A stretch of DNA of 64,000 nt from Hydrogenimonas urashimensis (GTDB lineage Bacteria > Campylobacterota > Campylobacteria > Campylobacterales > Hydrogenimonadaceae), in assembly GCF_016593255.1 (NCBI RefSeq), contig NZ_AP023212.1, forward strand, positions 558,001-622,000. Direction: 5' to 3'. Below are positions 1 to 64,000 of the stretch, piece by piece. The notes beneath the pieces were generated by a model. That model did not search any database and was not told where the DNA came from. It saw nothing but the letters and a program-made list of their open reading frames with translations. Position 1 is the first letter of the stretch, and each line of letters starts with the position of its first letter. The translations under genes were made by a program, and so were the position numbers.

Positions 1-1676
1 AAAATCGTAGGCAGGATCGACTTCTCTTTGCGGCTTTCGACAAATTTGTGAAGCACCTCTTTATAGAATTTCAAATCACGCGCCACCAGATAGATCTGAT
101 CCTCCAGCGACTGCTGCTTTATCCACTCCTCCACTTCGTAAGGCAGGAGATTGAGCGTGGCCATCAGGATATTGACGGCGCTCATGCGATCGATCTGTTT
201 GCGCCGCTTGTTGCATCGCGTCCGCATGTGGCTTTTGGCCCGGGATGTTTTGACTGCATCGATCCAGGTACAGTGGTAGATTGGATGATCCGCCGTGATG
301 ATTCTGACAAGATCCCCGTTTTTAAGCTCCGTCAGTAGCGATGCCGCCCGTTTGTTGACCAGCGCCGATGTGGCGGTCTCGCCGACTTGTGTGTGAACCG
401 CGTAGGCGAAGTCCAGCACCGTCGCGCCCCTCGGCAGTGAAATCTGGTCCCCCGCAGGGGTGAAGACACTGATATCCTCACTGTAAAGATCGTTTTTGAC
501 AAGTTCGTAGAACTCTTCGATCGACTCGTTCTGATACTGGAGATTTTTCAACCACTCCACATTGACGGAGATATCCTCCTCCATCTTGTATTTCCAGTGG
601 GCCGCGATGCCGAATTCGGCTTTCTTGTGCATTTCGTAGGTTCGAATCTGCGCTTCGATGATCGAGGTGTCGTCAAAAACCGTCGTATGGAGGGTCTGAT
701 AGCCGTTCTCCTTGGGGAGGGCCACATAATCTTTGAAACGCGCGATCAGCGGTTTGAAATGCAGATGAAGTGTCCCCAGCGAACGGTAACAGTCGATCGG
801 CCTCTCGACCAGAATCCGCACCGCAAGCAGATCGAGAATCTCGTCGATCGATATTCCTTTGCGCTGCATTTTCAGATAGATCGAGTAGTAGTGTTTGACA
901 CGGCCGAATATCTCGAAGCTGTCCGCCTTGAAACCGCTGCGCACCATCTGGGTTTTGACCTTCGAGATGAAAGTGTTGAGTTTTATCTGGAAATCCTGGC
1001 TGTGCGACGTGATGAAAGCGTCGATCTTCGCATACTCTTTGGGAAAGAGGTAGTAGAAGCTCAAGTCCTCGAGTCTGTTTTTCAGTGCGGAGATACCGAG
1101 GCGGTGGGCGATGGGAGCATAGACCACCAGTGTCTCCTCGGCGATACGATGCTGTTTCTCCTTCGAAAGAGCATCAAGCGTGAGCATGTTGTGCAGACGG
1201 TCGCAGAGTTTGATGATCAAAACCCGCACATCTTCGATCGAACAGATGAGCATTTTCCGGAAACTGAGAGCGGAGGTCACCAGTTTTTCGTCGGATGAGG
1301 AAGGGATCAGTTCCGATTCGCGTATCTCGACGATCTTCGTCAATCCCTCGACGAGATAGGAGACATCTTCGCCGAACCGGAACTTGATATCCTCGATCGT
1401 ATAGGGGGTATCCTCGACAACATCGTGCAGAAGGGCCGTCACCACCATCGTCTCGTCGGAACTGACCGTCGCGGTGATCGCGGCGACAATGATCGGATGG
1501 ATGATGTAGGGCTCGCCGCTTTTTCTCTTCTGATCGATATGCGCCTCTTTGGCGAATTCGAGGGCTTCCCTGATACGGTCGGTCGGTTCCACCGTATCCC
1601 AGAAAATCTCTTCCGCCACGTCGACCGTTTTGATCGTGCGAACGATATTGACAAGGGGCTCGAGGGCCGGATTCAT
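1..1676 (-). CDS. spoT: Bifunctional (p)ppGpp synthetase/hydrolase, C-terminus cut by window edge
   Basis: RelA/SpoT-family enzyme that makes and degrades the stringent-response alarmone (p)ppGpp in the cytoplasm. About 558 codons are visible and the reading frame is still open at base 1, so the end (normally an ACT-type domain) lies outside the window. In order I see an HD hydrolase domain with HDVVEDTPY, a synthetase domain with GRVKHYYSIY and LPKENGYQTLH, and a TGS domain starting ISVFTPAGDQ. An intact HDxxED motif suggests hydrolase activity is retained, so this is the usual single bifunctional Rel of Campylobacterota. The ATG at 1676 lies 8 bases after the rpoZ stop, and the pyrH-rpoZ-spoT order implies co-transcription. 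Confidence 0.95.
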   Translation of the reverse strand, partial: MNPALEPLVNIVRTIKTVDVAEEIFWDTVEPTDRIREALEFAKEAHIDQKRKSGEPYIIHPIIVAAITATVSSDETMVVTALLHDVVEDTPYTIEDIKFRFGEDVSYLVEGLTKIVEIRESELIPSSSDEKLVTSALSFRKMLICSIEDVRVLIIKLCDRLHNMLTLDALSKEKQHRIAEETLVVYAPIAHRLGISALKNRLEDLSFYYLFPKEYAKIDAFITSHSQDFQIKLNTFISKVKTQMVRSGFKADSFEIFGRVKHYYSIYLKMQRKGISIDEILDLLAVRILVERPIDCYRSLGTLHLHFKPLIARFKDYVALPKENGYQTLHTTVFDDTSIIEAQIRTYEMHKKAEFGIAAHWKYKMEEDISVNVEWLKNLQYQNESIEEFYELVKNDLYSEDISVFTPAGDQISLPRGATVLDFAYAVHTQVGETATSALVNKRAASLLTELKNGDLVRIITADHPIYHCTWIDAVKTSRAKSHMRTRCNKRRKQIDRMSAVNILMATLNLLPYEVEEWIKQQSLEDQIYLVARDLKFYKEVLHKFVESRKEKSILPTI

Positions 1677-1684
1677 TCGGGTCC

Positions 1685-1897
1685 CTAGCTCTGCTGCATA
1701 CCCTCTATCTTGACAAGGCCTTCGGCGATCTCTGTGATGGCGATATCCGAAAACTTGTGTTTTTTCGGATCCATGTTGACCAGCGGTTCCGCACCCGCCG
1801 CCAATTCGTTGGCTCGCTTGGAGACGGCAGCTGAAAGAAGGTATCGGTTGAAGTTGGCTTTTTCAAGGGCTTTCGCCGCTACTTTTTCGAGTCTCAT
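1685..1897 (-). CDS. rpoZ: RNA polymerase omega subunit
   Basis: Small 70-residue omega subunit that helps assemble RNA polymerase around beta-prime. It begins MRLEKVAAKALEKANFNRY and carries the conserved stretch with the AVSKRANEL core and the C-terminal AITEIAEGLV segment. The length is normal for Campylobacterota. The ATG has GGAGC about 9 bases upstream. It lies between pyrH and spoT on the same strand, as in other members of the phylum. Omega also helps form one ppGpp site on polymerase in Proteobacteria, so its linkage to spoT makes biological sense. Confidence 0.93.
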   Translation of the reverse strand: MRLEKVAAKALEKANFNRYLLSAAVSKRANELAAGAEPLVNMDPKKHKFSDIAITEIAEGLVKIEGMQQS

Positions 1898-1932
1898 GGT
1901 ATCTTTGCTCCTAAAAAATTATTTGACGGATG

Positions 1933-2673
<741 letters not shown>

Positions 2674-2723
2674 TTATCCAAAAGATGCTTTAAAAAAGAT
2701 ATAAAAGAAAGTTTAAGGAATCG

Positions 2724-3950
2724 TCAACGCAGGCGTATCAGTTCGAGCGGATTGATATGCCGATTCTTCTGCGTCACTTCGAACATCAGCTCATTTTCGA
2801 CCCGTCCGATCACATAGCCTCTTTTTATCTTTTTTCCTTCGCGGATCGTCGGGGCGATTTTATCCATCTTCGCATAGATCGTATGAAGGCTGTTTCTGTG
2901 TTCGATGATCACGACATTGCCGAGCATCGGCGTCTCCTTGGCGAAGACGACACGGCCGTTGAGCACGTTCTTGACCTTGGCATGCTTCTGATAGGGCTGC
3001 AGAGTGATCGACTCGTTGAAAATTTTGATCTTGTAGATTGGATCGGTATAGGGTCCGAACTTTTTGACCACTTTCGCTTTTCCGACGGGCGAGAAGGTCT
3101 TTCGTCCGCGGTATCGGCCGATGGCGTGTTTCTGGTAGGAGGAGCCGATGGTCCTGACATGAAGTCTGTCGCCACTGGCGATGGCATGGGTAGTGTTGTC
3201 AAGGCGGCGTTTTTTCTCTTTTTCAATCGCCCTCTTCTTCAGGATATTGAGTGCCGCGAGGGTCCTGCGAAGATCGCTCTCCTCTTTCTGGAGCTTCTCG
3301 AGACGCCTCTGATACTCCTTCTTCTCCTTCTCAAGGCTCGCCATCAGTTTTTTCCGCCGCTCCTTCTCCCTGGCGGCACGCTCTTTTTTCTTCTTCAGCC
3401 GTTCGATCATGTTGCGGATACGCTTCGCCTCTTTCGAAAGAGCTTCACTCACTTTGAGTGTTTCAAGGTATGCCTTCTGCATCGATTTGAGCCGTTCGTT
3501 GTCCGATTTGATCAAAGCTGTCAGCAGCTCCGATTCGACTACATCGTCGGGTGACTGGATACCCCGCTCCTTTTTGATCTCTTCGAGAATGTAGCGGTTG
3601 GCGAGCAGATCGATGAGTTGTCTCTCCTGCTCCGCTTTTTTCCTGTTTAGCACCGTGCTGTTGTTTTCGATTTCTAGAAGTCTTTTCTCCCCCTCGGAAA
3701 GAAGAATGGAGTTGACGGCGATCTCTTTGTCCGAGAGGGTGATGATTAGATCGAGCTGTTTGAGTTTTTTCTGGTTCGCTTCGATCTGCCGGGCTATTTT
3801 CGCCAGTTTGCGGTCCATCTTGGCGTAACTGCTTTTTGTGCTGGCAAGCTTCTGCTTCGAACTTCTGATTTTTTTGTCGATCGAAGCGGCATGGAAAGGG
3901 AGAACAAGGAGGAGTGTGACGGCGATCCACTTCAGAAATCTCATACCCAT
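2724..3950 (-). CDS. EnvC-like murein hydrolase activator with degenerate LytM (M23) domain
   Basis: A 408-residue exported protein with a signal peptide (MGMRFLKWIAVTLLLVLPFHA), a long charged coiled coil from about residue 25 to 280, and a C-terminal M23/LytM fold. The zinc ligands of active M23 enzymes are missing. The GxxHxGxD site is replaced by a segment around KIKIFNESI, and the final HxH reads LMFEV. Loss of the zinc site with a coiled coil is the pattern of EnvC-type activators, which switch on cell-wall amidases and are controlled by FtsEX. The gene follows ftsX by 5 bases, which supports that role. The ATG at 3950 has GGAGG about 13 bases upstream; the longer open frame overlaps ftsX and is not supported. 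Confidence 0.85.
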   Translation of the reverse strand: MGMRFLKWIAVTLLLVLPFHAASIDKKIRSSKQKLASTKSSYAKMDRKLAKIARQIEANQKKLKQLDLIITLSDKEIAVNSILLSEGEKRLLEIENNSTVLNRKKAEQERQLIDLLANRYILEEIKKERGIQSPDDVVESELLTALIKSDNERLKSMQKAYLETLKVSEALSKEAKRIRNMIERLKKKKERAAREKERRKKLMASLEKEKKEYQRRLEKLQKEESDLRRTLAALNILKKRAIEKEKKRRLDNTTHAIASGDRLHVRTIGSSYQKHAIGRYRGRKTFSPVGKAKVVKKFGPYTDPIYKIKIFNESITLQPYQKHAKVKNVLNGRVVFAKETPMLGNVVIIEHRNSLHTIYAKMDKIAPTIREGKKIKRGYVIGRVENELMFEVTQKNRHINPLELIRLR

Positions 3951-3955
3951 CGAGG

Positions 3956-4768
3956 CTACAGCTCCTCCCTGAAGCGGACGACGACCCATGTGGCACAAAA
4001 AAGTGCGATCCCGAATCCCGCCGAAGCGAGATAGAGAACATCGTCGTAATGGAAAAGGAGGGCGCCGTTGATCCCCATCTCCGCAAGAGCCTCTTTGACC
4101 CTCGGTTCGGAAATCAGGTAGAGCATCCCCGAGAGAGCCAGCAGCACGGCGATCAGGGCGTCGACGAAAGCCAGGCGGAAGAGCACGCCGCTTCGAAGCC
4201 ACACCGGCGCTCCGAAAAGTGCCATGATCTGCATTCTCTCCTTGTGTTCGAGCTGCCAGATGAGCATCTGTTTCATCACCAGCAGAAAACTGATCAATCC
4301 CAGCATGGCACCGAAGATGTAAAAGTTGCTCTTCATAAACAGCAGCATGGCATAGAGACGGTCGTGGACCTTTTCGAAAATCTGTACCCGCTTGATTCCC
4401 TTGATATTGAGCAGGTCGCGCCGGAGTTTGTCGAGGCTTTTCTTGTCGGGGTAGCGCACCAGTTTCAGGGTATAGAAAGCCGGTACGATCGTCTGGAGTT
4501 TCTTCAGATTCTCTTCGCTGATCTTCTTTCTGATATGCATCAGCACACTCTTCGAATCGACCGGCTCCACGGTTTTGACGAGCGGATTGGCCCCTTTGAT
4601 GCTTTCGGGATCGAGACTCTTTTCGGCCACCACTATCACCGTATACTGCTCCTGCAGGCGCGTTTCGTAATCTTTGATGATTCTGTCGAAAATCAGCATG
4701 TACTCGATGGCGAAAAGTATCGCAAAAAGCGGCAGAATAAGGCCCAGATGATTTCTAACGAATGTCAT
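3956..4768 (-). CDS. ftsX: Cell division protein FtsX
   Basis: Integral membrane partner of FtsE (270 residues). It has one N-terminal transmembrane helix (ending around EYMLIFDRII), a periplasmic domain of about 130 residues, and three further helices typical of the FtsX/MacB permease fold. FtsEX does not transport a substrate. It passes ATP-driven conformational change to periplasmic cell-wall hydrolase activators. Its start overlaps the ftsE end by 14 bases, and the next gene is the degenerate LytM protein it would be expected to control. Confidence 0.92.
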   Translation of the reverse strand: MTFVRNHLGLILPLFAILFAIEYMLIFDRIIKDYETRLQEQYTVIVVAEKSLDPESIKGANPLVKTVEPVDSKSVLMHIRKKISEENLKKLQTIVPAFYTLKLVRYPDKKSLDKLRRDLLNIKGIKRVQIFEKVHDRLYAMLLFMKSNFYIFGAMLGLISFLLVMKQMLIWQLEHKERMQIMALFGAPVWLRSGVLFRLAFVDALIAVLLALSGMLYLISEPRVKEALAEMGINGALLFHYDDVLYLASAGFGIALFCATWVVVRFREEL

Positions 4769-5426
4769 AGATCACTCCGTTTTCGATCAAAAGGTGCCGA
4801 TAGTCCGCATTGATCATTTCGGGTATATGGTGCGTGACGATGACGACTGTCGTCTCGAGCTCCTCGTTCGCACGTTCCAGCAGCTCCCAGACCACCTGGG
4901 AGGAGTAGTCGTCGAGATTGCCGGTCGGTTCGTCGGCGAGAATCAAGAAAGGGTTGTGGGCCAGCGCTCTCGCCATCGCCACCCTCTGCTGTTCCCCGCC
5001 GCTGAGCTCCATCGGATACTTGTCCGACTTGTGGGAGAGTTTGACGTGGTTGAGAAGCTTGACGGCCTGCGCCCGGCAGACATCTTTCGGAAAACCGGCG
5101 ATAATGAGCGGAAGCATCACGTTTTTTTCAACGGTCCACTCTTTGATGAGTTTGTAGTCCTGGAAAACGATGCCGATATGCCGCCGAAGTTTATAGAGTT
5201 TCGAGCCGGAGATCGAACGCATGTCGATCCCTCCCACGTTCAGCTCGCCATCTGTAATCTCCATCGCGCCGTACATGGAACGAAGAAGAGTCGATTTTCC
5301 GCTGCCGCTGGCACCTGTTATGAAGACGAACTGGTTCGTCTCCACCCGAAACGTCGCGTTTTTGATGACCGGTTCGTGCCTCGGATAGGCCAGTTTCAGC
5401 CCTTTGGCTTCGATCACATTCCGCAT
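4755..5426 (-). CDS. ftsE: Cell division ATP-binding protein FtsE
   Basis: ABC ATPase (223 residues) with Walker A GASGSGKST, signature LSGGEQQRVAMARA, Walker B ILADEPTGNLD and the switch histidine in VTHHIPEM. It pairs with FtsX at the division site. I place the start at the ATG at 5426 rather than the one at 5432, because AAGGA abuts the upstream ATG but is 6 bases from this one. The start overlaps the 3' end of trmB by 13 bases, so translation of trmB, ftsE, ftsX and the EnvC-like gene is probably coupled. Confidence 0.94.
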   Translation of the reverse strand: MRNVIEAKGLKLAYPRHEPVIKNATFRVETNQFVFITGASGSGKSTLLRSMYGAMEITDGELNVGGIDMRSISGSKLYKLRRHIGIVFQDYKLIKEWTVEKNVMLPLIIAGFPKDVCRAQAVKLLNHVKLSHKSDKYPMELSGGEQQRVAMARALAHNPFLILADEPTGNLDDYSSQVVWELLERANEELETTVVIVTHHIPEMINADYRHLLIENGVIYDIR

Positions 5427-6592
5427 AGCCATTCCTTGAGCGTCCGGTGGGCGTCGAGATTGGTCTGCGTCGCCACCGGATCATGGGGATAGTAGGTCAC
5501 GCTTTTGTGTTGTATCAGCAGATATTTGTGTTCCGGCCGATCGAAACTTCCCAAAGATACCCGTATGAGCCCTTCGGTATCGCTGATGGCATAGAAGCGC
5601 TCGACATGGACGAAAAAATTTTCGTCGATCACCGCTTTTTCCGGTTTCCTCCCATAAAGTCTCTTCAAAGCCGGAGCGCAGGGAAACGAAAAGTCGGCAT
5701 CGATCTTTCTCTCCTCGGAAAACTCGAGCGATTCGACACGTATTTCGTAGATATCTTTTTGGTGGCGCAGCCACCGCTCTTCGTACTTGCTGCGTACAGC
5801 CGCTTCGCCGTTTTTCTCCAACGCAAGCTTTACGCGTTTGGGCCGCGTGAAAACATCCATGGCATACCGAAAGTAGTTCTCGCTGTCGGTGCGGAGTTCC
5901 AGCGTGCCGCCCGGTTTCAAGACCCGCATCGCTTCGGCCAGGAAGGTGTCCGATATGACGCGACGGTGGGGTTTTTTGTCCCATGGAACCGGAAAATGGA
6001 CGAAAATGCGCTCGATGCGGTTGCTCGGCAACAGTTCCATAAAGAGTCGTGCATCGTAGTCGATCACCCAGACATTCTCCAGTTTCTGCAGATCGATGCG
6101 GCGCATCACCTGTTCGAGGGAAGGACGGTGGATTTCAAGCCCGATCAGGTGGACATCGGGACGGGATGCGGCCTGATGGAGCAGATGCCGTCCGCTTCCA
6201 AAGCCTATCTCGATCCATATCGGCTTGTCGGGAAGCTCTTCGGGTCTGAAATCGGCTATCTCTTTGAGGGAGGGAAGAGGCTCTTTCAATTTCGCCTCGT
6301 CAAGATTCGATATGTTGGAGTAGAGAATTTTCGGCTTCGCTTCGACGAGATAGGCCTGAAGCGCCTTTTTGATCAGGGCGTTGGGCGAAGGCCTGGAAAT
6401 TTTCTCCGACTTTATCAGAACCGAATCTCCTTTCGGTTTGACCTGCAGCAAAAAAGGGATGCCGCCCACCTCGGCACCCAGCAGACCTTCTCCCGGATGC
6501 TCGATGTTTTCGGCATACCACTCAATCCTCACGTTGCCGCTTCTAATGGGAAGAACGGAAGCATCGAATGCATCTATCCGAATATGGGGCAT
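5414..6592 (-). CDS. trmB: tRNA (guanine-N7)-methyltransferase
   Basis: SAM-dependent enzyme that forms m7G46 in the tRNA variable loop. The catalytic core carries the SAM motif IEIGFGSGRHL and the FVHFPVPWDKKPH segment. At 392 residues it is much longer than the roughly 230-residue enterobacterial enzyme. The extra N-terminal part of about 130 residues and the C-terminal extension match what I know of Campylobacterota TrmB proteins. It lies 9 bases after the Fn3 lipoprotein gene and overlaps ftsE. Confidence 0.9.
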   Translation of the reverse strand: MPHIRIDAFDASVLPIRSGNVRIEWYAENIEHPGEGLLGAEVGGIPFLLQVKPKGDSVLIKSEKISRPSPNALIKKALQAYLVEAKPKILYSNISNLDEAKLKEPLPSLKEIADFRPEELPDKPIWIEIGFGSGRHLLHQAASRPDVHLIGLEIHRPSLEQVMRRIDLQKLENVWVIDYDARLFMELLPSNRIERIFVHFPVPWDKKPHRRVISDTFLAEAMRVLKPGGTLELRTDSENYFRYAMDVFTRPKRVKLALEKNGEAAVRSKYEERWLRHQKDIYEIRVESLEFSEERKIDADFSFPCAPALKRLYGRKPEKAVIDENFFVHVERFYAISDTEGLIRVSLGSFDRPEHKYLLIQHKSVTYYPHDPVATQTNLDAHRTLKEWLCGM

Positions 6593-6601
6593 ACAGCGAC
6601 G

Positions 6602-7864
6602 TTACTTCTCTTCTGTCTCGATATAGAGCTCCACCGGTTTCGAAGGCTCCGATTCGATGCCGTTCCTGTCGATAGCGACGACACGGTAGCTGTACTTGAT
6701 ACCCGGGGACATCGATTTGTCAACGAATTTCGTCCCGTAGATGTTCGTAAAGATCTTCTCTTTTTTGCTCAACCCCTCCCAGTGGGTTCGGATGACATTG
6801 TATTTCTCGGCCCGGTTATCGATCGGTGTCCATGTGATGATCGCCTGGTTGAAGGCGATTTTGGCGGCCGTGATCGACGGCGGCGAGGGCTTCGCGAGTG
6901 TGGAACCGATGACGGGAGCCTCCGGCATGGGGCTTTCCAGGCCATCTTTGTCCACCGCCGTCACTTTGTAATAATAGACCTTTCCGTCTTCGGGAACACG
7001 GTCTTCGAAACTCGTTCCCTCCGTTTTTGCCCGGTAGCTGTAGAATCCGATCTGAAACGGAGCCCGGTAGATTTTGTAGTAGACCACGTCCGGCGTGGGG
7101 CTGGGCTTCCATTCGAGATGGATCGTTTTGGGAAGGTCGTGCGATGCAGAAAGATGGCCGGGCATCTGCGGAAGCGGTTTGGTGATCGCTTTCACAGGTG
7201 CGCTCGGCTCCGATACGAGACCGTTGCAGAGTTTGACCCGGACGCGGTACATATAGACCTCGCCCTCTCCGAGTCTTTTGTCCATGTATTCGGCACTGAG
7301 GCGGTTTTTGATCTCAGCCTGTACTTTCCACTCATCCGGTTTCGTCACCGAAGCCCGCTCGACGATGTAGCCGACGACCCGCAAGTCCTGATGGGGTCGC
7401 CAGATGAGCTTGATGCGGTGGGGGAGGTCCGTAATGGCCCTCACGAAGCTGACGGAGTGGATCATCGGGGCCGTTTTTACCTGGACGGGCGCCGATTGTC
7501 TCGATTCGTACCCCTCTTTGTCGTAGGTCGACATCTGATAAACATACTGCGATCCCGGCCGGAGTTTCTGGTCGACGTAGTGGGTGCTGTAGCGGTCGTT
7601 GATTTTGGCGACACGCTTCAGCTTTTTCTCTTGGCTGTCGGGATCCAGGCGGTAGAGATAGTACCCCTCGATATTCATCGAAGGCACCATCTGCCACTCG
7701 ATCCCCACAGCGGTCATGCTGCTGATGGTGCGGATGGAGGTGACTTTGGGGAGGTTCTCTTTGATCTGTGCCTTACCCGTCGGAACGATCACCCCCTTCG
7801 TGGAACATCCGGTCGCAATGATCGCCAAAGCGCCGTAGAAAACTGCACGGATCCAAAATTTCAT
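6602..7864 (-). CDS. Fibronectin type III repeat lipoprotein
   Basis: A 420-residue secreted lipoprotein. The signal peptide ends in a lipobox (IATGC, Cys about residue 20) and is followed by about four tandem fibronectin type III modules, each with the YxYRV/YxVtAvD pattern (for example YMYRVRVKL, YYYKVTAVD, YSYRVVAID). No enzymatic motif is visible. It probably acts in the periplasm or at the outer membrane as a binding or scaffold protein. The ATG at 7864 has a good AAGGAG site located inside the preceding rluD-type gene, giving a 92-base overlap. It is conserved next to trmB in Campylobacterota as far as I recall. Confidence 0.85.
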   Translation of the reverse strand: MKFWIRAVFYGALAIIATGCSTKGVIVPTGKAQIKENLPKVTSIRTISSMTAVGIEWQMVPSMNIEGYYLYRLDPDSQEKKLKRVAKINDRYSTHYVDQKLRPGSQYVYQMSTYDKEGYESRQSAPVQVKTAPMIHSVSFVRAITDLPHRIKLIWRPHQDLRVVGYIVERASVTKPDEWKVQAEIKNRLSAEYMDKRLGEGEVYMYRVRVKLCNGLVSEPSAPVKAITKPLPQMPGHLSASHDLPKTIHLEWKPSPTPDVVYYKIYRAPFQIGFYSYRAKTEGTSFEDRVPEDGKVYYYKVTAVDKDGLESPMPEAPVIGSTLAKPSPPSITAAKIAFNQAIITWTPIDNRAEKYNVIRTHWEGLSKKEKIFTNIYGTKFVDKSMSPGIKYSYRVVAIDRNGIESEPSKPVELYIETEEK

Positions 7865-8789
7865 CTAATCTCTCCTTTTCGAAACAGTTCTCAAGTCTCT
7901 CCCACATATCCTTCGGTATCGGTGCTGTGAACTGCATCGTTTTTCCGGTGGCGGGATGGTCAAGATAGAGAATGTATGCATGTAGCAAAATACGTTGGAT
8001 TATATTGTTTTTGCTCTTAAAGCCGTATAAACTATCCCCGACGATATGCCGGTTCAGTGACGCCAGATGCACACGTATCTGATGGGTACGGCCCGTATAG
8101 AGTTTCGCACCGACCAGTTCGTATCGGCTTTTTTCATCCATCAGCAGCTTTTCAAAACGTGTCCTGGCGGGTTTTCCGCCGGAAACGACGCCCATTTTAA
8201 GACGATTGGCGGGGTTCCTTCCGATCGGCCCTTCCACGATGCCCGAGGCTTTAAGAGGCAGATCCACGAGGGCCACATAGTAGCGCCCCATCGTTTTCTC
8301 CTGTAGCTGCCGCGAAAGCCTTTCATGGGCAGTGTTGTTTTTCGCCACGACCATTGCGCCGCTGGTTTCCTTGTCGAGCCTGTGAACGATGCCGTGCCGC
8401 TCTTCGCCGCTGATCGTCGAAAGGTTGACCCCCCGGGCTTTGAGCCAATCCACCAGCGTCGGCTCCCTGACGCTCGGTGCCGGATGCACCACGAGACCCG
8501 AAGGCTTGTTGATTACGAGAATATGCTCGTCCTCGTAGATAATAGGCACCTCGAAATCGACGGAGGCGGCGACATAGTCGGGCTCTTCGGGAATCGTGTA
8601 GCGGACGACTTGACCGGAAGATACCCGGTAGCCCGCCTTTTTGACAATCTTTCCGTCGATTTCGACAAACCCTCGTTTGATCAGCCTTTCGATCTGGTTG
8701 CGTGACCCCCCGATACGGCTGTGCAGAAATCGGTCGAGACGCTGGCTGGTCTCGACGGTCAGACTTTTCGTTAAACTCTCTTTTTTCAT
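7773..8789 (-). CDS. RluD-family 23S rRNA/tRNA pseudouridine synthase
   Basis: RluA/RluD-type pseudouridine synthase of 338 residues. It has an N-terminal S4 RNA-binding domain (RLDRFLHSRIGGSRNQIERL) and a catalytic domain with the active-site aspartate in GIVHRLDKETSG. It also has the YTGRTHQIRVHL motif. The position modified cannot be read from sequence; RluD-type positions in 23S rRNA helix 69 are likely. The last 30 residues, after KERLDEI, run across the start of the downstream lipoprotein gene and look like an unconserved tail. It is divergent from rodA, with 47 bases between the starts. Confidence 0.88.
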   Translation of the reverse strand: MKKESLTKSLTVETSQRLDRFLHSRIGGSRNQIERLIKRGFVEIDGKIVKKAGYRVSSGQVVRYTIPEEPDYVAASVDFEVPIIYEDEHILVINKPSGLVVHPAPSVREPTLVDWLKARGVNLSTISGEERHGIVHRLDKETSGAMVVAKNNTAHERLSRQLQEKTMGRYYVALVDLPLKASGIVEGPIGRNPANRLKMGVVSGGKPARTRFEKLLMDEKSRYELVGAKLYTGRTHQIRVHLASLNRHIVGDSLYGFKSKNNIIQRILLHAYILYLDHPATGKTMQFTAPIPKDMWERLENCFEKERLDEILDPCSFLRRFGDHCDRMFHEGGDRSDG

Positions 8790-8836
8790 TGGTTGGGTAC
8801 AATTTCCTGAAACGATTGGGAGTGCAGATTTTTATT

Positions 8837-9958
8837 ATGAAACACCGATTGATGTTCGACAGGCGCATTCTAACACATTTCGATTTTTTCCTGCTGCTGC
8901 TTATTTTACCACTCCTCGTCATCTCTCTGATTCTGGTCAAAGAGATCAGCCCCGCCCTTTTCAGAAAGGAGATTTTCTATATCGGGCTCGGTTTTGTCAT
9001 CTTCTTTCTCTTTTTCCTGATCCCGTGGCGCTCGATACGCTGGCTGATCCCGTTCTTCTACTGGACGACGATCCTGCTGCTGTTGAGCGTCGATTTTTTC
9101 GGGGTGACGAAACTAGGTGCCCAGCGCTGGCTTCAGATTCCCCTCATCGGTTTGACCATCCAGCCTTCCGAACTCTTCAAACCCGCTTTTTTGCTGATGC
9201 TGGGCCATCTCATCCAGGAAAACCCACCGCCGCCGGACGGGTACCGGCTCAGGGAGTTTCTCAAATTCTCTCTTTATATTTTGCTGCCCTTTTTGCTGAT
9301 CGCCAAAGAGCCAGACCTGGGTACGGCCATGGTACTGCTCATCATCGGGTACGGGGTGCTCTTCCTCGTGGGCGTCCACTGGAAAATCTGGGCCGGCATC
9401 GCCATCACATTGGCCGTGGCGGCCCCCTTTCTCTACTCCAATCTGCACGACTACCAGAAAAAACGGATTCACGACTTTCTCTCCGAAAAGCCGAGCTACC
9501 ATGTCCAGCAGTCGATCATCGCCATCGGGTCGGGAGGGATGACCGGGAAGCCGAAAGAGGAAGCGACCCAGACGCAGCTCAAATTTCTCCCCATCGCGTC
9601 AAGCGACTTCATATTCGCCTATTACGTGGAACGGTTCGGTTTCGCGGGAGCTGCGATACTCATCCTCATCTACGCGATGCTCATTTTGCATATACTGAGT
9701 CTGGGCATGCATGCCAGAGGCGACTATTTCATCCAGGTGATGGCCTACGGCATCGCTTTTCTTCTTTTTGTCTACACCAGTGTCAACATTCTCATGACCA
9801 TCGGTCTGGCCCCCGTCGTCGGCGTACCTCTTCCCCTTCTGAGCCACGGCGGCAGCAGCTTCATCAACTTCATGGTCCTCTTCGGCATTTTGGAAAATTT
9901 TATTGCTTTTCGCTTCAAATTTCTGTATAATTCCGGCTCCAAAGTTACCTTTCTTTAA
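8837..9958 (+). CDS. rodA: Rod shape-determining SEDS glycosyltransferase RodA
   Basis: Polytopic SEDS-family peptidoglycan polymerase (373 residues, about 10 helices) of the elongation machinery, partner of a class B PBP. Hallmarks are the KEPDLGTAMVLL segment, SSDFIFAYYVERFG (the catalytic-aspartate region) and the C-terminal VPLPLLSHGGSS motif. I start at the ATG at 8837 (MKHRLMFDRR), which has GGGAG about 14 bases upstream. The upstream open frame overlaps the rluD-type gene and is hydrophilic junk. A tRNA gene starts 12 bases after the stop and is probably read through. Confidence 0.92.
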   Translation: MKHRLMFDRRILTHFDFFLLLLILPLLVISLILVKEISPALFRKEIFYIGLGFVIFFLFFLIPWRSIRWLIPFFYWTTILLLLSVDFFGVTKLGAQRWLQIPLIGLTIQPSELFKPAFLLMLGHLIQENPPPPDGYRLREFLKFSLYILLPFLLIAKEPDLGTAMVLLIIGYGVLFLVGVHWKIWAGIAITLAVAAPFLYSNLHDYQKKRIHDFLSEKPSYHVQQSIIAIGSGGMTGKPKEEATQTQLKFLPIASSDFIFAYYVERFGFAGAAILILIYAMLILHILSLGMHARGDYFIQVMAYGIAFLLFVYTSVNILMTIGLAPVVGVPLPLLSHGGSSFINFMVLFGILENFIAFRFKFLYNSGSKVTFL

Positions 9959-9970
9959 GGGTGACCTTCA

Positions 9971-10047
9971 GGGCCAATAGCTCAGTTGGTTAGAGCATCC
10001 GGCTCATAACCGGATGGTCCCAGGTTCGAGTCCTGGTTGGCCCACCA
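9971..10047 (+). tRNA. tRNA with CAU anticodon (tRNA-Met, elongator type)
   Basis: A complete 77-nt cloverleaf. The acceptor stem GGGCCAA pairs with TTGGCCC, discriminator A is at 10044 and CCA is encoded at 10045-10047. The D-arm is AGCTCAGTTGGTTAGAGC. The anticodon stem-loop is TCCGG-CTCATAA-CCGGA, and the T-loop is TTCGAGT. It lacks the initiator-type C1 mismatch and the three G-C pairs beside the anticodon loop, so it is not tRNA-fMet. It could instead be the minor tRNA-Ile whose CAU is lysidine-modified by TilS; sequence alone does not settle this for me. Confidence 0.95.
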
Positions 10048-10072
10048 CCTTCCCTCTTTCTCCGATTTTTCC

Positions 10073-10078
10073 TATAAT
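10073..10078 (+). promoter_or_regulatory. -10 element immediately upstream of the deacetylase gene
   Basis: A perfect TATAAT ends 7 bases before the ATG at 10086. If used, transcription would start at or next to the start codon, giving a leaderless or near-leaderless mRNA. There is no Shine-Dalgarno sequence before that ATG. No clear -35 is seen, which is common in this phylum. Read-through from the tRNA upstream is an alternative. Confidence 0.45.
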
Positions 10079-10085
10079 TGATTTT

Positions 10086-11003
10086 ATGAAACCATCCGTT
10101 GCCTATATGACCGATCCGATCTATCTGCTTCATGACACGGGCCCGTGGCATCCCGAATCGCCCGAACGCCTCAAAGCCATAGAGCGCCGTGTCGCACCAC
10201 TGAGAGAGCGTCTGACGACGCTCTCCCCCATCGCCGTCAGCGAAAAACTGATCGCTTCGGTCCATTCGTTGGAACACATCGAAACGGTCAGAGCCCACTG
10301 CGAGTCGCTGGAACCCATCGATGCCGACACAATCTGCTCCGCCCATTCGTGGGAGGCGGCGCTGAAGGCGGCGGGAGCAGGCATTGTCGCGGTCGACGCC
10401 TTGCACCAAGGCACGGCCCATCGTGTTTTCTGTGCCGTCCGTCCTCCGGGCCATCACGCCACCATCGAACGTTCCATGGGATTTTGTCTTTTCAACAATG
10501 TGGCCATCGCCGCACGCTATGCCCAGACAAAGGGTTTCAAAAAAGTTGCCATTGTCGATTTCGATGTCCACCACGGCAACGGTACGCAGGATATCTTCTA
10601 TGATGACGGCACCGTCTTGTACTTTTCGACGCACCAGTCGCCGGCCTATCCGGGAACGGGCTCGGCCGATGAGAGGGGTGTGGGCGAAGGCTTGGGTGCC
10701 ACTTTCAATTTCCCTTTTCCTCCGGGCAGCGGCGACAGCGAACTCGTTGCCCTCTACGAAGAGAGGCTCGCCCCGATTCTCGAGGAGTTTTCACCCGACA
10801 TCCTGCTGGTATCGGCGGGATACGACCTGCACGAGGCAGACCCGCTTGCGCAGCTTGAAGTGACCACGGAGGGTGTTCGGCGTATCGTGCGGGCCATCCT
10901 GAAAAGCTCCGAGATACCCAAAATTTTCATGCTCGAAGGCGGCTACGACACCCACGCTCTTGCAGAGTGCGTCGCCGTGACGATCGAAGAGATGTTACAA
11001 TAA
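10086..11003 (+). CDS. Histone deacetylase-family (acetoin utilisation/AcuC-like) deacetylase
   Basis: A 305-residue member of the arginase/deacetylase superfamily. Catalytic and zinc-binding motifs are intact: RPPGHHATIERSMGFCLFNN, VDFDVHHGNGTQDIF, and the C-terminal LEGGYD. Bacterial members remove acyl groups from protein lysines or from polyamines and other small amines, and the substrate is not readable here. The start chosen (MKPSVAYMTDP) follows a TATAAT by 7 bases and has no ribosome-binding site. The in-frame ATG at 10107 is less likely because it truncates the conserved N-terminal segment. Confidence 0.88.
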   Translation: MKPSVAYMTDPIYLLHDTGPWHPESPERLKAIERRVAPLRERLTTLSPIAVSEKLIASVHSLEHIETVRAHCESLEPIDADTICSAHSWEAALKAAGAGIVAVDALHQGTAHRVFCAVRPPGHHATIERSMGFCLFNNVAIAARYAQTKGFKKVAIVDFDVHHGNGTQDIFYDDGTVLYFSTHQSPAYPGTGSADERGVGEGLGATFNFPFPPGSGDSELVALYEERLAPILEEFSPDILLVSAGYDLHEADPLAQLEVTTEGVRRIVRAILKSSEIPKIFMLEGGYDTHALAECVAVTIEEMLQ

Positions 11004-11039
11004 CCGATAGAACAGAATCTCCTTATGCAGTTTGCGTTG

Positions 11040-11145
11040 CCATCCGTTTGCCGATGGACAGAGGGAATGCGGAGCGAAAAGTTTCGACGCAGCCAAAGCG
11101 GGGTCAATGGCGGGGATGAGAGCGTATGCCGCGTAAGGTCTGTAA
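11040..11145 (+). ncRNA. Candidate structured 5' leader upstream of nfeD
   Basis: The 180-base gap between the deacetylase and nfeD contains four potential stems in a row. They are CCATC/GATGG (11040-11044 with 11053-11057); GCG-CGAAA with TTTCG-CGC (11069-11090); a GCCA/TGGC stem just after it; and GCGG/CCGC around 11121-11145. No convincing reading frame or known riboswitch consensus is seen. This is pattern reading without covariation support. Confidence 0.3.
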
Positions 11146-11183
11146 AAAAATCCGTGAGTGGACGGAGCACGCAAAGGAGAATC

Positions 11184-11648
11184 ATGGAGTATCTGGGCCA
11201 GTATGTTTTATGGTGGCACTGGATTGTACTGGGCATCCTTCTCATCGCTGCAGAAATTCTCATTCCCAGTTTTGTCGTCATCTGGTTCGGCATCGCCGCT
11301 CTTGTCGTCGGGGGGTTAGACTTCTTTTTCCAGACCAGCTTCACCCAGGAGCTTTTTTTGTGGACCGGAATTTCCGCAACGCTGCTGGCGATCTATTTTC
11401 TCTTTTTCAAAAAGAGTGAAACAGTCCCGAATGTCGGTCAGTCGGAAGGAGAATACGCCGACATTCCCGGCGTCGTCATCGAGGTCCTTGACGAAGGACG
11501 TTACCGGGCGCGTTTCGATCTTCCGGTACTGGGCGACCGTGTCTGGATTGTCGAAGCCGAAAATGGCGAAGTCCTCAAAGAGGGAGACCGCGTCCTGGTA
11601 GACCGTGTCTACGGGCAGATTATCAAAGTCAGAAAGGAGGGCACATGA
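11184..11648 (+). CDS. NfeD-family membrane protein
   Basis: A 154-residue short NfeD protein. It has two to three N-terminal transmembrane helices (WWHWIVLGILLIAAEIL onward) and a C-terminal OB-fold domain (GVVIEVLDEGRYRARF... DRVYGQIIKV). Such proteins are encoded with SPFH/stomatin proteins and are thought to work with them in membrane microdomain or quality-control functions. The ATG at 11184 has AAAGGAGA directly upstream; the open frame further upstream is non-coding leader. It overlaps the SPFH gene by 4 bases. Confidence 0.9.
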   Translation: MEYLGQYVLWWHWIVLGILLIAAEILIPSFVVIWFGIAALVVGGLDFFFQTSFTQELFLWTGISATLLAIYFLFFKKSETVPNVGQSEGEYADIPGVVIEVLDEGRYRARFDLPVLGDRVWIVEAENGEVLKEGDRVLVDRVYGQIIKVRKEGT

Positions 11649-12514
11649 ACATGACTCTCACCCCCGGATTCTCCATCGCTTTCGTACTCCTCGTCGCCGT
11701 TATCGTCATTCTAATCAAAGGTATCCGTATCGTTCCGCAGGGAGAGGAGTGGGTCGTGGAACGGCTCGGAAAGTTCCACAAACTTCTCAAACCGGGTCTT
11801 AACATCATTCTCCCTTTCATCGATACGATCCGATCGAAAATGACAACGCGCGACATTATTCTCGACGTCACCAAACAGGAGGTGATCACAAAGGACAATG
11901 CGGTCATCATCGCCAACGCCGTCGCCTTCATCAAAATCACCGATCCCGCCAAAGCCATGTATGGCGTCGAAAACTACAAACTGGCCATTCAGAATCTCAT
12001 TATGACGACGCTGCGCTCGATCATCGGAGAAATGAAGCTTGACGAGGCGCTCTCCAACCGTGAAACGATCAAGGCCAAACTCAAAGAGCAGATTGTCGAC
12101 GATGTGGCCGACTGGGGAATCACGGTCAAAACCGTCGAAATCCAGGATATCACACCGAGTCCTTCCATGCAGCAGGCGATGGAGCAGCAGGCAGCCGCCG
12201 AACGGGAGAGACGTGCCATCGAAACACTGGCCGAGGGAAAGAAAAACGCGATGATCCTCGAAGCCGACGGCAAGCTGGAAGCGGCCAAGCGGGAAGCGGA
12301 AGCGCAAATCAAGCTGGCCGAAGCTTCGGCGGAAGCGATCAGCCAGATATCATCTTCCATCGAAGGACAGGCCACCGGTGCGATGTTTCTGCTTGGCGAC
12401 CGCTACATCGATGCCCTGAAGAAACTTTCCGAATCCGACAACAGCAAATTCGTCGTCTATCCGGCGGATCTTCAGGAGAGTATCAAAGGGTTGTTGGGCA
12501 AGATTCGGCAGTAG
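11645..12514 (+). CDS. SPFH/stomatin-like (QmcA-type) membrane protein
   Basis: A 289-residue stomatin/prohibitin-family protein with one N-terminal membrane segment. The SPFH domain (GIRIVPQGEEWVVERLGKFHKLLKPGLN region) is followed by a C-terminal Ala/Glu-rich coiled coil of about 80 residues. These proteins form large membrane-bound rings and often regulate membrane proteases. The start overlaps nfeD in an ATGA arrangement, with AAGGAGG just upstream, so the two are translationally coupled. It is the usual NfeD partner. Confidence 0.9.
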   Translation: MNMTLTPGFSIAFVLLVAVIVILIKGIRIVPQGEEWVVERLGKFHKLLKPGLNIILPFIDTIRSKMTTRDIILDVTKQEVITKDNAVIIANAVAFIKITDPAKAMYGVENYKLAIQNLIMTTLRSIIGEMKLDEALSNRETIKAKLKEQIVDDVADWGITVKTVEIQDITPSPSMQQAMEQQAAAERERRAIETLAEGKKNAMILEADGKLEAAKREAEAQIKLAEASAEAISQISSSIEGQATGAMFLLGDRYIDALKKLSESDNSKFVVYPADLQESIKGLLGKIRQ

Positions 12515-12515
12515 A

Positions 12516-12541
12516 GGGGGCCGCCGCAGCGGCACAGCCCC
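12516..12541 (+). terminator. GC-rich hairpin between convergent genes
   Basis: One base after the SPFH stop there is a stem with GCCGC/GCGGC around a CGCA loop and outer GGGG/CCCC pairing. There is no U-tract, so it may be a bidirectional or Rho-assisted terminator for the convergent pair ending at 12514 and 12560. Confidence 0.4.
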
Positions 12542-12559
12542 GGATATTCAAAGGGTGTA

Positions 12560-13075
12560 TCAGAGGGCAGAGGCGTCGATGCTTTTCGATTCGATCTCGG
12601 CGCGTTCGACCTTGCTCGTTTTGTTGAGTGTGTTGTCTCTGTATTTGAGATAAAGATCACCACCGGCGAAACTTTTCGTACATTTGATAATGATGTCGCG
12701 ATCGCCCATTCTTTTAAGACGTATCTGTTCAGTCGCATACTCCGGCTTTTCAAACTTGCCGTATTTCTTTTCCATGATCAGAACGAGCACATCCATATTG
12801 TTCTGGCACTCTTCCATCGTCGTAAAATATCCGATGCCCCAGATTTCACGAATCTTTTGGCTAAGCGGTGTAATCATGACGTAATATTTCTGGAAATATT
12901 TCACTTTTTTGGGCGGAACGACCTCGTAGAGCATATCGCCCGTTCCTGTTTCCTGGCTCGTTTCCGCCTTGTTCTTGTCGAATGTATCACCCAGCTTCAG
13001 ACCAAACCCCCCGCTTATCTCCTGTGCCAACAGCAAAAGCGCCGACAGCAAAAACAGAGCTGCATACTTTTTCAA
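12560..13075 (-). CDS. Hypothetical exported protein
   Basis: A 171-residue protein with a signal peptide (first 17-20 residues, LKKYAALFLLSALLLLAQ with TTG start) and a mature part with no family I can name. The mature region has a GLKLGD segment near its start, seen in small periplasmic proteins, and two cysteines that could form a disulfide. The start codon is TTG at 13075, supported by GGAGG 8 bases upstream; the nearby ATG is out of frame. A TATAAT lies 27 bases upstream. It is convergent with the SPFH gene. Confidence 0.7.
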   Translation of the reverse strand: MKKYAALFLLSALLLLAQEISGGFGLKLGDTFDKNKAETSQETGTGDMLYEVVPPKKVKYFQKYYVMITPLSQKIREIWGIGYFTTMEECQNNMDVLVLIMEKKYGKFEKPEYATEQIRLKRMGDRDIIIKCTKSFAGGDLYLKYRDNTLNKTSKVERAEIESKSIDASAL

Positions 13076-13101
13076 TTCTCTCTCCTCCTCTTTTTTTTCG
13101 G

Positions 13102-13107
13102 ATTATA
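13102..13107 (-). promoter_or_regulatory. -10 element for the exported hypothetical gene
   Basis: Read on the minus strand this is TATAAT, preceded by GG, 27 bases before the TTG start at 13075. No recognisable -35 is present. The spacing leaves room for a short leader with the GGAGG site. Confidence 0.45.
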
Positions 13108-13137
13108 CCGTGATTTACTGACCCTACATTTAAAACG

Positions 13138-13533
13138 CTATCCCCTCTTTTTCTTCCTTTCAATCAGTACATCCGTTTTGGAACGGAGCCTGCGGGGTGT
13201 TTTGAATTTTTCGAGACGTTTCATATAGGGATCGTTCTCAAATTCACCGCCCTTTTTCATCTGCTTTTTTTCCTTTTTCTTTCTTTCTCTCACTCCCAGT
13301 TTGAAAATCGACCAGACGATAAGGAGTGAAAAAAAGAGAACGGCCGTCCATTTCATCAGAAGGTAGTGGCTGATATCACCGGTATGCTTTGTCATGACGG
13401 AATACGCCGCCATGTCCTGATAGACCGCATCGGCCACATAGATGCCGACAATTCCGATCAGTATGAAAAGAAGATAGCGAAGGTTTCTTTTAAGAAAGAG
13501 GCTCAGCGCCGCCCATTTGAGATAATGATACAT
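13138..13533 (-). CDS. Hypothetical membrane protein with basic tail
   Basis: 131 residues with two predicted transmembrane helices (residues about 17-37 and 65-85) and a very basic cytoplasmic C-terminus rich in Lys/Arg (RERKKKEKKQMKK region, final IERKKKRG). No known domain is recognised. It starts 8 bases after the stop of the upstream 83-residue gene, so they are probably one transcript. The basic tail could bind nucleic acid or acidic lipid, but this is inference only. Confidence 0.65.
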   Translation of the reverse strand: MYHYLKWAALSLFLKRNLRYLLFILIGIVGIYVADAVYQDMAAYSVMTKHTGDISHYLLMKWTAVLFFSLLIVWSIFKLGVRERKKKEKKQMKKGGEFENDPYMKRLEKFKTPRRLRSKTDVLIERKKKRG

Positions 13534-13541
13534 CCGCCTTC

Positions 13542-13793
13542 CTAGAACCAGCTGATTCCCAGAAGAGCCAGCAGCGCGACGAGCCCTTTCGTCTTGTACT
13601 CACCAACCAGCTTGTCCTCTTCGTCGGCAATGATGATTTCCAATTCTTCATCGGAGAGTGTATCGATATCGACCCTGTTCTCCACAAGCCTCGCCCGCGT
13701 CCGCATGATCGCTTTTTCACGCAACCGCAGATAAAATTTCTCCTTCGTCTTACGGGGCAGATACTTCATTTTTTGTAGAATCAAATCTTTCAT
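13542..13793 (-). CDS. Small hypothetical protein
   Basis: 83 residues. It has a basic N-terminal half (LPRKTKEKFYLRLREKAIMR), an acidic middle (DIDTLSDEELEIIIADEEDK) and a short hydrophobic C-terminus (GLVALLALLGISWF) that may be a tail anchor. No family is recognised. It is encoded directly upstream of the 131-residue membrane protein on the same strand. Confidence 0.6.
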   Translation of the reverse strand: MKDLILQKMKYLPRKTKEKFYLRLREKAIMRTRARLVENRVDIDTLSDEELEIIIADEEDKLVGEYKTKGLVALLALLGISWF

Positions 13794-14145
13794 GCCTCTA
13801 TTTTAGCATAACGCGTTGGGTCGAAATTTCTTCATCTCTTCGCTTCGATGCGTCGTTTCGAGGATGCTGAAGTCTCAAGCCATTGAGCATCCTGACTGAA
13901 ACCCCGGGCGCTGTAACGACATTTTGGAAACATAAAAAACGGCTCACCCGGAAGGAAAATACGTTGCAGGCGGAATAGTTTCAACAGGGAGCGCAAGGGA
14001 GATTTCATCGAAGATATCGGACAAAAAAAGAAAAAAAGAGCAGATATTCCGACTATTTGGGCTTTTTGAGAGTATGGCGAAAGGTCTTTATCGCGTTCTT
14101 CTAGGTCGCCAAAGGGGCAATACCCGCACCTAGGAAACTTTACCG
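13794..14145. other. Gene-poor stretch, no supported gene
   Basis: I see no frame with a ribosome-binding site or protein-like composition. At 14101-14133 the sequence is bounded by CTAGGT and ACCTAG as a 33-base inverted repeat with a GGGG/CCC inner pairing. The rest is plain sequence with a few short A/T tracts. It could be the remains of a lost gene. Confidence 0.5.
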
Positions 14146-14325
14146 TTATTTTCTTTTTGACAAAAACGGTCGGTGTTTGGAGGCATTTTTCTTTTTTCGG
14201 GCAGAGACGATGCCGCTGCCATAGAACTGCTCTTCCTCCCTTTGGCCGTTTTTTGCATCTTTGATTGGCATGATTTTCAATTTGATCGTACCGTTTGCAT
14301 AACATTCGTATCCGACCACTTCCAT
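14146..14325 (-). CDS. Small hypothetical protein (59 aa)
   Basis: A short frame beginning MEVVGYECYANGTIKLKIMP with a very strong ribosome-binding site (GGAGGAGG, 3-4 bases upstream of the ATG). The C-terminus is strongly basic. A longer frame upstream has no ribosome-binding site and atypical composition, so I use the ATG at 14325. No family is recognised. The last codons fall inside an inverted repeat (ACCGTT/AACGGT around 14140-14172). Confidence 0.5.
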   Translation of the reverse strand: MEVVGYECYANGTIKLKIMPIKDAKNGQREEEQFYGSGIVSARKKKNASKHRPFLSKRK

Positions 14326-14545
14326 ATCCTCCTCCTTTTTTCGTTTCGACACAAGAATAGCCACAATCCTGTCTGTCGAAATTCGCACAAGCGTGTGCGT
14401 CCTGGGGCAAGCGGGTATTGCATACGAGAGGTTGGAGGCCACATGTTATGTTTTCGCCTATGAACCCAAACTATTCATGGCTCTTTGACACAACACCTAT
14501 ATAATACCATTTTTTCCTGCGGATATCTGTCAGCCAGATAACACT

Positions 14546-15250
14546 TCAGAGAGTCGCCATTCTCCCCAAATCGGTTTTCCCAAGCAGGTGCAGTGTTTCG
14601 TCGAATTCATAGACGATCGGTTTTGCGGTGGGTATCTCCACTTTGACGATCTGCATGGGTGTCAAATGCTCGATCGCCATGACAAGGGCTCGCAGCGAAT
14701 TGCCGTGTGCACTCACCAGGACCGTTTTGCCAAGAGCCAGTTGCGGCGCGATCCTTTCGACAAAATAGTTGAGTGTACGCTTGCGGGTATCTTTCAGCGA
14801 TTCGCCGCGAGGCAGAAGCTGCGGATCGATTTTCCGATACTTCGGATCACTCTCCGCAAGACGCGGATCACCCTCCTTCAACGGCGGCGGCGGGGTGTCA
14901 TAACCCCGTCTAACGGCGAGGAATCTCTCCTCTCCCACCTCTTTTTTTATCTCCTCTTTGTTGTGCCGCTGCCAGGCACCGTAATGACGTTCATTGAGTT
15001 TCCAGTGTTTGATGCAATCGATATGTTCCCATGCCATCTCCTTCATGACGATCTGAGCCGTATGGATAGCCCGCCTGAGCCACGAAGCAAAACAGATATC
15101 CGGATAGAGCCGGTACCGTTTCAGAATTTCACCGGCCTCCCGTGCCTCGGCAAGACCCCGTTCGCTCAGATCGATATCGGTCCAGCCGGTGAAGAGATTC
15201 TCCCGGTTATAAAGGCTCTCTCCGTGACGCAGCAGGATCATTTTTCCCAT
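14546..15250 (-). CDS. gpmA: 2,3-bisphosphoglycerate-dependent phosphoglycerate mutase
   Basis: Histidine phosphatase-fold mutase interconverting 3- and 2-phosphoglycerate (234 residues). It has the phosphohistidine motif LLRHGESLYNRENLFTGW, the WRRAIHT-type segment (ASWLRRAIHTAQIV), LNERHYG and VSAHGNSLRAL. The start at 15250 lies inside the glgP 3' end (13-base overlap). The ATG at 15241 is a possible alternative. It lies downstream of eno and glgP, so two adjacent glycolytic steps are encoded together. Confidence 0.93.
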   Translation of the reverse strand: MGKMILLRHGESLYNRENLFTGWTDIDLSERGLAEAREAGEILKRYRLYPDICFASWLRRAIHTAQIVMKEMAWEHIDCIKHWKLNERHYGAWQRHNKEEIKKEVGEERFLAVRRGYDTPPPPLKEGDPRLAESDPKYRKIDPQLLPRGESLKDTRKRTLNYFVERIAPQLALGKTVLVSAHGNSLRALVMAIEHLTPMQIVKVEIPTAKPIVYEFDETLHLLGKTDLGRMATL

Positions 15251-17373
15251 GAGAGGCACACTTTCGAAATGGGGATGTAGAACTTCCGCAGATAATCTTT
15301 CATCATGCGCCGGCCGCTGAATGCGGGGGCGATGCTTTTGATCGAAGCTTTCATCCGGCCGATCCATTCTGCAGGGTAGTGGTGCTCGTCGATCGAGTAA
15401 TAGAGAGGAACGATCTCTTTTTCGATGATGTCGTACAGGACAGAAGCATCGGCCGCATCATCGGAGATGTCACCGCCGAACGCCCAGCCGTTTTCGCCGT
15501 TGTAGCCTTCGGGCCACCACCCGTCGAGTACCGAGCAGTGCAGCGTTCCGTTGATCGCCGCTTTCATGCCACTGGTGCCGCATGCCTCCATCGGAACGAG
15601 CGGATTGTTGAGCCAGACATCGCAGCCGCGCACCAGGTATTTGGCGACATTTTCGCCGTAATCCTCGACAAAGGCGATACGCCCTCTAAACCGCGGATCC
15701 TGAGCCACCTTGAATATGCGCTGGATGATCTGTTTGCCGGGCGTATCGGCCGGATGGGCCTTCCCGGCGAAAATGATCTGAACCGGCCGGGCGAAATTGT
15801 CGATGATTTTCTCCAGACGATCCAGGTCGTGCAGAATCAGGTCGGGACGTTTGTATTCCGTCATGCGCCGTGCGAAACCTATCGTCAGAACATCGGGATC
15901 GAGCATCACCCCTTCGGCCATCGCCACGACCGGATCGATACCCTCGTCGGACCATTTGCGGCGCACCCGCTCGCGGATAAAATTGACCATTCGTACTTTG
16001 TAGGTGTAGTGCAGGCGCCAGATCGTCTCGTCGTCGATTTCATCTATCCGCGACCATAGATCGCGGTTGTCCTGCATGTTGAGCCAGTTTTCTCCCAGTA
16101 CGTGGTCCAGCTCTTCTGTCAGTTCATCCCCCAGCCATGTCGAGAGGTGCACCCCGTTGGTCACGTAGTCGATCGGTACGTGTTGGGCACTTTCGCGGTC
16201 GAATACGTTTTTCCATATGCGTCTTGTCACGTCGCAGTGCTTTTTGCTGACGGCATTGCGGTGATTGCACATCTTCAGGCCGAATACCGTCATGTTGAAA
16301 CCCGATCCCGTGGCATCGGGATTGATGCCAAAATCCATGAAACGCTCCCTGTCCATCCCAAGGCGTTTCCAGTAATCCTCGAAATAGTGGCTCATCATAT
16401 CGAAGCTGTAGACATCCGTAGCGGCCTGCAGGGGTGTATGGGTCGTGAACACGGAAGTCTCTCTCACCTTCTCTATCGCATCGTCGAGTGAGAATCCCTC
16501 GTTTTCGATAAAACTCCGTACCCGTTCGAAAAGAGCGAAGGCAGGATGTCCTTCGTTCAGATGGAGGATGCTGTATTCGATGCCCAGCTTTTCAAGTACA
16601 CGGTACCCCCCGATGCCCAGCACGATCTGCTGGCGAAGCCGTTGGTTCATGTCCGGCGTATAGAGATGCGACGAAATCTGGCGGTCCCAGGGATCGTTCT
16701 GTTTTATATCGGTATCGAGCAGATAGAGTCTCACCCGTCCCACATTGACTTTCCAGACAGATGTATAGACCGGCGGGTCGATAAAGGGTACCTGGATCGT
16801 GAAATGGTTGCCATCTTTGTCGAGTACCCGTTCAATGGGTGCCCTGTCCTTGTCGATCGTCTCGTTGGCACCGTTTTGCCATCCGTCGCTTCCGATGATC
16901 TGGCGTACATATCCTTCCGGATACATGAAACCGATACCCACCATCGGCAATCCCATATCGCTCGACTCTTTCAAAATGTCACCGGCCAGGAAGCCGAGCC
17001 CGCCCGAATAGATGGGCAGCGAATGGTGTAGACCGTATTCGGCGCAGAAGTAGGCGATGGGCAGAGGCTCCTCTTTGCTGTAGACTGTCGTGTCGTCCAT
17101 ATACTGCCTGAAAAGCGCATAGACATAACGGTATTCACGCATGAAACCTTCGTTTTGAACCAGTGCCTGCAGCCGTTTTTGGGAGAGTTTTTTCAAAAGT
17201 TCGATCGGATTCTGACCGCTCTCTTTCCACAGATAGGGATTGATGAGTCTGAAAAGATTTTTTCCAGGCGGATTCCATGTCCACCAGAGGTTGAGTGCGA
17301 TTTCGCCGAGTCCCGCTATCTCCCCGGGCAGCTCGGGAATGGCAATATTGGCGGAAGGATCACGTCCCGGCAT
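15238..17373 (-). CDS. glgP: Alpha-glucan (glycogen) phosphorylase
   Basis: GT35-family phosphorylase that releases glucose 1-phosphate from alpha-1,4-glucans (711 residues). It belongs to the shorter, ungapped bacterial/archaeal type rather than the roughly 815-residue GlgP of enterics. Visible motifs are AYFCAEYGLHHSLPIYSGGLG near the N-terminus, LHLNEGHPAF, and the PLP-binding EACGTSGMKAAINGT. The start is 2 bases after the enolase stop. Its position between eno and gpmA links glycogen use to lower glycolysis. Confidence 0.9.
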   Translation of the reverse strand: MPGRDPSANIAIPELPGEIAGLGEIALNLWWTWNPPGKNLFRLINPYLWKESGQNPIELLKKLSQKRLQALVQNEGFMREYRYVYALFRQYMDDTTVYSKEEPLPIAYFCAEYGLHHSLPIYSGGLGFLAGDILKESSDMGLPMVGIGFMYPEGYVRQIIGSDGWQNGANETIDKDRAPIERVLDKDGNHFTIQVPFIDPPVYTSVWKVNVGRVRLYLLDTDIKQNDPWDRQISSHLYTPDMNQRLRQQIVLGIGGYRVLEKLGIEYSILHLNEGHPAFALFERVRSFIENEGFSLDDAIEKVRETSVFTTHTPLQAATDVYSFDMMSHYFEDYWKRLGMDRERFMDFGINPDATGSGFNMTVFGLKMCNHRNAVSKKHCDVTRRIWKNVFDRESAQHVPIDYVTNGVHLSTWLGDELTEELDHVLGENWLNMQDNRDLWSRIDEIDDETIWRLHYTYKVRMVNFIRERVRRKWSDEGIDPVVAMAEGVMLDPDVLTIGFARRMTEYKRPDLILHDLDRLEKIIDNFARPVQIIFAGKAHPADTPGKQIIQRIFKVAQDPRFRGRIAFVEDYGENVAKYLVRGCDVWLNNPLVPMEACGTSGMKAAINGTLHCSVLDGWWPEGYNGENGWAFGGDISDDAADASVLYDIIEKEIVPLYYSIDEHHYPAEWIGRMKASIKSIAPAFSGRRMMKDYLRKFYIPISKVCLSWEK

Positions 17374-17375
17374 CT

Positions 17376-18653
17376 CTATTTCCAGTAATAAAGCGCGTTG
17401 GATTGCAGCAGATCTTCTATTTCAAGCAATCGGTTGTACTTGGCGAGTCTCTCGCTGCGGGATGCCGATCCGGTTTTCAGATGGCCGCTTCCCATCGCCA
17501 CGGCGAAATCCGCCAGGAAGGTATCGGACGTTTCGCCCGACCGGTGCGAAAGAAAGGCACGCCACCCGTTTTCAAGACAGAGGCGCACCGCATCGACCGT
17601 TTCGGTAACCGTACCGATCTGATTGAGTTTGATCAGCGAGGCATTTGCCGCATGTTCCCGAATGCCGCGGCGAATGAATTTTGTATTGGTAACGAAAATA
17701 TCGTCGCCGACGACTTCGATTTTGTCACCAAGCTCTTTCGTAAACTTTTCAAACCCTTCCCAATCCTCTTCGGCCAGCGGGTCTTCCCAAAGAACGATCG
17801 GATACTTTTCGACCCACCGTTTGGCAAGATCGATCATTTCGTCACTCGACAAAATGCCGCCACCCGACCACTTCAGATCGTATTGTCCTTTTTTGTCCAC
17901 GACGAAAGATGTCGCGGCACTGTCGATGGCGATGGAGATATCGACACCCGGTTCGTAACCCGCTTTTTCGATCGCTTCGATGATCAGATCCATCGCCTCT
18001 TCGTTGCTTCCGAGATTGGGGGCGAATCCGCCTTCGTCCCCCACCGCTGTCGCATACCCCCTGGCTTCGAGTATCTTTTTGAGTGTATGGAACGTTTCGG
18101 CCACGTACCGCAGTCCTTCGGAAAAGGTGGGTGCACCGAGCGGCACCGCCATGAATTCCTGAAAATCGACACTGTTGTCGGCATGCTCACCGCCGTTGAG
18201 AATGTTCATACAAGGAACCGGGATTCTCCGCGCTTCCGAACCGCCGAGATAGCGGTAGAGTTCGGTTCCCTGACTTTCGGCCGCCGCCTTCGCGACCGCC
18301 ATCGAGACACCGAGTATCGCGTTGGCGCCCAGGCGCGCTTTGTTTTCGGTTCCGTCGAGCTCGATCATGAGGCGATCGATCATTGCCTGCTCTGTGGCAT
18401 CGAGCCCAACGACCTCCGGTGCGATGATTTCATTGACGTTTTTGCACGCCTGCAGCACCCCCTTGCCGTTGTAGCGGTCAGGATCGCCGTCGCGCAGCTC
18501 CACCGCCTCAAACTCGCCCGTACTGGCCCCTGATGGCACCGATGCGCTCGCTTTCGTGCCATCTTCAAGCGTAACGAATACGCGAACCGTGGGGTTTCCC
18601 CGTGAATCCAGAATTTCGATCGCTCTGAGCGATGCAATGTTGCTTTTCGACAT
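17376..18653 (-). CDS. eno: Enolase
   Basis: 425-residue enolase (2-phosphoglycerate to phosphoenolpyruvate). It shows ARGNPT-type N-terminal residues ([11 protein letters not shown]), [10 protein letters not shown], the Mg-binding acidic residues in EDPLAEEDW and the [11 protein letters not shown] loop. Length and motifs are normal. The ATG is preceded by AAAAAGGAGC. It lies 30 bases after the Crp/Fnr gene and 2 bases before glgP, so the regulator, eno, glgP and gpmA may form one transcript. Confidence 0.96.
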
Positions 18654-18683
18654 AATCGGCTCCTTTTTAGAATAAAATTCCTC

Positions 18684-19382
18684 TCAAAGATTATAGCGTT
18701 TCGCCAGTTCCTCCAACTTTTTCACGGCCAAATATCCGCGTTTGTAGAGAATGATTTCATCCTCTTTGAGTTTTCGCAGCTGCGCCGTTACGACAGAACG
18801 GACCGAGCCAATCATTTCGGCAAGAAGTTCATGGGAAAGATTATTGATGATTTTTACCGGATAATGATTTTCACCACTCTTTTTTTCCTTTTCCGTATGC
18901 CTGAGAATCAGCTTGGCAAGCCTTGTTGCGGTATCGTCGAAAACGACGGTTTCGGCGAAAGATTCGAGATGTCGCATCAGTTTTCCGATATAGGGAAGAA
19001 AACGTTCATTCAGTTCGGGATAGGTTTCCAGCCAGTTGCGTGCCGTCGCCATAGGCACTCTCAGCATATAGGTATCCGATACGGCGACAGGCGAAGCGAT
19101 ATGTTTTTGGCCATCAAGAAGAGACAGAACATCGAACACATCCCCCTCTTTGAGAAGAAAGATGACGATGCTCCGGCCACTGTGGGGATCGGTCTGCATC
19201 AGTTTGACACGCCCCTGCACGACAATATTGAAGGTCTCGATACCTTCGTCGTTGTCGATATCCATCGACTTTTTCCAGAATGTCAAACGGCACGCCGAAA
19301 CGATTTTGTCCAGTTCCTGAAAATCGAGACCACTGAAGAGTTCCGACTTGCCAAGGATATCGCATACCATTTCGTGAGTCAT
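18684..19382 (-). CDS. Crp/Fnr-family transcriptional regulator
   Basis: 232-residue regulator with an N-terminal cyclic-nucleotide-binding-type beta barrel and a C-terminal winged helix-turn-helix (LLAEMIGSVRSVVTAQLRKL). There is no FNR-type N-terminal cysteine cluster, and the recognition helix has Ser where CRP has the key Glu, so its site should differ from both. The start at 19382 has AAGGA 8 bases upstream and overlaps the stop of the preceding gene (ATGA). A CRP-spaced inverted repeat at 19971-19988 upstream of the two-gene unit is a candidate autoregulatory operator. Confidence 0.88.
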   Translation of the reverse strand: MTHEMVCDILGKSELFSGLDFQELDKIVSACRLTFWKKSMDIDNDEGIETFNIVVQGRVKLMQTDPHSGRSIVIFLLKEGDVFDVLSLLDGQKHIASPVAVSDTYMLRVPMATARNWLETYPELNERFLPYIGKLMRHLESFAETVVFDDTATRLAKLILRHTEKEKKSGENHYPVKIINNLSHELLAEMIGSVRSVVTAQLRKLKEDEIILYKRGYLAVKKLEELAKRYNL

Positions 19383-19903
19383 TCCGGCCATCCTTGAGAA
19401 ATTTCGGAACGTAAGGAGCCCTCTTCTGTCGTTGTTTCAATCTCGAGAAGATTGCGGTAGGTGAACAGGAGAGTACTGAAATGGGCAAATCCGTTCTTCG
19501 CTTTTTCCATCGTCGCTTTCTCTATCATCGGCCTGGAAAAGAGTGCGTTGTACCGTTTCAAGCCCTCAAGTGCCGCACGGAAGCACTCTTCGTACACCAT
19601 GCTTTTGCCGTCGAATCCGATCAGAACATTCGGGTCTGTGTCGTCTAACATGCCGATTTTTTCAAACTCTTTGCGCAAAACGCATCTAAGATGGTTGTCG
19701 ATACATTCTATCATACTCTCGGCAAAATCGTTTACAGTCTCTCTTTTTTCGATATCGTTTCCTTCCAGATTTTCATGCAGTCTGACGAGGATATCGAAGC
19801 AAAAACCTTCCTCGACACGGCCGTGTTCAATGCTCGAGAAAAAAAGATACCTAAAATCCCTGTAGATCTGTGTCGATATCTCTTTGAAGATGCGAATGTT
19901 CAT
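19379..19903 (-). CDS. Hypothetical helical cytoplasmic protein upstream of the Crp/Fnr gene
   Basis: About 174 residues, predicted mostly alpha-helical with no membrane segment (starts MNIRIFKEISTQIYRDFRYL). I recognise no family. The start at 19903 has AAGGCG about 6 bases upstream. The in-frame ATG at 19930 would leave an 8-base leader from the predicted transcription start and has no ribosome-binding site. The stop overlaps the Crp/Fnr start, so it is likely a partner or modulator of that regulator. The ORF could be extended further upstream, but that part crosses the promoter. Confidence 0.65.
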   Translation of the reverse strand: MNIRIFKEISTQIYRDFRYLFFSSIEHGRVEEGFCFDILVRLHENLEGNDIEKRETVNDFAESMIECIDNHLRCVLRKEFEKIGMLDDTDPNVLIGFDGKSMVYEECFRAALEGLKRYNALFSRPMIEKATMEKAKNGFAHFSTLLFTYRNLLEIETTTEEGSLRSEISQGWPE

Positions 19904-19944
19904 CTTTTTCGCCTTTTTCAAAACTCTCATTTGAAAATTCGTTA

Positions 19945-19950
19945 ATGATA
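19945..19950 (-). promoter_or_regulatory. -10 element of the hypothetical-Crp/Fnr unit
   Basis: TATCAT on the minus strand, predicting a transcription start near 19938. The inverted repeat at 19971-19988 is then centred near -41.5, the class II activator position for Crp/Fnr proteins. Confidence 0.45.
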
Positions 19951-19970
19951 ACAAAACGGAAACTCTTTTT

Positions 19971-19988
19971 ATGTCAGCTGACTGACAT
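19971..19988. promoter_or_regulatory. CRP/FNR-like inverted repeat operator
   Basis: ATGTCAG-CTGA-CTGACAT, a perfect 7+7 inverted repeat. Written as half-sites it is TGTCA-N6-TGACA, the half-site length and spacing of CRP-family operators. It lies between the divergent hypothetical/Crp-Fnr unit and the DUF389 operon. It is about 90 bases upstream of a TACAAT at 20078-20083 that could serve DUF389. Confidence 0.5.
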
Positions 19989-20077
19989 TCTCCTATGCCA
20001 AACCGGAAAGATCGACGTGACGGCAGATCCACTTTTTCCAATGGCGTTTTTTCAGGAATTACAGAGGTGTGCTGCAA

Positions 20078-20083
20078 TACAAT
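20078..20083 (+). promoter_or_regulatory. -10 element of the DUF389-mscS-Nramp-dedA operon
   Basis: TACAAT located 38 bases before the DUF389 start codon, with AAGGAA as ribosome-binding site before the ATG. No clear -35 is seen. Confidence 0.4.
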
Positions 20084-20121
20084 AGTTGAAGTCCATCCTT
20101 ATCACCGGTTGAAGGAACAGA

Positions 20122-21987
20122 ATGTCTTCACCCATTATTTTGCTGCATGACCACCGGTTTGAAAAAGCGCACCTCGATGAGCTTTCAAAGAAAATAGAGG
20201 AAACGACGTCGCGACCGGTGGAGAGGCACATCTTCAAAAAAAGAAAGAAAAATTTCCCCGACGGCTCTTTGATTTTCGTTGTGGTTCCCGACGAAGAGTT
20301 CAGGGAGTGGCTGCTACACATAGGCGACCTTGATGTGACGATCGTTCTGATACCCTACGAGCACAATCCCCTTCAGCAGGCTTCCTACGCCATTCCCAAC
20401 AAGGCCGAGGAGGCAATAGCACTGGCGATTTCCGAATCCGCCGGAAAGATCAGCTCCCATATTCGGTGCGACGGCAAACCCGTCATCGGATGCGTTACGG
20501 TGGGCGCTTCCCGCTGGCTCGAACGTGCGGGCATCGTTGAAACAGTGCGAAGACTCTTCTCGATGCGTTTGCGAACCTTCCATATAAAAACGGCGAAAGA
20601 GCAGGAGATCAAAACGGCCGCCCTGATGATCGAAGCGGGAGACGAGTCGCTGCTGAACAGAAAACGATCCTATTTTTTCAAAGCATCAGACAATCAGTGC
20701 CGGCGAGTAGCCGCCGTCATCTACGCCCCTCAGAGTATCGTGGGTGCTCTGAAACTACGGCTTTTTCTGGCCAACAAAAAACGCGAGGAGGCCGAGAACC
20801 TGCCACCGGGTATCGGCACGCTGAAAACCGAAACGCTGACAATAACCTCTCCCGACAACCAACCTTTCCCCTTCGCATACGACGGCAAAACGGAAAGGAA
20901 GCGAACCCTTGTCATCGAGAGTGTACCGATGAAAGCCGCCATTCTTACGGGTGCCAGCTGCGTGGGCGGCGAAGAGAAGGAGAGCGTACGGATACAGAAT
21001 CTCCCCACCGACAGCGATGCGATCGGCTTTTTCTCGAAAAAGCCGCTGCCGCTCGTACCGATCGCCGACGAAAGCGCTTTCGCCGAACTTTTCAAAAAAC
21101 TCCGCGATTCGGCGAAGATCCGGCGCGCCTATCTGATACTGCTGCTTGTAAGCATTTTCATGGCGGCTGTCGGCCTCTTTCAGAACTCCTCACCCACCAT
21201 TATCGGTGCGATGATTCTTGCCCCGCTCATGGGTCCCATCATCGCCTTTTCGATGGGGGCTATCCGTTTCGACGAAGCGCTGATGAAAAACAGCATCAAA
21301 ACCGTTCTCTTTTCTGTTTTCCTCGGTCTGGCCGCTTCGGCATGGATCGCATGGTCCATGCCTTTTGCTCACCTGACCGACCAGATGGCGATGCGAACCC
21401 ATCCCACCCTGCTCGATCTCGCCGTCGCCATCTTCGCGGGCATCGCAGCCGCCTACGGCTACGCAAACTCAAAGGTCGGGGAAAGTCTCGCCGGTGTCGC
21501 CATCGCCGTGGCGCTCGTACCGCCGCTGTGTGTTTCTGGCATCGGCATAGGCTGGGGGTCCTGGAGCATCTTTTCCAATGCGCTTCTTCTTTTTCTCGCA
21601 AACATCGTCGGCATCGTCGTCGCCTCCGGCGCCATGTTCTATCTGATGGGATACGCATCAAGAAAATACGTATCCACCGCCTTTTTCATCAAGTTGATGA
21701 TGGTGGCGGTGATCGCCATCCCTCTTTGGCTCTCGACTCGCACACTCCTGGCCGAAGAGCACATCTACAGCGAATTTTCGCAGATCAAACGCATCGAACT
21801 GCCGAAAAAACGGGTTCAGATCCAACTTTCGCGAATTCTGCACAAAGAGGAAGGCACTTTTGCCGTCGTCACAATCACCGCCCACAACGGTCTGACGCCT
21901 GAGGAGAAATCTCTCATCGCCCGGCAGATCAAGACGAAGCTGGGAGAGAATGTGGGTCTGATATTCAATTTCAGGGAAATCTACTGA
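20122..21987 (+). CDS. DUF389 (TIGR00341-type) membrane protein with kinase-like N-terminal region
   Basis: 621 residues. The first roughly 330 residues are soluble and resemble the diacylglycerol-kinase-like catalytic fold seen fused to some DUF389 proteins (GCVTVGASRW and KAAILTGASCVGG segments). The rest is the DUF389 membrane domain with about six helices and the SSPTIIGAMILAPLMGPIIA signature. Function is unknown for the family. A C-terminal soluble tail of about 70 residues follows the last helix. The stop overlaps the mscS start by one base (TGATG). Confidence 0.85.
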   Translation: MSSPIILLHDHRFEKAHLDELSKKIEETTSRPVERHIFKKRKKNFPDGSLIFVVVPDEEFREWLLHIGDLDVTIVLIPYEHNPLQQASYAIPNKAEEAIALAISESAGKISSHIRCDGKPVIGCVTVGASRWLERAGIVETVRRLFSMRLRTFHIKTAKEQEIKTAALMIEAGDESLLNRKRSYFFKASDNQCRRVAAVIYAPQSIVGALKLRLFLANKKREEAENLPPGIGTLKTETLTITSPDNQPFPFAYDGKTERKRTLVIESVPMKAAILTGASCVGGEEKESVRIQNLPTDSDAIGFFSKKPLPLVPIADESAFAELFKKLRDSAKIRRAYLILLLVSIFMAAVGLFQNSSPTIIGAMILAPLMGPIIAFSMGAIRFDEALMKNSIKTVLFSVFLGLAASAWIAWSMPFAHLTDQMAMRTHPTLLDLAVAIFAGIAAAYGYANSKVGESLAGVAIAVALVPPLCVSGIGIGWGSWSIFSNALLLFLANIVGIVVASGAMFYLMGYASRKYVSTAFFIKLMMVAVIAIPLWLSTRTLLAEEHIYSEFSQIKRIELPKKRVQIQLSRILHKEEGTFAVVTITAHNGLTPEEKSLIARQIKTKLGENVGLIFNFREIY

Positions 21988-23855
21988 TGAAAGTTTCAAA
22001 AGGCTTTTTCGTATTTATCGTCTCTTTTTTTCTTCTGCTTCTGACGGCCCCGTGCCGCGCAGCGGAAATCAATGCCACGATTGCCGAGGGCAACGTTTCA
22101 CTCTATTCGGCTCTGCTGAAACAACTTGAAAGCGAAAGTACACAGAGCGAAGAGGAAAAACTCCGCAAAGCTCTTTTGAAAAAGCTGATCTACCTCGAAA
22201 AATCGGGCCACATACGCAAATTCGAGCTTGCCGTGCCCAAAAACGAAGAGGAGTACCGCTCCCTCATAATCCAGTACGGCAACTGGTCCCTTTCCAAAAA
22301 GGAGCTGAAGGAGAATATCAAACAGCTTGGAGAGAAAATCGACGTCATCCACAAACAGATCGAATCGCTCGATCCAAAGGATCCCAAAATCGCCATTTTA
22401 CAGTTGCAGTATGCCTTCTACCTCAAAGGAGTGCGTCTCTACCGCAGAAAACTGGCAATGTATCTGAGTCTCATCGACAGGGCACCTCCCTATTTCGTCA
22501 AAGGAGTAACAGAGGTTACATTCGATCTCAACGCGACACAGACCCATCTCAGGCACATCGAAGAAAAGCTGCAGGATATAGAAAATGAGATAAAGTCCTA
22601 CGATATCGAGAGAGAGCGACTGAATCTGCTCGGCAAGACGGAGATGGTCCGCAGGCTCAACTACGGCATCCAGGTGCTCCAGGCGAAGCGCTACAGCATT
22701 CTGACCGACAAACTGGCCGAAATGTTCATTCTCTACTCCAATGCCCTGAAACGCCACGACAGTGCCGAAACTTTCGCCCTGCAGAGCCGTATGATCGAAA
22801 TTATGGAGAGCTTCTTCCCCTCCGAAGTCAGGAACGACCTACGCAATCTCTTCACCACGATGGACACCTCCATCCTCGGACACGCCGAGACGATCAAAGG
22901 AGCGACATTCGAAGAGATAAGACAGACAGCGCTGACGTTCTGGAAAAAGCTCAACCGGCCTCTCTTTTCGATCAACCAGACTCCCATCAGCACATTCAAA
23001 CTGATTCTCGCCATCGTCATATTCGTACTTGGCATTCTGATCGGCACCCTTTATAAAACCTATCTTTTCAAACTTTTCCGAAACCATCGCAGCGTCACCC
23101 AGTCGACGCAGACACTTCTGGCCAATCTCGGCTACTATATCATCGTCATCATCGCCTTTTTCATCGCCCTCAACACGATCGGTGTGAGTCTCTCCTCCAT
23201 CGCGCTCGTAGCCGGAGCGCTTTCGGTGGGTATCGGTTTCGGGCTCCAGAATGTTGTCTCCAACTTCGTTTCGGGTCTGATTTTGATGTTCGAACGCAGT
23301 ATCAAAATCGGTGACTACATCGAATTCGACGAAAACCTTCGCGGCCATGTGACCGACATCCGGATGCGCTCGACGACGATTACCACCAATGCCAATATCG
23401 ACGTCATCGTCCCCAACCAGGATCTTATCCAAAACCGGGTCATCAACTGGACCATGAACGACCGCATCCGCCGATTCGACATTCCATTCAGTGTCGCCTA
23501 CGGCAGCGATGTGCACGAAACCCAAAAGGTCATCCTCGAAGCCCTCAAGAAGAGCGGTTTTGGCGACGTACTGGAGACGCCGACCCGTTTCAGCCGTGTC
23601 ATCATGACCGCCATGGGCGAAAGCAGCGTCGATTTCGAACTGCATGTCTGGATACGCGGATGGGAAACTCTCTATCCCAAACGCACCCGATCCAGGTTTC
23701 TTGTTCTCATCTACGATGCGCTTTACGAAGCGGGTATCGAAATACCTTTCCCACAGCGGGATCTGCACATCCGCTCCGTAGACGGGGAGATTCCGCTGAA
23801 ACTCGACACGGGTATACGGCCGGACACTTCTTACAACGGCAGGCCTTCGCATTGA
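21987..23855 (+). CDS. MscS-family mechanosensitive channel with large periplasmic domain
   Basis: 622 residues. A signal peptide (KGFFVFIVSFFLLLLTAPCRA) and about 300 residues of charged, coiled-coil periplasmic domain come first. They are followed by three to four transmembrane helices and the MscS pore and beta domain (ALSVGIGFGLQNVVSNFVSG, then the VPNQDLIQNRVINW segment). The Gly/Ala-packed pore helix is well conserved. It should gate under membrane tension. It overlaps DUF389 by 1 base and the Nramp gene by 4 bases. Confidence 0.93.
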   Translation: MKVSKGFFVFIVSFFLLLLTAPCRAAEINATIAEGNVSLYSALLKQLESESTQSEEEKLRKALLKKLIYLEKSGHIRKFELAVPKNEEEYRSLIIQYGNWSLSKKELKENIKQLGEKIDVIHKQIESLDPKDPKIAILQLQYAFYLKGVRLYRRKLAMYLSLIDRAPPYFVKGVTEVTFDLNATQTHLRHIEEKLQDIENEIKSYDIERERLNLLGKTEMVRRLNYGIQVLQAKRYSILTDKLAEMFILYSNALKRHDSAETFALQSRMIEIMESFFPSEVRNDLRNLFTTMDTSILGHAETIKGATFEEIRQTALTFWKKLNRPLFSINQTPISTFKLILAIVIFVLGILIGTLYKTYLFKLFRNHRSVTQSTQTLLANLGYYIIVIIAFFIALNTIGVSLSSIALVAGALSVGIGFGLQNVVSNFVSGLILMFERSIKIGDYIEFDENLRGHVTDIRMRSTTITTNANIDVIVPNQDLIQNRVINWTMNDRIRRFDIPFSVAYGSDVHETQKVILEALKKSGFGDVLETPTRFSRVIMTAMGESSVDFELHVWIRGWETLYPKRTRSRFLVLIYDALYEAGIEIPFPQRDLHIRSVDGEIPLKLDTGIRPDTSYNGRPSH

Positions 23856-25102
23856 GCCTAAAAGAGAAAATCCGCGCCGACATTATCAAAAATCGGCAGC
23901 GACTGGAAAAGCTCGGGCCGGGACTGATAACCGGCGGTGCCGGTGACGATCCGGCCGGAATCGTCACCTATACGATGGTCGGCGCTTCTGCCGGTTTTTC
24001 TCAGCTGTGGCTGCTCTTGCTTTCTACCCCCATGATGATCGCCATCCAGAACATGGTCGCCCGTATCGCTATCGTCACAGGTAAGAGCCTTCCTGAAATA
24101 ACCACTGCATTCTATTCCAAAAAACTGACCGTCGTCATGATCTTCGTTTTGGCAATTGCCAATATCTTGACGATCGGTGCCGACCTCAACGCCATCGCAG
24201 CCATTCTTCATATTCTCAGTGGTTTTCCGACCGTCTATTTTCTCATTCCCATCACGGCCCTTATCGCCTATCTCATTACATTCGGCAAATACAGAAGCAT
24301 CAAAAAAATCCTCATTACCCTAACGGTCGTACTGGGAGTCTATATTCTTTCGGCCGTTATGGCCAAACCACCGCTTTTGGCGATTCTTCGAAACACTTTT
24401 ATTCCCAACATGGAATTTGAAAGAGCCTGGGTCATTGCGGCGCTGGCCCTGCTGGGTACCACCATATCGCCCTATCTTCTTTTCTGGCAGGCTGCCGAAG
24501 AAAAAGAGGAAAAAAAGAGTGTCGTCCAGGCGTATGAAGTCGACTTGGATACGATGATAGGCATGATCTGGTCCAATCTTCTGGCCTATTGCATAATTAT
24601 CACCGGTGCCGTCATGCTTTACGGTACCCATGCCGATATCCAGGATGTCGGCACATTGGCCCATACCCTCAGACCGGTCTCGGACGACTACGCCTTCGCC
24701 CTTTTCTCTTTCGGCATCATCGTTTCCGGTCTTCTGGCCATCCCCGTGCTTGCCGGCTCGACCGCCTATGCCGTCGCCGACACTTTCGGATGGCGCGAAG
24801 GAATGGATTACAAAGTCAGTGACGCCAAAGGCTTCTATATCGTCTTTGTCGGGGCGCTCATCGTCGGTGACCTTGTCGACATAATCCCTGGTATCACGGT
24901 CGTCGATGCACTCTACTACTCCCAGGTACTCGACGGCATGCTGATTCCCGTTTTGATCGGTATCGCCATGATGATCGCCAACAACCGCAGGATCATGGGC
25001 GAATACCTGCCCGGACGGTGGGGCAATCTGTTCACTCTGTTCGCCCTGCTCGTCACACTGGGGCTTACCACTCTCATGGTCTGGCAATGGATCACTTCAT
25101 GA
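23852..25102 (+). CDS. Nramp-family (SLC11-like) transporter with non-canonical metal site
   Basis: 416-residue LeuT-fold transporter with about 11 helices. The TM1 metal motif, usually DPGN, reads DPAG (GGAGDDPAGIVTYTMVGAS). The TM6 motif, usually MPH, reads SPY (TTISPYLLFW). The methionine and asparagine ligands that select Mn/Fe are therefore absent, so the substrate may be Mg or another ion. The start is TTG at 23852, overlapping the mscS stop (TTGA). The longer upstream frame lies inside mscS and has no membrane character. Confidence 0.85.
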   Translation: MSLKEKIRADIIKNRQRLEKLGPGLITGGAGDDPAGIVTYTMVGASAGFSQLWLLLLSTPMMIAIQNMVARIAIVTGKSLPEITTAFYSKKLTVVMIFVLAIANILTIGADLNAIAAILHILSGFPTVYFLIPITALIAYLITFGKYRSIKKILITLTVVLGVYILSAVMAKPPLLAILRNTFIPNMEFERAWVIAALALLGTTISPYLLFWQAAEEKEEKKSVVQAYEVDLDTMIGMIWSNLLAYCIIITGAVMLYGTHADIQDVGTLAHTLRPVSDDYAFALFSFGIIVSGLLAIPVLAGSTAYAVADTFGWREGMDYKVSDAKGFYIVFVGALIVGDLVDIIPGITVVDALYYSQVLDGMLIPVLIGIAMMIANNRRIMGEYLPGRWGNLFTLFALLVTLGLTTLMVWQWITS

Positions 25103-25130
25103 CCGCATCTCCTATTAGAAAGTATGAGAA

Positions 25131-25703
25131 ATGATGCTGCAGCTGTTCGCTTTTCCCATTCATCTGCTTCTAAACCACGGCTATACCGCTCTTTTCATCT
25201 GGAGCATCACGGAGGGAGAAATCGGTCTGATGCTGGCAGGTTGGCTTGCATCGGAGCACAAAGTCTTCACATACAGCCATATTATTCCTGTCGCCATTGC
25301 AGGCGCAGTCATCGGAGATCTCTCTCTTTTTCTTTTTGGACGTATTTTCGAAAAAAGAGCCTTGGCCTGGCTCGAAAAATCGCCGGGAAGAAAGGCGAAA
25401 GCCCAAAGCTGGCTTCGCCGCTGGGGATCCGCGGTTATCGTTTTCGAACGGTTCGTCTACGGCACCCACATTCCGGCACTGCTTACCATCGGAATGTCGG
25501 GGTATCCTTTCTTGAAGTTTCTCTTTTTCGACATTATCGGCATCGTCATGTGGGCTTTTGCGTTCGTATCGATCGGGTACTATTTCGGCGATACCGCTAT
25601 CAATCTGATTCTTCTGGTCCAAAAAAACGTCATGGTGGTACTCTTTTTCATACTCCTCTTTGCCATGATTCTTTATTCTCAAAACGAAGAGGAGACGCGA
25701 TAA
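25131..25703 (+). CDS. DedA-family membrane protein
   Basis: 190 residues with four to five hydrophobic segments and the DedA/VTT signature (IPVAIAGAVIGDLSLFLFGR and FERFVYGTHIPALLTIGMSG). DedA proteins act as lipid flippases or scramblases and affect membrane potential and envelope stress tolerance. It follows Nramp by 28 bases and closes the four-gene membrane operon. The second ATG at 25134 is equally possible as start. Confidence 0.85.
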   Translation: MMLQLFAFPIHLLLNHGYTALFIWSITEGEIGLMLAGWLASEHKVFTYSHIIPVAIAGAVIGDLSLFLFGRIFEKRALAWLEKSPGRKAKAQSWLRRWGSAVIVFERFVYGTHIPALLTIGMSGYPFLKFLFFDIIGIVMWAFAFVSIGYYFGDTAINLILLVQKNVMVVLFFILLFAMILYSQNEEETR

Positions 25704-25715
25704 CATACAAAACAC

Positions 25716-25731
25716 TTTCACAAAAGTGAAA
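25716..25731. terminator. Inverted repeat between convergent dedA and methyltransferase genes
   Basis: TTTCAC-AAAA-GTGAAA, a perfect 6-bp stem 12 bases after the dedA stop. No clean U-tract follows in either direction, so terminator strength is doubtful. Confidence 0.35.
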
Positions 25732-25771
25732 CTGCAATTGGAATAATCGTCGGATTCTTATCTGAAAATTC

Positions 25772-26551
25772 TTAGCCGTACCGAAGCCGGTACATCACGA
25801 TGGCACCGGCGGTGGCGACATTGAAGCTTCTGACATCCGGTTCCATCTCGATGCGCAGGAGTGCATCGCACCGCTCGAGCATCGCACTTGGGACGCCTTC
25901 TTCTTCGTTGCCCAGTATCAGTACCCATCGAAGGGGTGGTGAAGCATATTGCGAAAGGGGTGTCGCGTTGGCCGATGTCTCAGCGGCCAGGAGCGTATAT
26001 CCCAGATCCCGCAGCCGCTCCATGGTTGCGATGGCATCATCGTAGCAGTGGATTCTCAACCGGGTCACATGGCCGGTACTCACCCGGATCGCCCGGCGAC
26101 CGTAGGGATGGGGGCCGGCGGCTGGGACGACATAACCCCCGACACCCAAAGCGGCGGCATTGCGGGCGATGGCACCGACATTTTCCATATTGTTGAGTCT
26201 TGAGAGCATGACGATGCGGTCAGGAAGTTCCCTCAGTGCAATGTTGTCGGGCCGTATGGCATGAGCCATAACATTGTGATGGATTTTGTGCCCCACGATC
26301 TTCTCCAGCAGCCCTCTTTCTGCCAGATAGACCACGGGCACCCCAGCTGCCTCGATACGACTTCGCTCTTTTTCGAAATAGTCCGGCGTACAGAGCAGGC
26401 TGCAAAATTCCAGACCGCTCTCGAGCAATTGTTCCACGACACGCGGCGAATCGGCCACGAATCCCCCTTTTTTGTCGAAACGGTTGCTACGAAGAGTTCG
26501 ATAGAGCGCCAATTCGGGAAGATCGAGGGTTTCGAGATGGTGGATTTTCAT
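25772..26551 (-). CDS. TrmH/SpoU-family RNA 2'-O-methyltransferase
   Basis: 259-residue SPOUT enzyme. It shows the three family motifs: NMENVGAIARNAAALG (motif 1), WVLILGNEEEGV (motif 2) and FNVATAGAIVMYRL (motif 3, knot). An N-terminal RNA-binding region of about 100 residues precedes the catalytic knot. The target (tRNA or 23S rRNA ribose) cannot be read. It stands alone between convergent dedA and the amino-acid permease. Confidence 0.88.
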   Translation of the reverse strand: MKIHHLETLDLPELALYRTLRSNRFDKKGGFVADSPRVVEQLLESGLEFCSLLCTPDYFEKERSRIEAAGVPVVYLAERGLLEKIVGHKIHHNVMAHAIRPDNIALRELPDRIVMLSRLNNMENVGAIARNAAALGVGGYVVPAAGPHPYGRRAIRVSTGHVTRLRIHCYDDAIATMERLRDLGYTLLAAETSANATPLSQYASPPLRWVLILGNEEEGVPSAMLERCDALLRIEMEPDVRSFNVATAGAIVMYRLRYG

Positions 26552-26804
26552 GAAAAGGCCGCTCCCGTCCGGTTTGATTAGTGAATGTTAGCAAAAAACT
26601 TCCGATTCCTGCTAAAGAACGGTTCTGGCAAAGGCCAACTGTTGAAACCCTGTACGCACGCGAACAATTCGACGCCGCAAACTGACGCAAACGGATCTGA
26701 CCGTCAAACTTCGGCGTCTCATGAGCCTAAACCCTATCCGATGCCGTATCATGTATCATCGCCCTATACCTACGATATCGAGTGGAGGGTCCGGTAGTAT
26801 CACC

Positions 26805-28136
26805 CTACTTCTCGAGTTCTTCATAAAAGCGCTTCACATTGAACAGATCGACGATCTGACGGGAAACGACGCGCCTGGTAAAAAAACGCAGCATCACTTC
26901 CACCGCGAAAGCGAGGGCGAAGGCACCGAGCAGATAGTAGCCGATCATCGGGTCGTGCCGGCTGTTGTAGTAGAGGGTCAAAGCGGTAATGCCGAACATC
27001 GCCACGATGGCAAAGCCAATGACCCAGACGTTCGCGCCCGTCTCCTTGATGCGGAAAAGGTGTCCCACATGGGTCAACCCCTGCACCACCAGCACCGCAA
27101 GCGCCGCGACGGTCGTCACTTCGGAGAGATTGAAAAAGACGATCAGAGGAACGATGAGTAGGGCGCTGATGATCAACCCTTCGAAAGAGTGGAAGACGTT
27201 GTAGCTGTAGACTTTGGGCAGATTCCCCTCTTTGGCCATCGTATAGCCGATCTCCGTGGCGGCGTAGAGGGTAGCGTTGATGGCCGAAGCGGTGGCCAGG
27301 AGGGCCGTTGCGGCCATGATCTTGAAACCCCAGACGCCGAAGATCGGCTTGGCGGCCTCCGCCAGGGCGTAATCTTTGGTTGCGATGACTTTGGAAAGGG
27401 GCAGATTGCCCAAAACGGCGATAGAGACGAGAATGTAGAGTGCCGCCACGATGCCGATGGCCCACATCATCGCACGCATCATGGTGCGCCGCGGGTCATC
27501 CATATCTTCGATGGTATTGGTGATGACGCTGAATCCCTGATAGGCGAAAAAGGTGAGCCCGATGGCGAACAGCATATTCTGAATGGGCGGCATCTCTTTC
27601 ATCGAGAGATATTCGGGATGGACCGTAAAAAGCGCGGCAATGGCGAAGACGACGAGAATCGTCACCTTGATGAAGACGAGGATGTTTTCCGATTTAGCGA
27701 CGATGGAGGCACCGATAAGATTGATGAGGGTGAAGAAGGTGACGATGCCGATGGCAAAAACGTTGACCACCAGCGGGTCCTGATTTGCGTGGGTGAAGGT
27801 ACTCGCATAGGCCCCGAACGATTTCGCCACCGCCGCCAGGGCGATAAGTTGCGAAAAATAAAAAAGGACACTGGCCGCGCCCGAAAAGACTCCCTCGCCG
27901 AAACCCTGGACCAAATACTCCACGATCCCCCCGCGCGAGGGATAGCGAAGAGCCAGCTTCGCCAGCGAATAGCCGCTGAGCAACGCGGCGATACCGCCGA
28001 AGACAAAAGAGAGCCAGACGATATTGCCGGCAATGGCGCCGGCCTGGCCGATGACGATGAAGATGCCCGCCCCCACCATCGAACCGATACCGAGAAAGAC
28101 GGCACTCCATAGACCGAACGCTTTTTGGTTTGCCAT
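26805..28136 (-). CDS. APC-superfamily amino acid permease
   Basis: 443 residues with 12 predicted helices. It starts in the family style with a GIGSMVGAGIFIVIGQAG motif in helix 1 and carries a TM6 segment around FAYQGFSVITNTIEDMDDP. The substrate is probably an amino acid or polyamine, but the specific one is unclear. The start at 28136 is chosen among three consecutive ATGs because AAAGG is 6 bases from the third. A 253-base gap downstream towards the methyltransferase holds nothing I can support. Confidence 0.88.
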   Translation of the reverse strand: MANQKAFGLWSAVFLGIGSMVGAGIFIVIGQAGAIAGNIVWLSFVFGGIAALLSGYSLAKLALRYPSRGGIVEYLVQGFGEGVFSGAASVLFYFSQLIALAAVAKSFGAYASTFTHANQDPLVVNVFAIGIVTFFTLINLIGASIVAKSENILVFIKVTILVVFAIAALFTVHPEYLSMKEMPPIQNMLFAIGLTFFAYQGFSVITNTIEDMDDPRRTMMRAMMWAIGIVAALYILVSIAVLGNLPLSKVIATKDYALAEAAKPIFGVWGFKIMAATALLATASAINATLYAATEIGYTMAKEGNLPKVYSYNVFHSFEGLIISALLIVPLIVFFNLSEVTTVAALAVLVVQGLTHVGHLFRIKETGANVWVIGFAIVAMFGITALTLYYNSRHDPMIGYYLLGAFALAFAVEVMLRFFTRRVVSRQIVDLFNVKRFYEELEK

Positions 28137-28364
28137 CATCATCCTTTAGTTCACTGATATTGCGTTATCATACCATTTTGGTCAAAAAACGTATGCAACC
28201 GAGGTTACACTTTCATGCTGAAGATATTTTTCAATTTTCTTTGGCGAATCCCGCAAACTTTAAATCTGCATTGAATCAATTGATACTACCTAAAAAGCGG
28301 AACATCATTTTAAAATCTATGATATCGTAACTCCAATGGGATGCAAGAAACGCTCAGTCCCCGC

Positions 28365-28391
28365 CAAAGAATGGGCTTCGCCCATGCTTTG
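28365..28391 (-). terminator. Hairpin after the anion-transporter gene
   Basis: CAAAG-A-ATGGGC, loop TTC, GCCCAT-G-CTTTG: an 11-bp stem with one mismatch, 8 bases beyond the transporter stop in its direction of transcription. No U-tract follows, but its position fits a terminator or 3' stabiliser. The remaining 230 bases up to the permease gene contain no recognised feature. Confidence 0.4.
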
Positions 28392-28399
28392 CATAACAT

Positions 28400-29464
28400 C
28401 TAATAGAAAAGATAGAAAATTGCATACCCCGCGAAGAAAGCGACAAACCCCGCCCCGACGAATTTTCGTACAAAAGAGAGACTCTTTCCCGCTTCGGCAC
28501 CGGCGACATAGATGCGGTAGGTGATGAGATTGGCCAACGCCGCGACGAGGGTACCGAAACCGCCGACGTTGGTCCCCCACAGCAGCGCCTGCCAGTTGCT
28601 CGTGAACTTTTCCATCAGCAGGGTCGTGGGCACGTTGCTGATGACCTGGCTCATAAGGCTGGAGAGGATAAAGATATGCATCGGATGTTCCAGCGATGCG
28701 CCGATCATCGCCTGGATATTGGTGGTAAGCCCCAAAAACGCGATGAAAGTCAAAAGAAGGGCGTAATCGACTTTCAGGCTTTTTCGGTCGAAAAAGAGAG
28801 CGAAAACGAGCGCCAGCAGTGCCGTGCCGGTCGGCAAGATCCGAAGGACACAGAGTACGACGATAAGCAGAAGGACGCCATAGATCAGTGCCAATGGCTG
28901 ACTTATGGGCCTCTTTTTACGTTTCGAGCCGGAGTTGGGACGGTTTTTGAGGAAGAGGGCCGCTATGGCAAAGAGCAGAAGCATTCCGAAGGAGAAAGGC
29001 GCGATGGTCTGGATGAAGGGTATGGTCTGGAGTTCGTAATAGCTGAAAATGAAGATATTCTGGGGCGTTCCGAAAGGGGTGAGCGCCGCACCCGCGTGGG
29101 CCGTCAGCGCGACGAGGATGACGAGATTCTCTTTTTCACGGATATTCATAGCCATGACGATGGGCAGAACCGTCACAAGCGCCACGTCGATCGTGACGAA
29201 CATGGAGAGTACGAACGTGACAACGACCAACAGCAGAGGGATGCGTCCCCTTTTCTCCAACACTCTGGCGATCATACCGAGAAGTTGGCTGTTTTCGATC
29301 CCCTTGACGACGACGAAGAGGGCGAAGAGAAGAAAGATCGGCTCCATCTCCTTTTCGGTATAGAGAGGCCAACTTTTCAGATAGAGCGAGGTAGCTGCCA
29401 AACCGGCTAGTGAAATAAGAAGCAGCCATTCGTCGATCAAAAAACGTATCAACCTTTTTCCCAT
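28400..29464 (-). CDS. Ion-transporter-superfamily (SLC13/ArsB/NhaD-type) permease
   Basis: 354 residues with about 10 helices and the paired re-entrant-loop signature of the IT superfamily: TAHAGAALTPFGTPQNIF in the first half and MSQVISNVPTTLL followed by GTNVGGFGTLVAALANLI in the second. It is short for DASS transporters (about 450). The substrate could be a dicarboxylate, arsenite or Na/H. It diverges from the two-component regulator, and TATAAT on the minus strand (29494-29499) is a plausible promoter. Confidence 0.82.
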   Translation of the reverse strand: MGKRLIRFLIDEWLLLISLAGLAATSLYLKSWPLYTEKEMEPIFLLFALFVVVKGIENSQLLGMIARVLEKRGRIPLLLVVVTFVLSMFVTIDVALVTVLPIVMAMNIREKENLVILVALTAHAGAALTPFGTPQNIFIFSYYELQTIPFIQTIAPFSFGMLLLFAIAALFLKNRPNSGSKRKKRPISQPLALIYGVLLLIVVLCVLRILPTGTALLALVFALFFDRKSLKVDYALLLTFIAFLGLTTNIQAMIGASLEHPMHIFILSSLMSQVISNVPTTLLMEKFTSNWQALLWGTNVGGFGTLVAALANLITYRIYVAGAEAGKSLSFVRKFVGAGFVAFFAGYAIFYLFY

Positions 29465-29493
29465 ATCATCCCGTCTATCTGTCCATTCCGTTC

Positions 29494-29499
29494 ATTATA
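29494..29499 (-). promoter_or_regulatory. -10 element of the SLC13/ArsB-type gene
   Basis: TATAAT on the minus strand, 30 bases before the ATG at 29464. No good -35. Confidence 0.45.
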
Positions 29500-29540
29500 A
29501 CATCATCGGAGTATATGATCGTCATAATTATCCATGGTTT

Positions 29541-29556
29541 AGATTCAATAGAATCT
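29541..29556. promoter_or_regulatory. Perfect inverted repeat between divergent transporter and regulator genes
   Basis: AGATTC-AATA-GAATCT, a 16-base perfect inverted repeat about 15 bases upstream of the response-regulator box. Candidate operator for an unidentified dimeric regulator. Confidence 0.35.
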
Positions 29557-29571
29557 GAAATCGATATGGGA

Positions 29572-29604
29572 TTCACGTTGCGTTAATGTCATAATCCATA
29601 TAAT
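29572..29604 (+). promoter_or_regulatory. Two-component promoter: 11-bp direct repeat box and -10
   Basis: TTCAC at 29572 and TTAAT at 29583 lie exactly 11 bp apart, followed by TATAAT at 29599-29604. Only 6 bases separate the -10 from the ATG at 29611, so the transcript may be leaderless. The 18-base box shares 14 positions with the one at 31304-31321. This suggests autoregulation by the adjacent OmpR-type regulator. Confidence 0.5.
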
Positions 29605-29610
29605 GGTGCC

Positions 29611-30267
29611 ATGAAAGCGAAATTTCTCCTTCTCGAAGATGACGAAATTCTTTCCGAAACATTGGTCGATATACTCGAAAGCCATGGATTTTCCGTTACG
29701 CATGTCATGACGGGGGAGGGTGCGGTCGATGCGACGTTCTACGAACGATTCGATCTTTTGATTTTGGATGTCAACGTCCCCGGCATCGACGGTTTTTCAC
29801 TGCTTGAAAGTCTCAGAGACGCGGGTGTCACGACGCCGGCCATCTTCATCACGGCACGCACCGACATCGCCTCCTTGGCCCATGGATTCGATGTGGGTGT
29901 GGACGATTATCTGAAAAAACCCTTCGACTTCGACGAACTGCTCATCCGCATCGACGCTTTGCTTAAAAAGGCGTACCATGCCCGCTCCGACGAGATCACG
30001 GTCGGGGCATTCCGGTATTTGATGGGACGAAACGAACTTTACGAAAAAAACTCATACATCCCCCTGCCGCCCGCGCAGCTAAAACTCGTCAAACTCTTTT
30101 TCCAACAAAGAGGCCACACCGTCCCGAAAGAGGTTTTGTTGGAGATATTGGCCGAAGGGGACGAAGCGAGCGAAGGGGCGCTGCGGGTACACATCGCGAA
30201 ATTGCGCAAAATCGGTCTGCCCATTTTGACCGTGAAAGGCATAGGATACCGACTTGAAACGGCATGA
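29611..30267 (+). CDS. OmpR/PhoB-family response regulator
   Basis: 218 residues. The receiver domain has the acidic pocket EDD (residues 9-11), phosphoacceptor D53 (LLILDVNVPG), a conserved T/S (FITAR) and K (DDYLKKPFD). The C-terminal winged helix ends with the typical VKGIGYRLE wing. It should bind direct repeats as a head-to-tail dimer. Matching 11-bp TTAAY repeats occur at its own promoter, before the DUF2202 gene and before the TonB-receptor gene. It overlaps the kinase gene by 14 bases. Confidence 0.93.
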   Translation: MKAKFLLLEDDEILSETLVDILESHGFSVTHVMTGEGAVDATFYERFDLLILDVNVPGIDGFSLLESLRDAGVTTPAIFITARTDIASLAHGFDVGVDDYLKKPFDFDELLIRIDALLKKAYHARSDEITVGAFRYLMGRNELYEKNSYIPLPPAQLKLVKLFFQQRGHTVPKEVLLEILAEGDEASEGALRVHIAKLRKIGLPILTVKGIGYRLETA

Positions 30268-31318
30268 AAAACGGGCATTCTGGAAATTCTTCCTTCTCTA
30301 TTTCACGAGTGTGGCGGCGCTGGTGCTGGTGGCCGGTTTTTTCTATTTTCAAGAGTCCAAAGCCCATATGCTCAAAAGCGAAGAGTTCTCGCTCATAGAG
30401 TTCGCCCGTCACATCAAGATGGGCGGTCCGGCCGGCGAGTTTTCCGACGCTTACGCCTACCGGTTCATTCCCGCGAACAACCGTCATATCGACATTAGAA
30501 ATTTCACCGTTCGAAACGGCCGTTTCGTCAAGATTATCCCGATGCCTCTGGGCGATGTTTACCTCGAAGTGAGCAAATCGACCCGTGCTTACCAAGAAGC
30601 GTTGCACGATTTGCGTCTGCGAATATGGGCCGTGCAATTTCTCATTTTGCTCATTTTTGGCCTCATCAGCTACCGATTGGCCAAAAACGCCATCAAGCCG
30701 CTCGAAGAGAGCATCGAACTGCTAGACCGCTTCGCCAAAGACCTTATCCACGATCTCAACACCCCCGTCACCGCCATCAAACTCAACTTGTCGCTTTTGA
30801 AAAAGATCCCCGCCCTTCACGAATCACGCGTGCTGCATCGCCTGCAAAAAAGCGTGCATACCATCTCCGAACTGCACGAAAACCTGACCATTCTTCTCGA
30901 AGAGAAAACCTTTCAGATGCAGCGCACCGATCTGTGCTCCATCGTCCAGGAGGTGGTGCAGATACAAAAACCGCTCTATCCCAACCTCGATTTTTTCGTC
31001 GAATGTCACCACTTCTTCGCCACCGTCCATGCCAAAGCCTTCAAACAGTTGCTTCAAAACATCGTCTCCAACGCCTGCCGCTACAACCGCCCCGGGGGGT
31101 TTGTCAAAATCTACACCCGTGGCCGAACCCTCATCGTCGAAGATAACGGCATCGGCATAGAAAATCCCCAAAAGATATTTGAGCGCAACTACAGCGAAAG
31201 CGGAAGCAGCGGCATCGGTCTTGACATCGTCAAACGCCTCTCCTATGCCATGAACATAAAAATTAAAATCGAATCTTCCAAAAACGAAGGAACCCGCTTT
31301 CTCTTAACGATGCGTTAA
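30254..31318 (+). CDS. Membrane sensor histidine kinase
   Basis: 354 residues. A first membrane helix spans residues about 9-31 and a periplasmic sensor of about 90 residues follows. A second helix lies at about 123-140. HisKA has H166 in LIHDLNTPV, and HATPase_c has N-box NIVSNACRYN, G1 EDNGIGIE and G2 SGIGLDIV. The sensor region has no known domain. The start is TTG at 30254 with AGGA 8 bases upstream; the next ATG would remove the first helix. It overlaps the response-regulator gene, so they are cognate. The signal is unknown, though neighbours suggest a metal or envelope cue. Confidence 0.9.
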   Translation: MKRHEKRAFWKFFLLYFTSVAALVLVAGFFYFQESKAHMLKSEEFSLIEFARHIKMGGPAGEFSDAYAYRFIPANNRHIDIRNFTVRNGRFVKIIPMPLGDVYLEVSKSTRAYQEALHDLRLRIWAVQFLILLIFGLISYRLAKNAIKPLEESIELLDRFAKDLIHDLNTPVTAIKLNLSLLKKIPALHESRVLHRLQKSVHTISELHENLTILLEEKTFQMQRTDLCSIVQEVVQIQKPLYPNLDFFVECHHFFATVHAKAFKQLLQNIVSNACRYNRPGGFVKIYTRGRTLIVEDNGIGIENPQKIFERNYSESGSSGIGLDIVKRLSYAMNIKIKIESSKNEGTRFLLTMR

Positions 31319-31335
31319 TACGATCATGCGACAAT
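31304..31335 (+). promoter_or_regulatory. Response-regulator box and -10 upstream of the DUF2202 gene
   Basis: TTAAC at 31304 and TTAAT at 31315, 11 bp apart and overlapping the histidine-kinase stop codon. A GACAAT at 31330-31335 follows at the same distance (15 bases) as the -10 elements after the other two boxes. It would drive the effector genes separately from the regulator genes. Confidence 0.45.
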
Positions 31336-31336
31336 G

Positions 31337-31362
31337 CACCATCTCAAACAAAGGAGATGGTG
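31337..31362 (+). promoter_or_regulatory. 5' leader hairpin covering the ribosome-binding site
   Basis: CACCATCTC (31337-31345) pairs perfectly with GAGATGGTG (31354-31362) around an 8-base A-rich loop. The 3' arm contains part of the AAGGAG ribosome-binding site and ends directly at the ATG at 31363. Folding would hide the site, so translation of the DUF2202 gene may be controlled by temperature, a small RNA, or a binding protein. Confidence 0.5.
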
Positions 31363-32061
31363 ATGGAACACTCTATCCTTTCTGTAGTTGTATCGGCGAC
31401 ATTGGTAATGGCCGGCATGGCCGGTTGCGGTGGTGGCGGCGGTAGCGGCACACCCTCGTCCACCGAGTTGACGGATGCGCAGAAGTACTCTTTGGCTTAT
31501 ATGTGGAACGAAGAGAAGCTCGCCAAAGATATCTACCTCGCTCTGAATGAAAGCCTGCCCCACACCACTCTTTACAACATTGCCACACGCTCCGAAACCC
31601 AGCATGAAGCGGCTGTCGAAGGGTTGGTACAGCAGTACGATATCAATATCACGAATCTGAAAGACTATCAGGTCAGCTACTCCGAAGCAGAGCTCAGAGC
31701 CCTGCCCGCAGGGAAATTCGCCGTACCCGAAATCCAAAACCTCTACGACAAGCTCTACCTTAAAGGAATGCAATCTTTGGAAAGCGCCCTGCAGGTCGGC
31801 TGCATGGTTGAAGTGACCGATGTGGAAGATTTGGACAGATATATCACCACCGCGGGCGGCAACATGGATCTTGTCACGGTATTCACCAACCTCAGAAGCG
31901 GCAGTTACAACCACTACTGGGCTTTTGACAGAGCGCTTAAAGCGATCGGCGTTGCGAACGGTTGCTGCAGCCTAGGCGACAAATACTGTAAAACGCCCGA
32001 AGAGTACCCGGCAACCAACGGATCAGGCAACGGCAACCAGGGATACCGTGGCGGAAGATAA
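31363..32061 (+). CDS. DUF2202 ferritin-like lipoprotein
   Basis: 232 residues. A lipoprotein signal peptide ends in MAGC, then comes a Gly-rich linker (GGGGGSG). The DUF2202 domain is a four-helix, ferritin-like fold. Acidic/histidine residues resembling diiron ligands appear in WNEEKLAKD and RSETQHEAAVE, and SYNHYWAF follows later. The C-terminal tail has a cysteine cluster (GCCSLGDKYC). I start at the ATG at 31363 because AAGGAG is 6 bases upstream; an in-frame ATG at 31357 lies within that site. The molecular function of the family is not known to me. Iron or other metal binding is inferred. Confidence 0.82.
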   Translation: MEHSILSVVVSATLVMAGMAGCGGGGGSGTPSSTELTDAQKYSLAYMWNEEKLAKDIYLALNESLPHTTLYNIATRSETQHEAAVEGLVQQYDINITNLKDYQVSYSEAELRALPAGKFAVPEIQNLYDKLYLKGMQSLESALQVGCMVEVTDVEDLDRYITTAGGNMDLVTVFTNLRSGSYNHYWAFDRALKAIGVANGCCSLGDKYCKTPEEYPATNGSGNGNQGYRGGR

Positions 32062-32075
32062 CATAGGAGAATAAA

Positions 32076-32402
32076 ATGAAACGAACACTTTTGATCGCCG
32101 TTTTGGTCATTACAGGAACCCTCATGGCAAGTCAGGGCATGCAAAGGCCGTCTTTTGCCGATTTCGACAAAAACGCGGATGGTAAAATCAGCCCCCAGGA
32201 GTTCGAACAAACACGCCAGGAACGGATGAAAAAGATGGCCGAAGCGGGGCGGATGATGCGTCACGTGGGTAATGCCCCGCAATTTGGCGATATCGATACC
32301 AACCATGACGGATATCTGGAGAGAAACGAGTTTCAAAAACATCGCCAACAGTGCCGACAACGCCGAGGGCAAGGCATGGGTATGGGAAGAAACCGGTATT
32401 GA
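32076..32402 (+). CDS. Exported EF-hand calcium-binding protein
   Basis: 108 residues. It has a signal peptide (KRTLLIAVLVITGTLMAS) and two EF-hand loops, DKNADGKISPQEF (about residues 30-42) and DTNHDGYLERNEF (about 74-86). Loop positions 1, 3, 5 and 12 are correct ligands in both. The C-terminus is rich in Arg/Gln/Gly. It should bind Ca2+ or a similar ion in the periplasm. It follows the DUF2202 gene by 14 bases with AGGAGA before the ATG. Confidence 0.83.
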   Translation: MKRTLLIAVLVITGTLMASQGMQRPSFADFDKNADGKISPQEFEQTRQERMKKMAEAGRMMRHVGNAPQFGDIDTNHDGYLERNEFQKHRQQCRQRRGQGMGMGRNRY

Positions 32403-32443
32403 TTCTATCCTCATCCACAAACACTGGATACAAAGGGCATCAG

Positions 32444-33685
32444 TTGAAATCAATTATTGCTGTTTTCTTCGCTTTCACCCTCTCATCCTGGGCCGATACA
32501 CTCACGCTTGATAAGTGTATCGATATGGCGTTGAAAACCCATCCGGATATCAAAGCGTGGCTTTATAAAACCGAGCAGGCGAAAAAGGATGTTTCCGTAC
32601 AAAAGAGTCTCCGACTGCCGCAGGTGACGGTTTCGGCCGAATACGACCCACAGCGTACCTACGTCATGCCCCAGTTGGGTACTTTTCATACCATCGACGA
32701 TGACGGTTGGAGTGTCGGCGCCCAGCTGCGTCAAAAAGTTTACGACTTTTCCCAAACGACCGGCCACATCGAAGCGGCCAAAAGCCGTAAGGAGATCGCC
32801 CGGCTGAGCAGTGAAGAGGCCAAAGCCCTCATGCGCTACCGGGTCAAAACGGCCTATGCCCTGGTATTGGTGCAAAAGGCCGCTTTGATCGCCCGCGAGA
32901 AAGACCTGGCGGCCAAAAAAGCGCTCTACGAACAAGCCAAAGCGCTTTATGCCCAGGGGCTCAAGACCCATGCCGATGAAATCCGCTTCTACGCCAGTGC
33001 CAAAGCGGCCGAAGATGCCCTAGCACAGGCACAGGCGGCTTTCACGAAAGCCCGAGATGCCCTCGCCGCGTTGATCGGTCAGCCCGTCGACGAACGAACG
33101 ACCCTGCAGGAGGAGGTTTTGACCCGAATCTCCCACCCCTTGGAGGATCTGAACACGACACTCTCCCGTAACCTGCAGCTTCGAATCGCGCAAAAATCGA
33201 TCGACGCGGCCAAAGCGGAAGCCAAAGCGGCTGAAGGCGCGAAATTTGGTTCTGTCGAAGCCTTCGCCCAGGCTTCCCACGTGGGCGCCCTGAACGAATA
33301 CGATACGACACTGTTGGGCATCGGTTACACCCTGCCCCTTTACAGTGGCGGCCGGTTGAGCGCCCAGGCCCAACGGGCAAAAATCGAACAACTCGTCGCC
33401 GCCTCCCAGAATGAAAGCGCCAAAAGAGCCATCGTTCAGGAGTTCCAAGGGCTTCTGGCGGATTTGCAAGCGGCCAAGCGGGGAATCGAAGCGCGCAAAG
33501 CGCAGGAGCGCGCGATGGAAGAGTCGAAAAGGCTCATTGATGCCCGCTACAAAGCGGGGCTGGAGACCTACGTCGCGGTACTGGATGCCCAGGCATCATG
33601 GCTGGATGCCAGGTTGGGGCTGCTGAGCGCCCACTATTTGCAAGCGACATCAACTTTCAGACTGGAGTATCTCAATGGCCAATAG
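32444..33685 (+). CDS. TolC-family outer membrane efflux protein
   Basis: 413 residues with signal peptide and the repeated outer-membrane-efflux (OEP) architecture: long helical hairpins and beta segments such as LSARQKVYDFS-type (AQLRQKVYDFSQTTG) and GIGYTLPLYSGGRL. It forms the outer membrane exit duct of a tripartite exporter. The start is TTG at 32444 (LKSIIAVFFAFTLSSWA as signal peptide), with AAGGG 7 bases upstream. The open frame further upstream overlaps the EF-hand gene. It overlaps the adaptor gene by 11 bases. Confidence 0.88.
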   Translation: MKSIIAVFFAFTLSSWADTLTLDKCIDMALKTHPDIKAWLYKTEQAKKDVSVQKSLRLPQVTVSAEYDPQRTYVMPQLGTFHTIDDDGWSVGAQLRQKVYDFSQTTGHIEAAKSRKEIARLSSEEAKALMRYRVKTAYALVLVQKAALIAREKDLAAKKALYEQAKALYAQGLKTHADEIRFYASAKAAEDALAQAQAAFTKARDALAALIGQPVDERTTLQEEVLTRISHPLEDLNTTLSRNLQLRIAQKSIDAAKAEAKAAEGAKFGSVEAFAQASHVGALNEYDTTLLGIGYTLPLYSGGRLSAQAQRAKIEQLVAASQNESAKRAIVQEFQGLLADLQAAKRGIEARKAQERAMEESKRLIDARYKAGLETYVAVLDAQASWLDARLGLLSAHYLQATSTFRLEYLNGQ

Positions 33686-34808
33686 ATCGATCAAAACCGC
33701 CCTCTTTCTACTGCTTGCCGGCCTCGCCGGTTGGCTTTTCTATGAAAAAGTTTACATTCCCAAATCAACCTACCAGGCCGTCACGGCCAAAGAGGGTGTG
33801 ATGGAAGCAACGGTCTTCGGTATAGGAACGGTAGGAGCGAAAAATCTTTACCCCCTCTGTTCCGTCACGGGTGGCAAACTTCTGACGGTTGCGAAAGAGG
33901 AGGGAGAGTGGGTGAAAAAGGGGGATATCATCGCCCGCATCGATCCCGTGGATCTGCCCCAGCAGCTCGAAGCCGCCCGTGCGACGGAGCGAAAAGCCCG
34001 TTTCGAGATAGAAGCGGCCAAAAAATCGTTGGAAGCTCTCCAGGCACAAAAACGTCTGGCAACGATCACCTACCAAAGATATGCGACGCTCAAATCCCAA
34101 GGATTTGCCGCAAAAGCCGAATATGACAAAGCCAAAGCCGACCTGGATGCGTTAAAGGCACAGATCGCGGCGGCGAAATCCCAGATCGCGGCTTCCAAAG
34201 CCCTGGCACGCCAAGCCGAGCACAACGTCAAAGCGATTGAAAAGCGACTGACGACCTTGACGATCACCGCGCCGTTTGACGGTTACGTCGTCAAAAAAGA
34301 GGCCCGTGCCGCCCAGACCATCGCACCCCAGGCTCCCATTCTCACGCTGGTCCGCCCCGAAGAGGTGTGGGTACGCATCAACATCGACGAACGGATCAGC
34401 GGACGCGTGAAAGTTGGCCAAAAAGCGAATATTCACCTGCGCTCCCATCCCAAAGAGGCGATGACTGGTCATGTGGCACGCATCGAGCCCGAAAGCGATC
34501 CGGTCACCGAAGAGCGCATCGTCGACATCCGGTTCGACCGGCTGCCTCACCCTTTCTACCTCAACGAACAGGCCGAAGCGCGTATCGCGACGGGAAAAAT
34601 CGACCGTGCCGTCATTCTGCCTACCAAGGTTTTCACCCATGGCGGCGTCTGGGTCTACAAAGATGGAAAAGTCCATTTCAAAAAGGTGGAGATCCTTGCC
34701 GAAAACGAGGGCAGAGCCGCCGTCCGCGGCATCGAAGCGGGAAGCAAGGTTCTAATTCCCGATCCTCACAAAAAACCGTTGTTTGAAAACGGGAGCGTTC
34801 GGCTGTGA
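33675..34808 (+). CDS. HlyD/MacA-type periplasmic adaptor (membrane fusion protein)
   Basis: 377 residues. It has an N-terminal membrane anchor (residues about 7-23), a biotinyl-lipoyl half (VTGGKLLTVAKEEGEWVKKGDIIARID), an alpha-helical hairpin of about 100 residues rich in Ala/Lys/Gln, and the second lipoyl half (APFDGYVVKKEARAAQTI). A beta-barrel domain follows. It links the inner-membrane ABC permease to TolC. Start and stop overlap both neighbouring genes, as expected for a tripartite operon. Confidence 0.9.
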   Translation: MANRSIKTALFLLLAGLAGWLFYEKVYIPKSTYQAVTAKEGVMEATVFGIGTVGAKNLYPLCSVTGGKLLTVAKEEGEWVKKGDIIARIDPVDLPQQLEAARATERKARFEIEAAKKSLEALQAQKRLATITYQRYATLKSQGFAAKAEYDKAKADLDALKAQIAAAKSQIAASKALARQAEHNVKAIEKRLTTLTITAPFDGYVVKKEARAAQTIAPQAPILTLVRPEEVWVRINIDERISGRVKVGQKANIHLRSHPKEAMTGHVARIEPESDPVTEERIVDIRFDRLPHPFYLNEQAEARIATGKIDRAVILPTKVFTHGGVWVYKDGKVHFKKVEILAENEGRAAVRGIEAGSKVLIPDPHKKPLFENGSVRL

Positions 34809-35956
34809 TCGATCTCGCTTTCAAAGATATCGCCCACGCTAAGCTCAAATTCCTCGTCACCGCCATGGGGGTGGGGATGCTGCTGGGTATCGTGCTCATC
34901 ATGGTCGGAGTCTACCGGGGGATGGTCATCGACGCCCAGGTGCTGCTCGACGACACCGGCGCCGACCTCTGGATCGTCCAGCAGGATACCCTGGGCCCCT
35001 TCGCCCAGAGCTCCCGGATCCACGAAGACCTAAAAAACACCCTCCGCGCCCAGCCCGGCATCGACAAGACCGCCGCCATGGCCTACATGGGCTTTCAGGT
35101 CCGCATACCCGGTGGAGAGATGAAGCGGATCTACAGCGTCGGCTACGACCCCTTCGGCGCCATCTGCCCCATCAACCCCAAGCGCCTCGTCGCCGGCCGC
35201 CCCATCGCCAAAGCCCACTACGAGACGGTGGTTGCCAAAAAGCTCGGCTTCAAACTCGGCGACAAGATCCCCATGGGGCGTGACCTCTATACCGTGGTCG
35301 GCATCACCAAAGGGGCCGTCTCCTCCGGCGGGGAACCGCTGATCTATCTGAGCCTCAAGGATGCCCAGAAATTGCAGTTTCTCTACTCCAACGCCCGCAT
35401 ACGAAACGACCGGGCCAGAGGCATGAACGTCCAGGCTGACCAACACCTGGTCAACGCCATCGTCGCCACCTTGAAACCCGGCTACAACCCCGACACCGTG
35501 GCAGAAAATATCCGCCGATGGAAGCATCTGAGCGTCTACACCGACGCCCAGGAGCGCTGGGTGCTCACCGTCAACGTCATCGAAATGGCCAAAAAGCAGA
35601 TTGGGATGTTCACCGTCATCCTCATCGTGGTCTCCATCATCATCATCGCCCTGATCATCTATACGATGACCCTGGAGAAGATCAAGGAGATCGCCATCAT
35701 GAAGCTGGTGGGCATTCCCAACGCCATGATCACCACCATGATCGTCAAGGAGACCCTGGCATTGGGCGTGCTCGCCTTTCTCTTCGCCAATCTATTCGCC
35801 CATTCCATCTGGGACAAGTTCCCCAAACGGGTGGTGCTGGAACGGCCGGACGCCTGGGGGCTCTTCGCCGTGGTGCTCGTCGCATCGATCCTGGCTAGCC
35901 TCTTCGGCGTCTTCAAGGCGATCCGCGCGGATGAACGGCAGGCGATTGGGGGATGA
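34805..35956 (+). CDS. MacB/FtsX-family ABC permease (DevC-like)
   Basis: 383 residues. One N-terminal helix (LKFLVTAMGVGMLLGIVLIMVGVYRG), a periplasmic domain of about 220 residues, and three C-terminal helices make the MacB-type topology, without a fused ATPase. Start is GTG at 34805, overlapping the adaptor stop (GTGA). By eye GC is clearly higher (about 60-65%) and Lys is often AAG, unlike the adaptor gene. This suggests different history for the permease. The ATPase gene follows after a repeat-rich gap. Confidence 0.88.
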   Translation: MIDLAFKDIAHAKLKFLVTAMGVGMLLGIVLIMVGVYRGMVIDAQVLLDDTGADLWIVQQDTLGPFAQSSRIHEDLKNTLRAQPGIDKTAAMAYMGFQVRIPGGEMKRIYSVGYDPFGAICPINPKRLVAGRPIAKAHYETVVAKKLGFKLGDKIPMGRDLYTVVGITKGAVSSGGEPLIYLSLKDAQKLQFLYSNARIRNDRARGMNVQADQHLVNAIVATLKPGYNPDTVAENIRRWKHLSVYTDAQERWVLTVNVIEMAKKQIGMFTVILIVVSIIIIALIIYTMTLEKIKEIAIMKLVGIPNAMITTMIVKETLALGVLAFLFANLFAHSIWDKFPKRVVLERPDAWGLFAVVLVASILASLFGVFKAIRADERQAIGG

Positions 35957-35959
35957 TGG

Positions 35960-36109
35960 GTCATTGGTCATTGGTCACTGGTCATTGGTCATTGGGAATG
36001 ACGAATATGGCATTGGGCAATAGGCATGGGGCATTGGTGGTAAAGAGGTACGGGGTCTGCCCCAATGCCTCATGCCGATTTGCGAAGCAAATCTCAATGC
36101 CCTATGCCT
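35960..36109. repeat. Tandem and inverted repeat element between permease and ATPase genes
   Basis: Five 7-bp units of GTCATTG (the third is GTCACTG) run from 35960 to 35994. A 15-bp inverted repeat with one mismatch follows (36023-36037 with 36062-36076). Next comes a perfect hairpin GATTTGC-GAA-GCAAATC (36077-36093), and then another copy of CAATGCCC. It is non-coding and looks like a palindromic intergenic repeat inserted in the operon. Confidence 0.7.
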
Positions 36110-36148
36110 TTTTTGAAGTCTTGAAACCGTATGGAAAAGGGTATTTCA

Positions 36149-36874
36149 GTGAGTAATAATAGAAACGATGTCGGCATTCGCGTCGAGAATCTGACCAAAA
36201 TCTTCGGCAAAGGGGATACGGAGGTCCATGTTCTCGACAATGCCTCCATGGAGGTCAAGAAGGGGGAGTTCGCCGCGCTCGTGGCTCCCAGCGGGGCCGG
36301 GAAGACGACGCTTTTGATGATGATCGGCTGCGTGGAGAAGCCAACCAGCGGCAAAATCTGGCTGGGTGAGGAGCTGGTCTGGGACGAGGACCACTGGAGC
36401 GTCCGAGATCCCCGACGCATCCGGCGGGAAAAGCTGGGCTTCATCTTTCAGGCGCATTACCTGATTCCCTTTCTGAATATCCTCGAAAACGTTATCCTCA
36501 TCCCTACCACCAACGGCATGCCCCGCAAAGCCGCCGAACAAAAAGCGATGGAGTTACTGGACTATTTCGACATCGGCGACAAAGCCCACGCCATGCCCAG
36601 CCAACTCTCCGGCGGCCAGAACCAGCGCGCCGCCATCGCCAGAGCTCTCTCCAACGATCCCCGGATCGTCCTGGCCGATGAACCCACCGCCGCGTTGGAC
36701 ATGACCCGTGCGGTCAACGTCGTCAAAATGCTGCGTAAAATCGCCAAAGAGCGCAACGTGGCCATCATCATGGTCACCCACGACGCTAGGCTCCTGTCCT
36801 ACTGCGACAAGATCCTCTCCATCGAGAACCGCAAAATCGTCACCAAAACCCAGGTGGCCGAGGAGTTTGTTTAA
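36149..36874 (+). CDS. ABC exporter ATPase (MacB/LolD-type)
   Basis: 241 residues from the GTG start. Walker A is APSGAGKTT, the signature LSGGQNQRAAIARAL, Walker B VLADEPTAALD and the H-loop VTHDARL. It should energise the permease at 34805. I choose the GTG at 36149 because AAAAGGG sits 7 bases upstream, while the ATG at 36131 has no ribosome-binding site. GC is high, like the permease. The repeat element separates the two genes. Confidence 0.87.
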   Translation: MSNNRNDVGIRVENLTKIFGKGDTEVHVLDNASMEVKKGEFAALVAPSGAGKTTLLMMIGCVEKPTSGKIWLGEELVWDEDHWSVRDPRRIRREKLGFIFQAHYLIPFLNILENVILIPTTNGMPRKAAEQKAMELLDYFDIGDKAHAMPSQLSGGQNQRAAIARALSNDPRIVLADEPTAALDMTRAVNVVKMLRKIAKERNVAIIMVTHDARLLSYCDKILSIENRKIVTKTQVAEEFV

Positions 36875-36895
36875 AAACATCGATAAGAGAGAAAA

Positions 36896-36949
36896 TTAAC
36901 GTAAAGTTAACATTATCTTAATTAATGCTTAACATTTGATTGTTATGAT
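36896..36949 (+). promoter_or_regulatory. TonB-receptor promoter with four 11-bp direct repeats
   Basis: TTAAC at 36896, TTAAC at 36907, TTAAT at 36918 and TTAAC at 36929 are all exactly 11 bp apart. They are followed by a -10 TATGAT at 36944-36949. This is the geometry of OmpR/PhoB-family sites that overlap the -35 region. The start codon is at 36983 with AAGGA upstream. Confidence 0.6.
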
Positions 36950-36982
36950 TCATTTTCAGAATTTCCACGACAAGGATCGAAA

Positions 36983-39037
36983 ATGAAGAAAAGCTTTCTG
37001 CTGCTCTCTCTGGCTGCCGTATGGGCCATGGCAGATGAAACACTTGCACCGGTGAGTGTCGTCGCTGTAGGGGAAGAGGAGCCAGTCATCCAGCAACCGC
37101 TCAGTGTCTCCGTCAAAAAGAAAAAAGAGATCGAGCTCGATCAGGTGATATTCCAGAAAGATCTTTTCAATTCTCTCTCCGGTGTCCGCATCGAACAGAC
37201 CGGGTCGGTCTTCGGGCATATGACCTCCATACGTATGCCGATCAATACCGGCCCCTACTACCTTTTCACTCAGGATGGCATTCCGGTACAGTCATCAGGG
37301 TTTTTCAACCATAACGGCTTGGCTTACACCAGTTTCGACAGCGCCTCTTCCGTTGAGGTTCTCAAAGGCGCAGGAACGGCCCTTTATGGATCGGACGCCG
37401 TCGCCGCCGTCGTCGATGTGCAGACACTCCAGGCACCTGCCAAAAAGCCGGAAGCGAAGGTATCGGTACGCGGCGGAAGCGACCAGTACGCCAGCGGCTA
37501 CGTCGAAGCTTCTGCGCCCATCGACGAAGATAGCGGCATTCGGGCCAATGTCAACTACGTCTACAGCGGCGGATGGCGGGACCACACCCAGGCTTACCGG
37601 ATGGCAGGCAATTTCCGCTATGACACACCAATCGGTGAAAACAACGTCCTCAAACTTCTGCTCAACGCCACCAAAACCGATGCCGAACAGGCCGACAGCT
37701 TCAACGACTATAAAAACATCGAAGACGGCTCCACCGCCGCCAGCGACGATCCGGACTATTTCAAAGCCCTGCAGAAAACCGACGTACGCCGTAAATTCGA
37801 CTTCGCCCGTATCAGCGCGGAGTGGAGCAACTACAGCATCGAAGATCTGGAGGTGGTCGTCACCCCCTACATCCGCTACAACCGGAACCGCTACGTCGCC
37901 ACTTGGCAACCCAATCTGCCGAGCAATGACAACGAATTGACAACGTTCGGCCTGGTGCAGCGCAACAACTGGGATTTGGGCCGGGGACGCATCATTTTCG
38001 GTTTCGATACCGAATATACCAAGTCCAGCCTCGAATATACCCAGGACTTCGATATCACCACAACGGGATGGAAACCAAAAACTTATGTAGCGGGTCCCCT
38101 CTACGACTACGATGTCGACTATTTCGCCATCGCCCCCTATCTGCATGGCGAACTCGATGTTACATCGACCGTGCGACTGACCGCGGGCCTACGCTACGAC
38201 TACAACCGCTACGAGTACACGAACAATCTCGAACCCGACAGCGTTGATCCCTCCGGCACCTACTTCCGGCCGGCGGACCGCACCGACAGTTTCAACCACC
38301 TCAGCCCCAAAGTCGCCCTCAGCTACATGCCCTCACCGGCATTCAACCTCTATGCCCGCTACGCCAACGGCTTTCGCATTCCCCAAGCCTCCAGGCTCTA
38401 CTCCATGAAAGCCGGTTATGAGAATGTCCGCCTCGATCCCGAAACCAGCGACACCTATGAAGTGGGATTGAAAACCCTTTTCAACGATCATCTCTTCGTC
38501 GACATCGCAGCCTACTACATGTCCATAGACGACACCATCATCCGCTACAAAACGGAGAATGGAGACTACTATTACGACAATGGCGGCGCAAGCATCCACA
38601 AAGGGATAGAGCTCACCACCGCCTACGAGATCTCCAAAGCGTGGCGTATCAAACTGGCCTACGCCTACTCGAGACACAATTACGACAACGACCCCAAATA
38701 CGGCGACAACGAGCTGCAGCAGGCCCCCAACCATACGGGAAACCTGCGGGTCTTCTACAAGCCTCCCGTATTCCCGGGTCTGGAGGTGATGGGTGAATAT
38801 GTCTACGTCGGCTCCTGGTGGCTCGACGACGACCATGAAGCGGGCAAATACAAAGGGTACCGACTCGGCAATCTCAAAGCGACCTACCGCATGAACGACC
38901 GACTCAAGCTCTTTGCTAAAATCGACAATATCACCGATGAAAAGTACGCCGTGATGGCCCGCTACGCCTACGGCAAAACGGACTATACCCCGGGCAGTCC
39001 GGCACAGGGATATCTGGGCATCGAGTACCAATGGTGA
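36983..39037 (+). CDS. TonB-dependent outer membrane receptor
   Basis: 684 residues. A signal peptide (about 17 residues) is followed by a possible TonB box (LAPVSVVAV) and a plug domain ending with VEVLKGAGTALYGSDAVAAV. The beta-barrel ends in the aromatic terminus GYLGIEYQW. It should import a metal chelate or similar ligand across the outer membrane; the specific ligand is not readable. It overlaps the PepSY gene by 7 bases, and four response-regulator boxes precede it. Confidence 0.93.
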   Translation: MKKSFLLLSLAAVWAMADETLAPVSVVAVGEEEPVIQQPLSVSVKKKKEIELDQVIFQKDLFNSLSGVRIEQTGSVFGHMTSIRMPINTGPYYLFTQDGIPVQSSGFFNHNGLAYTSFDSASSVEVLKGAGTALYGSDAVAAVVDVQTLQAPAKKPEAKVSVRGGSDQYASGYVEASAPIDEDSGIRANVNYVYSGGWRDHTQAYRMAGNFRYDTPIGENNVLKLLLNATKTDAEQADSFNDYKNIEDGSTAASDDPDYFKALQKTDVRRKFDFARISAEWSNYSIEDLEVVVTPYIRYNRNRYVATWQPNLPSNDNELTTFGLVQRNNWDLGRGRIIFGFDTEYTKSSLEYTQDFDITTTGWKPKTYVAGPLYDYDVDYFAIAPYLHGELDVTSTVRLTAGLRYDYNRYEYTNNLEPDSVDPSGTYFRPADRTDSFNHLSPKVALSYMPSPAFNLYARYANGFRIPQASRLYSMKAGYENVRLDPETSDTYEVGLKTLFNDHLFVDIAAYYMSIDDTIIRYKTENGDYYYDNGGASIHKGIELTTAYEISKAWRIKLAYAYSRHNYDNDPKYGDNELQQAPNHTGNLRVFYKPPVFPGLEVMGEYVYVGSWWLDDDHEAGKYKGYRLGNLKATYRMNDRLKLFAKIDNITDEKYAVMARYAYGKTDYTPGSPAQGYLGIEYQW

Positions 39038-40359
39038 AACTTCACCGCTGGCACAGGCGACTGGGCCTGAGTGCCGGTGCCGTGCTTTTTCTGTTGGGGC
39101 TGACCGGTTTTTTTCTCGACCATGACCAGTGGCGTTTTCTCTATACGCTGCGCCTCCCTTTTTCGAACCACGCCCTGGAACATGCCGAAAACCGCCTCTT
39201 CGAAAGCTACCATATATACAAAGGAAACGGCCCTGAAACGGTCGTTTGCGGCAAACGGGGCATATTCGCGCGCCGGGACGGAAGTTCAAGCTATTCGCTG
39301 GTACTTGATCGTACCTGCAACGCTTTGGCCCAACAAAACGGCACACTCTACGCCGCCACCGACGACGGTATCTACACAAAAAATGCAAAAAGCGGCTGGA
39401 AACGGCTAGCGTTGGCCGAAAAATGGGTCAACGCGATGGCCCTTCACGGCGACAGACTATTCGCCGCGGTGGACAAAAGCGGCCTCTACCTCCTCGACGC
39501 GAAGAGCGGAGCTATTCTTGAGAAAGGAAGCGTCCATCTAAACCCCGATGAACTCGGTTTTCCCATCAAACTCTCCCGTTTCGTTAGGGACCTGCACTAC
39601 GGCCGCGGGCTTTTCGAAGCCCCCTGGTCACTCTGGATCAACGACTACGGGGCATGGATACTGCTATGGCTAACGATCGGCGGACTTGTAATATGGTGGC
39701 GTATAAAACATAAAAGCGGAGGGAAAAGTACACGCCGCTGGATCCGTTGGCATGCCAATCTGTGGAGTGTCGCTGCGATCGTACCACTTTCGATACTCGC
39801 GATCACCGGCCTCTTTCTCGATCACGCGGGAACCCTTTCGGGCTTCATGCGCTCCGTCACCATCCCTTCCGTGCTGCTACCGCCGGTCTACCGCTCGCTG
39901 CAACACGATATCTGGTCGGTCGATTACGACGGAGCCACCTATCGCATCGGCAATCGCTACGGTATCTACATCAGTTCCGACATGCGGAAGTGGCGTTTGG
40001 AAAACAGAGGCTTCGCCTATCGACTGGTCCGCCATCATGGCACCCTCTACGTCAGCGGCATGGGGGCGCCCAACAGAATTTTAGAATCGCAAGGCTACAG
40101 GCCCCTGCCCCATACCCCCCATATGTTCAAAAGCATCGTCGAAACAACAGAGGGTTATCCCCTCTTCTTTTCACCCCACAACCCGGGTGTCGCACTGCCC
40201 CATTTCAACGACGCGACGCTCTACTCACTACTTCTGACGATCCATGACGGAACCTTTTTCGCCGAGTGGTGGAAATGGGTCGACGACTACGCCGCCGTCG
40301 CGTTGCTGCTGCTTCTGGCAACCGGGGTGATACGATGGTGGCGAAAACGTTTTCACTGA
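39031..40359 (+). CDS. PepSY-TM family membrane protein
   Basis: 442 residues. It has an N-terminal helix (LHRWHRRLGLSAGAVLFLLG), a large extracytoplasmic domain, middle helices near 200-225 with WRIKHKSGG, a second W-x-R-WHANLW segment, and a final helix. The HRW-H and WH motifs are typical of PepSY-associated membrane reductases of the PiuB/FsrB/FpvG kind, which act on siderophore iron. Overlap with the TonB receptor suggests it processes what the receptor brings in. Confidence 0.82.
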   Translation: MVKLHRWHRRLGLSAGAVLFLLGLTGFFLDHDQWRFLYTLRLPFSNHALEHAENRLFESYHIYKGNGPETVVCGKRGIFARRDGSSSYSLVLDRTCNALAQQNGTLYAATDDGIYTKNAKSGWKRLALAEKWVNAMALHGDRLFAAVDKSGLYLLDAKSGAILEKGSVHLNPDELGFPIKLSRFVRDLHYGRGLFEAPWSLWINDYGAWILLWLTIGGLVIWWRIKHKSGGKSTRRWIRWHANLWSVAAIVPLSILAITGLFLDHAGTLSGFMRSVTIPSVLLPPVYRSLQHDIWSVDYDGATYRIGNRYGIYISSDMRKWRLENRGFAYRLVRHHGTLYVSGMGAPNRILESQGYRPLPHTPHMFKSIVETTEGYPLFFSPHNPGVALPHFNDATLYSLLLTIHDGTFFAEWWKWVDDYAAVALLLLLATGVIRWWRKRFH

Positions 40360-40395
40360 TATTGGGTTTAGTACTTACACTTCGTGCCATCTCCT

Positions 40396-40944
40396 TCATT
40401 CGCTTTTTTTCAGGTAGCTGCCCAGGGTGATGAGTATAATGCCGTCGAACAGCAGGCTGATTCCGACGAAGAGCCCTACCAGGTAGAGGGAGGAGAAGGG
40501 CCATCCTACGAGGAAAATGATAGCGAGCACGAGGGATAGAAGGCCGTTGAGCAGCCACATCCACCACCCTTTGGCCGGTTTCATCGCAAAAGCGAGGGCC
40601 ATGTTGCCAAAAGAGTCGAAAAAGAAGTAGATGGCCAGCAGCAGACCTACGGCGGCGATGCCGGGGAGCGGTTTGAAGATGAGCAGAAGGGCCGTGATGA
40701 CGAGTACGAAGGTTTTGAGCCATCCCAGCCAGTCGCTTCGGTCACTCATCCAAGTGAAGTAGCCGGTCATCAGGCCGCCAAACAACATCATCCAGGCGAC
40801 GAAAAAGACGACCGCCACCGACATCAGGCCGGGGAAGATGATCCCTACCAGGCCGATCAACGCGAGGATAATCCCTGCCACTTTCGCATTCTTTGCGACT
40901 CTCTCCTTTGTCTCCGGGTCCATGTCAATCCATAGTTGCCACAT
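40396..40944 (-). CDS. HdeD/DUF308 membrane protein
   Basis: 182 residues with six hydrophobic segments in the DUF308 duplicated pattern (GIILALIGLVGIIFPGLM, then later repeats with GWPFSSLYLVGLFVGISLL). HdeD of E. coli is linked to acid resistance at high cell density, but the biochemical role is unknown. It ends convergent with the PepSY gene (36 bases apart) and stands 260 bases from the aldolase gene. Confidence 0.82.
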   Translation of the reverse strand: MWQLWIDMDPETKERVAKNAKVAGIILALIGLVGIIFPGLMSVAVVFFVAWMMLFGGLMTGYFTWMSDRSDWLGWLKTFVLVITALLLIFKPLPGIAAVGLLLAIYFFFDSFGNMALAFAMKPAKGWWMWLLNGLLSLVLAIIFLVGWPFSSLYLVGLFVGISLLFDGIILITLGSYLKKSE

Positions 40945-41075
40945 TTTTCATCCTTTTCGTTAAATTTTACTTTATCATATCGTAATGTAGTGAAAAAGTT
41001 CCGCTACCTGAGTTACAACCAGGGTAGTTCAAAAGTAAGGTTTAGGAAGGTTTTTGAGCGATCCTGAAGGCGTCC

Positions 41076-41096
41076 GTTTGCACAGGAGGTGCAAAC
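41076..41096. repeat. Perfect hairpin in the HdeD-aldolase gap
   Basis: GTTTGCAC-AGGAG-GTGCAAAC, 8-bp perfect stem with a 5-base loop. The surrounding 40945-41203 gap has no supported gene. The hairpin is about 108 bases from the aldolase stop and could be a REP-like or terminator element; there is no U-tract. Confidence 0.4.
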
Positions 41097-41203
41097 AAAC
41101 AGCCCAAAGCCTTCTCGCGGAGGTTTTTGGCCCAATATGCACTATCCGACCGCATTGGTGGATGGGCATTCGAAGCATTCTACACCCGGCTCAGTTCCAA
41201 GCT

Positions 41204-42112
41204 TCAGTTTTTTAAAATTTTCACTGCGTCTTCGACACTGCGGTTTTCGCAGGTGATCGCATAAATGGCATCGGCCATCTTCACCGCTTCTTCCAACGGA
41301 CGCTGGTGAATGTTGCGTCCCGTGCCGTTGCCACGGCTGCGGCCGATATGTATCTGATCGTACAACTGGCGGAGGAAGACGCTCTCATCGATCTTGGATC
41401 CCCCTTCGCACAATACACCGGTACGTCCCGCCGCCTGGGTCGCCTCCTGCAGCAACGCCGCGTCCGCTTCACCGTCTGTGGCATAGGACACCTTGACCTT
41501 GGCGAAGTCGGCACCCAGACAGGCGGCCACGCCCGCCGCTCCGGCGATCAGGTGGGGATCGTGCTGGTTTTTGACATAGGGCCCTTTGGGATACATCCAA
41601 AGCACCGCCAGCATGCCGTGTTCATGCGCTTCGTGTACGATTCGTGCCGCTTCGCGCAACATGGCATGCTCATGCTCGCCGCCCAGATAGACCGTATAAC
41701 CGACACCGCGGATATCCAGGCCGCTGCTTTCGCGGAAACGGGCCACATCCCCCACTTCCAGCCACTGCTGGGAATAGGGGTCTTTGGCTTCGTAGGGGAC
41801 CAGATTCGTTTTGGAGTTGAGTTTCACCAGGTACGGGACATTGCGGTACTCCCGCCCATAGCGGGAAATCAACCCGAACTGGGTCGCAAAAACCCCGATC
41901 TTCGCCCGGGACGCGATCCGGAACATATGCTCCGGGTCGTTGTCCTCTTCGGGGATTCCCTCCCCATGGAAATCGTTGTTGAGATGTTCCACCTTCTGGT
42001 CGCCAGCAAAGAGCATCAACCGCCCGCTGCCGCCGGTACTCTTTTCAAAATTTTCAAGAAAAACGCCCTCTTTTTCCGCCGGTACGTCGGCCGGGAGATA
42101 TTTTGCGAACAT
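41204..42112 (-). CDS. fbaB: Archaeal-type class I fructose-bisphosphate aldolase
   Basis: 302-residue DhnA/FbaB-type aldolase of the TIM-barrel fold. The Schiff-base lysine lies in the ADFAKVKVSYATDG segment, and the phosphate-binding residues are near VLCEGGSKI. It acts in glycolysis/gluconeogenesis without a metal. The start at 42112 precedes MFAKYLPADVP. It lies 28 bases after ppsA in the same direction, fitting a gluconeogenic unit PEP synthase-aldolase. Confidence 0.88.
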   Translation of the reverse strand: MFAKYLPADVPAEKEGVFLENFEKSTGGSGRLMLFAGDQKVEHLNNDFHGEGIPEEDNDPEHMFRIASRAKIGVFATQFGLISRYGREYRNVPYLVKLNSKTNLVPYEAKDPYSQQWLEVGDVARFRESSGLDIRGVGYTVYLGGEHEHAMLREAARIVHEAHEHGMLAVLWMYPKGPYVKNQHDPHLIAGAAGVAACLGADFAKVKVSYATDGEADAALLQEATQAAGRTGVLCEGGSKIDESVFLRQLYDQIHIGRSRGNGTGRNIHQRPLEEAVKMADAIYAITCENRSVEDAVKILKN

Positions 42113-42140
42113 TTTGAATCCTTTTTTTCTTTGGACACCT

Positions 42141-44558
42141 TCATTTGCGTCCCAGCTTCTCCTCCAGCTTCACCACATCCCGAATCGTGCGAAGAACGCT
42201 GTCGGGGTTGAGGCTCATGGAGTCGATGCCAAGCTTCACCAGAAACTCCGCCACTTCCGGGTAGTCGCTGGGTGCCTGGCCGCAGATGCCGCTGTGGCGA
42301 TGGTTGCGCTGACACCCTTCGACGGCCAGCTCGATCATCTTCAGTACGCCGGGGTCCCGCTCGTCGTAGTCGAAGGCGACGATTTCGCTGTCGCGGTCGA
42401 CGCCCAGGGTCAGCTGGGTCAGGTCGTTGGATCCGATGCTGAAACCGTCGAAGATTTCACTGAAAGCGTCGATCTGGATGACGTTGTTGGGAATTTCGCA
42501 CATGACGTAGATTTTGAGACCCTTCTCCCCTTTTTTCAGGCCATATTTGGCCATGGTCTCGACCACCTTTTTACCCTCTTCGACACGGCGGCAGAAGGGG
42601 ATCATCAGGATGATGTTCTCCATTCCGATCACCTCTCGGGCACGCTTCATCGCCGCGCACTCCAGGGCGAAGCCCTCTTCGTAAGCGGGATGGCTGTAGC
42701 GGGCCGCGCCGCGGAAGCCGATCATCGGGTTGTCCTCTTCGGGCTCGAAGAACTTTCCGCCCGTGAGCGTGGCGTATTCGTTGGTTTTGAAGTCACTCAT
42801 CCGTACGACGCAGGGGTTGGGGTAGACCGCCGCGGCGATGGTGGCGACCCCCTCGGAGAGGGTTTTGACGAAGAAATCCACCATATCGTCATACGCGCGG
42901 CTCAAAGTTTCCAGCTGTTCGCGGGTGGCGTCGTCGACCTTTTCGGGATGCCTCAGCGCCATCGGGTGCGCTTTGATATATTCGTTGATGATGAACTCCA
43001 TCCGCGCCAGGCCGATACCGTCCACCGGCAAAGAGGCGAGGCTGAAGGCCTGGTCCGGGTTGCCCAGGTTCATCATGATCTCGGTTTTGGGCTTGGGCAG
43101 GCCGCTTAAGTCCACCTTCTCAATCTCGAAGGGCAGGATGCCTTCATAAACGAATCCACTCTCCCCTTCGGCACAGCTGACGGTGACATCCTGGCCCGTT
43201 TCGAGGATCTTGGTCGCCCCTTCGGCACCGACGACGGCGGGAATGCCCAGTTCCCGGCTCACAATCGCGGCGTGACAGGTGCGGCCCCCTTTGTTGGTGA
43301 CGATGGCCGCGGCGGTTTTCATCACCGGCTCCCAGTCGGGGGTCGTCGTGTCGGCCACCAGGACTTCGCCTGGCTGGAACTGGTCTAGATGTTTCACGTC
43401 AGGAATATAGCGGACTTTGCCCTGGCCGATCTTGGTACCCACAGCGCGGCCGGTCACCAGGACCCTGCCCCGCTCTTTGAGATGGTAGATCTCCAGAATG
43501 TCGCCTTTTTTCTGGGATTCGACAGTCTCCGGACGGGCCTGCACCATGTAAAGATGCCCGTCTTCACCATCTTTGGCCCACTCCATATCCATCGGCTTGT
43601 GGTACCCCGCTTTTTCGGAGTAGTGGCGTTCGACCTTGATGGCGTAATCGGCCAGCACCATCACGTCGTCGTCGCTGATACAAAAACGGCTGCGTTCTTC
43701 GGGTGTCGTTTCGATGTTCTTGGTGTATTCGACCGCGATATTGTCGGTATTGAGAGTGTCGGTGAAGACCATTTTGAGCTCTTTGCTCCCAAGGCGCCGC
43801 TTCAAAACGGCACGGAAGCCCTTTTCGTAGGTCGGTTTGTGAACATAAAAACTGTCGGGATCGATGGTCCCCTGCACGACATTCTCCCCCAAGCCCCACG
43901 CCGCGTTGATGAAGACCACGTCTTTGAATCCCGTCTCGGTATCGAGGCTGAACATGACGCCGCTGGCCCCTTTGTCGGAACGCACCATTTTCATGACCAC
44001 CACACTCAGGTAGACTTTGGCCCAGTCGAAGTGGTTGTCGTGCTTGTAGTGGAGGCTGCGGTCGGTGAAGTTGGAAGCGAGGCAACGTTTGTAGGCATCC
44101 AGCAGCGCCTCGTCGCCTTGGATGTTCAGGTAGGTGTCGTTCTGCCCGGCGAAGGAGGCTTCGGGAGAGTCCTCCGCCGTGGCGGAAGAGCGAACCGCCA
44201 GAGAGAGATTTTCACCGTATTCCTCTTTGAGTTTCGCGTAATTGGCGACAATCTCCTCTTTCAGGTCGTCGGGTATTTCGGATTCGATGATCGCTTTGCG
44301 ACACGCCTCGCCCGCTTTCTGCAGCGCCTCCACATTGTCATAGTCGAGTCCGTCAAGGTATCCGTGAAGTTTCTCTTCGAGGCGGTTGGCCTGAAGATAG
44401 TGTCGGTATGCCGTGGCCGTGACAGCGAAGCCGTTGGGCACCCTGACGCCTTCTTGGGTGAGGTTGCGGTACATCTCTCCCAGCGATGCGTTTTTGCCTC
44501 CTACTTCGGGAACATCTTCGATACCGATTTCACTGAACCATCTGACATACGTGCTCAT
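42141..44558 (-). CDS. ppsA: Phosphoenolpyruvate synthase
   Basis: 805 residues, full length. It has an N-terminal ATP-grasp-type PEP/pyruvate-binding domain, the phosphohistidine swivel GGRTCHAAIVSRELG, and a C-terminal PEP-utilising barrel. The barrel shows IGSNDLTQLTLGVDRDS and the active-site Cys in SGICGQAPSDYP. It converts pyruvate and ATP to PEP, AMP and phosphate, the entry to gluconeogenesis from pyruvate. The small membrane-protein gene ends 10 bases upstream. Confidence 0.96.
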   Translation of the reverse strand: MSTYVRWFSEIGIEDVPEVGGKNASLGEMYRNLTQEGVRVPNGFAVTATAYRHYLQANRLEEKLHGYLDGLDYDNVEALQKAGEACRKAIIESEIPDDLKEEIVANYAKLKEEYGENLSLAVRSSATAEDSPEASFAGQNDTYLNIQGDEALLDAYKRCLASNFTDRSLHYKHDNHFDWAKVYLSVVVMKMVRSDKGASGVMFSLDTETGFKDVVFINAAWGLGENVVQGTIDPDSFYVHKPTYEKGFRAVLKRRLGSKELKMVFTDTLNTDNIAVEYTKNIETTPEERSRFCISDDDVMVLADYAIKVERHYSEKAGYHKPMDMEWAKDGEDGHLYMVQARPETVESQKKGDILEIYHLKERGRVLVTGRAVGTKIGQGKVRYIPDVKHLDQFQPGEVLVADTTTPDWEPVMKTAAAIVTNKGGRTCHAAIVSRELGIPAVVGAEGATKILETGQDVTVSCAEGESGFVYEGILPFEIEKVDLSGLPKPKTEIMMNLGNPDQAFSLASLPVDGIGLARMEFIINEYIKAHPMALRHPEKVDDATREQLETLSRAYDDMVDFFVKTLSEGVATIAAAVYPNPCVVRMSDFKTNEYATLTGGKFFEPEEDNPMIGFRGAARYSHPAYEEGFALECAAMKRAREVIGMENIILMIPFCRRVEEGKKVVETMAKYGLKKGEKGLKIYVMCEIPNNVIQIDAFSEIFDGFSIGSNDLTQLTLGVDRDSEIVAFDYDERDPGVLKMIELAVEGCQRNHRHSGICGQAPSDYPEVAEFLVKLGIDSMSLNPDSVLRTIRDVVKLEEKLGRK

Positions 44559-44568
44559 AGCGATCCTT

Positions 44569-44766
44569 TTACAATGTATGGGGTGGTGACATCATCACCA
44601 TGTTGAAAAAGCCGCCGAAAAGCATCCCCAACACCACGAAGATAAAATAAATGATAAACAGTGCCGGAATCGAAGCCAGCGCCAGCTTCACCATAAACCA
44701 TACCAGATCCCAAAAAGGAATCTCCAGGCCCGAAACGATCACTCTTTCTTTATCGCACTTTTCCAT
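44569..44766 (-). CDS. Small membrane protein (65 aa)
   Basis: 65 residues starting MEKCDKERVIVSGLEIPFWD, with one or two helices (FMVKLALASIPALFIIYFIFVV and GMLFGGFFN). The start at 44766 overlaps the LOG gene end by 17 bases. A longer frame upstream is inside that gene and not supported. Similar short proteins with a GLEIPFWDLVxxMVK pattern occur next to metabolic enzymes in other bacteria, as I recall; no function is known. Confidence 0.7.
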   Translation of the reverse strand: MEKCDKERVIVSGLEIPFWDLVWFMVKLALASIPALFIIYFIFVVLGMLFGGFFNMVMMSPPHTL

Positions 44767-45712
44767 GTTGCGGTTTCTCTCCTTCCGTGTAGACGCGATA
44801 GAGGTGCGTCTTTCTTTCTGTATGCCAGCCGATGATGTGCTTGAATGCCTCTTCGGCATTCTCGACAATCGTGAATATCTCCAGATCTTCGGGGGCTATC
44901 ATCCCCTCTTCGACGAGTACATCGAAATCGATGATCCTCTTCCAGTAGCGATGGCCCACGAGAACGACAGGAATTTCCGGATTCTTGCGGGTCTGCACAA
45001 GCGTCAATACTTCGAACAGCTCATCCAATGTTCCGAATCCACCGGGATAGGCCACCAGTGCCTGGGCACGAAGCATGAAATGGAGTTTTCGAATCGCGAA
45101 ATAGTGGAACTGGAAACAGAGTTCCGGGGAGATGTAGGGGTTGGGATACTGCTCATGGGGCAGATTGATATTGAGGCCGATGGTTTTCGCTCCCACATCG
45201 TAAGCACCTCGGTTGGCTGCTTCCATGATACCCGGACCGCCGCCAGTCATCAGAATGACCCGGTTGTCTTCAGGACCCGTCCCCGCTTCGCCGATCATCC
45301 GGCCAAAACGGCGGGCATCGTCGTAATAGGTGCTCATTTCCACCATCCGCTCCGCTTCGCGCAGTTCGGCCAGAAGTTTGACATTGTCCGGATCGGCATC
45401 GAGTTTTTTCTGCACCGTTTTGAAGTGTGCGAGTGCGGTTTTGCGTTCCTTGATGCGCGCACTCCCGAACACCACGATCGTATGCTGCACATCCAGGTCC
45501 GTCATGATAAGTTCGGGTTTTAGATAATCCAACTCCAGTCTCACTCCACGGGTCTCGTGGATTCTGAGAAATTCCGGATCTTCTTCCGCCAGCCGGTAGG
45601 ATGGTGAGTTCATCAGCTGTTGAACAAGCTTCAATGCTTTCGGATCTTCCGATTTCGGTTTAGGATGCTGCCAGGGCAGTTCATGCCACCTTTTTCGCCC
45701 GGTTTTTTTCAT
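44750..45712 (-). CDS. LOG-family (lysine decarboxylase-like) protein
   Basis: 320 residues. The Rossmann-like domain carries the LOG signatures MTGGGPGIMEAANRG and PGGFGTLDELFE. LOG proteins are phosphoribohydrolases of nucleoside monophosphates, releasing a base. The N-terminal 100 residues are an extension not in the minimal LOG. The ATG at 45712 has AGGAGG upstream; the longer frame has no such site. It overlaps the small membrane protein. Confidence 0.87.
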   Translation of the reverse strand: MKKTGRKRWHELPWQHPKPKSEDPKALKLVQQLMNSPSYRLAEEDPEFLRIHETRGVRLELDYLKPELIMTDLDVQHTIVVFGSARIKERKTALAHFKTVQKKLDADPDNVKLLAELREAERMVEMSTYYDDARRFGRMIGEAGTGPEDNRVILMTGGGPGIMEAANRGAYDVGAKTIGLNINLPHEQYPNPYISPELCFQFHYFAIRKLHFMLRAQALVAYPGGFGTLDELFEVLTLVQTRKNPEIPVVLVGHRYWKRIIDFDVLVEEGMIAPEDLEIFTIVENAEEAFKHIIGWHTERKTHLYRVYTEGEKPQHGKVR

Positions 45713-45754
45713 AAGACCCTCCTGTGATATGAATATTCTATCCAAATTGCCTCG

Positions 45755-45775
45755 TTTTGGTCGCAATGGCCAAAA
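45755..45775 (-). terminator. Stem-loop between ppk2 and the LOG gene
   Basis: TTTTGGTC and GGCCAAAA form an 8-bp stem (one G-T pair) with a GCAAT loop, 20 bases after the ppk2 stop. The T-rich arm precedes the loop on the plus strand, so on the minus strand no U-tract follows the stem. It may only attenuate or stabilise. Confidence 0.35.
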
Positions 45776-45795
45776 ACAGCACAACAGGCATCACT

Positions 45796-46554
45796 CTATG
45801 GCGCGATGAGTCCTTTTTCGTAACAGACGGGATCAAATTCGCACACCACATCGGTATCGTATACCAGCAGTTCGGCGTTTTTGCCAGGGTACTCCACATG
45901 GGCGAGAAAGTGTTTCATCACGTGGATGCGCGCCGTTTTTTTGTCATCGCTGTGGACCACATGCCAAGGGGCGAAGACAAAAGAGGTTTTGGCGAACATT
46001 TCGTCTCTGGCTTTGGAGTACTCTTTCCACAGTCTCTGGGCCTGCTGGTCGATGGGACTCAGTTTCCACTGTTTGAGAGGATCTTTTCGACGCTCTTCGA
46101 GCCGTTTTTTCTGCTCTTTTTTGGAGATGTCGAGGTAGTACTTGAAAAAAAGCATCTCCGAGTGGGTCAGCATCTGTTCGAAACTTCCTACCTCTTTCAT
46201 GAAGAGCCTGTGCTCTTTTTTCGTGCAGAACCCCATCACCTTCTCGACCCCTGCCCTGTTGTACCAGCTGCGGTTGAAAAAGACGATCTCCCCGCCGCTT
46301 GGCAGATGGGGAACGTACCGCTGGAAATACCACGACTTCCTGTCACGGTCGCTCGGTTTCCCCAATGCGACGATACGTGCCTCGCGGGGACTCAGATGCT
46401 CCGTGAAGCGTTTGATCGTCCCATCCTTTCCCGCGGCGTCCCGTCCTTCGAAAACGACGCATACTTTTAGATCCTTTTCGATCACATGGCGCTGGAATTT
46501 GACCAGCTCCACCTGCAAACGGTAAAGCGTTTTTTTGTAAATCCTTTTGTTCAT
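45796..46554 (-). CDS. ppk2: Polyphosphate kinase 2
   Basis: 252 residues with the PPK2 P-loop (VVFEGRDAAGKDGTIKRFTEHL), SDRDRKSWYFQRYVPHLP, the FFNRSWYNRAGVEKVMGF lid and later WKLSPID. PPK2 uses polyphosphate to phosphorylate nucleoside mono- or diphosphates; class I usually acts on diphosphates. The start at 46554 overlaps the ATPase stop (ATGA), with GAGG just upstream. This ties polyphosphate use to the proton pump. It is slightly short for the family, but no motif is missing. Confidence 0.92.
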   Translation of the reverse strand: MNKRIYKKTLYRLQVELVKFQRHVIEKDLKVCVVFEGRDAAGKDGTIKRFTEHLSPREARIVALGKPSDRDRKSWYFQRYVPHLPSGGEIVFFNRSWYNRAGVEKVMGFCTKKEHRLFMKEVGSFEQMLTHSEMLFFKYYLDISKKEQKKRLEERRKDPLKQWKLSPIDQQAQRLWKEYSKARDEMFAKTSFVFAPWHVVHSDDKKTARIHVMKHFLAHVEYPGKNAELLVYDTDVVCEFDPVCYEKGLIAP

Positions 46555-49271
46555 ATCACCTCGATTCCCAGTTTCCTGCGATAGTAGCGCAAAACCGCGA
46601 CTTTGACCACATCGTTGAATACGAACCATGTCAGTGCGTAAGCCCACATGAAAATAGCCCACTCCCACCCGATGGGCGTCATGAGTCCGAATCCATAGAC
46701 GGCGATGATTGTACCGATGATGCGTGTCGAAAATGTGGCACCGAAAAGTATCAGCGACGGCCAGGGACGTTTCCAGAACCAGTCATCGATACGGGTATTG
46801 TAGATGGTCCCGTGACCGGCGATGACCATTTTGGCGAAAAAGATCGACTGGACAAAAGCTTCGTAGCTTTTGATGTCTCCCATATCGACCCATAAAGGCA
46901 CATGGGGCAGGAAATCGGCACTTTCAGGATGCGCCTTGAGATAGACCATAACGATGTAGAAGATAAGAAAGGAGCTCAAAACGCCGGCGACTCCCAACCA
47001 GGAGGAGAGGATGAGCATCTCCCTCATGTCCCAGCGCACCGGCTTTTTTCTGATCTTCGTGTTGTCGTAGGCAATTGTCAGAATCGGAATATCGTTAAGG
47101 AGTGCGAGTACGATGATCATGACGGTCGTCAACGGATAGAACTGGAAGACGACAATAGCCAGCGTCATGAAAATCACGATACGGATTGTCTCGGCGATGC
47201 GGAATATCGTATAGCTTTTCATCCGCTCGAAAGTGACCCGGGCCTGCTCGATCGCATCGACGATCACCCGCAGTCCCGGTGCCATAAGAACGATGTCCGC
47301 CGCCGCCCGGGCCGCGTCGGTGGCTCCGCTGACGGCAATGCCACAGTCTGCCTTTTTGAGAGCGGGAGCATCATTGACGCCGTCTCCGGTCATACCCACG
47401 ATATGGTCGGCCTTCTGCAACTCGTCGACGATGAAGTATTTGTCTTCCGGAAACACCTGCGCAAAACCGTTGGCCTCTTCGATTGCGGCGATAATCTCCG
47501 ATTCGTGCCGTTTGACCGTACCCTTGGGTATCGGCATATTGTAGAGCTCACGTTTCACCTTCTTCATGATATCGCGGACGATTCGATCGATCTCGTCCTT
47601 GCTCGCATCGGGATGGAACTTTTCTGCGATGGCACGGGAGAGCACTTCGGAGAGGTAGATGTATTCGACGATCGTCTCTCCTTTGAGTTCACGGACATCT
47701 TCGATCCTCTCTCCTATGCCAAGAATTTTTGCGATATATTTCGCAACGGCGATATTGTCTCCCGTGACCATCTTGACCTCGACGCCTTTGGAGAGCGCCT
47801 CTTCGATCGCCTCTTTGCTGTCTTCCCTCGGTGGATCGAAGAGAGGAATCAACCCCACGAAATGGTAATAGTCCTCTTCGCACAGCCGATAGGCCACCCC
47901 GAGAGTCCTGAATCCTTTCTCGGCAAAGTTTTCCACTGCGTCGTAGGCCTTTTTCTTGTCGAATTCGTTTTCGTGACACTGCTCAATGATTACCTGCGGT
48001 GCGCCTTTGGTGACAACCAGGCATTTTTTGCCGTTATAAAGTCCCTCGGTCCGCTTGTGAACCGGATCGAAAGGCAGAAATTTGGTGAGTTCGTAACGCT
48101 TGAGCGCATCACGCATATTGTGTGCGTCGATGTATTCGAAAATCGGTTTTTCAATCGGATCGCGGTTTTCCTCTTTGCTGGCCAGCGCCGCATAGAGCAT
48201 CAGCTCTTCGGCCGTATGGCCGTCGGCGACGAAAGGATCGGCCAGGCTCATGCGGTTTTGGGTCAGCGTACCGGTTTTGTCAGAACAGAGAATATCCATG
48301 CCCGCCATCTCCTCGATGGCTGCCAGACGGCTGACAATCGCCTGCTTTTTCGCCAGACTCATGGCTCCTACCGCCATGGTGACGGTCAAAACCGCAGGCA
48401 GTGCCACCGGTATCGCCGAAACGGTCAAAACCAACGAAAAAGCGAGAAGTTCCAACGCATTTTCATGTCGATGAAGTCCCACAAAAATGATGATGAGAAT
48501 CATCACGACAGTCACTGCAATCAGAAAATCCCCTACACGTATCACCATTTTCTGGAAATGGCTCTGCTGCTCCCGCTCCGCTTTCGCAACAAGACCCACT
48601 GTCTTGCCGAAATAGGTATTCAAGCCTGTCGCGGTGACCTGCGCCACCATCTCTCCCTGTTTGATGACGGCATTGGCATAAAGAGTATCTCCGGCTTTGC
48701 GGGTCACAGGAAGCGATTCGCCGGTAAGTGCGGATTGATCAACCAGCAGAAAATCGCCCCCGCCGAGCAGTTTGGCATCGGCAGGCACGATATCGCCGAT
48801 TTTCACCTTGATGATGTCGCCAGGTACCACTTCACGGGCCGGAACCTGTTTCCAGACGCCTTCTCTGAGCACAAGCGCACTGCGCGCCAGTTTCTTCTTC
48901 AGCACAGCGATGGCGTTGAGGGCTTTTGTTTCCTGATAGAAATCGACGATGGCATTGACCAGGAGCATGATGAGGATGATGACGAACTCTTCGGTATGAT
49001 GAACCGCCAGAGCCATGAGACCGGCCGCTTCGATCATCCACGGGATCGGTCCCCAGAATCGTTTCAGAAGCCGGCGGAACCATCCTTCTTCCCTCTCTTC
49101 GATTTCGTTGTATCCGTACTTTTTGAGTCTTTCGGCTGCCTCCTTTTCATTCAGTCCTTTCCACTCTCCGGAAGCGACGGCAGCAGCTTCTTCGGGGCTC
49201 ATCGCGATTTGCGTTTTCGCTGGAGCTGTTTCCGTACGGTTCCTTTTTTTTCTTCGCCTTCTGTGTGACAT
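46551..49271 (-). CDS. P-type (P-IIIA, plasma-membrane type) H+-transporting ATPase
   Basis: 906 residues. It has a basic N-terminal tail (SHRRRRKKRNR), a cation-ATPase N-domain, and actuator motif DQSALTGESLPVT. The phosphorylated Asp is D331 in CSDKTGTLTQNRM, with KGAPQVI in the nucleotide domain and MTGDGVNDAPALKKADCG hinge. About 10 helices are present. There is no heavy-metal-binding domain, and the pattern follows fungal/plant proton pumps. It should build a proton gradient with ATP, or work in acid tolerance. Confidence 0.9.
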   Translation of the reverse strand: MSHRRRRKKRNRTETAPAKTQIAMSPEEAAAVASGEWKGLNEKEAAERLKKYGYNEIEEREEGWFRRLLKRFWGPIPWMIEAAGLMALAVHHTEEFVIILIMLLVNAIVDFYQETKALNAIAVLKKKLARSALVLREGVWKQVPAREVVPGDIIKVKIGDIVPADAKLLGGGDFLLVDQSALTGESLPVTRKAGDTLYANAVIKQGEMVAQVTATGLNTYFGKTVGLVAKAEREQQSHFQKMVIRVGDFLIAVTVVMILIIIFVGLHRHENALELLAFSLVLTVSAIPVALPAVLTVTMAVGAMSLAKKQAIVSRLAAIEEMAGMDILCSDKTGTLTQNRMSLADPFVADGHTAEELMLYAALASKEENRDPIEKPIFEYIDAHNMRDALKRYELTKFLPFDPVHKRTEGLYNGKKCLVVTKGAPQVIIEQCHENEFDKKKAYDAVENFAEKGFRTLGVAYRLCEEDYYHFVGLIPLFDPPREDSKEAIEEALSKGVEVKMVTGDNIAVAKYIAKILGIGERIEDVRELKGETIVEYIYLSEVLSRAIAEKFHPDASKDEIDRIVRDIMKKVKRELYNMPIPKGTVKRHESEIIAAIEEANGFAQVFPEDKYFIVDELQKADHIVGMTGDGVNDAPALKKADCGIAVSGATDAARAAADIVLMAPGLRVIVDAIEQARVTFERMKSYTIFRIAETIRIVIFMTLAIVVFQFYPLTTVMIIVLALLNDIPILTIAYDNTKIRKKPVRWDMREMLILSSWLGVAGVLSSFLIFYIVMVYLKAHPESADFLPHVPLWVDMGDIKSYEAFVQSIFFAKMVIAGHGTIYNTRIDDWFWKRPWPSLILFGATFSTRIIGTIIAVYGFGLMTPIGWEWAIFMWAYALTWFVFNDVVKVAVLRYYRRKLGIEVI

Positions 49272-49281
49272 CTTGCCTCCC

Positions 49282-50679
49282 TTACAGATAGATGTTTTCT
49301 TCCGGTGCCACGATATGGGCTTTTTTCCCCATACGTTCTTCTATGACTTTTCTGAAAATCCTCTGTTTGTCGTATTCGCCGTGAATCAGAAAAATTTTGC
49401 CCAGATTGTCGAAATGGTTCATCCAGTCGATCAATTCACTCTGGTCCGCATGGGCGGAAAAACCGTTGATCGTATGGATTGAAGCGCGCACCACCACCTC
49501 TTCGTGGTAAATGCGTATATGCCGTTCACCGTTGATGATGCGCCGTCCCAATGTCCCTTCGGCCTGATAACCGACAAAAAGCAGTGCGTTTTTTTCGTTC
49601 CAGAGACGGTGTTTGAAATGGTGAAGGATGCGTCCGCCGGTACACATGCCGCTGCCGGCGATGATGATGCAGCCGCTCTCAATGTCATTGATCTTTTTCG
49701 AATCTTCGGGTTTGAGGGTATATTTGACATAGGGAAACTCGAAAATGGTACCGTCACGTTTGAGATAGTTGTTGCACTGCCGGCTCAGCTCTTTGTGATA
49801 GGTGTCGTAAAGCCGAGTGGCACGGATAGCCATGGGTGAGTCGAGAAATACCTGACACGTCGGAAGCTCCCTGCTGTCGTACATCTGTTTGAGGATACAG
49901 AGTATCTCCTGGGTCCGCTCGATGGCGAAGGAGGGAATGAGCACGTTGCCCTGGTTGAGCAGCGTATTGACGACAACTTCTTTGAATTCCGCCACACTCT
50001 CCTGTATGCCTTTGTGGTTCCGATCGCCGTAGGTCGACTCGATGTAGAGGGCATCCGCCCCTTTCACATAAACAGGATCGGGCATCACCATATCGTTGTG
50101 ATTGCCAAGGTCACCGCTGAAAACGAGCGTTTTGGCTTCACCACCCTCGACGATATCGAGTTCGATCGTCGCCGAGTCGAGAATATGCCCCGCATTGCGG
50201 AATGTCGCTGTCACATCTTTGGCGATTTCGATGGGTTCGTCATACTTGACGAATATCATCGGCAAATCGTAGACCGCTTCCACGTCGTCAGGGGTATAGA
50301 GCGGTTCTTTGACACTCTTTTCCGCCCCTCGGCGCTGTGCTTTTCTAAAACGCGTCTGATACTCTTCCAGCATCAGATGGGCACTGTCGAGCAATACCAC
50401 CTCCGCCAGGTCCATCGTCGACTTGAGCGTGACGATGCGCCCGACAAAACCCTCTTTTACGAGTTTGGGAATGCGCCCCACATGGTCGAGATGGGCATGG
50501 GTGACAAGCAGAATATCCACATCCCGGGGATTGAAACCGAAAGGCTCGTCATTGCGATCCTCGACGGTTCCCTGGAACATTCCGCAGTCTACGAGGATTG
50601 TCGGCCCTTTTTCGATGCGCAGAAGATGGCACGAACCTGTGACAACCTCAGCCGCACCGAACGATTGAATGACAGCCAT
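49282..50679 (-). CDS. MBL-fold/beta-CASP RNA metallo-hydrolase
   Basis: 465 residues. The metallo-beta-lactamase motifs are THAHLDHVGRIPK and FSGDLGNHND, with a beta-CASP cap (VLIPSFAIERTQEIL, IIAGSGMCTGGR) and the C-terminal FSAHADQSEL. These are CPSF73/RNase J-related nucleases, so RNA processing is probable. The start at 50679 has AAAGGGG upstream; the longer ORF start is upstream of that site. It lies 10 bases before the ATPase gene. Confidence 0.9.
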   Translation of the reverse strand: MAVIQSFGAAEVVTGSCHLLRIEKGPTILVDCGMFQGTVEDRNDEPFGFNPRDVDILLVTHAHLDHVGRIPKLVKEGFVGRIVTLKSTMDLAEVVLLDSAHLMLEEYQTRFRKAQRRGAEKSVKEPLYTPDDVEAVYDLPMIFVKYDEPIEIAKDVTATFRNAGHILDSATIELDIVEGGEAKTLVFSGDLGNHNDMVMPDPVYVKGADALYIESTYGDRNHKGIQESVAEFKEVVVNTLLNQGNVLIPSFAIERTQEILCILKQMYDSRELPTCQVFLDSPMAIRATRLYDTYHKELSRQCNNYLKRDGTIFEFPYVKYTLKPEDSKKINDIESGCIIIAGSGMCTGGRILHHFKHRLWNEKNALLFVGYQAEGTLGRRIINGERHIRIYHEEVVVRASIHTINGFSAHADQSELIDWMNHFDNLGKIFLIHGEYDKQRIFRKVIEERMGKKAHIVAPEENIYL

Positions 50680-50770
50680 TTGGACCCCTTTGGTTATTAA
50701 CCGATATTTTTCATAAAACAGTTTCACAATCCACACGGGCTGCGAAACAACAGGAACAACTCTTTTTTAT

Positions 50771-52099
50771 CTACAGTCTGCGAAACGCTCTCTCAAGCGA
50801 CTCACTGAATGTCGGATGGGCCAGAACCGTCCGGCGGGCCAGTCTGGCGTCCATCTCTCCTGCCAGAGCCATCGAAACGACGGCGATCAGCTCTTCCGCG
50901 TCGGGGGAGAATATCTCGCCCCCGAGAATGAAACCCTCATCGTCCGCATAAAGGGCCATTACACCCAGATCCCCGTCGTGGGTATGGGGAAAAGGAAGAC
51001 CCCGCAAAAAAACGGTACTCTCTTTGTAGCAGACACCGCTCTTTTCGAGGTCCGATTTCGATTTCCCGACCGATGCGTAACCGCATGGCAAGGTATGGAT
51101 GAATTTGACCACATTCTCCAGATTGAGCGTCTCCGGTTCATCCCCCACTATTTTCGCCACCACATAGAGTACCTCGGCACGTGCCGCATGGGCGAGTTGG
51201 AGCTTGCCGTTGCAGTCGCCGATGGCGTAGTGGTTCGGCAGGGTCGTTTCGAAATGGTCATCGGTGACGATGCCTCTGCTGTCCGTTTGGATCTCGTCAC
51301 ACTCCACGGCCGAGACGTTCGCCCTGCGGCCCGTGGCCACGAGCAGCATCGGTACGTAATGGTCGCTGCCGTCTTCATAGAGAATATGCACGCCTCGTCC
51401 GGTGGTTTTGGCGCTTTTGATCGAACGGTTGCGCAGAAGCGTCACCCCGAGTTCCTGCATCTGGCGGAAGAGATTTTTCGAGATGGCCGGATGCGCTTTT
51501 CTCAGCAGCGTATCGTGCCGCCATATCAACTCTGTCGGCACCCCCGATGAAGCGAAGAAACTGGCTGTCTCCAATCCGATGGCTCCGTCGCCATAGATCG
51601 CAATTTTCTCCGGCAGCGTGCGTATATTCAAAATCTCGTCGCTCGTTACGACCCCTTTACCGTCGTATTCGATGCCATCGGGAATAAAAGGCGACGATCC
51701 CGTGCCGATCACGACATGGCGCGCCGTGATTTTTCTCTCTTTGACTCTGACGGTATGCGGAGCCGTGAGAAATCCTTCACCCTCCATGATATCGACCTTC
51801 TCGCACTGTCTCATGATCGCCTGTGTGGCCGATAGAAGAAGCTTCTCCTTCTCGTCGTCGAGCCTCTCCATCTTCAACGAAATCGATCCCTCGAAATGGG
51901 GATTTTTGGAAGCCCGCACCGTCTCCGCAGCGCCCAGATACATTTTCGAAGGTATGCAGCCGTTGTGAAGGCAGGTCCCTCCAAGATGCGACGGATTTTT
52001 TTCGACCAGCGCCGTCTTCAATCCCCTTTTGGATGCGACAACGGCTCCGGCATAGTTGAGGCCGCCGCCAAGAAAAAGAATGTCGTAATCGTAGGTCAT
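50771..52099 (-). CDS. lpdA: Dihydrolipoyl dehydrogenase (E3)
   Basis: 442 residues, FAD/NAD-linked flavoprotein. The redox-active disulfide is GGTCLHNGCIPSK (C43, C48), with the FAD-binding GGGLNYAGAV near the N-terminus. The interface motif AHPTFSESL, containing the catalytic His, is near the C-terminus. It re-oxidises the lipoyl arm of the complex. The start overlaps the upstream E2-like gene (ATGA); AAGGTG is 8 bases from the ATG. About 91 bases separate it from the beta-CASP gene. Confidence 0.92.
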   Translation of the reverse strand: MTYDYDILFLGGGLNYAGAVVASKRGLKTALVEKNPSHLGGTCLHNGCIPSKMYLGAAETVRASKNPHFEGSISLKMERLDDEKEKLLLSATQAIMRQCEKVDIMEGEGFLTAPHTVRVKERKITARHVVIGTGSSPFIPDGIEYDGKGVVTSDEILNIRTLPEKIAIYGDGAIGLETASFFASSGVPTELIWRHDTLLRKAHPAISKNLFRQMQELGVTLLRNRSIKSAKTTGRGVHILYEDGSDHYVPMLLVATGRRANVSAVECDEIQTDSRGIVTDDHFETTLPNHYAIGDCNGKLQLAHAARAEVLYVVAKIVGDEPETLNLENVVKFIHTLPCGYASVGKSKSDLEKSGVCYKESTVFLRGLPFPHTHDGDLGVMALYADDEGFILGGEIFSPDAEELIAVVSMALAGEMDARLARRTVLAHPTFSESLERAFRRL

Positions 52100-52869
52100 T
52101 GAATCGCACCTTTGTAAAATTCCGGATCTTCCGCCAGTCGTTTGATCGTCTGCATGAACTCCGCGGCCTGCCACCCGTTGATGAAGCGGTGGTCGATCGT
52201 CAGTGTCACACTTATCTGCCCCTGTTTTTCGCTGCCGATCGCCGCGATGCCCGTATCGTTCCGGTTGACGAGCGCATCGAACCGTTCGATGCCCGTCATA
52301 CCGAGATTGGAGATCCCGAAGGTCGAGCCGATCAGATTCGCGGCGAGTACCCTTCCGCTTCTGACCCTCTCTTTGTAGGCTTTCAACTCTTCGGCGATCT
52401 GAGGGGCACTCTTTTTGTTGACATCTTTGAAAACGGGCATGTAAAGGGCTTCGCCGTGCGCCATCGCCAGCGAGATCGACGCGTTGGGCCAGAGCTGGTA
52501 AGTATGGGTATCGAGCGTCATACGGGTCGAGGGGTTTTGCATCATCGCCTCCGCGATCAGTTTGAGGATCCAGACCGTCAGCGTCAGCTTTTTGGTTTCG
52601 TGCGCACGAAGAAGTGTCGCGTCGATGCCGTCATAGATGCGATAGACCGGCTTTTTCGCCGCTTCGCTGACATTTTTGATGATGACCTGCTGAATCGGGC
52701 TCAACGGCTGCGGAAGCGGGACTTCATGCGCCTGGATATAGGCCTCAATATCCTCTTCGCTCACCCTCTCTTTCGAGACAAAAAGCTCGGGCGAGAGCCG
52801 GTACTGCATCAGTAGCTTCCATGCCTGCGGCGAAAACTTTTCGTTTTCCGTATAGATGTTGTGGTTCAT
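52096..52869 (-). CDS. Lipoyl-less E2-like acyltransferase with altered catalytic motif
   Basis: 257 residues. Residues about 12-45 look like a shortened peripheral subunit-binding domain (FSPQAWKLLMQYRLSP). The rest is the 2-oxoacid dehydrogenase E2 catalytic fold. There is no lipoyl domain, and the usual HxxxDG reads DHRFING (H227 kept, Asp replaced by N231). It may be a structural or E3-binding subunit, or a free acyltransferase, rather than the main E2, which is encoded separately at 53477. It overlaps lpdA by 4 bases. Confidence 0.78.
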   Translation of the reverse strand: MNHNIYTENEKFSPQAWKLLMQYRLSPELFVSKERVSEEDIEAYIQAHEVPLPQPLSPIQQVIIKNVSEAAKKPVYRIYDGIDATLLRAHETKKLTLTVWILKLIAEAMMQNPSTRMTLDTHTYQLWPNASISLAMAHGEALYMPVFKDVNKKSAPQIAEELKAYKERVRSGRVLAANLIGSTFGISNLGMTGIERFDALVNRNDTGIAAIGSEKQGQISVTLTIDHRFINGWQAAEFMQTIKRLAEDPEFYKGAIQ

Positions 52870-52873
52870 ACTC

Positions 52874-53215
52874 TCACTTTGAGGTGAATTCGTCGATCGC
52901 TTTTTCGACCGGGATCATATACATCAGCGCCGGACCGCCGTGCATCAGCACCGCCTGCAGCGCCGCATCGATAATCTCCTCTTTCGTCGCCCCCGCATCG
53001 AGCGCCCCTTTGACATGGAGCGAAATGCACCATTCACACTGCGCGGCGACGGCGAGGCCCACGTTGACGAGCTCTTTCATCTTCGTATCGAGCGCCCCCG
53101 GCTTTTCGATGGCGAACATGAATTTGTGAAACGCTTCCATCTGTTCGGGGGACTCTTTTTGCAATCTTGAGACAAGTTCCTTGATCTCTTCGAGTTTTTT
53201 CGTGTAGGTTCCCAT
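52874..53215 (-). CDS. AhpD/carboxymuconolactone decarboxylase-family protein
   Basis: 113 residues with the AhpD-type motif CEWCISLH (C60, C63, H67) and an all-helical fold. In Mycobacterium AhpD takes electrons from the lipoyl E2 (DlaT) and Lpd to reduce peroxides. Here it is encoded in the same operon as a lipoyl E2 and E3, so the same role is plausible. It lies 4 bases before the E2-like gene. A decarboxylase role is less likely because of the CxxC pair. Confidence 0.85.
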   Translation of the reverse strand: MGTYTKKLEEIKELVSRLQKESPEQMEAFHKFMFAIEKPGALDTKMKELVNVGLAVAAQCEWCISLHVKGALDAGATKEEIIDAALQAVLMHGGPALMYMIPVEKAIDEFTSK

Positions 53216-53234
53216 ACCGTTCTCCTTTTTGTGG

Positions 53235-53480
53235 TTATTTTATCCGTTCCGCGAAATAGTCGACCATGTGTTCGAGTGTATCGACTTTTCCGTAGTCCTC
53301 TTCGGGCACTTCGACACCCGGTTTCTCGGCCAGTGCCGTCAGAAGGTTGAGAAAATCGTACGAATCGATCTCCAGCGACTCCTGCAGATTCTCCTTTTCG
53401 GGAATCTCCTCACCTTCGTGTTCGGGTGCGATCTCGTAGATCGCTTCGACGATCGTCTTTTTTATCTCCTCTTTGGTCAT
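53235..53480 (-). CDS. Acyl carrier protein of the dehydrogenase operon
   Basis: 81 residues, acidic, with the phosphopantetheine serine in EIDSYDFLN (S40). It differs from the housekeeping ACP motif (DSLxxVE). It overlaps the lipoyl-E2 stop (ATGA). A private ACP beside E1/E2/E3 and near a lipoate-transfer gene suggests it carries the octanoyl group for lipoylation, but this is inference. A role in shuttling acyl groups from E2 is an alternative. Confidence 0.82.
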   Translation of the reverse strand: MTKEEIKKTIVEAIYEIAPEHEGEEIPEKENLQESLEIDSYDFLNLLTALAEKPGVEVPEEDYGKVDTLEHMVDYFAERIK

Positions 53481-54766
53481 TGCAAATCCTCCGGTTTTTG
53501 TAATAGCTTCTCGAGTTTGGCCAAAAAAAGCGCGCCCGTGCGTCCGTCGGTAGCCCGATGGTCTCCTGCGATCGACGCTTCGACGACCTTTCTGACGGCG
53601 ATGGCGTCACCTTCGGCCCACGGCCTCTCCATGATGCGCCCGAATCCCACCAGCGCCACCTGCGGCGGATAGATCACCCCATAGACCTTTTCGACTCCCA
53701 GATCGCCCAGATTGGTGATCGTGATGGTCTGTCTGGTCATTTGCGAACTGGTCAGTTTGCCGCCGCGTGTCCGCTCGATGAGATCGGTGAGCGCTTTCAT
53801 CGTCTCGTCGAGGTTTTTTTCATGTGCATCGATCAGGGCAGGTGTGATCAGACCTCCCTGCCGCCGCGCGATCGCGATGCCCGGATGGATTTCAGGGCTG
53901 ACGATCGGCCCCTCTTTCCAGAAACCGTTGAGCTCGGGGACCGCCTGGAGCGCCTTGACGACGGCGCGGATCATAAGCGCAGCCGGAAGGATGCGCTCTT
54001 TTATCGAACGCTTGGCGTTGAGTTCTCTCAGCCACTCGAGGGCTCTGGTCATATTGATGGGGGTAGAGAGATAGTAGTGGGGAATTTCGGCGTTGGAGCG
54101 GCTCATCGCCGCGGCGATCGCCATGCGCATCGGATCGGGTTTCGAAGCCGAGGGTACGGCACCTTTTTGCTGCATCCGCTTTGCGGCCTCTTCCACATCT
54201 TTCGCACTGATCTTTCCATGCACTTTCCGTGCTAGCTCTTCGAGATCGACTCCGAGCTCCCTGGCCCGCTTTTTCGCCAAAGGGGTGGCCCGCACACGAA
54301 CGGGAACTTCAGGTTTTCTCTCCCCCTCCGCCCGGCTTTCGGCTTTGGCCGGTGTTCCGAATATCTCTTCGGCCGCACTTTTCGGTACTTCCGAAGCCGA
54401 AGCGGACGATTCGGCCGCGGTTTCGGTTTTCATCGCCTCTTCTTCTTGTTGGGGTTGCGCCTCCTTTCCGGACGGGGCGGAAAGTGCCGCGATCGTCTCT
54501 TCGATCTCTTTTTTTATCGTCGCATCGTCGTCCTTTTCGGTGCGAATCACCGCCAGGGGGGTTCCCACCGGATACTCCACACCCTCTTTCGCGACGATCT
54601 TTTCGACCTTTCCGTCTTCGTAGACCTCTCCTTCGATGACCCCTTTGCTCGTTTCGATGTCGGCGATGACATCCCCTTTTTTGAGTGTATCGCCCTCTTT
54701 CGCTTTCCATTCGGCAAGGATGCCCGATTCCATATCCGCACCCAGGCTCGGCATCTTGTAGATCAT
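53477..54766 (-). CDS. pdhC: Lipoyl-bearing dihydrolipoamide acyltransferase (E2)
   Basis: 429 residues in the usual E2 order. A lipoyl domain comes first, with K41 in IETSKGVIEG. An Ala/Glu-rich linker of about 80 residues is next, then a subunit-binding domain (VRATPLAKKRARELGVD), then the catalytic core with IAGDHRATDGRTGA. The His and Asp of HxxxDG are intact. Acetyl from pyruvate is the expected substrate. Tightly linked to E1 genes upstream and to the ACP gene downstream. Confidence 0.9.
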   Translation of the reverse strand: MIYKMPSLGADMESGILAEWKAKEGDTLKKGDVIADIETSKGVIEGEVYEDGKVEKIVAKEGVEYPVGTPLAVIRTEKDDDATIKKEIEETIAALSAPSGKEAQPQQEEEAMKTETAAESSASASEVPKSAAEEIFGTPAKAESRAEGERKPEVPVRVRATPLAKKRARELGVDLEELARKVHGKISAKDVEEAAKRMQQKGAVPSASKPDPMRMAIAAAMSRSNAEIPHYYLSTPINMTRALEWLRELNAKRSIKERILPAALMIRAVVKALQAVPELNGFWKEGPIVSPEIHPGIAIARRQGGLITPALIDAHEKNLDETMKALTDLIERTRGGKLTSSQMTRQTITITNLGDLGVEKVYGVIYPPQVALVGFGRIMERPWAEGDAIAVRKVVEASIAGDHRATDGRTGALFLAKLEKLLQKPEDLQ

Positions 54767-55750
54767 CTACGCCTCCTCCATCACGGCTTTGGCCGCATCG
54801 ACGACCTTTTCCGGGCTGGGAATCGCCGCATCTTCAAGATGCTTCGCGTAGGGGATCGGCACCTCTTCGCTGCAGACCCTGCGCATCGGGGCATCGAGCT
54901 CGAAAAAAGCCTGTTCGTTGATGCGCGCCATGATTTCGGCCGAAATGCTGCCCGAACGCCACCCTTCGTCGACGATCAATACCCTGTGGGTCTTTCTCAC
55001 CGACGCAATGATCGTCTCGTCGTCAAGCGGTCGCAGCGAACGCAGATCGACCACTTCGGCCTCGATCCCCTCCTTGGCGAGGGTTTCGGCGGCTTCGAGC
55101 GCTTTGAAAAGGTTGATGCCGTAGGCGAAAATCGAGAGGTCCTTCCCTTCGCGCATCACCTTCGCTTGCCCGATCGGAAGGGGCTGGGCGGAGGTGTCGA
55201 GTACCCCTTTCATATTGTAGAGCAGCGAATTTTCAAACAGTATGACCGGATCGGGATCGGCCAGCGCCAGGTGCACCATATCGTAAGCATCCTGCACCGT
55301 CGCTGCCGTCAATATTTTGAGCCCTGGTATATGGGCATACCACCCTTCGAGCGAGTGGGAGTGCTGGGCCGCGAGCTGTTTGCCCGCCCCGGTGACCATG
55401 CGTATAACAAGCGGCACGTTGTACTGCCCGCCCGACATATGCAGCAGGTGGGCGGCGTTGTTCATGATCTGATCGAGTGCGAGCAGGGAAAAGTTGACGG
55501 TCATGATCTCGATGATCGGACGCATCCCGTTCATCGCTGCACCGATCCCCATACCGGTGAATCCCGACTCGCTCAACGGGGTGTCGACAATGCGTTCGGG
55601 ACCGTATTTCTCCAAAAGCCCCAGACTCACGGCGTAGCTTCCGCCGTATTTTCCCACATCTTCGCCCGCGAGAAAGACCCGTTCATCCTTCTGCATCGCC
55701 GTATCGATCGCCATTCGGACCGCTTCGCGGTTGGTGAGTTCCTTTTTCAC
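54767..55750 (-). CDS. pdhB: 2-oxoacid (pyruvate) dehydrogenase E1 beta
   Basis: 327 residues, transketolase-like beta subunit: [26 protein letters not shown] and the [15 protein letters not shown] segment typical of pyruvate-type E1. The start is GTG at 55750, overlapping the E1-alpha stop (GTGA), with GGAGG 7 bases upstream. The longer frame is inside the E1-alpha gene. Confidence 0.9.
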
Positions 55751-56721
55751 GATGTCACCTCCTCGGAATAGACGAACTTCGTCAGATCGGAAACAGGCTC
55801 CCATGTTCCTTTTTCTGCAAAATCGACCGCTTTTTCGACCTCTTCTTCAATCGCCTTTTCGATGGCGGCGGCGTCGATTTTCTCCCACATTTCCTTCTTT
55901 TGGAGGTATTTTCGGAAAGTGACGATCGGCCCCTTCTCCTTCCATGCCTCTATCTCCTTCTTCGTCCGGTAGCGGTCGGGGTCGAACATCGAGTGGGCAC
56001 GGAAGCGGTAGGTCTGGCACTCGAGAAAGACGGGACCCTTGCCCGAACGGATATGCGCCACCGCCTTTTTGGCCGCATCGTTGACTTTGACCACGTCCAT
56101 GCCATCGACACGGTGCGCCTCCATCCGGTAGCTTTTGGCCTTTTTGACAAGGTCGGGCTCGGACTCGGCCCTTTCGATATACGTGCCCATGCCGTAGAGA
56201 TTGTTTTCACAGACAAACAGCACCGGAAGCTCCCACAGCTGCGCCAGGTTCATCGATTCGTGAAACTCCCCTTCCGCGACGGCGCCGTCACCGAAGAAAC
56301 AGACCGTGACACGTTTGCGTCCCATCCGCTTGTCCGCCAGCGCGATGCCCACCGCCAGCGGCAGGCCCCCACCGACGATCGCATAGCCGCCGTAGAAGTT
56401 CTTCTCTTTGTCGAAAAGGTGCATCGACCCGCCGCGTCCGCGCGAGCACCCCTCCATCTTTCCGTAGAGTTCGGCCATCACCTTTTCGGGCGGGATGCCT
56501 TTCAATATCGCATGGCAATGTTCCCGGTAGGTCGCCACCACCCCGTCGTCGGGTTCGATGGCATCGATGATGCCCGTCGCCACCGCCTCTTCACCGATAT
56601 ACAGATGCAAAAACCCGCGGATCTTCTGCTCGGTATAGAGCTCGGCGCTCTTTTCTTCAAAACGCCGGCACAGCAGCATCTGACGGTAGAACTGTTTCGC
56701 TTTTTCCAGACTCAGGCTCAT
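55747..56721 (-). CDS. pdhA: 2-oxoacid (pyruvate) dehydrogenase E1 alpha
   Basis: 324 residues, TPP-dependent. Motifs are [21 protein letters not shown], and the TPP-binding [13 protein letters not shown]...NN. The phosphorylation-loop-type [12 protein letters not shown] is present. Acetoin dehydrogenase AcoA is very similar, so acetoin is a possible substrate, but the HSHS region of E1-beta and the AcsA neighbour favour pyruvate. It lies 12 bases after acsA. Confidence 0.88.
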
Positions 56722-56733
56722 CTTTTTTTCCTC

Positions 56734-58485
56734 CTATTTTTCGAGTGTCGACGTATCGCCAAGAGGCAGGCCGAGCTCCATGGCCCTCAAGAGGCGCCGC
56801 ATGATCTTTCCGCTGCGTGTCTTGGGCAGATTCTCCATGAATTCGATCTCTTTGGGAGCGATCGCCACTCCCAGTTTCTTGCGTCCGAATCCGATCAGTT
56901 CACGCTTGAGCTCCTCGCTGGGTTCATACCCTTTCTTGAGCGAAACGAACGCTTTGACGATCTGTCCCGCAACCGGGTCGGGTTTTCCGATGACCCCCAC
57001 CTCGGCGACGGCCGGATGCTCCATCAGCGCGCTTTCGACTTCGAAAGGCCCCACCATGTGACCGGAGGTCTTGATGATGTCGTCGGCGCGTCCTACGAAC
57101 CAGAAATAGCCGTCCTTGTCCCGATAAGCCAGATCTCCGGAGATATACCATCCGTCCGCGAACGATTTTTTGTATTTCTCTTCGTTGTGCAGATATCCCC
57201 TGAACATCGAGGGCCAGCCGGGTTTGAGGGCCAGGTCGCCCTCGACGCCCGGCTCTGTGATGACAGTGGCGGTGCCATCGTCGTTTCGCCGCACGATCGC
57301 CGCCTCCACACCCGGAATCGGACGTCCCATCGAGCCGGGACGGATCGTCTGCGACAGATAGTTGGCGATCATGATGCCCCCGGTCTCCGTCTGCCACCAG
57401 TTGTCGTGGATCGGCATCTTGAGCTTCTCCATGCCCCACCATACCGCTTCGGGGTTGAGCGGCTCACCGACACTGTGTATCAGTCGCAGATGGCTCAGGT
57501 CGTACTCTTTGAGAGGATCGACATCGAGCCGCATGAGCCTTCGGACCGCTGTGGGTGCAGTGTACCAGACATTGACCTTTTCATCCTGCAGAATTTTGAA
57601 CCAGCGCTCGGCGTTGAATTCCGCCTCATCGACGACATTGGTGATGCCGTGCAGCCACGGGGCGATGATGCCGTAGGAGGTTCCGGTGACCCAGCCCGGA
57701 TCCGCCGTGCACCAGAAGACATCGTCGGGATGGAAGTCAAGCACGTAGTAGCCGGTGACCCAGTGGGTATAGATCGCTTTGTGGACATGAATGACACCTT
57801 TGGGCTTTCCGGTCGTTCCACTGGTGAAGTGCAGCAGCGACATATCCTCGGGATCGGTCGCTTCGATCGTGAAATCTTCGGAAGCCTCCGCCATCAGTTT
57901 CGGCAGAGATAGAACCTTTTCATCCCGATGCTCCTTCGCATCGATCAGCAAGATATATTTGAGTTCGGGTACCTGATCGACGATGCCCGCAACCTTTTTG
58001 TCATAGAGGTGTTCGGTGGTCAACAGCCCTTTGGCGTCGCCACCCTGCAGCCGCTGAAGAATCGGTTCGGGACCGAACTGGGCAAACAGCGGGCACATGA
58101 CACTTCGGTTTTTCAAGATCCCCATCACACCGATGTAGAGTTCGGGAACACGGGGAGAAAGAATGTAGAGACGCTCCCCTTTTTCGAAACCGAGCTTTTT
58201 GATGACATTGGCAAATTTGTTGGTCTCCTTTTTCAACTGGCCGTAGGTATAACTCTTTCTGTCACCGTTTTTGCCGTACCATACCAATGCCGTTTTATCT
58301 TTCAATGCCCCGTTGGCATGCCTGTCGATCGCTTCGTGGGCGATATTGAGCCCACCCGAGGGAAGCCCGTCGAAATGTTTTCCCACCTCCTCCCACGAAA
58401 AGGTTCTGTACACTTCATCATAATCGAGCAGATTGGGCTTTACCGGCAGTTTGTCGATATCTTTCTCTATCCATTTTGCCTTCAT
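56734..58485 (-). CDS. acsA: Acetyl-CoA synthetase (AMP-forming, AcsA type)
   Basis: 583 residues. The AMP-binding motif is [14 protein letters not shown]; other signatures are [22 protein letters not shown] and [13 protein letters not shown]. The acetylatable Lys lies in [10 protein letters not shown]. It resembles the short Bacillus-type AcsA rather than the 650-residue Acs. It makes acetyl-CoA from acetate, complementary to the dehydrogenase encoded behind it. It heads the minus-strand operon. Confidence 0.92.
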
Positions 58486-58526
58486 CTTCTCCTCCTTTTT
58501 TTCTTTTAAGGCCCTTTAATAGATAG

Positions 58527-58532
58527 TATAAT
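58527..58532 (+). promoter_or_regulatory. -10 element in the acsA/lipoate-gene divergent region
   Basis: TATAAT on the plus strand, 71 bases before the ligase ATG. Overlapping it, the minus strand reads TATACT (58525-58530), which may serve acsA 40 bases away. The two promoters would compete or share a regulator. Confidence 0.4.
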
Positions 58533-58603
58533 AGAAAAAAGTAAACGGTATGTATCTATAAACTGAATTTAACCTTAACAAACTCTGAAAGTGAAGCGAT
58601 CCG

Positions 58604-59389
58604 ATGAAAACATGGCGGCTGATAATGGATAGGGAAACACTCTCCGCGCCCTGGAACATGGCGGTAGACGAAGCGCTGTTGCGCAGTTTCAAAAGCGGCG
58701 ACCTTCCTGTGCTACGCATTTACCGGTGGAAACGCGCATTGAGTTTCGGCCGATTCAGCCGTATCGAGGATCTCATCGAAATGGGATTGCTGCAACAAAA
58801 AAGACTCTCCTACGCACGACGCATTACAGGGGGCGGCATTCTGGTACATGGAGGTGATATATCCTATGCGCTGATCGTCCCCGCGTCGTTTTCGAAAGAG
58901 CTTGGGGTGAAAGGGTGTTACCGCCATCTTTGCCGTTTTCTGATAGAATTTTACGAAAGACTGGGGTTGTCGGCGGCATTCGCCGCCGAGGCGGGAGTGC
59001 CCGAAAGCGGTTCTGGGATCTGCCTCGCAGGACATGAAGCCTACGATATCGTCATCGACGGCATGAAAATCGGGGGAAACGCGCAGCGGCACGGCCGTGA
59101 AGCGATGCTGCAGCACGGTTCCATTCCGCTGTGGTATGAGGGAGAATTTTTCAAACCTCTTTTTCTCAAAGAGTCCGGACTGGATGAAACCGCCTCGCTG
59201 CGAAAATCCGGAATTACTCTTGGTGTCGAGAGTTTGATGGAAAAGTTGATCGAAACTTTTGCGGCCACGTTTGACGCCAGGCTTCTGACAGGGGGCCTCA
59301 CAAAGCGCGAAGAGACGGCTGCCAGAGAGCTCTATGCCCGCAAATACAGTCAGGAGAGTTGGAATCTTCATGCAAACGAACCCGCTTAG
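58604..59389 (+). CDS. LipM/LplA-type octanoyl- or lipoyltransferase
   Basis: 261 residues of the biotin/lipoate protein ligase fold. It shows RRITGGGILVHGGDISYAL and IDGMKIGGNAQ with the conserved lysine K155. A cysteine at 140 (GSGICLAGHEAYDI) lies where LipM has its catalytic Cys, which favours octanoyl transfer from ACP; LplA uses lipoate and ATP instead. Start at 58604 has no strong ribosome-binding site. It overlaps lipA by 20 bases and is divergent from the dehydrogenase operon it would serve. Confidence 0.8.
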   Translation: MKTWRLIMDRETLSAPWNMAVDEALLRSFKSGDLPVLRIYRWKRALSFGRFSRIEDLIEMGLLQQKRLSYARRITGGGILVHGGDISYALIVPASFSKELGVKGCYRHLCRFLIEFYERLGLSAAFAAEAGVPESGSGICLAGHEAYDIVIDGMKIGGNAQRHGREAMLQHGSIPLWYEGEFFKPLFLKESGLDETASLRKSGITLGVESLMEKLIETFAATFDARLLTGGLTKREETAARELYARKYSQESWNLHANEPA

Positions 59390-60230
59390 AAAACCACCAT
59401 GGCTGCGCAAAAAGATCACCCCCAGCACCCTCAGAGAGGTCGAAGCGATGCTTGTGGAGGGGGGATTGCGTACTATCTGTCAGGAGGCGCTCTGCCCCAA
59501 TATCGGCGAGTGCTTTTCCAAAAAAGAGGCAACCTTTCTGATACTCGGCCATCTGTGTACCCGCGGCTGTACCTTCTGCAATGTCACGAATAAAAGACCC
59601 TTCCCGCCCGATCCCGACGAACCGAAGCGACTGGCCGATACCGTCATCAAGATGGGTCTGCGCCATGTCGTCGTCACGAGTCCGACACGCGACGACCTCC
59701 GCGACGGTGGCGCTGCACATTTTTGCGAGACAGTCAGGGCCATCAAAGCCAGGGACAGCAAAATCGTCGTGGAACTGCTCGTTCCCGATTTTCAGGAAAA
59801 CGAAGAGGCCATCCGTGCCGTTGCACAAAGCGGTGCAGAAATCGTAGGGCACAATATCGAGACGGTTCCCCGCCTCTATCACATTCGCAAAGGAGCCGAT
59901 TACGGACGTTCCCTGCGCGTCCTGCAAAAACTGCATGCGGCCAATCCCGCCATGGCGACCAAGAGCGGCATCATGCTGGGACTCGGTGAAAAAAGAGAGG
60001 AGGTTTTAAAGACGATGGAAGATATTCTAAAAACAGGCTGTCGGTTCCTCAGCATCGGGCAGTATCTGGCTCCCGGCCCGCGGCATACGCCCGTGGTCGA
60101 ATATGTCGCCCCCTCTCTTTTTGAATTTTATCGCACGGAAGGGGAGGCCATGGGATATCGCTATATCAAAAGCTCCCCCTATACCCGTAGCAGCTACATG
60201 GCCCATGAGTATCTCTCAGGCGGGTGCTAA
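59370..60230 (+). CDS. lipA: Lipoyl synthase
   Basis: 286 residues. The auxiliary cluster Cys motif is CQEALCPNIGEC and the radical-SAM motif is CTRGCTFC. It inserts two sulfurs into protein-bound octanoyl groups. I start at the ATG at 59370 (MQTNPLRKPPWLRKKI), with AGGAG about 13 bases upstream. It lies directly after the octanoyltransferase-like gene, so this pair would lipoylate the E2 of the opposite-strand operon. Confidence 0.93.
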   Translation: MQTNPLRKPPWLRKKITPSTLREVEAMLVEGGLRTICQEALCPNIGECFSKKEATFLILGHLCTRGCTFCNVTNKRPFPPDPDEPKRLADTVIKMGLRHVVVTSPTRDDLRDGGAAHFCETVRAIKARDSKIVVELLVPDFQENEEAIRAVAQSGAEIVGHNIETVPRLYHIRKGADYGRSLRVLQKLHAANPAMATKSGIMLGLGEKREEVLKTMEDILKTGCRFLSIGQYLAPGPRHTPVVEYVAPSLFEFYRTEGEAMGYRYIKSSPYTRSSYMAHEYLSGGC

Positions 60231-60247
60231 ACATTGTCGGATTTCAC

Positions 60248-60772
60248 TCAGACAATATCGTCGATCAGTCGTTCCACACTTTTTTCTTCCGAATCGGCGC
60301 GTGCTTTAAGTTTCTCGTAGGTCTCGACAGAAAGGTACATGACGCTGCGGACATTCTCGCCCTCTTTTCGCCGCATTTCGTCATAGACTCTTTGCATTTC
60401 GATGCGTTTTGTCCTGGGAACAGGCGAACGGATCGATTTGTATTCGACCACTTTGCCCTCTTTGTAGACACCGGAGATGACGGCATAGACCCAGTAGTAT
60501 CCCCGGTCTTTGCGCATGTTTTTCACATACCCTTCCCACGTCTTTTCCGCTTTGATGGTCTCCCACATCTCTTTGAATGCGGATTTGGGCATATCGGGGT
60601 GGCGGAGAATGTTGTGCGGCTTTCCAATCAGTTCTTCGGGAGAGTAGCCCGAAATTTCGGCAAAGGTGTCATTGACATAGGTAATGATACCTTTTAGATC
60701 CGTTCTGGAAATGATCACCTGGTCTTCCGGTACTTCCGTCTCTATGAACATATCGAATGTGATATCCATCAT
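60248..60772 (-). CDS. PAS-domain protein with ribbon-helix-helix-like C-terminus
   Basis: 174 residues. Residues about 10-120 are an Aer/CetB-type PAS domain (ITYVNDTFAEISGYSPEELIG, NILRHPDMP, WEGYVKNMRKDRGYYWV). A helical linker follows. The last about 34 residues (141-174, starting VRSVMYLSVETYEKLKARAD) resemble a ribbon-helix-helix DNA-binding unit. In Campylobacter CetB the PAS binds FAD and senses redox for energy taxis; the RHH tail is unusual there. A second ATG at 60769 is possible as start. Confidence 0.8.
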   Translation of the reverse strand: MMDITFDMFIETEVPEDQVIISRTDLKGIITYVNDTFAEISGYSPEELIGKPHNILRHPDMPKSAFKEMWETIKAEKTWEGYVKNMRKDRGYYWVYAVISGVYKEGKVVEYKSIRSPVPRTKRIEMQRVYDEMRRKEGENVRSVMYLSVETYEKLKARADSEEKSVERLIDDIV

Positions 60773-60866
60773 TTCTCCTGATTGCTCTGATAAACGGATT
60801 ATATCTTTTTTTGCTTGTAACCCTGTTGATCAATATCATAGGCAAAAGTGCCGATATAGTTGATAT

Positions 60867-62018
60867 ATGAAAAAGATTCGCAAAACGATAGAACAGAAGC
60901 TGAAAAACTCTCTGCCTTTTCATTGGCTGCAGGAGGATGAGGCGCTGTTGCAGAAAAAGCTGGACGATCACAGAGCATTCGCGAGCAGGCTTTTTCTACT
61001 CGGCACCCTCATCGGCAGCGGTCTTTGGGTCTGGGACTACGTGATCGATCCCGTGGGAGCCGTACAAACCGTATGGCTGCGTCTTGTGTTTTTCGTCTTT
61101 TTGCCTGTTCCGTGGTTGTTTCAAAACATCCGAAACTTCAGATTTCTCAGTTCTCTTCTGATTGGTGTCATTCTGGTAACGGAAGTTGCGTTTGTCAAAA
61201 TCCTCACCCACCTGCATATGGGCATGGTTTACGGCATCGGCGGTTTCATGTACTATATGCTTCTTCCACCACTGGCACTGCAGCCTTTTTCTTTGCGATC
61301 CAACATCGTTTTCATTCTCATGGCGGCGCTGGTTCCCCATCTGGTGGCCTTGGCGGGATGGGCACCGGGCTTCGAGCATCTCAATTACGCCGTACTCATC
61401 TGGCCCGCCGCCTTTTTGGCGATTATTATCCAGTATTTCTATGCCAACGAATACAAAAAACGGTACGAACTGGAAAAGAGGCTCCAGAAAATGTCCTACA
61501 CCGATACGCTCAGCGGCCTATACAACCGCCGCTACTTCATGCGATACATGGAAAAAGAGTGGCAGCGCTTCCAACGCGGCGGCGAACCTTTTTCTCTGCT
61601 TATGATCGACATCGACCATTTCAAAAAGATCAACGACACGTATGGCCATCCGACAGGTGACGTGGTGATACAAAAAGTGGCAAAACTGCTGCGCCGTGAA
61701 ATCAGGGAGATGGATTTCGCTGCACGTATCGGTGGAGAGGAATTCGCCGTCATTCTTCCCGATACTGACGAGCAGAAAGCGGTTGAAGTGGCGGAGCGCA
61801 TCCGACAGCAGGCCGAATGCCGCCGCTTCACTGTCACGGGAAAGGAAAAGATTGATTTCAGGCTGAGCGTGGGGATCGCGATAGCACAAAACGGTGACGA
61901 CATATCACAATTGATGAGGGCTTCCGATCAGGCCCTCTACGAAGCGAAAAAACGGGGGCGAAACCGTGTCTGTTTCTACAGCGACGGAGTCATATGCCCC
62001 ATCAAAAAGAGCGCTTAA
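60867..62018 (+). CDS. Membrane-bound diguanylate cyclase (GGDEF)
   Basis: 383 residues. About six N-terminal helices (residues about 40-190) are followed by a GGDEF domain with the active motif RIGGEEFAVIL. An inhibitory I-site RxxD (REMD) lies five residues before it. It should make c-di-GMP. The membrane sensor has no recognised domain. It is divergent from the PAS protein and ends overlapping the DUF59 gene. Confidence 0.9.
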   Translation: MKKIRKTIEQKLKNSLPFHWLQEDEALLQKKLDDHRAFASRLFLLGTLIGSGLWVWDYVIDPVGAVQTVWLRLVFFVFLPVPWLFQNIRNFRFLSSLLIGVILVTEVAFVKILTHLHMGMVYGIGGFMYYMLLPPLALQPFSLRSNIVFILMAALVPHLVALAGWAPGFEHLNYAVLIWPAAFLAIIIQYFYANEYKKRYELEKRLQKMSYTDTLSGLYNRRYFMRYMEKEWQRFQRGGEPFSLLMIDIDHFKKINDTYGHPTGDVVIQKVAKLLRREIREMDFAARIGGEEFAVILPDTDEQKAVEVAERIRQQAECRRFTVTGKEKIDFRLSVGIAIAQNGDDISQLMRASDQALYEAKKRGRNRVCFYSDGVICPIKKSA

Positions 62019-62368
62019 AGCAGCCCCATCTGCAGTTTCGCTTCGTCGCTCATCTTCGACTGATCCCAGGGCGGGTCGAAGGTGAGTTCCACCTCCACCT
62101 CCTCGATGGAGTGGTCTTCGATGCGCGACGGGATGGAGCGGACCAGGTCGACGATCACTTCGGACATGGAGCAGGTGGCGGAGGTGAGGGTCATGACCAC
62201 TTTGCACCGATTGAGCCGGCTGACGGGGTCTTTTTCGCATTTGACATCGTAGATGAGGCCCAGGTCGTAGATATTGACCGGAATTTCCGGGTCGTAAATC
62301 TTTTTAAGCTCTTCGACGAGCCGTTTTTCGGACTCTTCGGGCGTCATTTCTCTGGGATCTTTGCTCAT
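62015..62368 (-). CDS. DUF59/SufT-family Fe-S assembly factor
   Basis: 117 residues with the MIP18/DUF59 pattern: YDPEIPVNIYDLGLIYDV and the conserved Cys in TLTSATCSMSE. The C-terminal FDPPWDQSKMSDEAK is characteristic. It helps maturation of Fe-S proteins. It overlaps sufE by 4 bases at the upstream end and is convergent with the GGDEF gene. Confidence 0.9.
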   Translation of the reverse strand: MSKDPREMTPEESEKRLVEELKKIYDPEIPVNIYDLGLIYDVKCEKDPVSRLNRCKVVMTLTSATCSMSEVIVDLVRSIPSRIEDHSIEEVEVELTFDPPWDQSKMSDEAKLQMGLL

Positions 62369-62793
62369 AATCTCCCCTCCTTACACGCTTTGGCGTAGTC
62401 GTAGACTTTTTTCAAAAAGGCTTCCAGGCTCTGCTGCCGCACGGGCGAAAGCAGCTCCACGATTCCCAGTTCCTGCAACTTTGCCGGGTCGAACTTTAAA
62501 ATCTCGTCGGGCGAGCGGTCGTTGAAAATGTCCAGCAAAAGCGTGAGCATCCCTTTGGCCATTTCACTGGTCCCTTCACCCCGCAGGTGCAGTCTGCCCT
62601 CTTTGCATTCGGCCGCCAGCCAGGCAGGCGAGGCGCACCCTTTAATGAAGGTGTCGTCGTTTTTCAGTTCGGCAGGCAGGGTCGTATGCCGTTTCCCCAG
62701 GTCGAAAATATATTCGATCTTCTGTTCCGGCGTCTCGAAGAGGTCGAAATCCTCCTTGTAACGGGCGATGGTGGCTTCTATACTCTCAGCCAT
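62365..62793 (-). CDS. sufE: SufE sulfur acceptor
   Basis: 142 residues. The catalytic cysteine lies in FIKGCASPAWL, as in SufE/CsdE, and FDPAKLQELGI follows later. It takes sulfur from SufS and stimulates it. It overlaps sufD by 8 bases and DUF59 by 4 bases, forming a compact suf operon tail. Confidence 0.92.
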   Translation of the reverse strand: MAESIEATIARYKEDFDLFETPEQKIEYIFDLGKRHTTLPAELKNDDTFIKGCASPAWLAAECKEGRLHLRGEGTSEMAKGMLTLLLDIFNDRSPDEILKFDPAKLQELGIVELLSPVRQQSLEAFLKKVYDYAKACKEGRL

Positions 62794-64000
62794 GGTTCTC
62801 CTCCTTCATGAGATTCTCCTGGCATCCGTGGCAGGTTTCCAGGCAAGTGACATGGCTTTCGCCGTAATAGACCTTTTCGAACTCCCCGTAGAGGCGGTTG
62901 CGCAGATTTTCATCTTCGATAAGGTCGATCATCTCGTTGGCGAAGGCGAGTATCAGCATCTTTCGTGCCTCCGCTTCGGCGATGCCCCTGGCCCGCAGAT
63001 AGAAGAGCTGTTCCGGGTCCAGCTGCCCCGTCGTCGCCCCGTGGCTCGCCTCCAGCTCGTCGATATAGATCTCCAGTTGCGGCTTGGCGGCCATGTAGGC
63101 GCCGTCACTCAGCAGGATCGCCTTGGAATTCTGGTGGGCCTTGGCGTACTTGCCGCCGGAATCAACCTTGATGAGCGCATCGAAGATGCCCCGGGCTTCG
63201 TCGCCGAGAATCGTCTTGGCCCGCTGGGTGCTGAGAGAGTAGCTCCCCTCATGGACGATCTGTGAGACGATCCCCCGCTGTGCCCCGCCCTCGGCGTAGA
63301 TCAGGTGGAAAGCCCTGGCCTCCGCATCCTTCGCCAGGGTCACTTTCAGAGGTTGCAACCCCCGTCCTGCCCCGTAGTCGAAGGTGTGCAGTCCCAGGTA
63401 CCCACCCCTACCGATTTGAACATCGTGGGAGAAAACGGGGGTATGGCTCTCTTTTAAAAGCGTCTGCTGCCCTATCCACTTCAAAGCGGCGTAGTCGCCA
63501 ATGACAAGGTCCCACCCCTGCAGCACGAAAGCGCCCGGGGCATCCCCTTCGAAGCGCTCCTCCACCTGCACGTTGGCATGAGGCTCCAGGCGCACCTCCA
63601 GCCGGTAGGCGAGCAGCTTCTGCGGTTCGCTGAAGCGGTGGACGATCCGCACCTTCGCATCGCGCTTGAAGCGGACCACGACGGTACGCAGCGCCAGCAG
63701 ATGCCCCAGGTAGTAGAGCGGGTCGAAATGGCCGGCATCGACGGCACCGCCGCCCGTTATCTCGACCTCCACCGCGTCGCTCCCGGGAACCTCGGTGACC
63801 ACCCCGTCGCAGATGACCAGCGCATTGGCGCGTTCGGGCTTGACCTGGCTGTTAACGACCCGCTCCCACTCCCTCTCAATCAGGGGGCGGGGGTCGAAAT
63901 AGCGGTAGGCTTCGCTCTTTTTGGTGGGAATACCCAGCTTGGCCAGACACTGCGCCGCCTTCTCGCGCCCCTTAGGTGCGCCGCAGCTTTGCAAGATGGC
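62786..64000 (-). CDS. sufD: SufD Fe-S assembly scaffold protein, N-terminus cut by window edge
   Basis: At least 404 residues are visible. The frame is open at the window end, so the start is outside; a TTG at 63994 is not a convincing start. It shows the SufB/D fold, with the LEASHGATTGQLDPEQLFYLRARGI-type motif (ASHGATTGQLDPEQLFYL). The C-terminus carries a short Cys/His-rich extension (CLETCHGCQ). It is the SufBCD partner of Fe-S assembly. The other suf genes must lie outside. Confidence 0.9.
   Translation of the reverse strand, partial: AILQSCGAPKGREKAAQCLAKLGIPTKKSEAYRYFDPRPLIEREWERVVNSQVKPERANALVICDGVVTEVPGSDAVEVEITGGGAVDAGHFDPLYYLGHLLALRTVVVRFKRDAKVRIVHRFSEPQKLLAYRLEVRLEPHANVQVEERFEGDAPGAFVLQGWDLVIGDYAALKWIGQQTLLKESHTPVFSHDVQIGRGGYLGLHTFDYGAGRGLQPLKVTLAKDAEARAFHLIYAEGGAQRGIVSQIVHEGSYSLSTQRAKTILGDEARGIFDALIKVDSGGKYAKAHQNSKAILLSDGAYMAAKPQLEIYIDELEASHGATTGQLDPEQLFYLRARGIAEAEARKMLILAFANEMIDLIEDENLRNRLYGEFEKVYYGESHVTCLETCHGCQENLMKEENHG

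Follow-up and report, generated by a model that had tools for sequence, protein, structure and literature searches.

The closest described counterparts of the locus analysed here are E. coli CRP at class II promoters, NtcA and CooA. The class II site of E. coli CRP reads TGTGA-N6-TCACA and is centred at -41.5. NtcA, the cyanobacterial nitrogen regulator, has sites with TGT-type halves at the same spacing, and CooA has sites with TGTCG-type halves, in which a changed residue at position 181 goes with C at base 4. The regulators of the HdeD and YfdX genes of E. coli are other proteins. In PMC11253593, CRP Arg180 is described as contacting G2, and Glu181 and Arg185 as contacting base pair 4.

The window, a stretch of 64,000 nucleotides from Hydrogenimonas urashimensis (contig NZ_AP023212.1, positions 558,001 to 622,000), carries a palindrome in front of a unit encoding a Crp-family regulator (Table 1). 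An earlier note had placed TGTCA-N6-TGACA upstream of TATCAT with its centre at about -41.5, and this was borne out, with 21 bp to the hexamer at 19950-19945 and the centre at -41.5 of a start at 19938; that +1 was set by convention 7 bases past the -10 hexamer and is unmapped. The arms extend those of the earlier note to 6+6 bases (TGTCAG/CTGACA). An operator centred near -41.5 before a -10 is the arrangement of a class II Crp-dependent promoter, given the start so assigned. Judging from sequence, we hold with a probability of about 0.82 that the palindrome serves a Crp subfamily with a regulon of its own, as a site for class II activation of the regulator's own unit.

Table 1. Coordinates of features of the crp unit and its surroundings in the window
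Feature	Position	Strand	Basis	Remarks
Operator TGTCAGTCAGCTGACA, TGTCAG-N4-CTGACA	19972..19987	-	pattern scan; kept in relatives	centre -41.5; minus-strand reading of 19987-19972, plus-strand reading TGTCAGCTGACTGACA
-10 hexamer TATCAT	19945..19950	-	spacing conserved in relatives	21 bp past operator
orfX, first gene of unit	19379..19903	-	ORF list	174 aa from ATG 19903
Crp-family regulator	18684..19391	-	Pfam cNMP_binding + HTH_Crp_2; alignment	helix GSVRSVVTAQ; overlaps orfX
eno	17376..18653	-	Pfam/NCBIfam	30 bp past crp
glgP (alpha-glucan phosphorylase)	15238..17373	-	Pfam/NCBIfam	2 bp past eno
gpmA (phosphoglycerate mutase)	14546..15367	-	Pfam/NCBIfam	listed ORF overlaps glgP
DUF389 gene	20122..21987	+	ORF list; Pfam	divergent; shares intergenic region with orfX-crp unit
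Second operator TGTTATCTGGCTGACA	14528..14543	-	matrix; imperfect counterparts in G003, G008	centre -41.5; directly behind gpmA
-10 hexamer TATTAT of second operator	14501..14506	-		inferred start 14494
59-aa ORF (MEVVGYECYANGT...)	14146..14325	-	homologues in G003, G008	downstream of second operator

The palindrome is the single perfect TGTCAN6TGACA of the window. Loose matches to this word are uninformative, since 29 sequences with up to two mismatches occur in the window against 21.2 expected. Near matches are also common in the whole genome, which holds 95 words with at most one mismatch, and to that extent the palindrome could be a chance match. First-order statistics, however, predict only 0.04 perfect copies of TGTCAN6TGACA per window and 0.002 of TGTCAG-N4-CTGACA, and across the genus the operator is kept at the same promoter position while its flanks diverge, which makes coincidence extremely improbable. 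The genome scan proposed in the earlier note did return seven perfect sites, but the six others fall within called open reading frames, and the idea of taking all genomic copies of the word as the regulon was dropped on that count.

The encoded regulator matches PF00027 with 39.8 bits (cut-off 27.5) and PF13545 with 42.9 bits (cut-off 27), and a 16-bp dyad with TGT...ACA ends lies at its own promoter, as in the Crp/Fnr family. It has GSVRSVVTAQ in place of CSRETVGRI of E. coli CRP, with RSVVTA where CRP has the RETVGR recognition helix. Arg180 is retained. Alignment with this CRP segment confirmed Ser at the position of Glu181, as had been claimed beforehand, and Arg185 is also gone, being replaced by Ala (Thr in several orthologues). 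The score for the NCBIfam cAMP-CRP equivalog PRK11753 was 29.1 bits against a cut-off of 266, that for NtcA (TIGR03697) 56.5 against 244.95, and the invariant and nearly invariant columns of an alignment of ten S-type proteins (A1; S-type denotes a recognition helix with Ser, or Thr in genome G008, at the 181 position) contain no cysteine, so that the conserved set of the Fnr-type 4Fe-4S sensors is absent. By the tests run, the regulator is a Crp/Fnr family protein other than cAMP-CRP, NtcA or an Fnr-type cysteine sensor, and cAMP is unlikely to be its signal.

Conservation in relatives had been set beforehand as the test that could refute the site, and the site withstood it. Among 18 genomes of the genus, 8 have an S-type orthologue, and all 8 carry the operator before the crp unit in exact or variant form. 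Compared with TGTCAGN4CTGACA, three of these operators are perfect, four have one mismatch and that of G002 (AGTAAGCCGGCTTACA) has three, base 4 being altered in both halves; the crp gene of G002 contains an in-frame stop. G015, outside the eight, keeps the operator next to a broken crp remnant. Stop-interrupted or shortened crp copies with a retained operator occur at L132 (G015), L129 (G390) and L133 (G002), reflecting assembly error or decay. For the order, 398 genomes were sampled by profile search and helices were read in the best-scoring loci; this helix kind was found in 26 of them (Ser in 23, Ala in G177 and G197, Thr in G008), and the other 372 count as "not found to have it", the helices of weaker matches having been read in part. 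The crp-unit operator, taken as the best match within up to 1.5 kb upstream, was present in 20 of the 26, and the distance to the -10 is kept as well. In the stretch examined, no such operator was found in the remaining six (G022, G058, G071, G095, G298 and G354), of which G058 has a version with two mismatches. Orthologues with other helices have no such site upstream in G005, G038 (about 0.6 kb searched) and G366, and only a poor site with two mismatches in G340. Together with the conserved -10 distance, conservation of the site at the crp unit gives good support to the proposal of the earlier note that the encoded Crp may control its own unit.

Promoter geometry was assessed on sites that had been collected blind to the -10, in 60 strand contexts, with TAHDMT as the strict -10 pattern. 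At 21 bp this pattern was counted 21 times and at 22 bp 19 times; no other distance from 5 to 43 had more than three. A recount gave 30 distinct sites. In 29 of them a strict -10 stands 21-22 bp away, in 11 on both strands and in 18 on one; the remaining site is that of the window, whose TATCAT departs from the pattern by one base. All 11 two-sided sites are at crp units. In G081 (L131, 2342-2357), the genes diverge from a perfectly symmetric operator, TGTCAGTTAACTGACA, which has TATAAT 21 bp away on either side. The palindrome of the window was rejected as an operator of the DUF389 gene, no good -10 lying at 20-23 bp on that side. Regulators commonly autorepress, and position alone leaves the sign of regulation unproven; the S-type Crp might therefore bind the operator as a repressor of its own unit. 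We regard such negative autoregulation as improbable, since the -10 keeps its distance of 21-22 bp across genomes from four families, as in a class II activator arrangement, whereas a repressor needs no fixed distance.

Over 20 operators, the half-site reads TGT[C23,T11,A6]AG followed by pyrimidines, which gives the fuller motif TGTHAG-YYRR-CTDACA. G is absent at base 4 in all 40 half-sites, as would be expected from the loss of the two CRP contacts to pair 4 described in PMC11253593. The claim that a changed half-site fits the changed helix thus stands as regards the loss of both contacts, but at base 4 the sites avoid G rather than require C, and base 6 is G. The agreement is partly circular, because crp operators served to derive the motif and part of the discovery patterns favoured C or barred G at base 4: those for the seven other genus sites preferred C, most others had N, and that for G390 barred G.

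The motif and the helix occur together. The exact motif TGTHAGYYRRCTDACA was found in 22 of the 398 genomes, 15 of the 26 with the helix against 7 of the 372 others; with crp operators excluded and G015 out of the denominator, the figures are 7 of 26 and 6 of 371. The seven non-helix genomes are G015 and six more, and in five of these six the motif lies in a called reading frame, once at its very start. In G265 the exact site is intergenic and has a -10, and the genome gave no match to the S-type Crp at E 1e-40. A run for operator plus -10 with up to two mismatches covered 48 hand-chosen genomes, the helix genomes G298, G354 and G390 falling outside it; counted per strand and spacing and with crp operators included, it gave 132 matches in 23 helix genomes (25 with a backward-pattern control) against 15 in 25 others (control 16). 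Six of the 15 come from G157 (4) and G167 (2), two fragmented assemblies that yielded no S-type crp and belong to g40, a genus rich in such sites. In the own genus, each S-type genome has just 1-3 such matches when the two spacings are taken together, and most of these are the crp operator.

These counts also bear on whether another factor owns the operator, such as a second Crp paralogue. One is encoded in the same genome (G000:C1:1505836-1506486, about 35% identical), and its relatives, with the helix GTVRHVVNRH, are widespread among genomes of the order. In the genus, however, the eight genomes that match the paralogue and lack an S-type crp (G005, G007, G009, G010, G012, G013, G014 and G017) have only 0-1 operator plus -10 matches each, zero in the case of G005, which has a lysine helix variant (SVRKVVNLDI). 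Ownership by such a factor seems a shade less probable even than autorepression, and the encoded S-type Crp remains our preferred owner.

Further targets beyond the crp unit are probable. The operators of 18 crp units gave a matrix, which was combined with a -10 score set by hand; scanning the window and 60 loci with it yielded 103 strand rows; some of the loci had been picked for holding such matches, and the counts describe targets, not enrichment. Downstream genes were called mechanically and then clustered, with Pfam names taken from examples. The clusters comprised first genes of crp units (10), YfdX (7), Bax1-I (7, two of them one site), DUF308/HdeD (6), EI24/CysZ (5), a Beta-Casp metallo-hydrolase (5), an unnamed protein of 74-79 aa (5), a PEP synthase type (3) and cyclopropane synthase (3), and smaller or single groups included phosphofructokinase (2), GAPDH and PDH E1. 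The cydA gene is the first gene behind a site in G167 and lies behind a small ORF in G250. Target sites of YfdX, HdeD, Bax1-like, PEP synthase, phosphofructokinase and GAPDH genes are mostly in families other than that of our genome. In the window, a minus-strand cluster at 41204-50736 encodes, by Pfam, a DeoC/LacD aldolase, a PEP synthase type, a LOG-type protein, PPK2, a P-type ATPase and a Beta-Casp hydrolase, and in relatives the operator stands before members of some of these families. No good operator scored in this 41-51 kb region, the best (12.5, at 48321) lying inside the ATPase gene. The search of genome contigs for related loci returned one distant, unhelpful locus.

In the combined matrix and -10 score, the first site of the window reached 32.1 and the second 25.1, against 12.5 for the best unrelated position. 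The second operator is also 21 bp from its -10. Homologues of the 59-aa ORF behind it in G003 (53% over 53 residues) and G008 (45% over 31) each have a site upstream with two mismatches and TATAAT, and in G008 this site stands behind glgP. In G013, where no S-type crp was found (assembly 79% complete), a 22-residue match to the ORF lies about 470 bp behind a site with two mismatches.

Consecutive genes of orfX-crp-eno-glgP-gpmA overlap or are separated by gaps of at most 30 bp. The family match of gpmA begins near 15250, and its real start probably lies there; ATG 19930 is a possible alternative start of orfX. No family was found for orfX in Pfam or NCBIfam; its AlphaFold model, built from a 9-row alignment, is all-helical (mean pLDDT 86.4), and a PDB search with it gave no match at E <= 0.001. 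In other families, a different-looking small protein with weak DUF6781 similarity takes the place of orfX between operator and crp, and hhalign gave a probability of 27% between orfX and these first genes. In G004 and G008, too, eno stands behind the S-type crp; in G001, G006 and G011 the gene behind it is of the PEP synthase type (named by eye in the last two). Neither stands behind crp in G003, where the next genes are oppositely oriented. The earlier note had raised possible control of eno-glgP-gpmA as well, which the gene spacing suggests; a weak terminator-like hairpin at the end of crp (18706-18694) counts against read-through into eno.

From the letters alone we infer the following mechanism. 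A dimer of the encoded Crp would bind the palindrome as a class II activator at -41.5, and the promoter starting at about 19938 would transcribe orfX-crp and, by read-through, eno-glgP-gpmA. The regulator would thereby raise its own level in positive autoregulation. Arg180 would read G2, as it does in CRP. Without Glu181 and Arg185 the G:C preference at position 4 would disappear, leaving specificity to TGT.AG and the YYRR centre. The second site may be driven by the same protein, which in related genera may control a regulon of PEP-node and glycolytic enzymes with membrane or stress proteins. There is perhaps an even chance that one bacterial order has here a regulator subfamily of wide action, with a DNA code and a signal of its own. 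Its symmetric operators would often serve divergent promoters in pairs, a single bound dimer activating both, and it would couple PEP-node and glycolytic enzymes to HdeD, YfdX and Bax1-like membrane and acid-type stress proteins.

For an orphan Crp-family regulator, this provides a testable DNA motif, the geometry of its promoter and a list of targets. No description of the S-type regulator or its motif was found in a search of the open-access literature. The type of switch is familiar, and the regulator and its gene set seem undescribed so far. The targets suggest one regulator for PEP carbon flow and membrane stress, a control for which no published account in these bacteria was found in the same literature.

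Among the described systems, NtcA is the best NCBIfam match of the S-type Crp, far below the cut-off. CooA shares membership of the CRP family and differs in that the S-type motif is degenerate at base 4. The DUF308/HdeD and YfdX families, known from E. coli stress genes, recur among S-type targets, here behind a Crp-type site. The likeness to E. coli CRP at class II promoters lies in the fold family, Arg180, the 16-bp dyad with TGT.A halves and the -41.5 geometry. Unlike E. coli CRP, the S-type protein has Ser for Glu181 and Ala or Thr for Arg185, the cAMP contact residues appear not to be kept (by unaligned comparison with those of E. coli), and its sites have a base other than G at position 4 and G at position 6. 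With both base-pair-4 contacts gone and base 4 free, the S-type Crp offers a natural test of the CRP recognition code.
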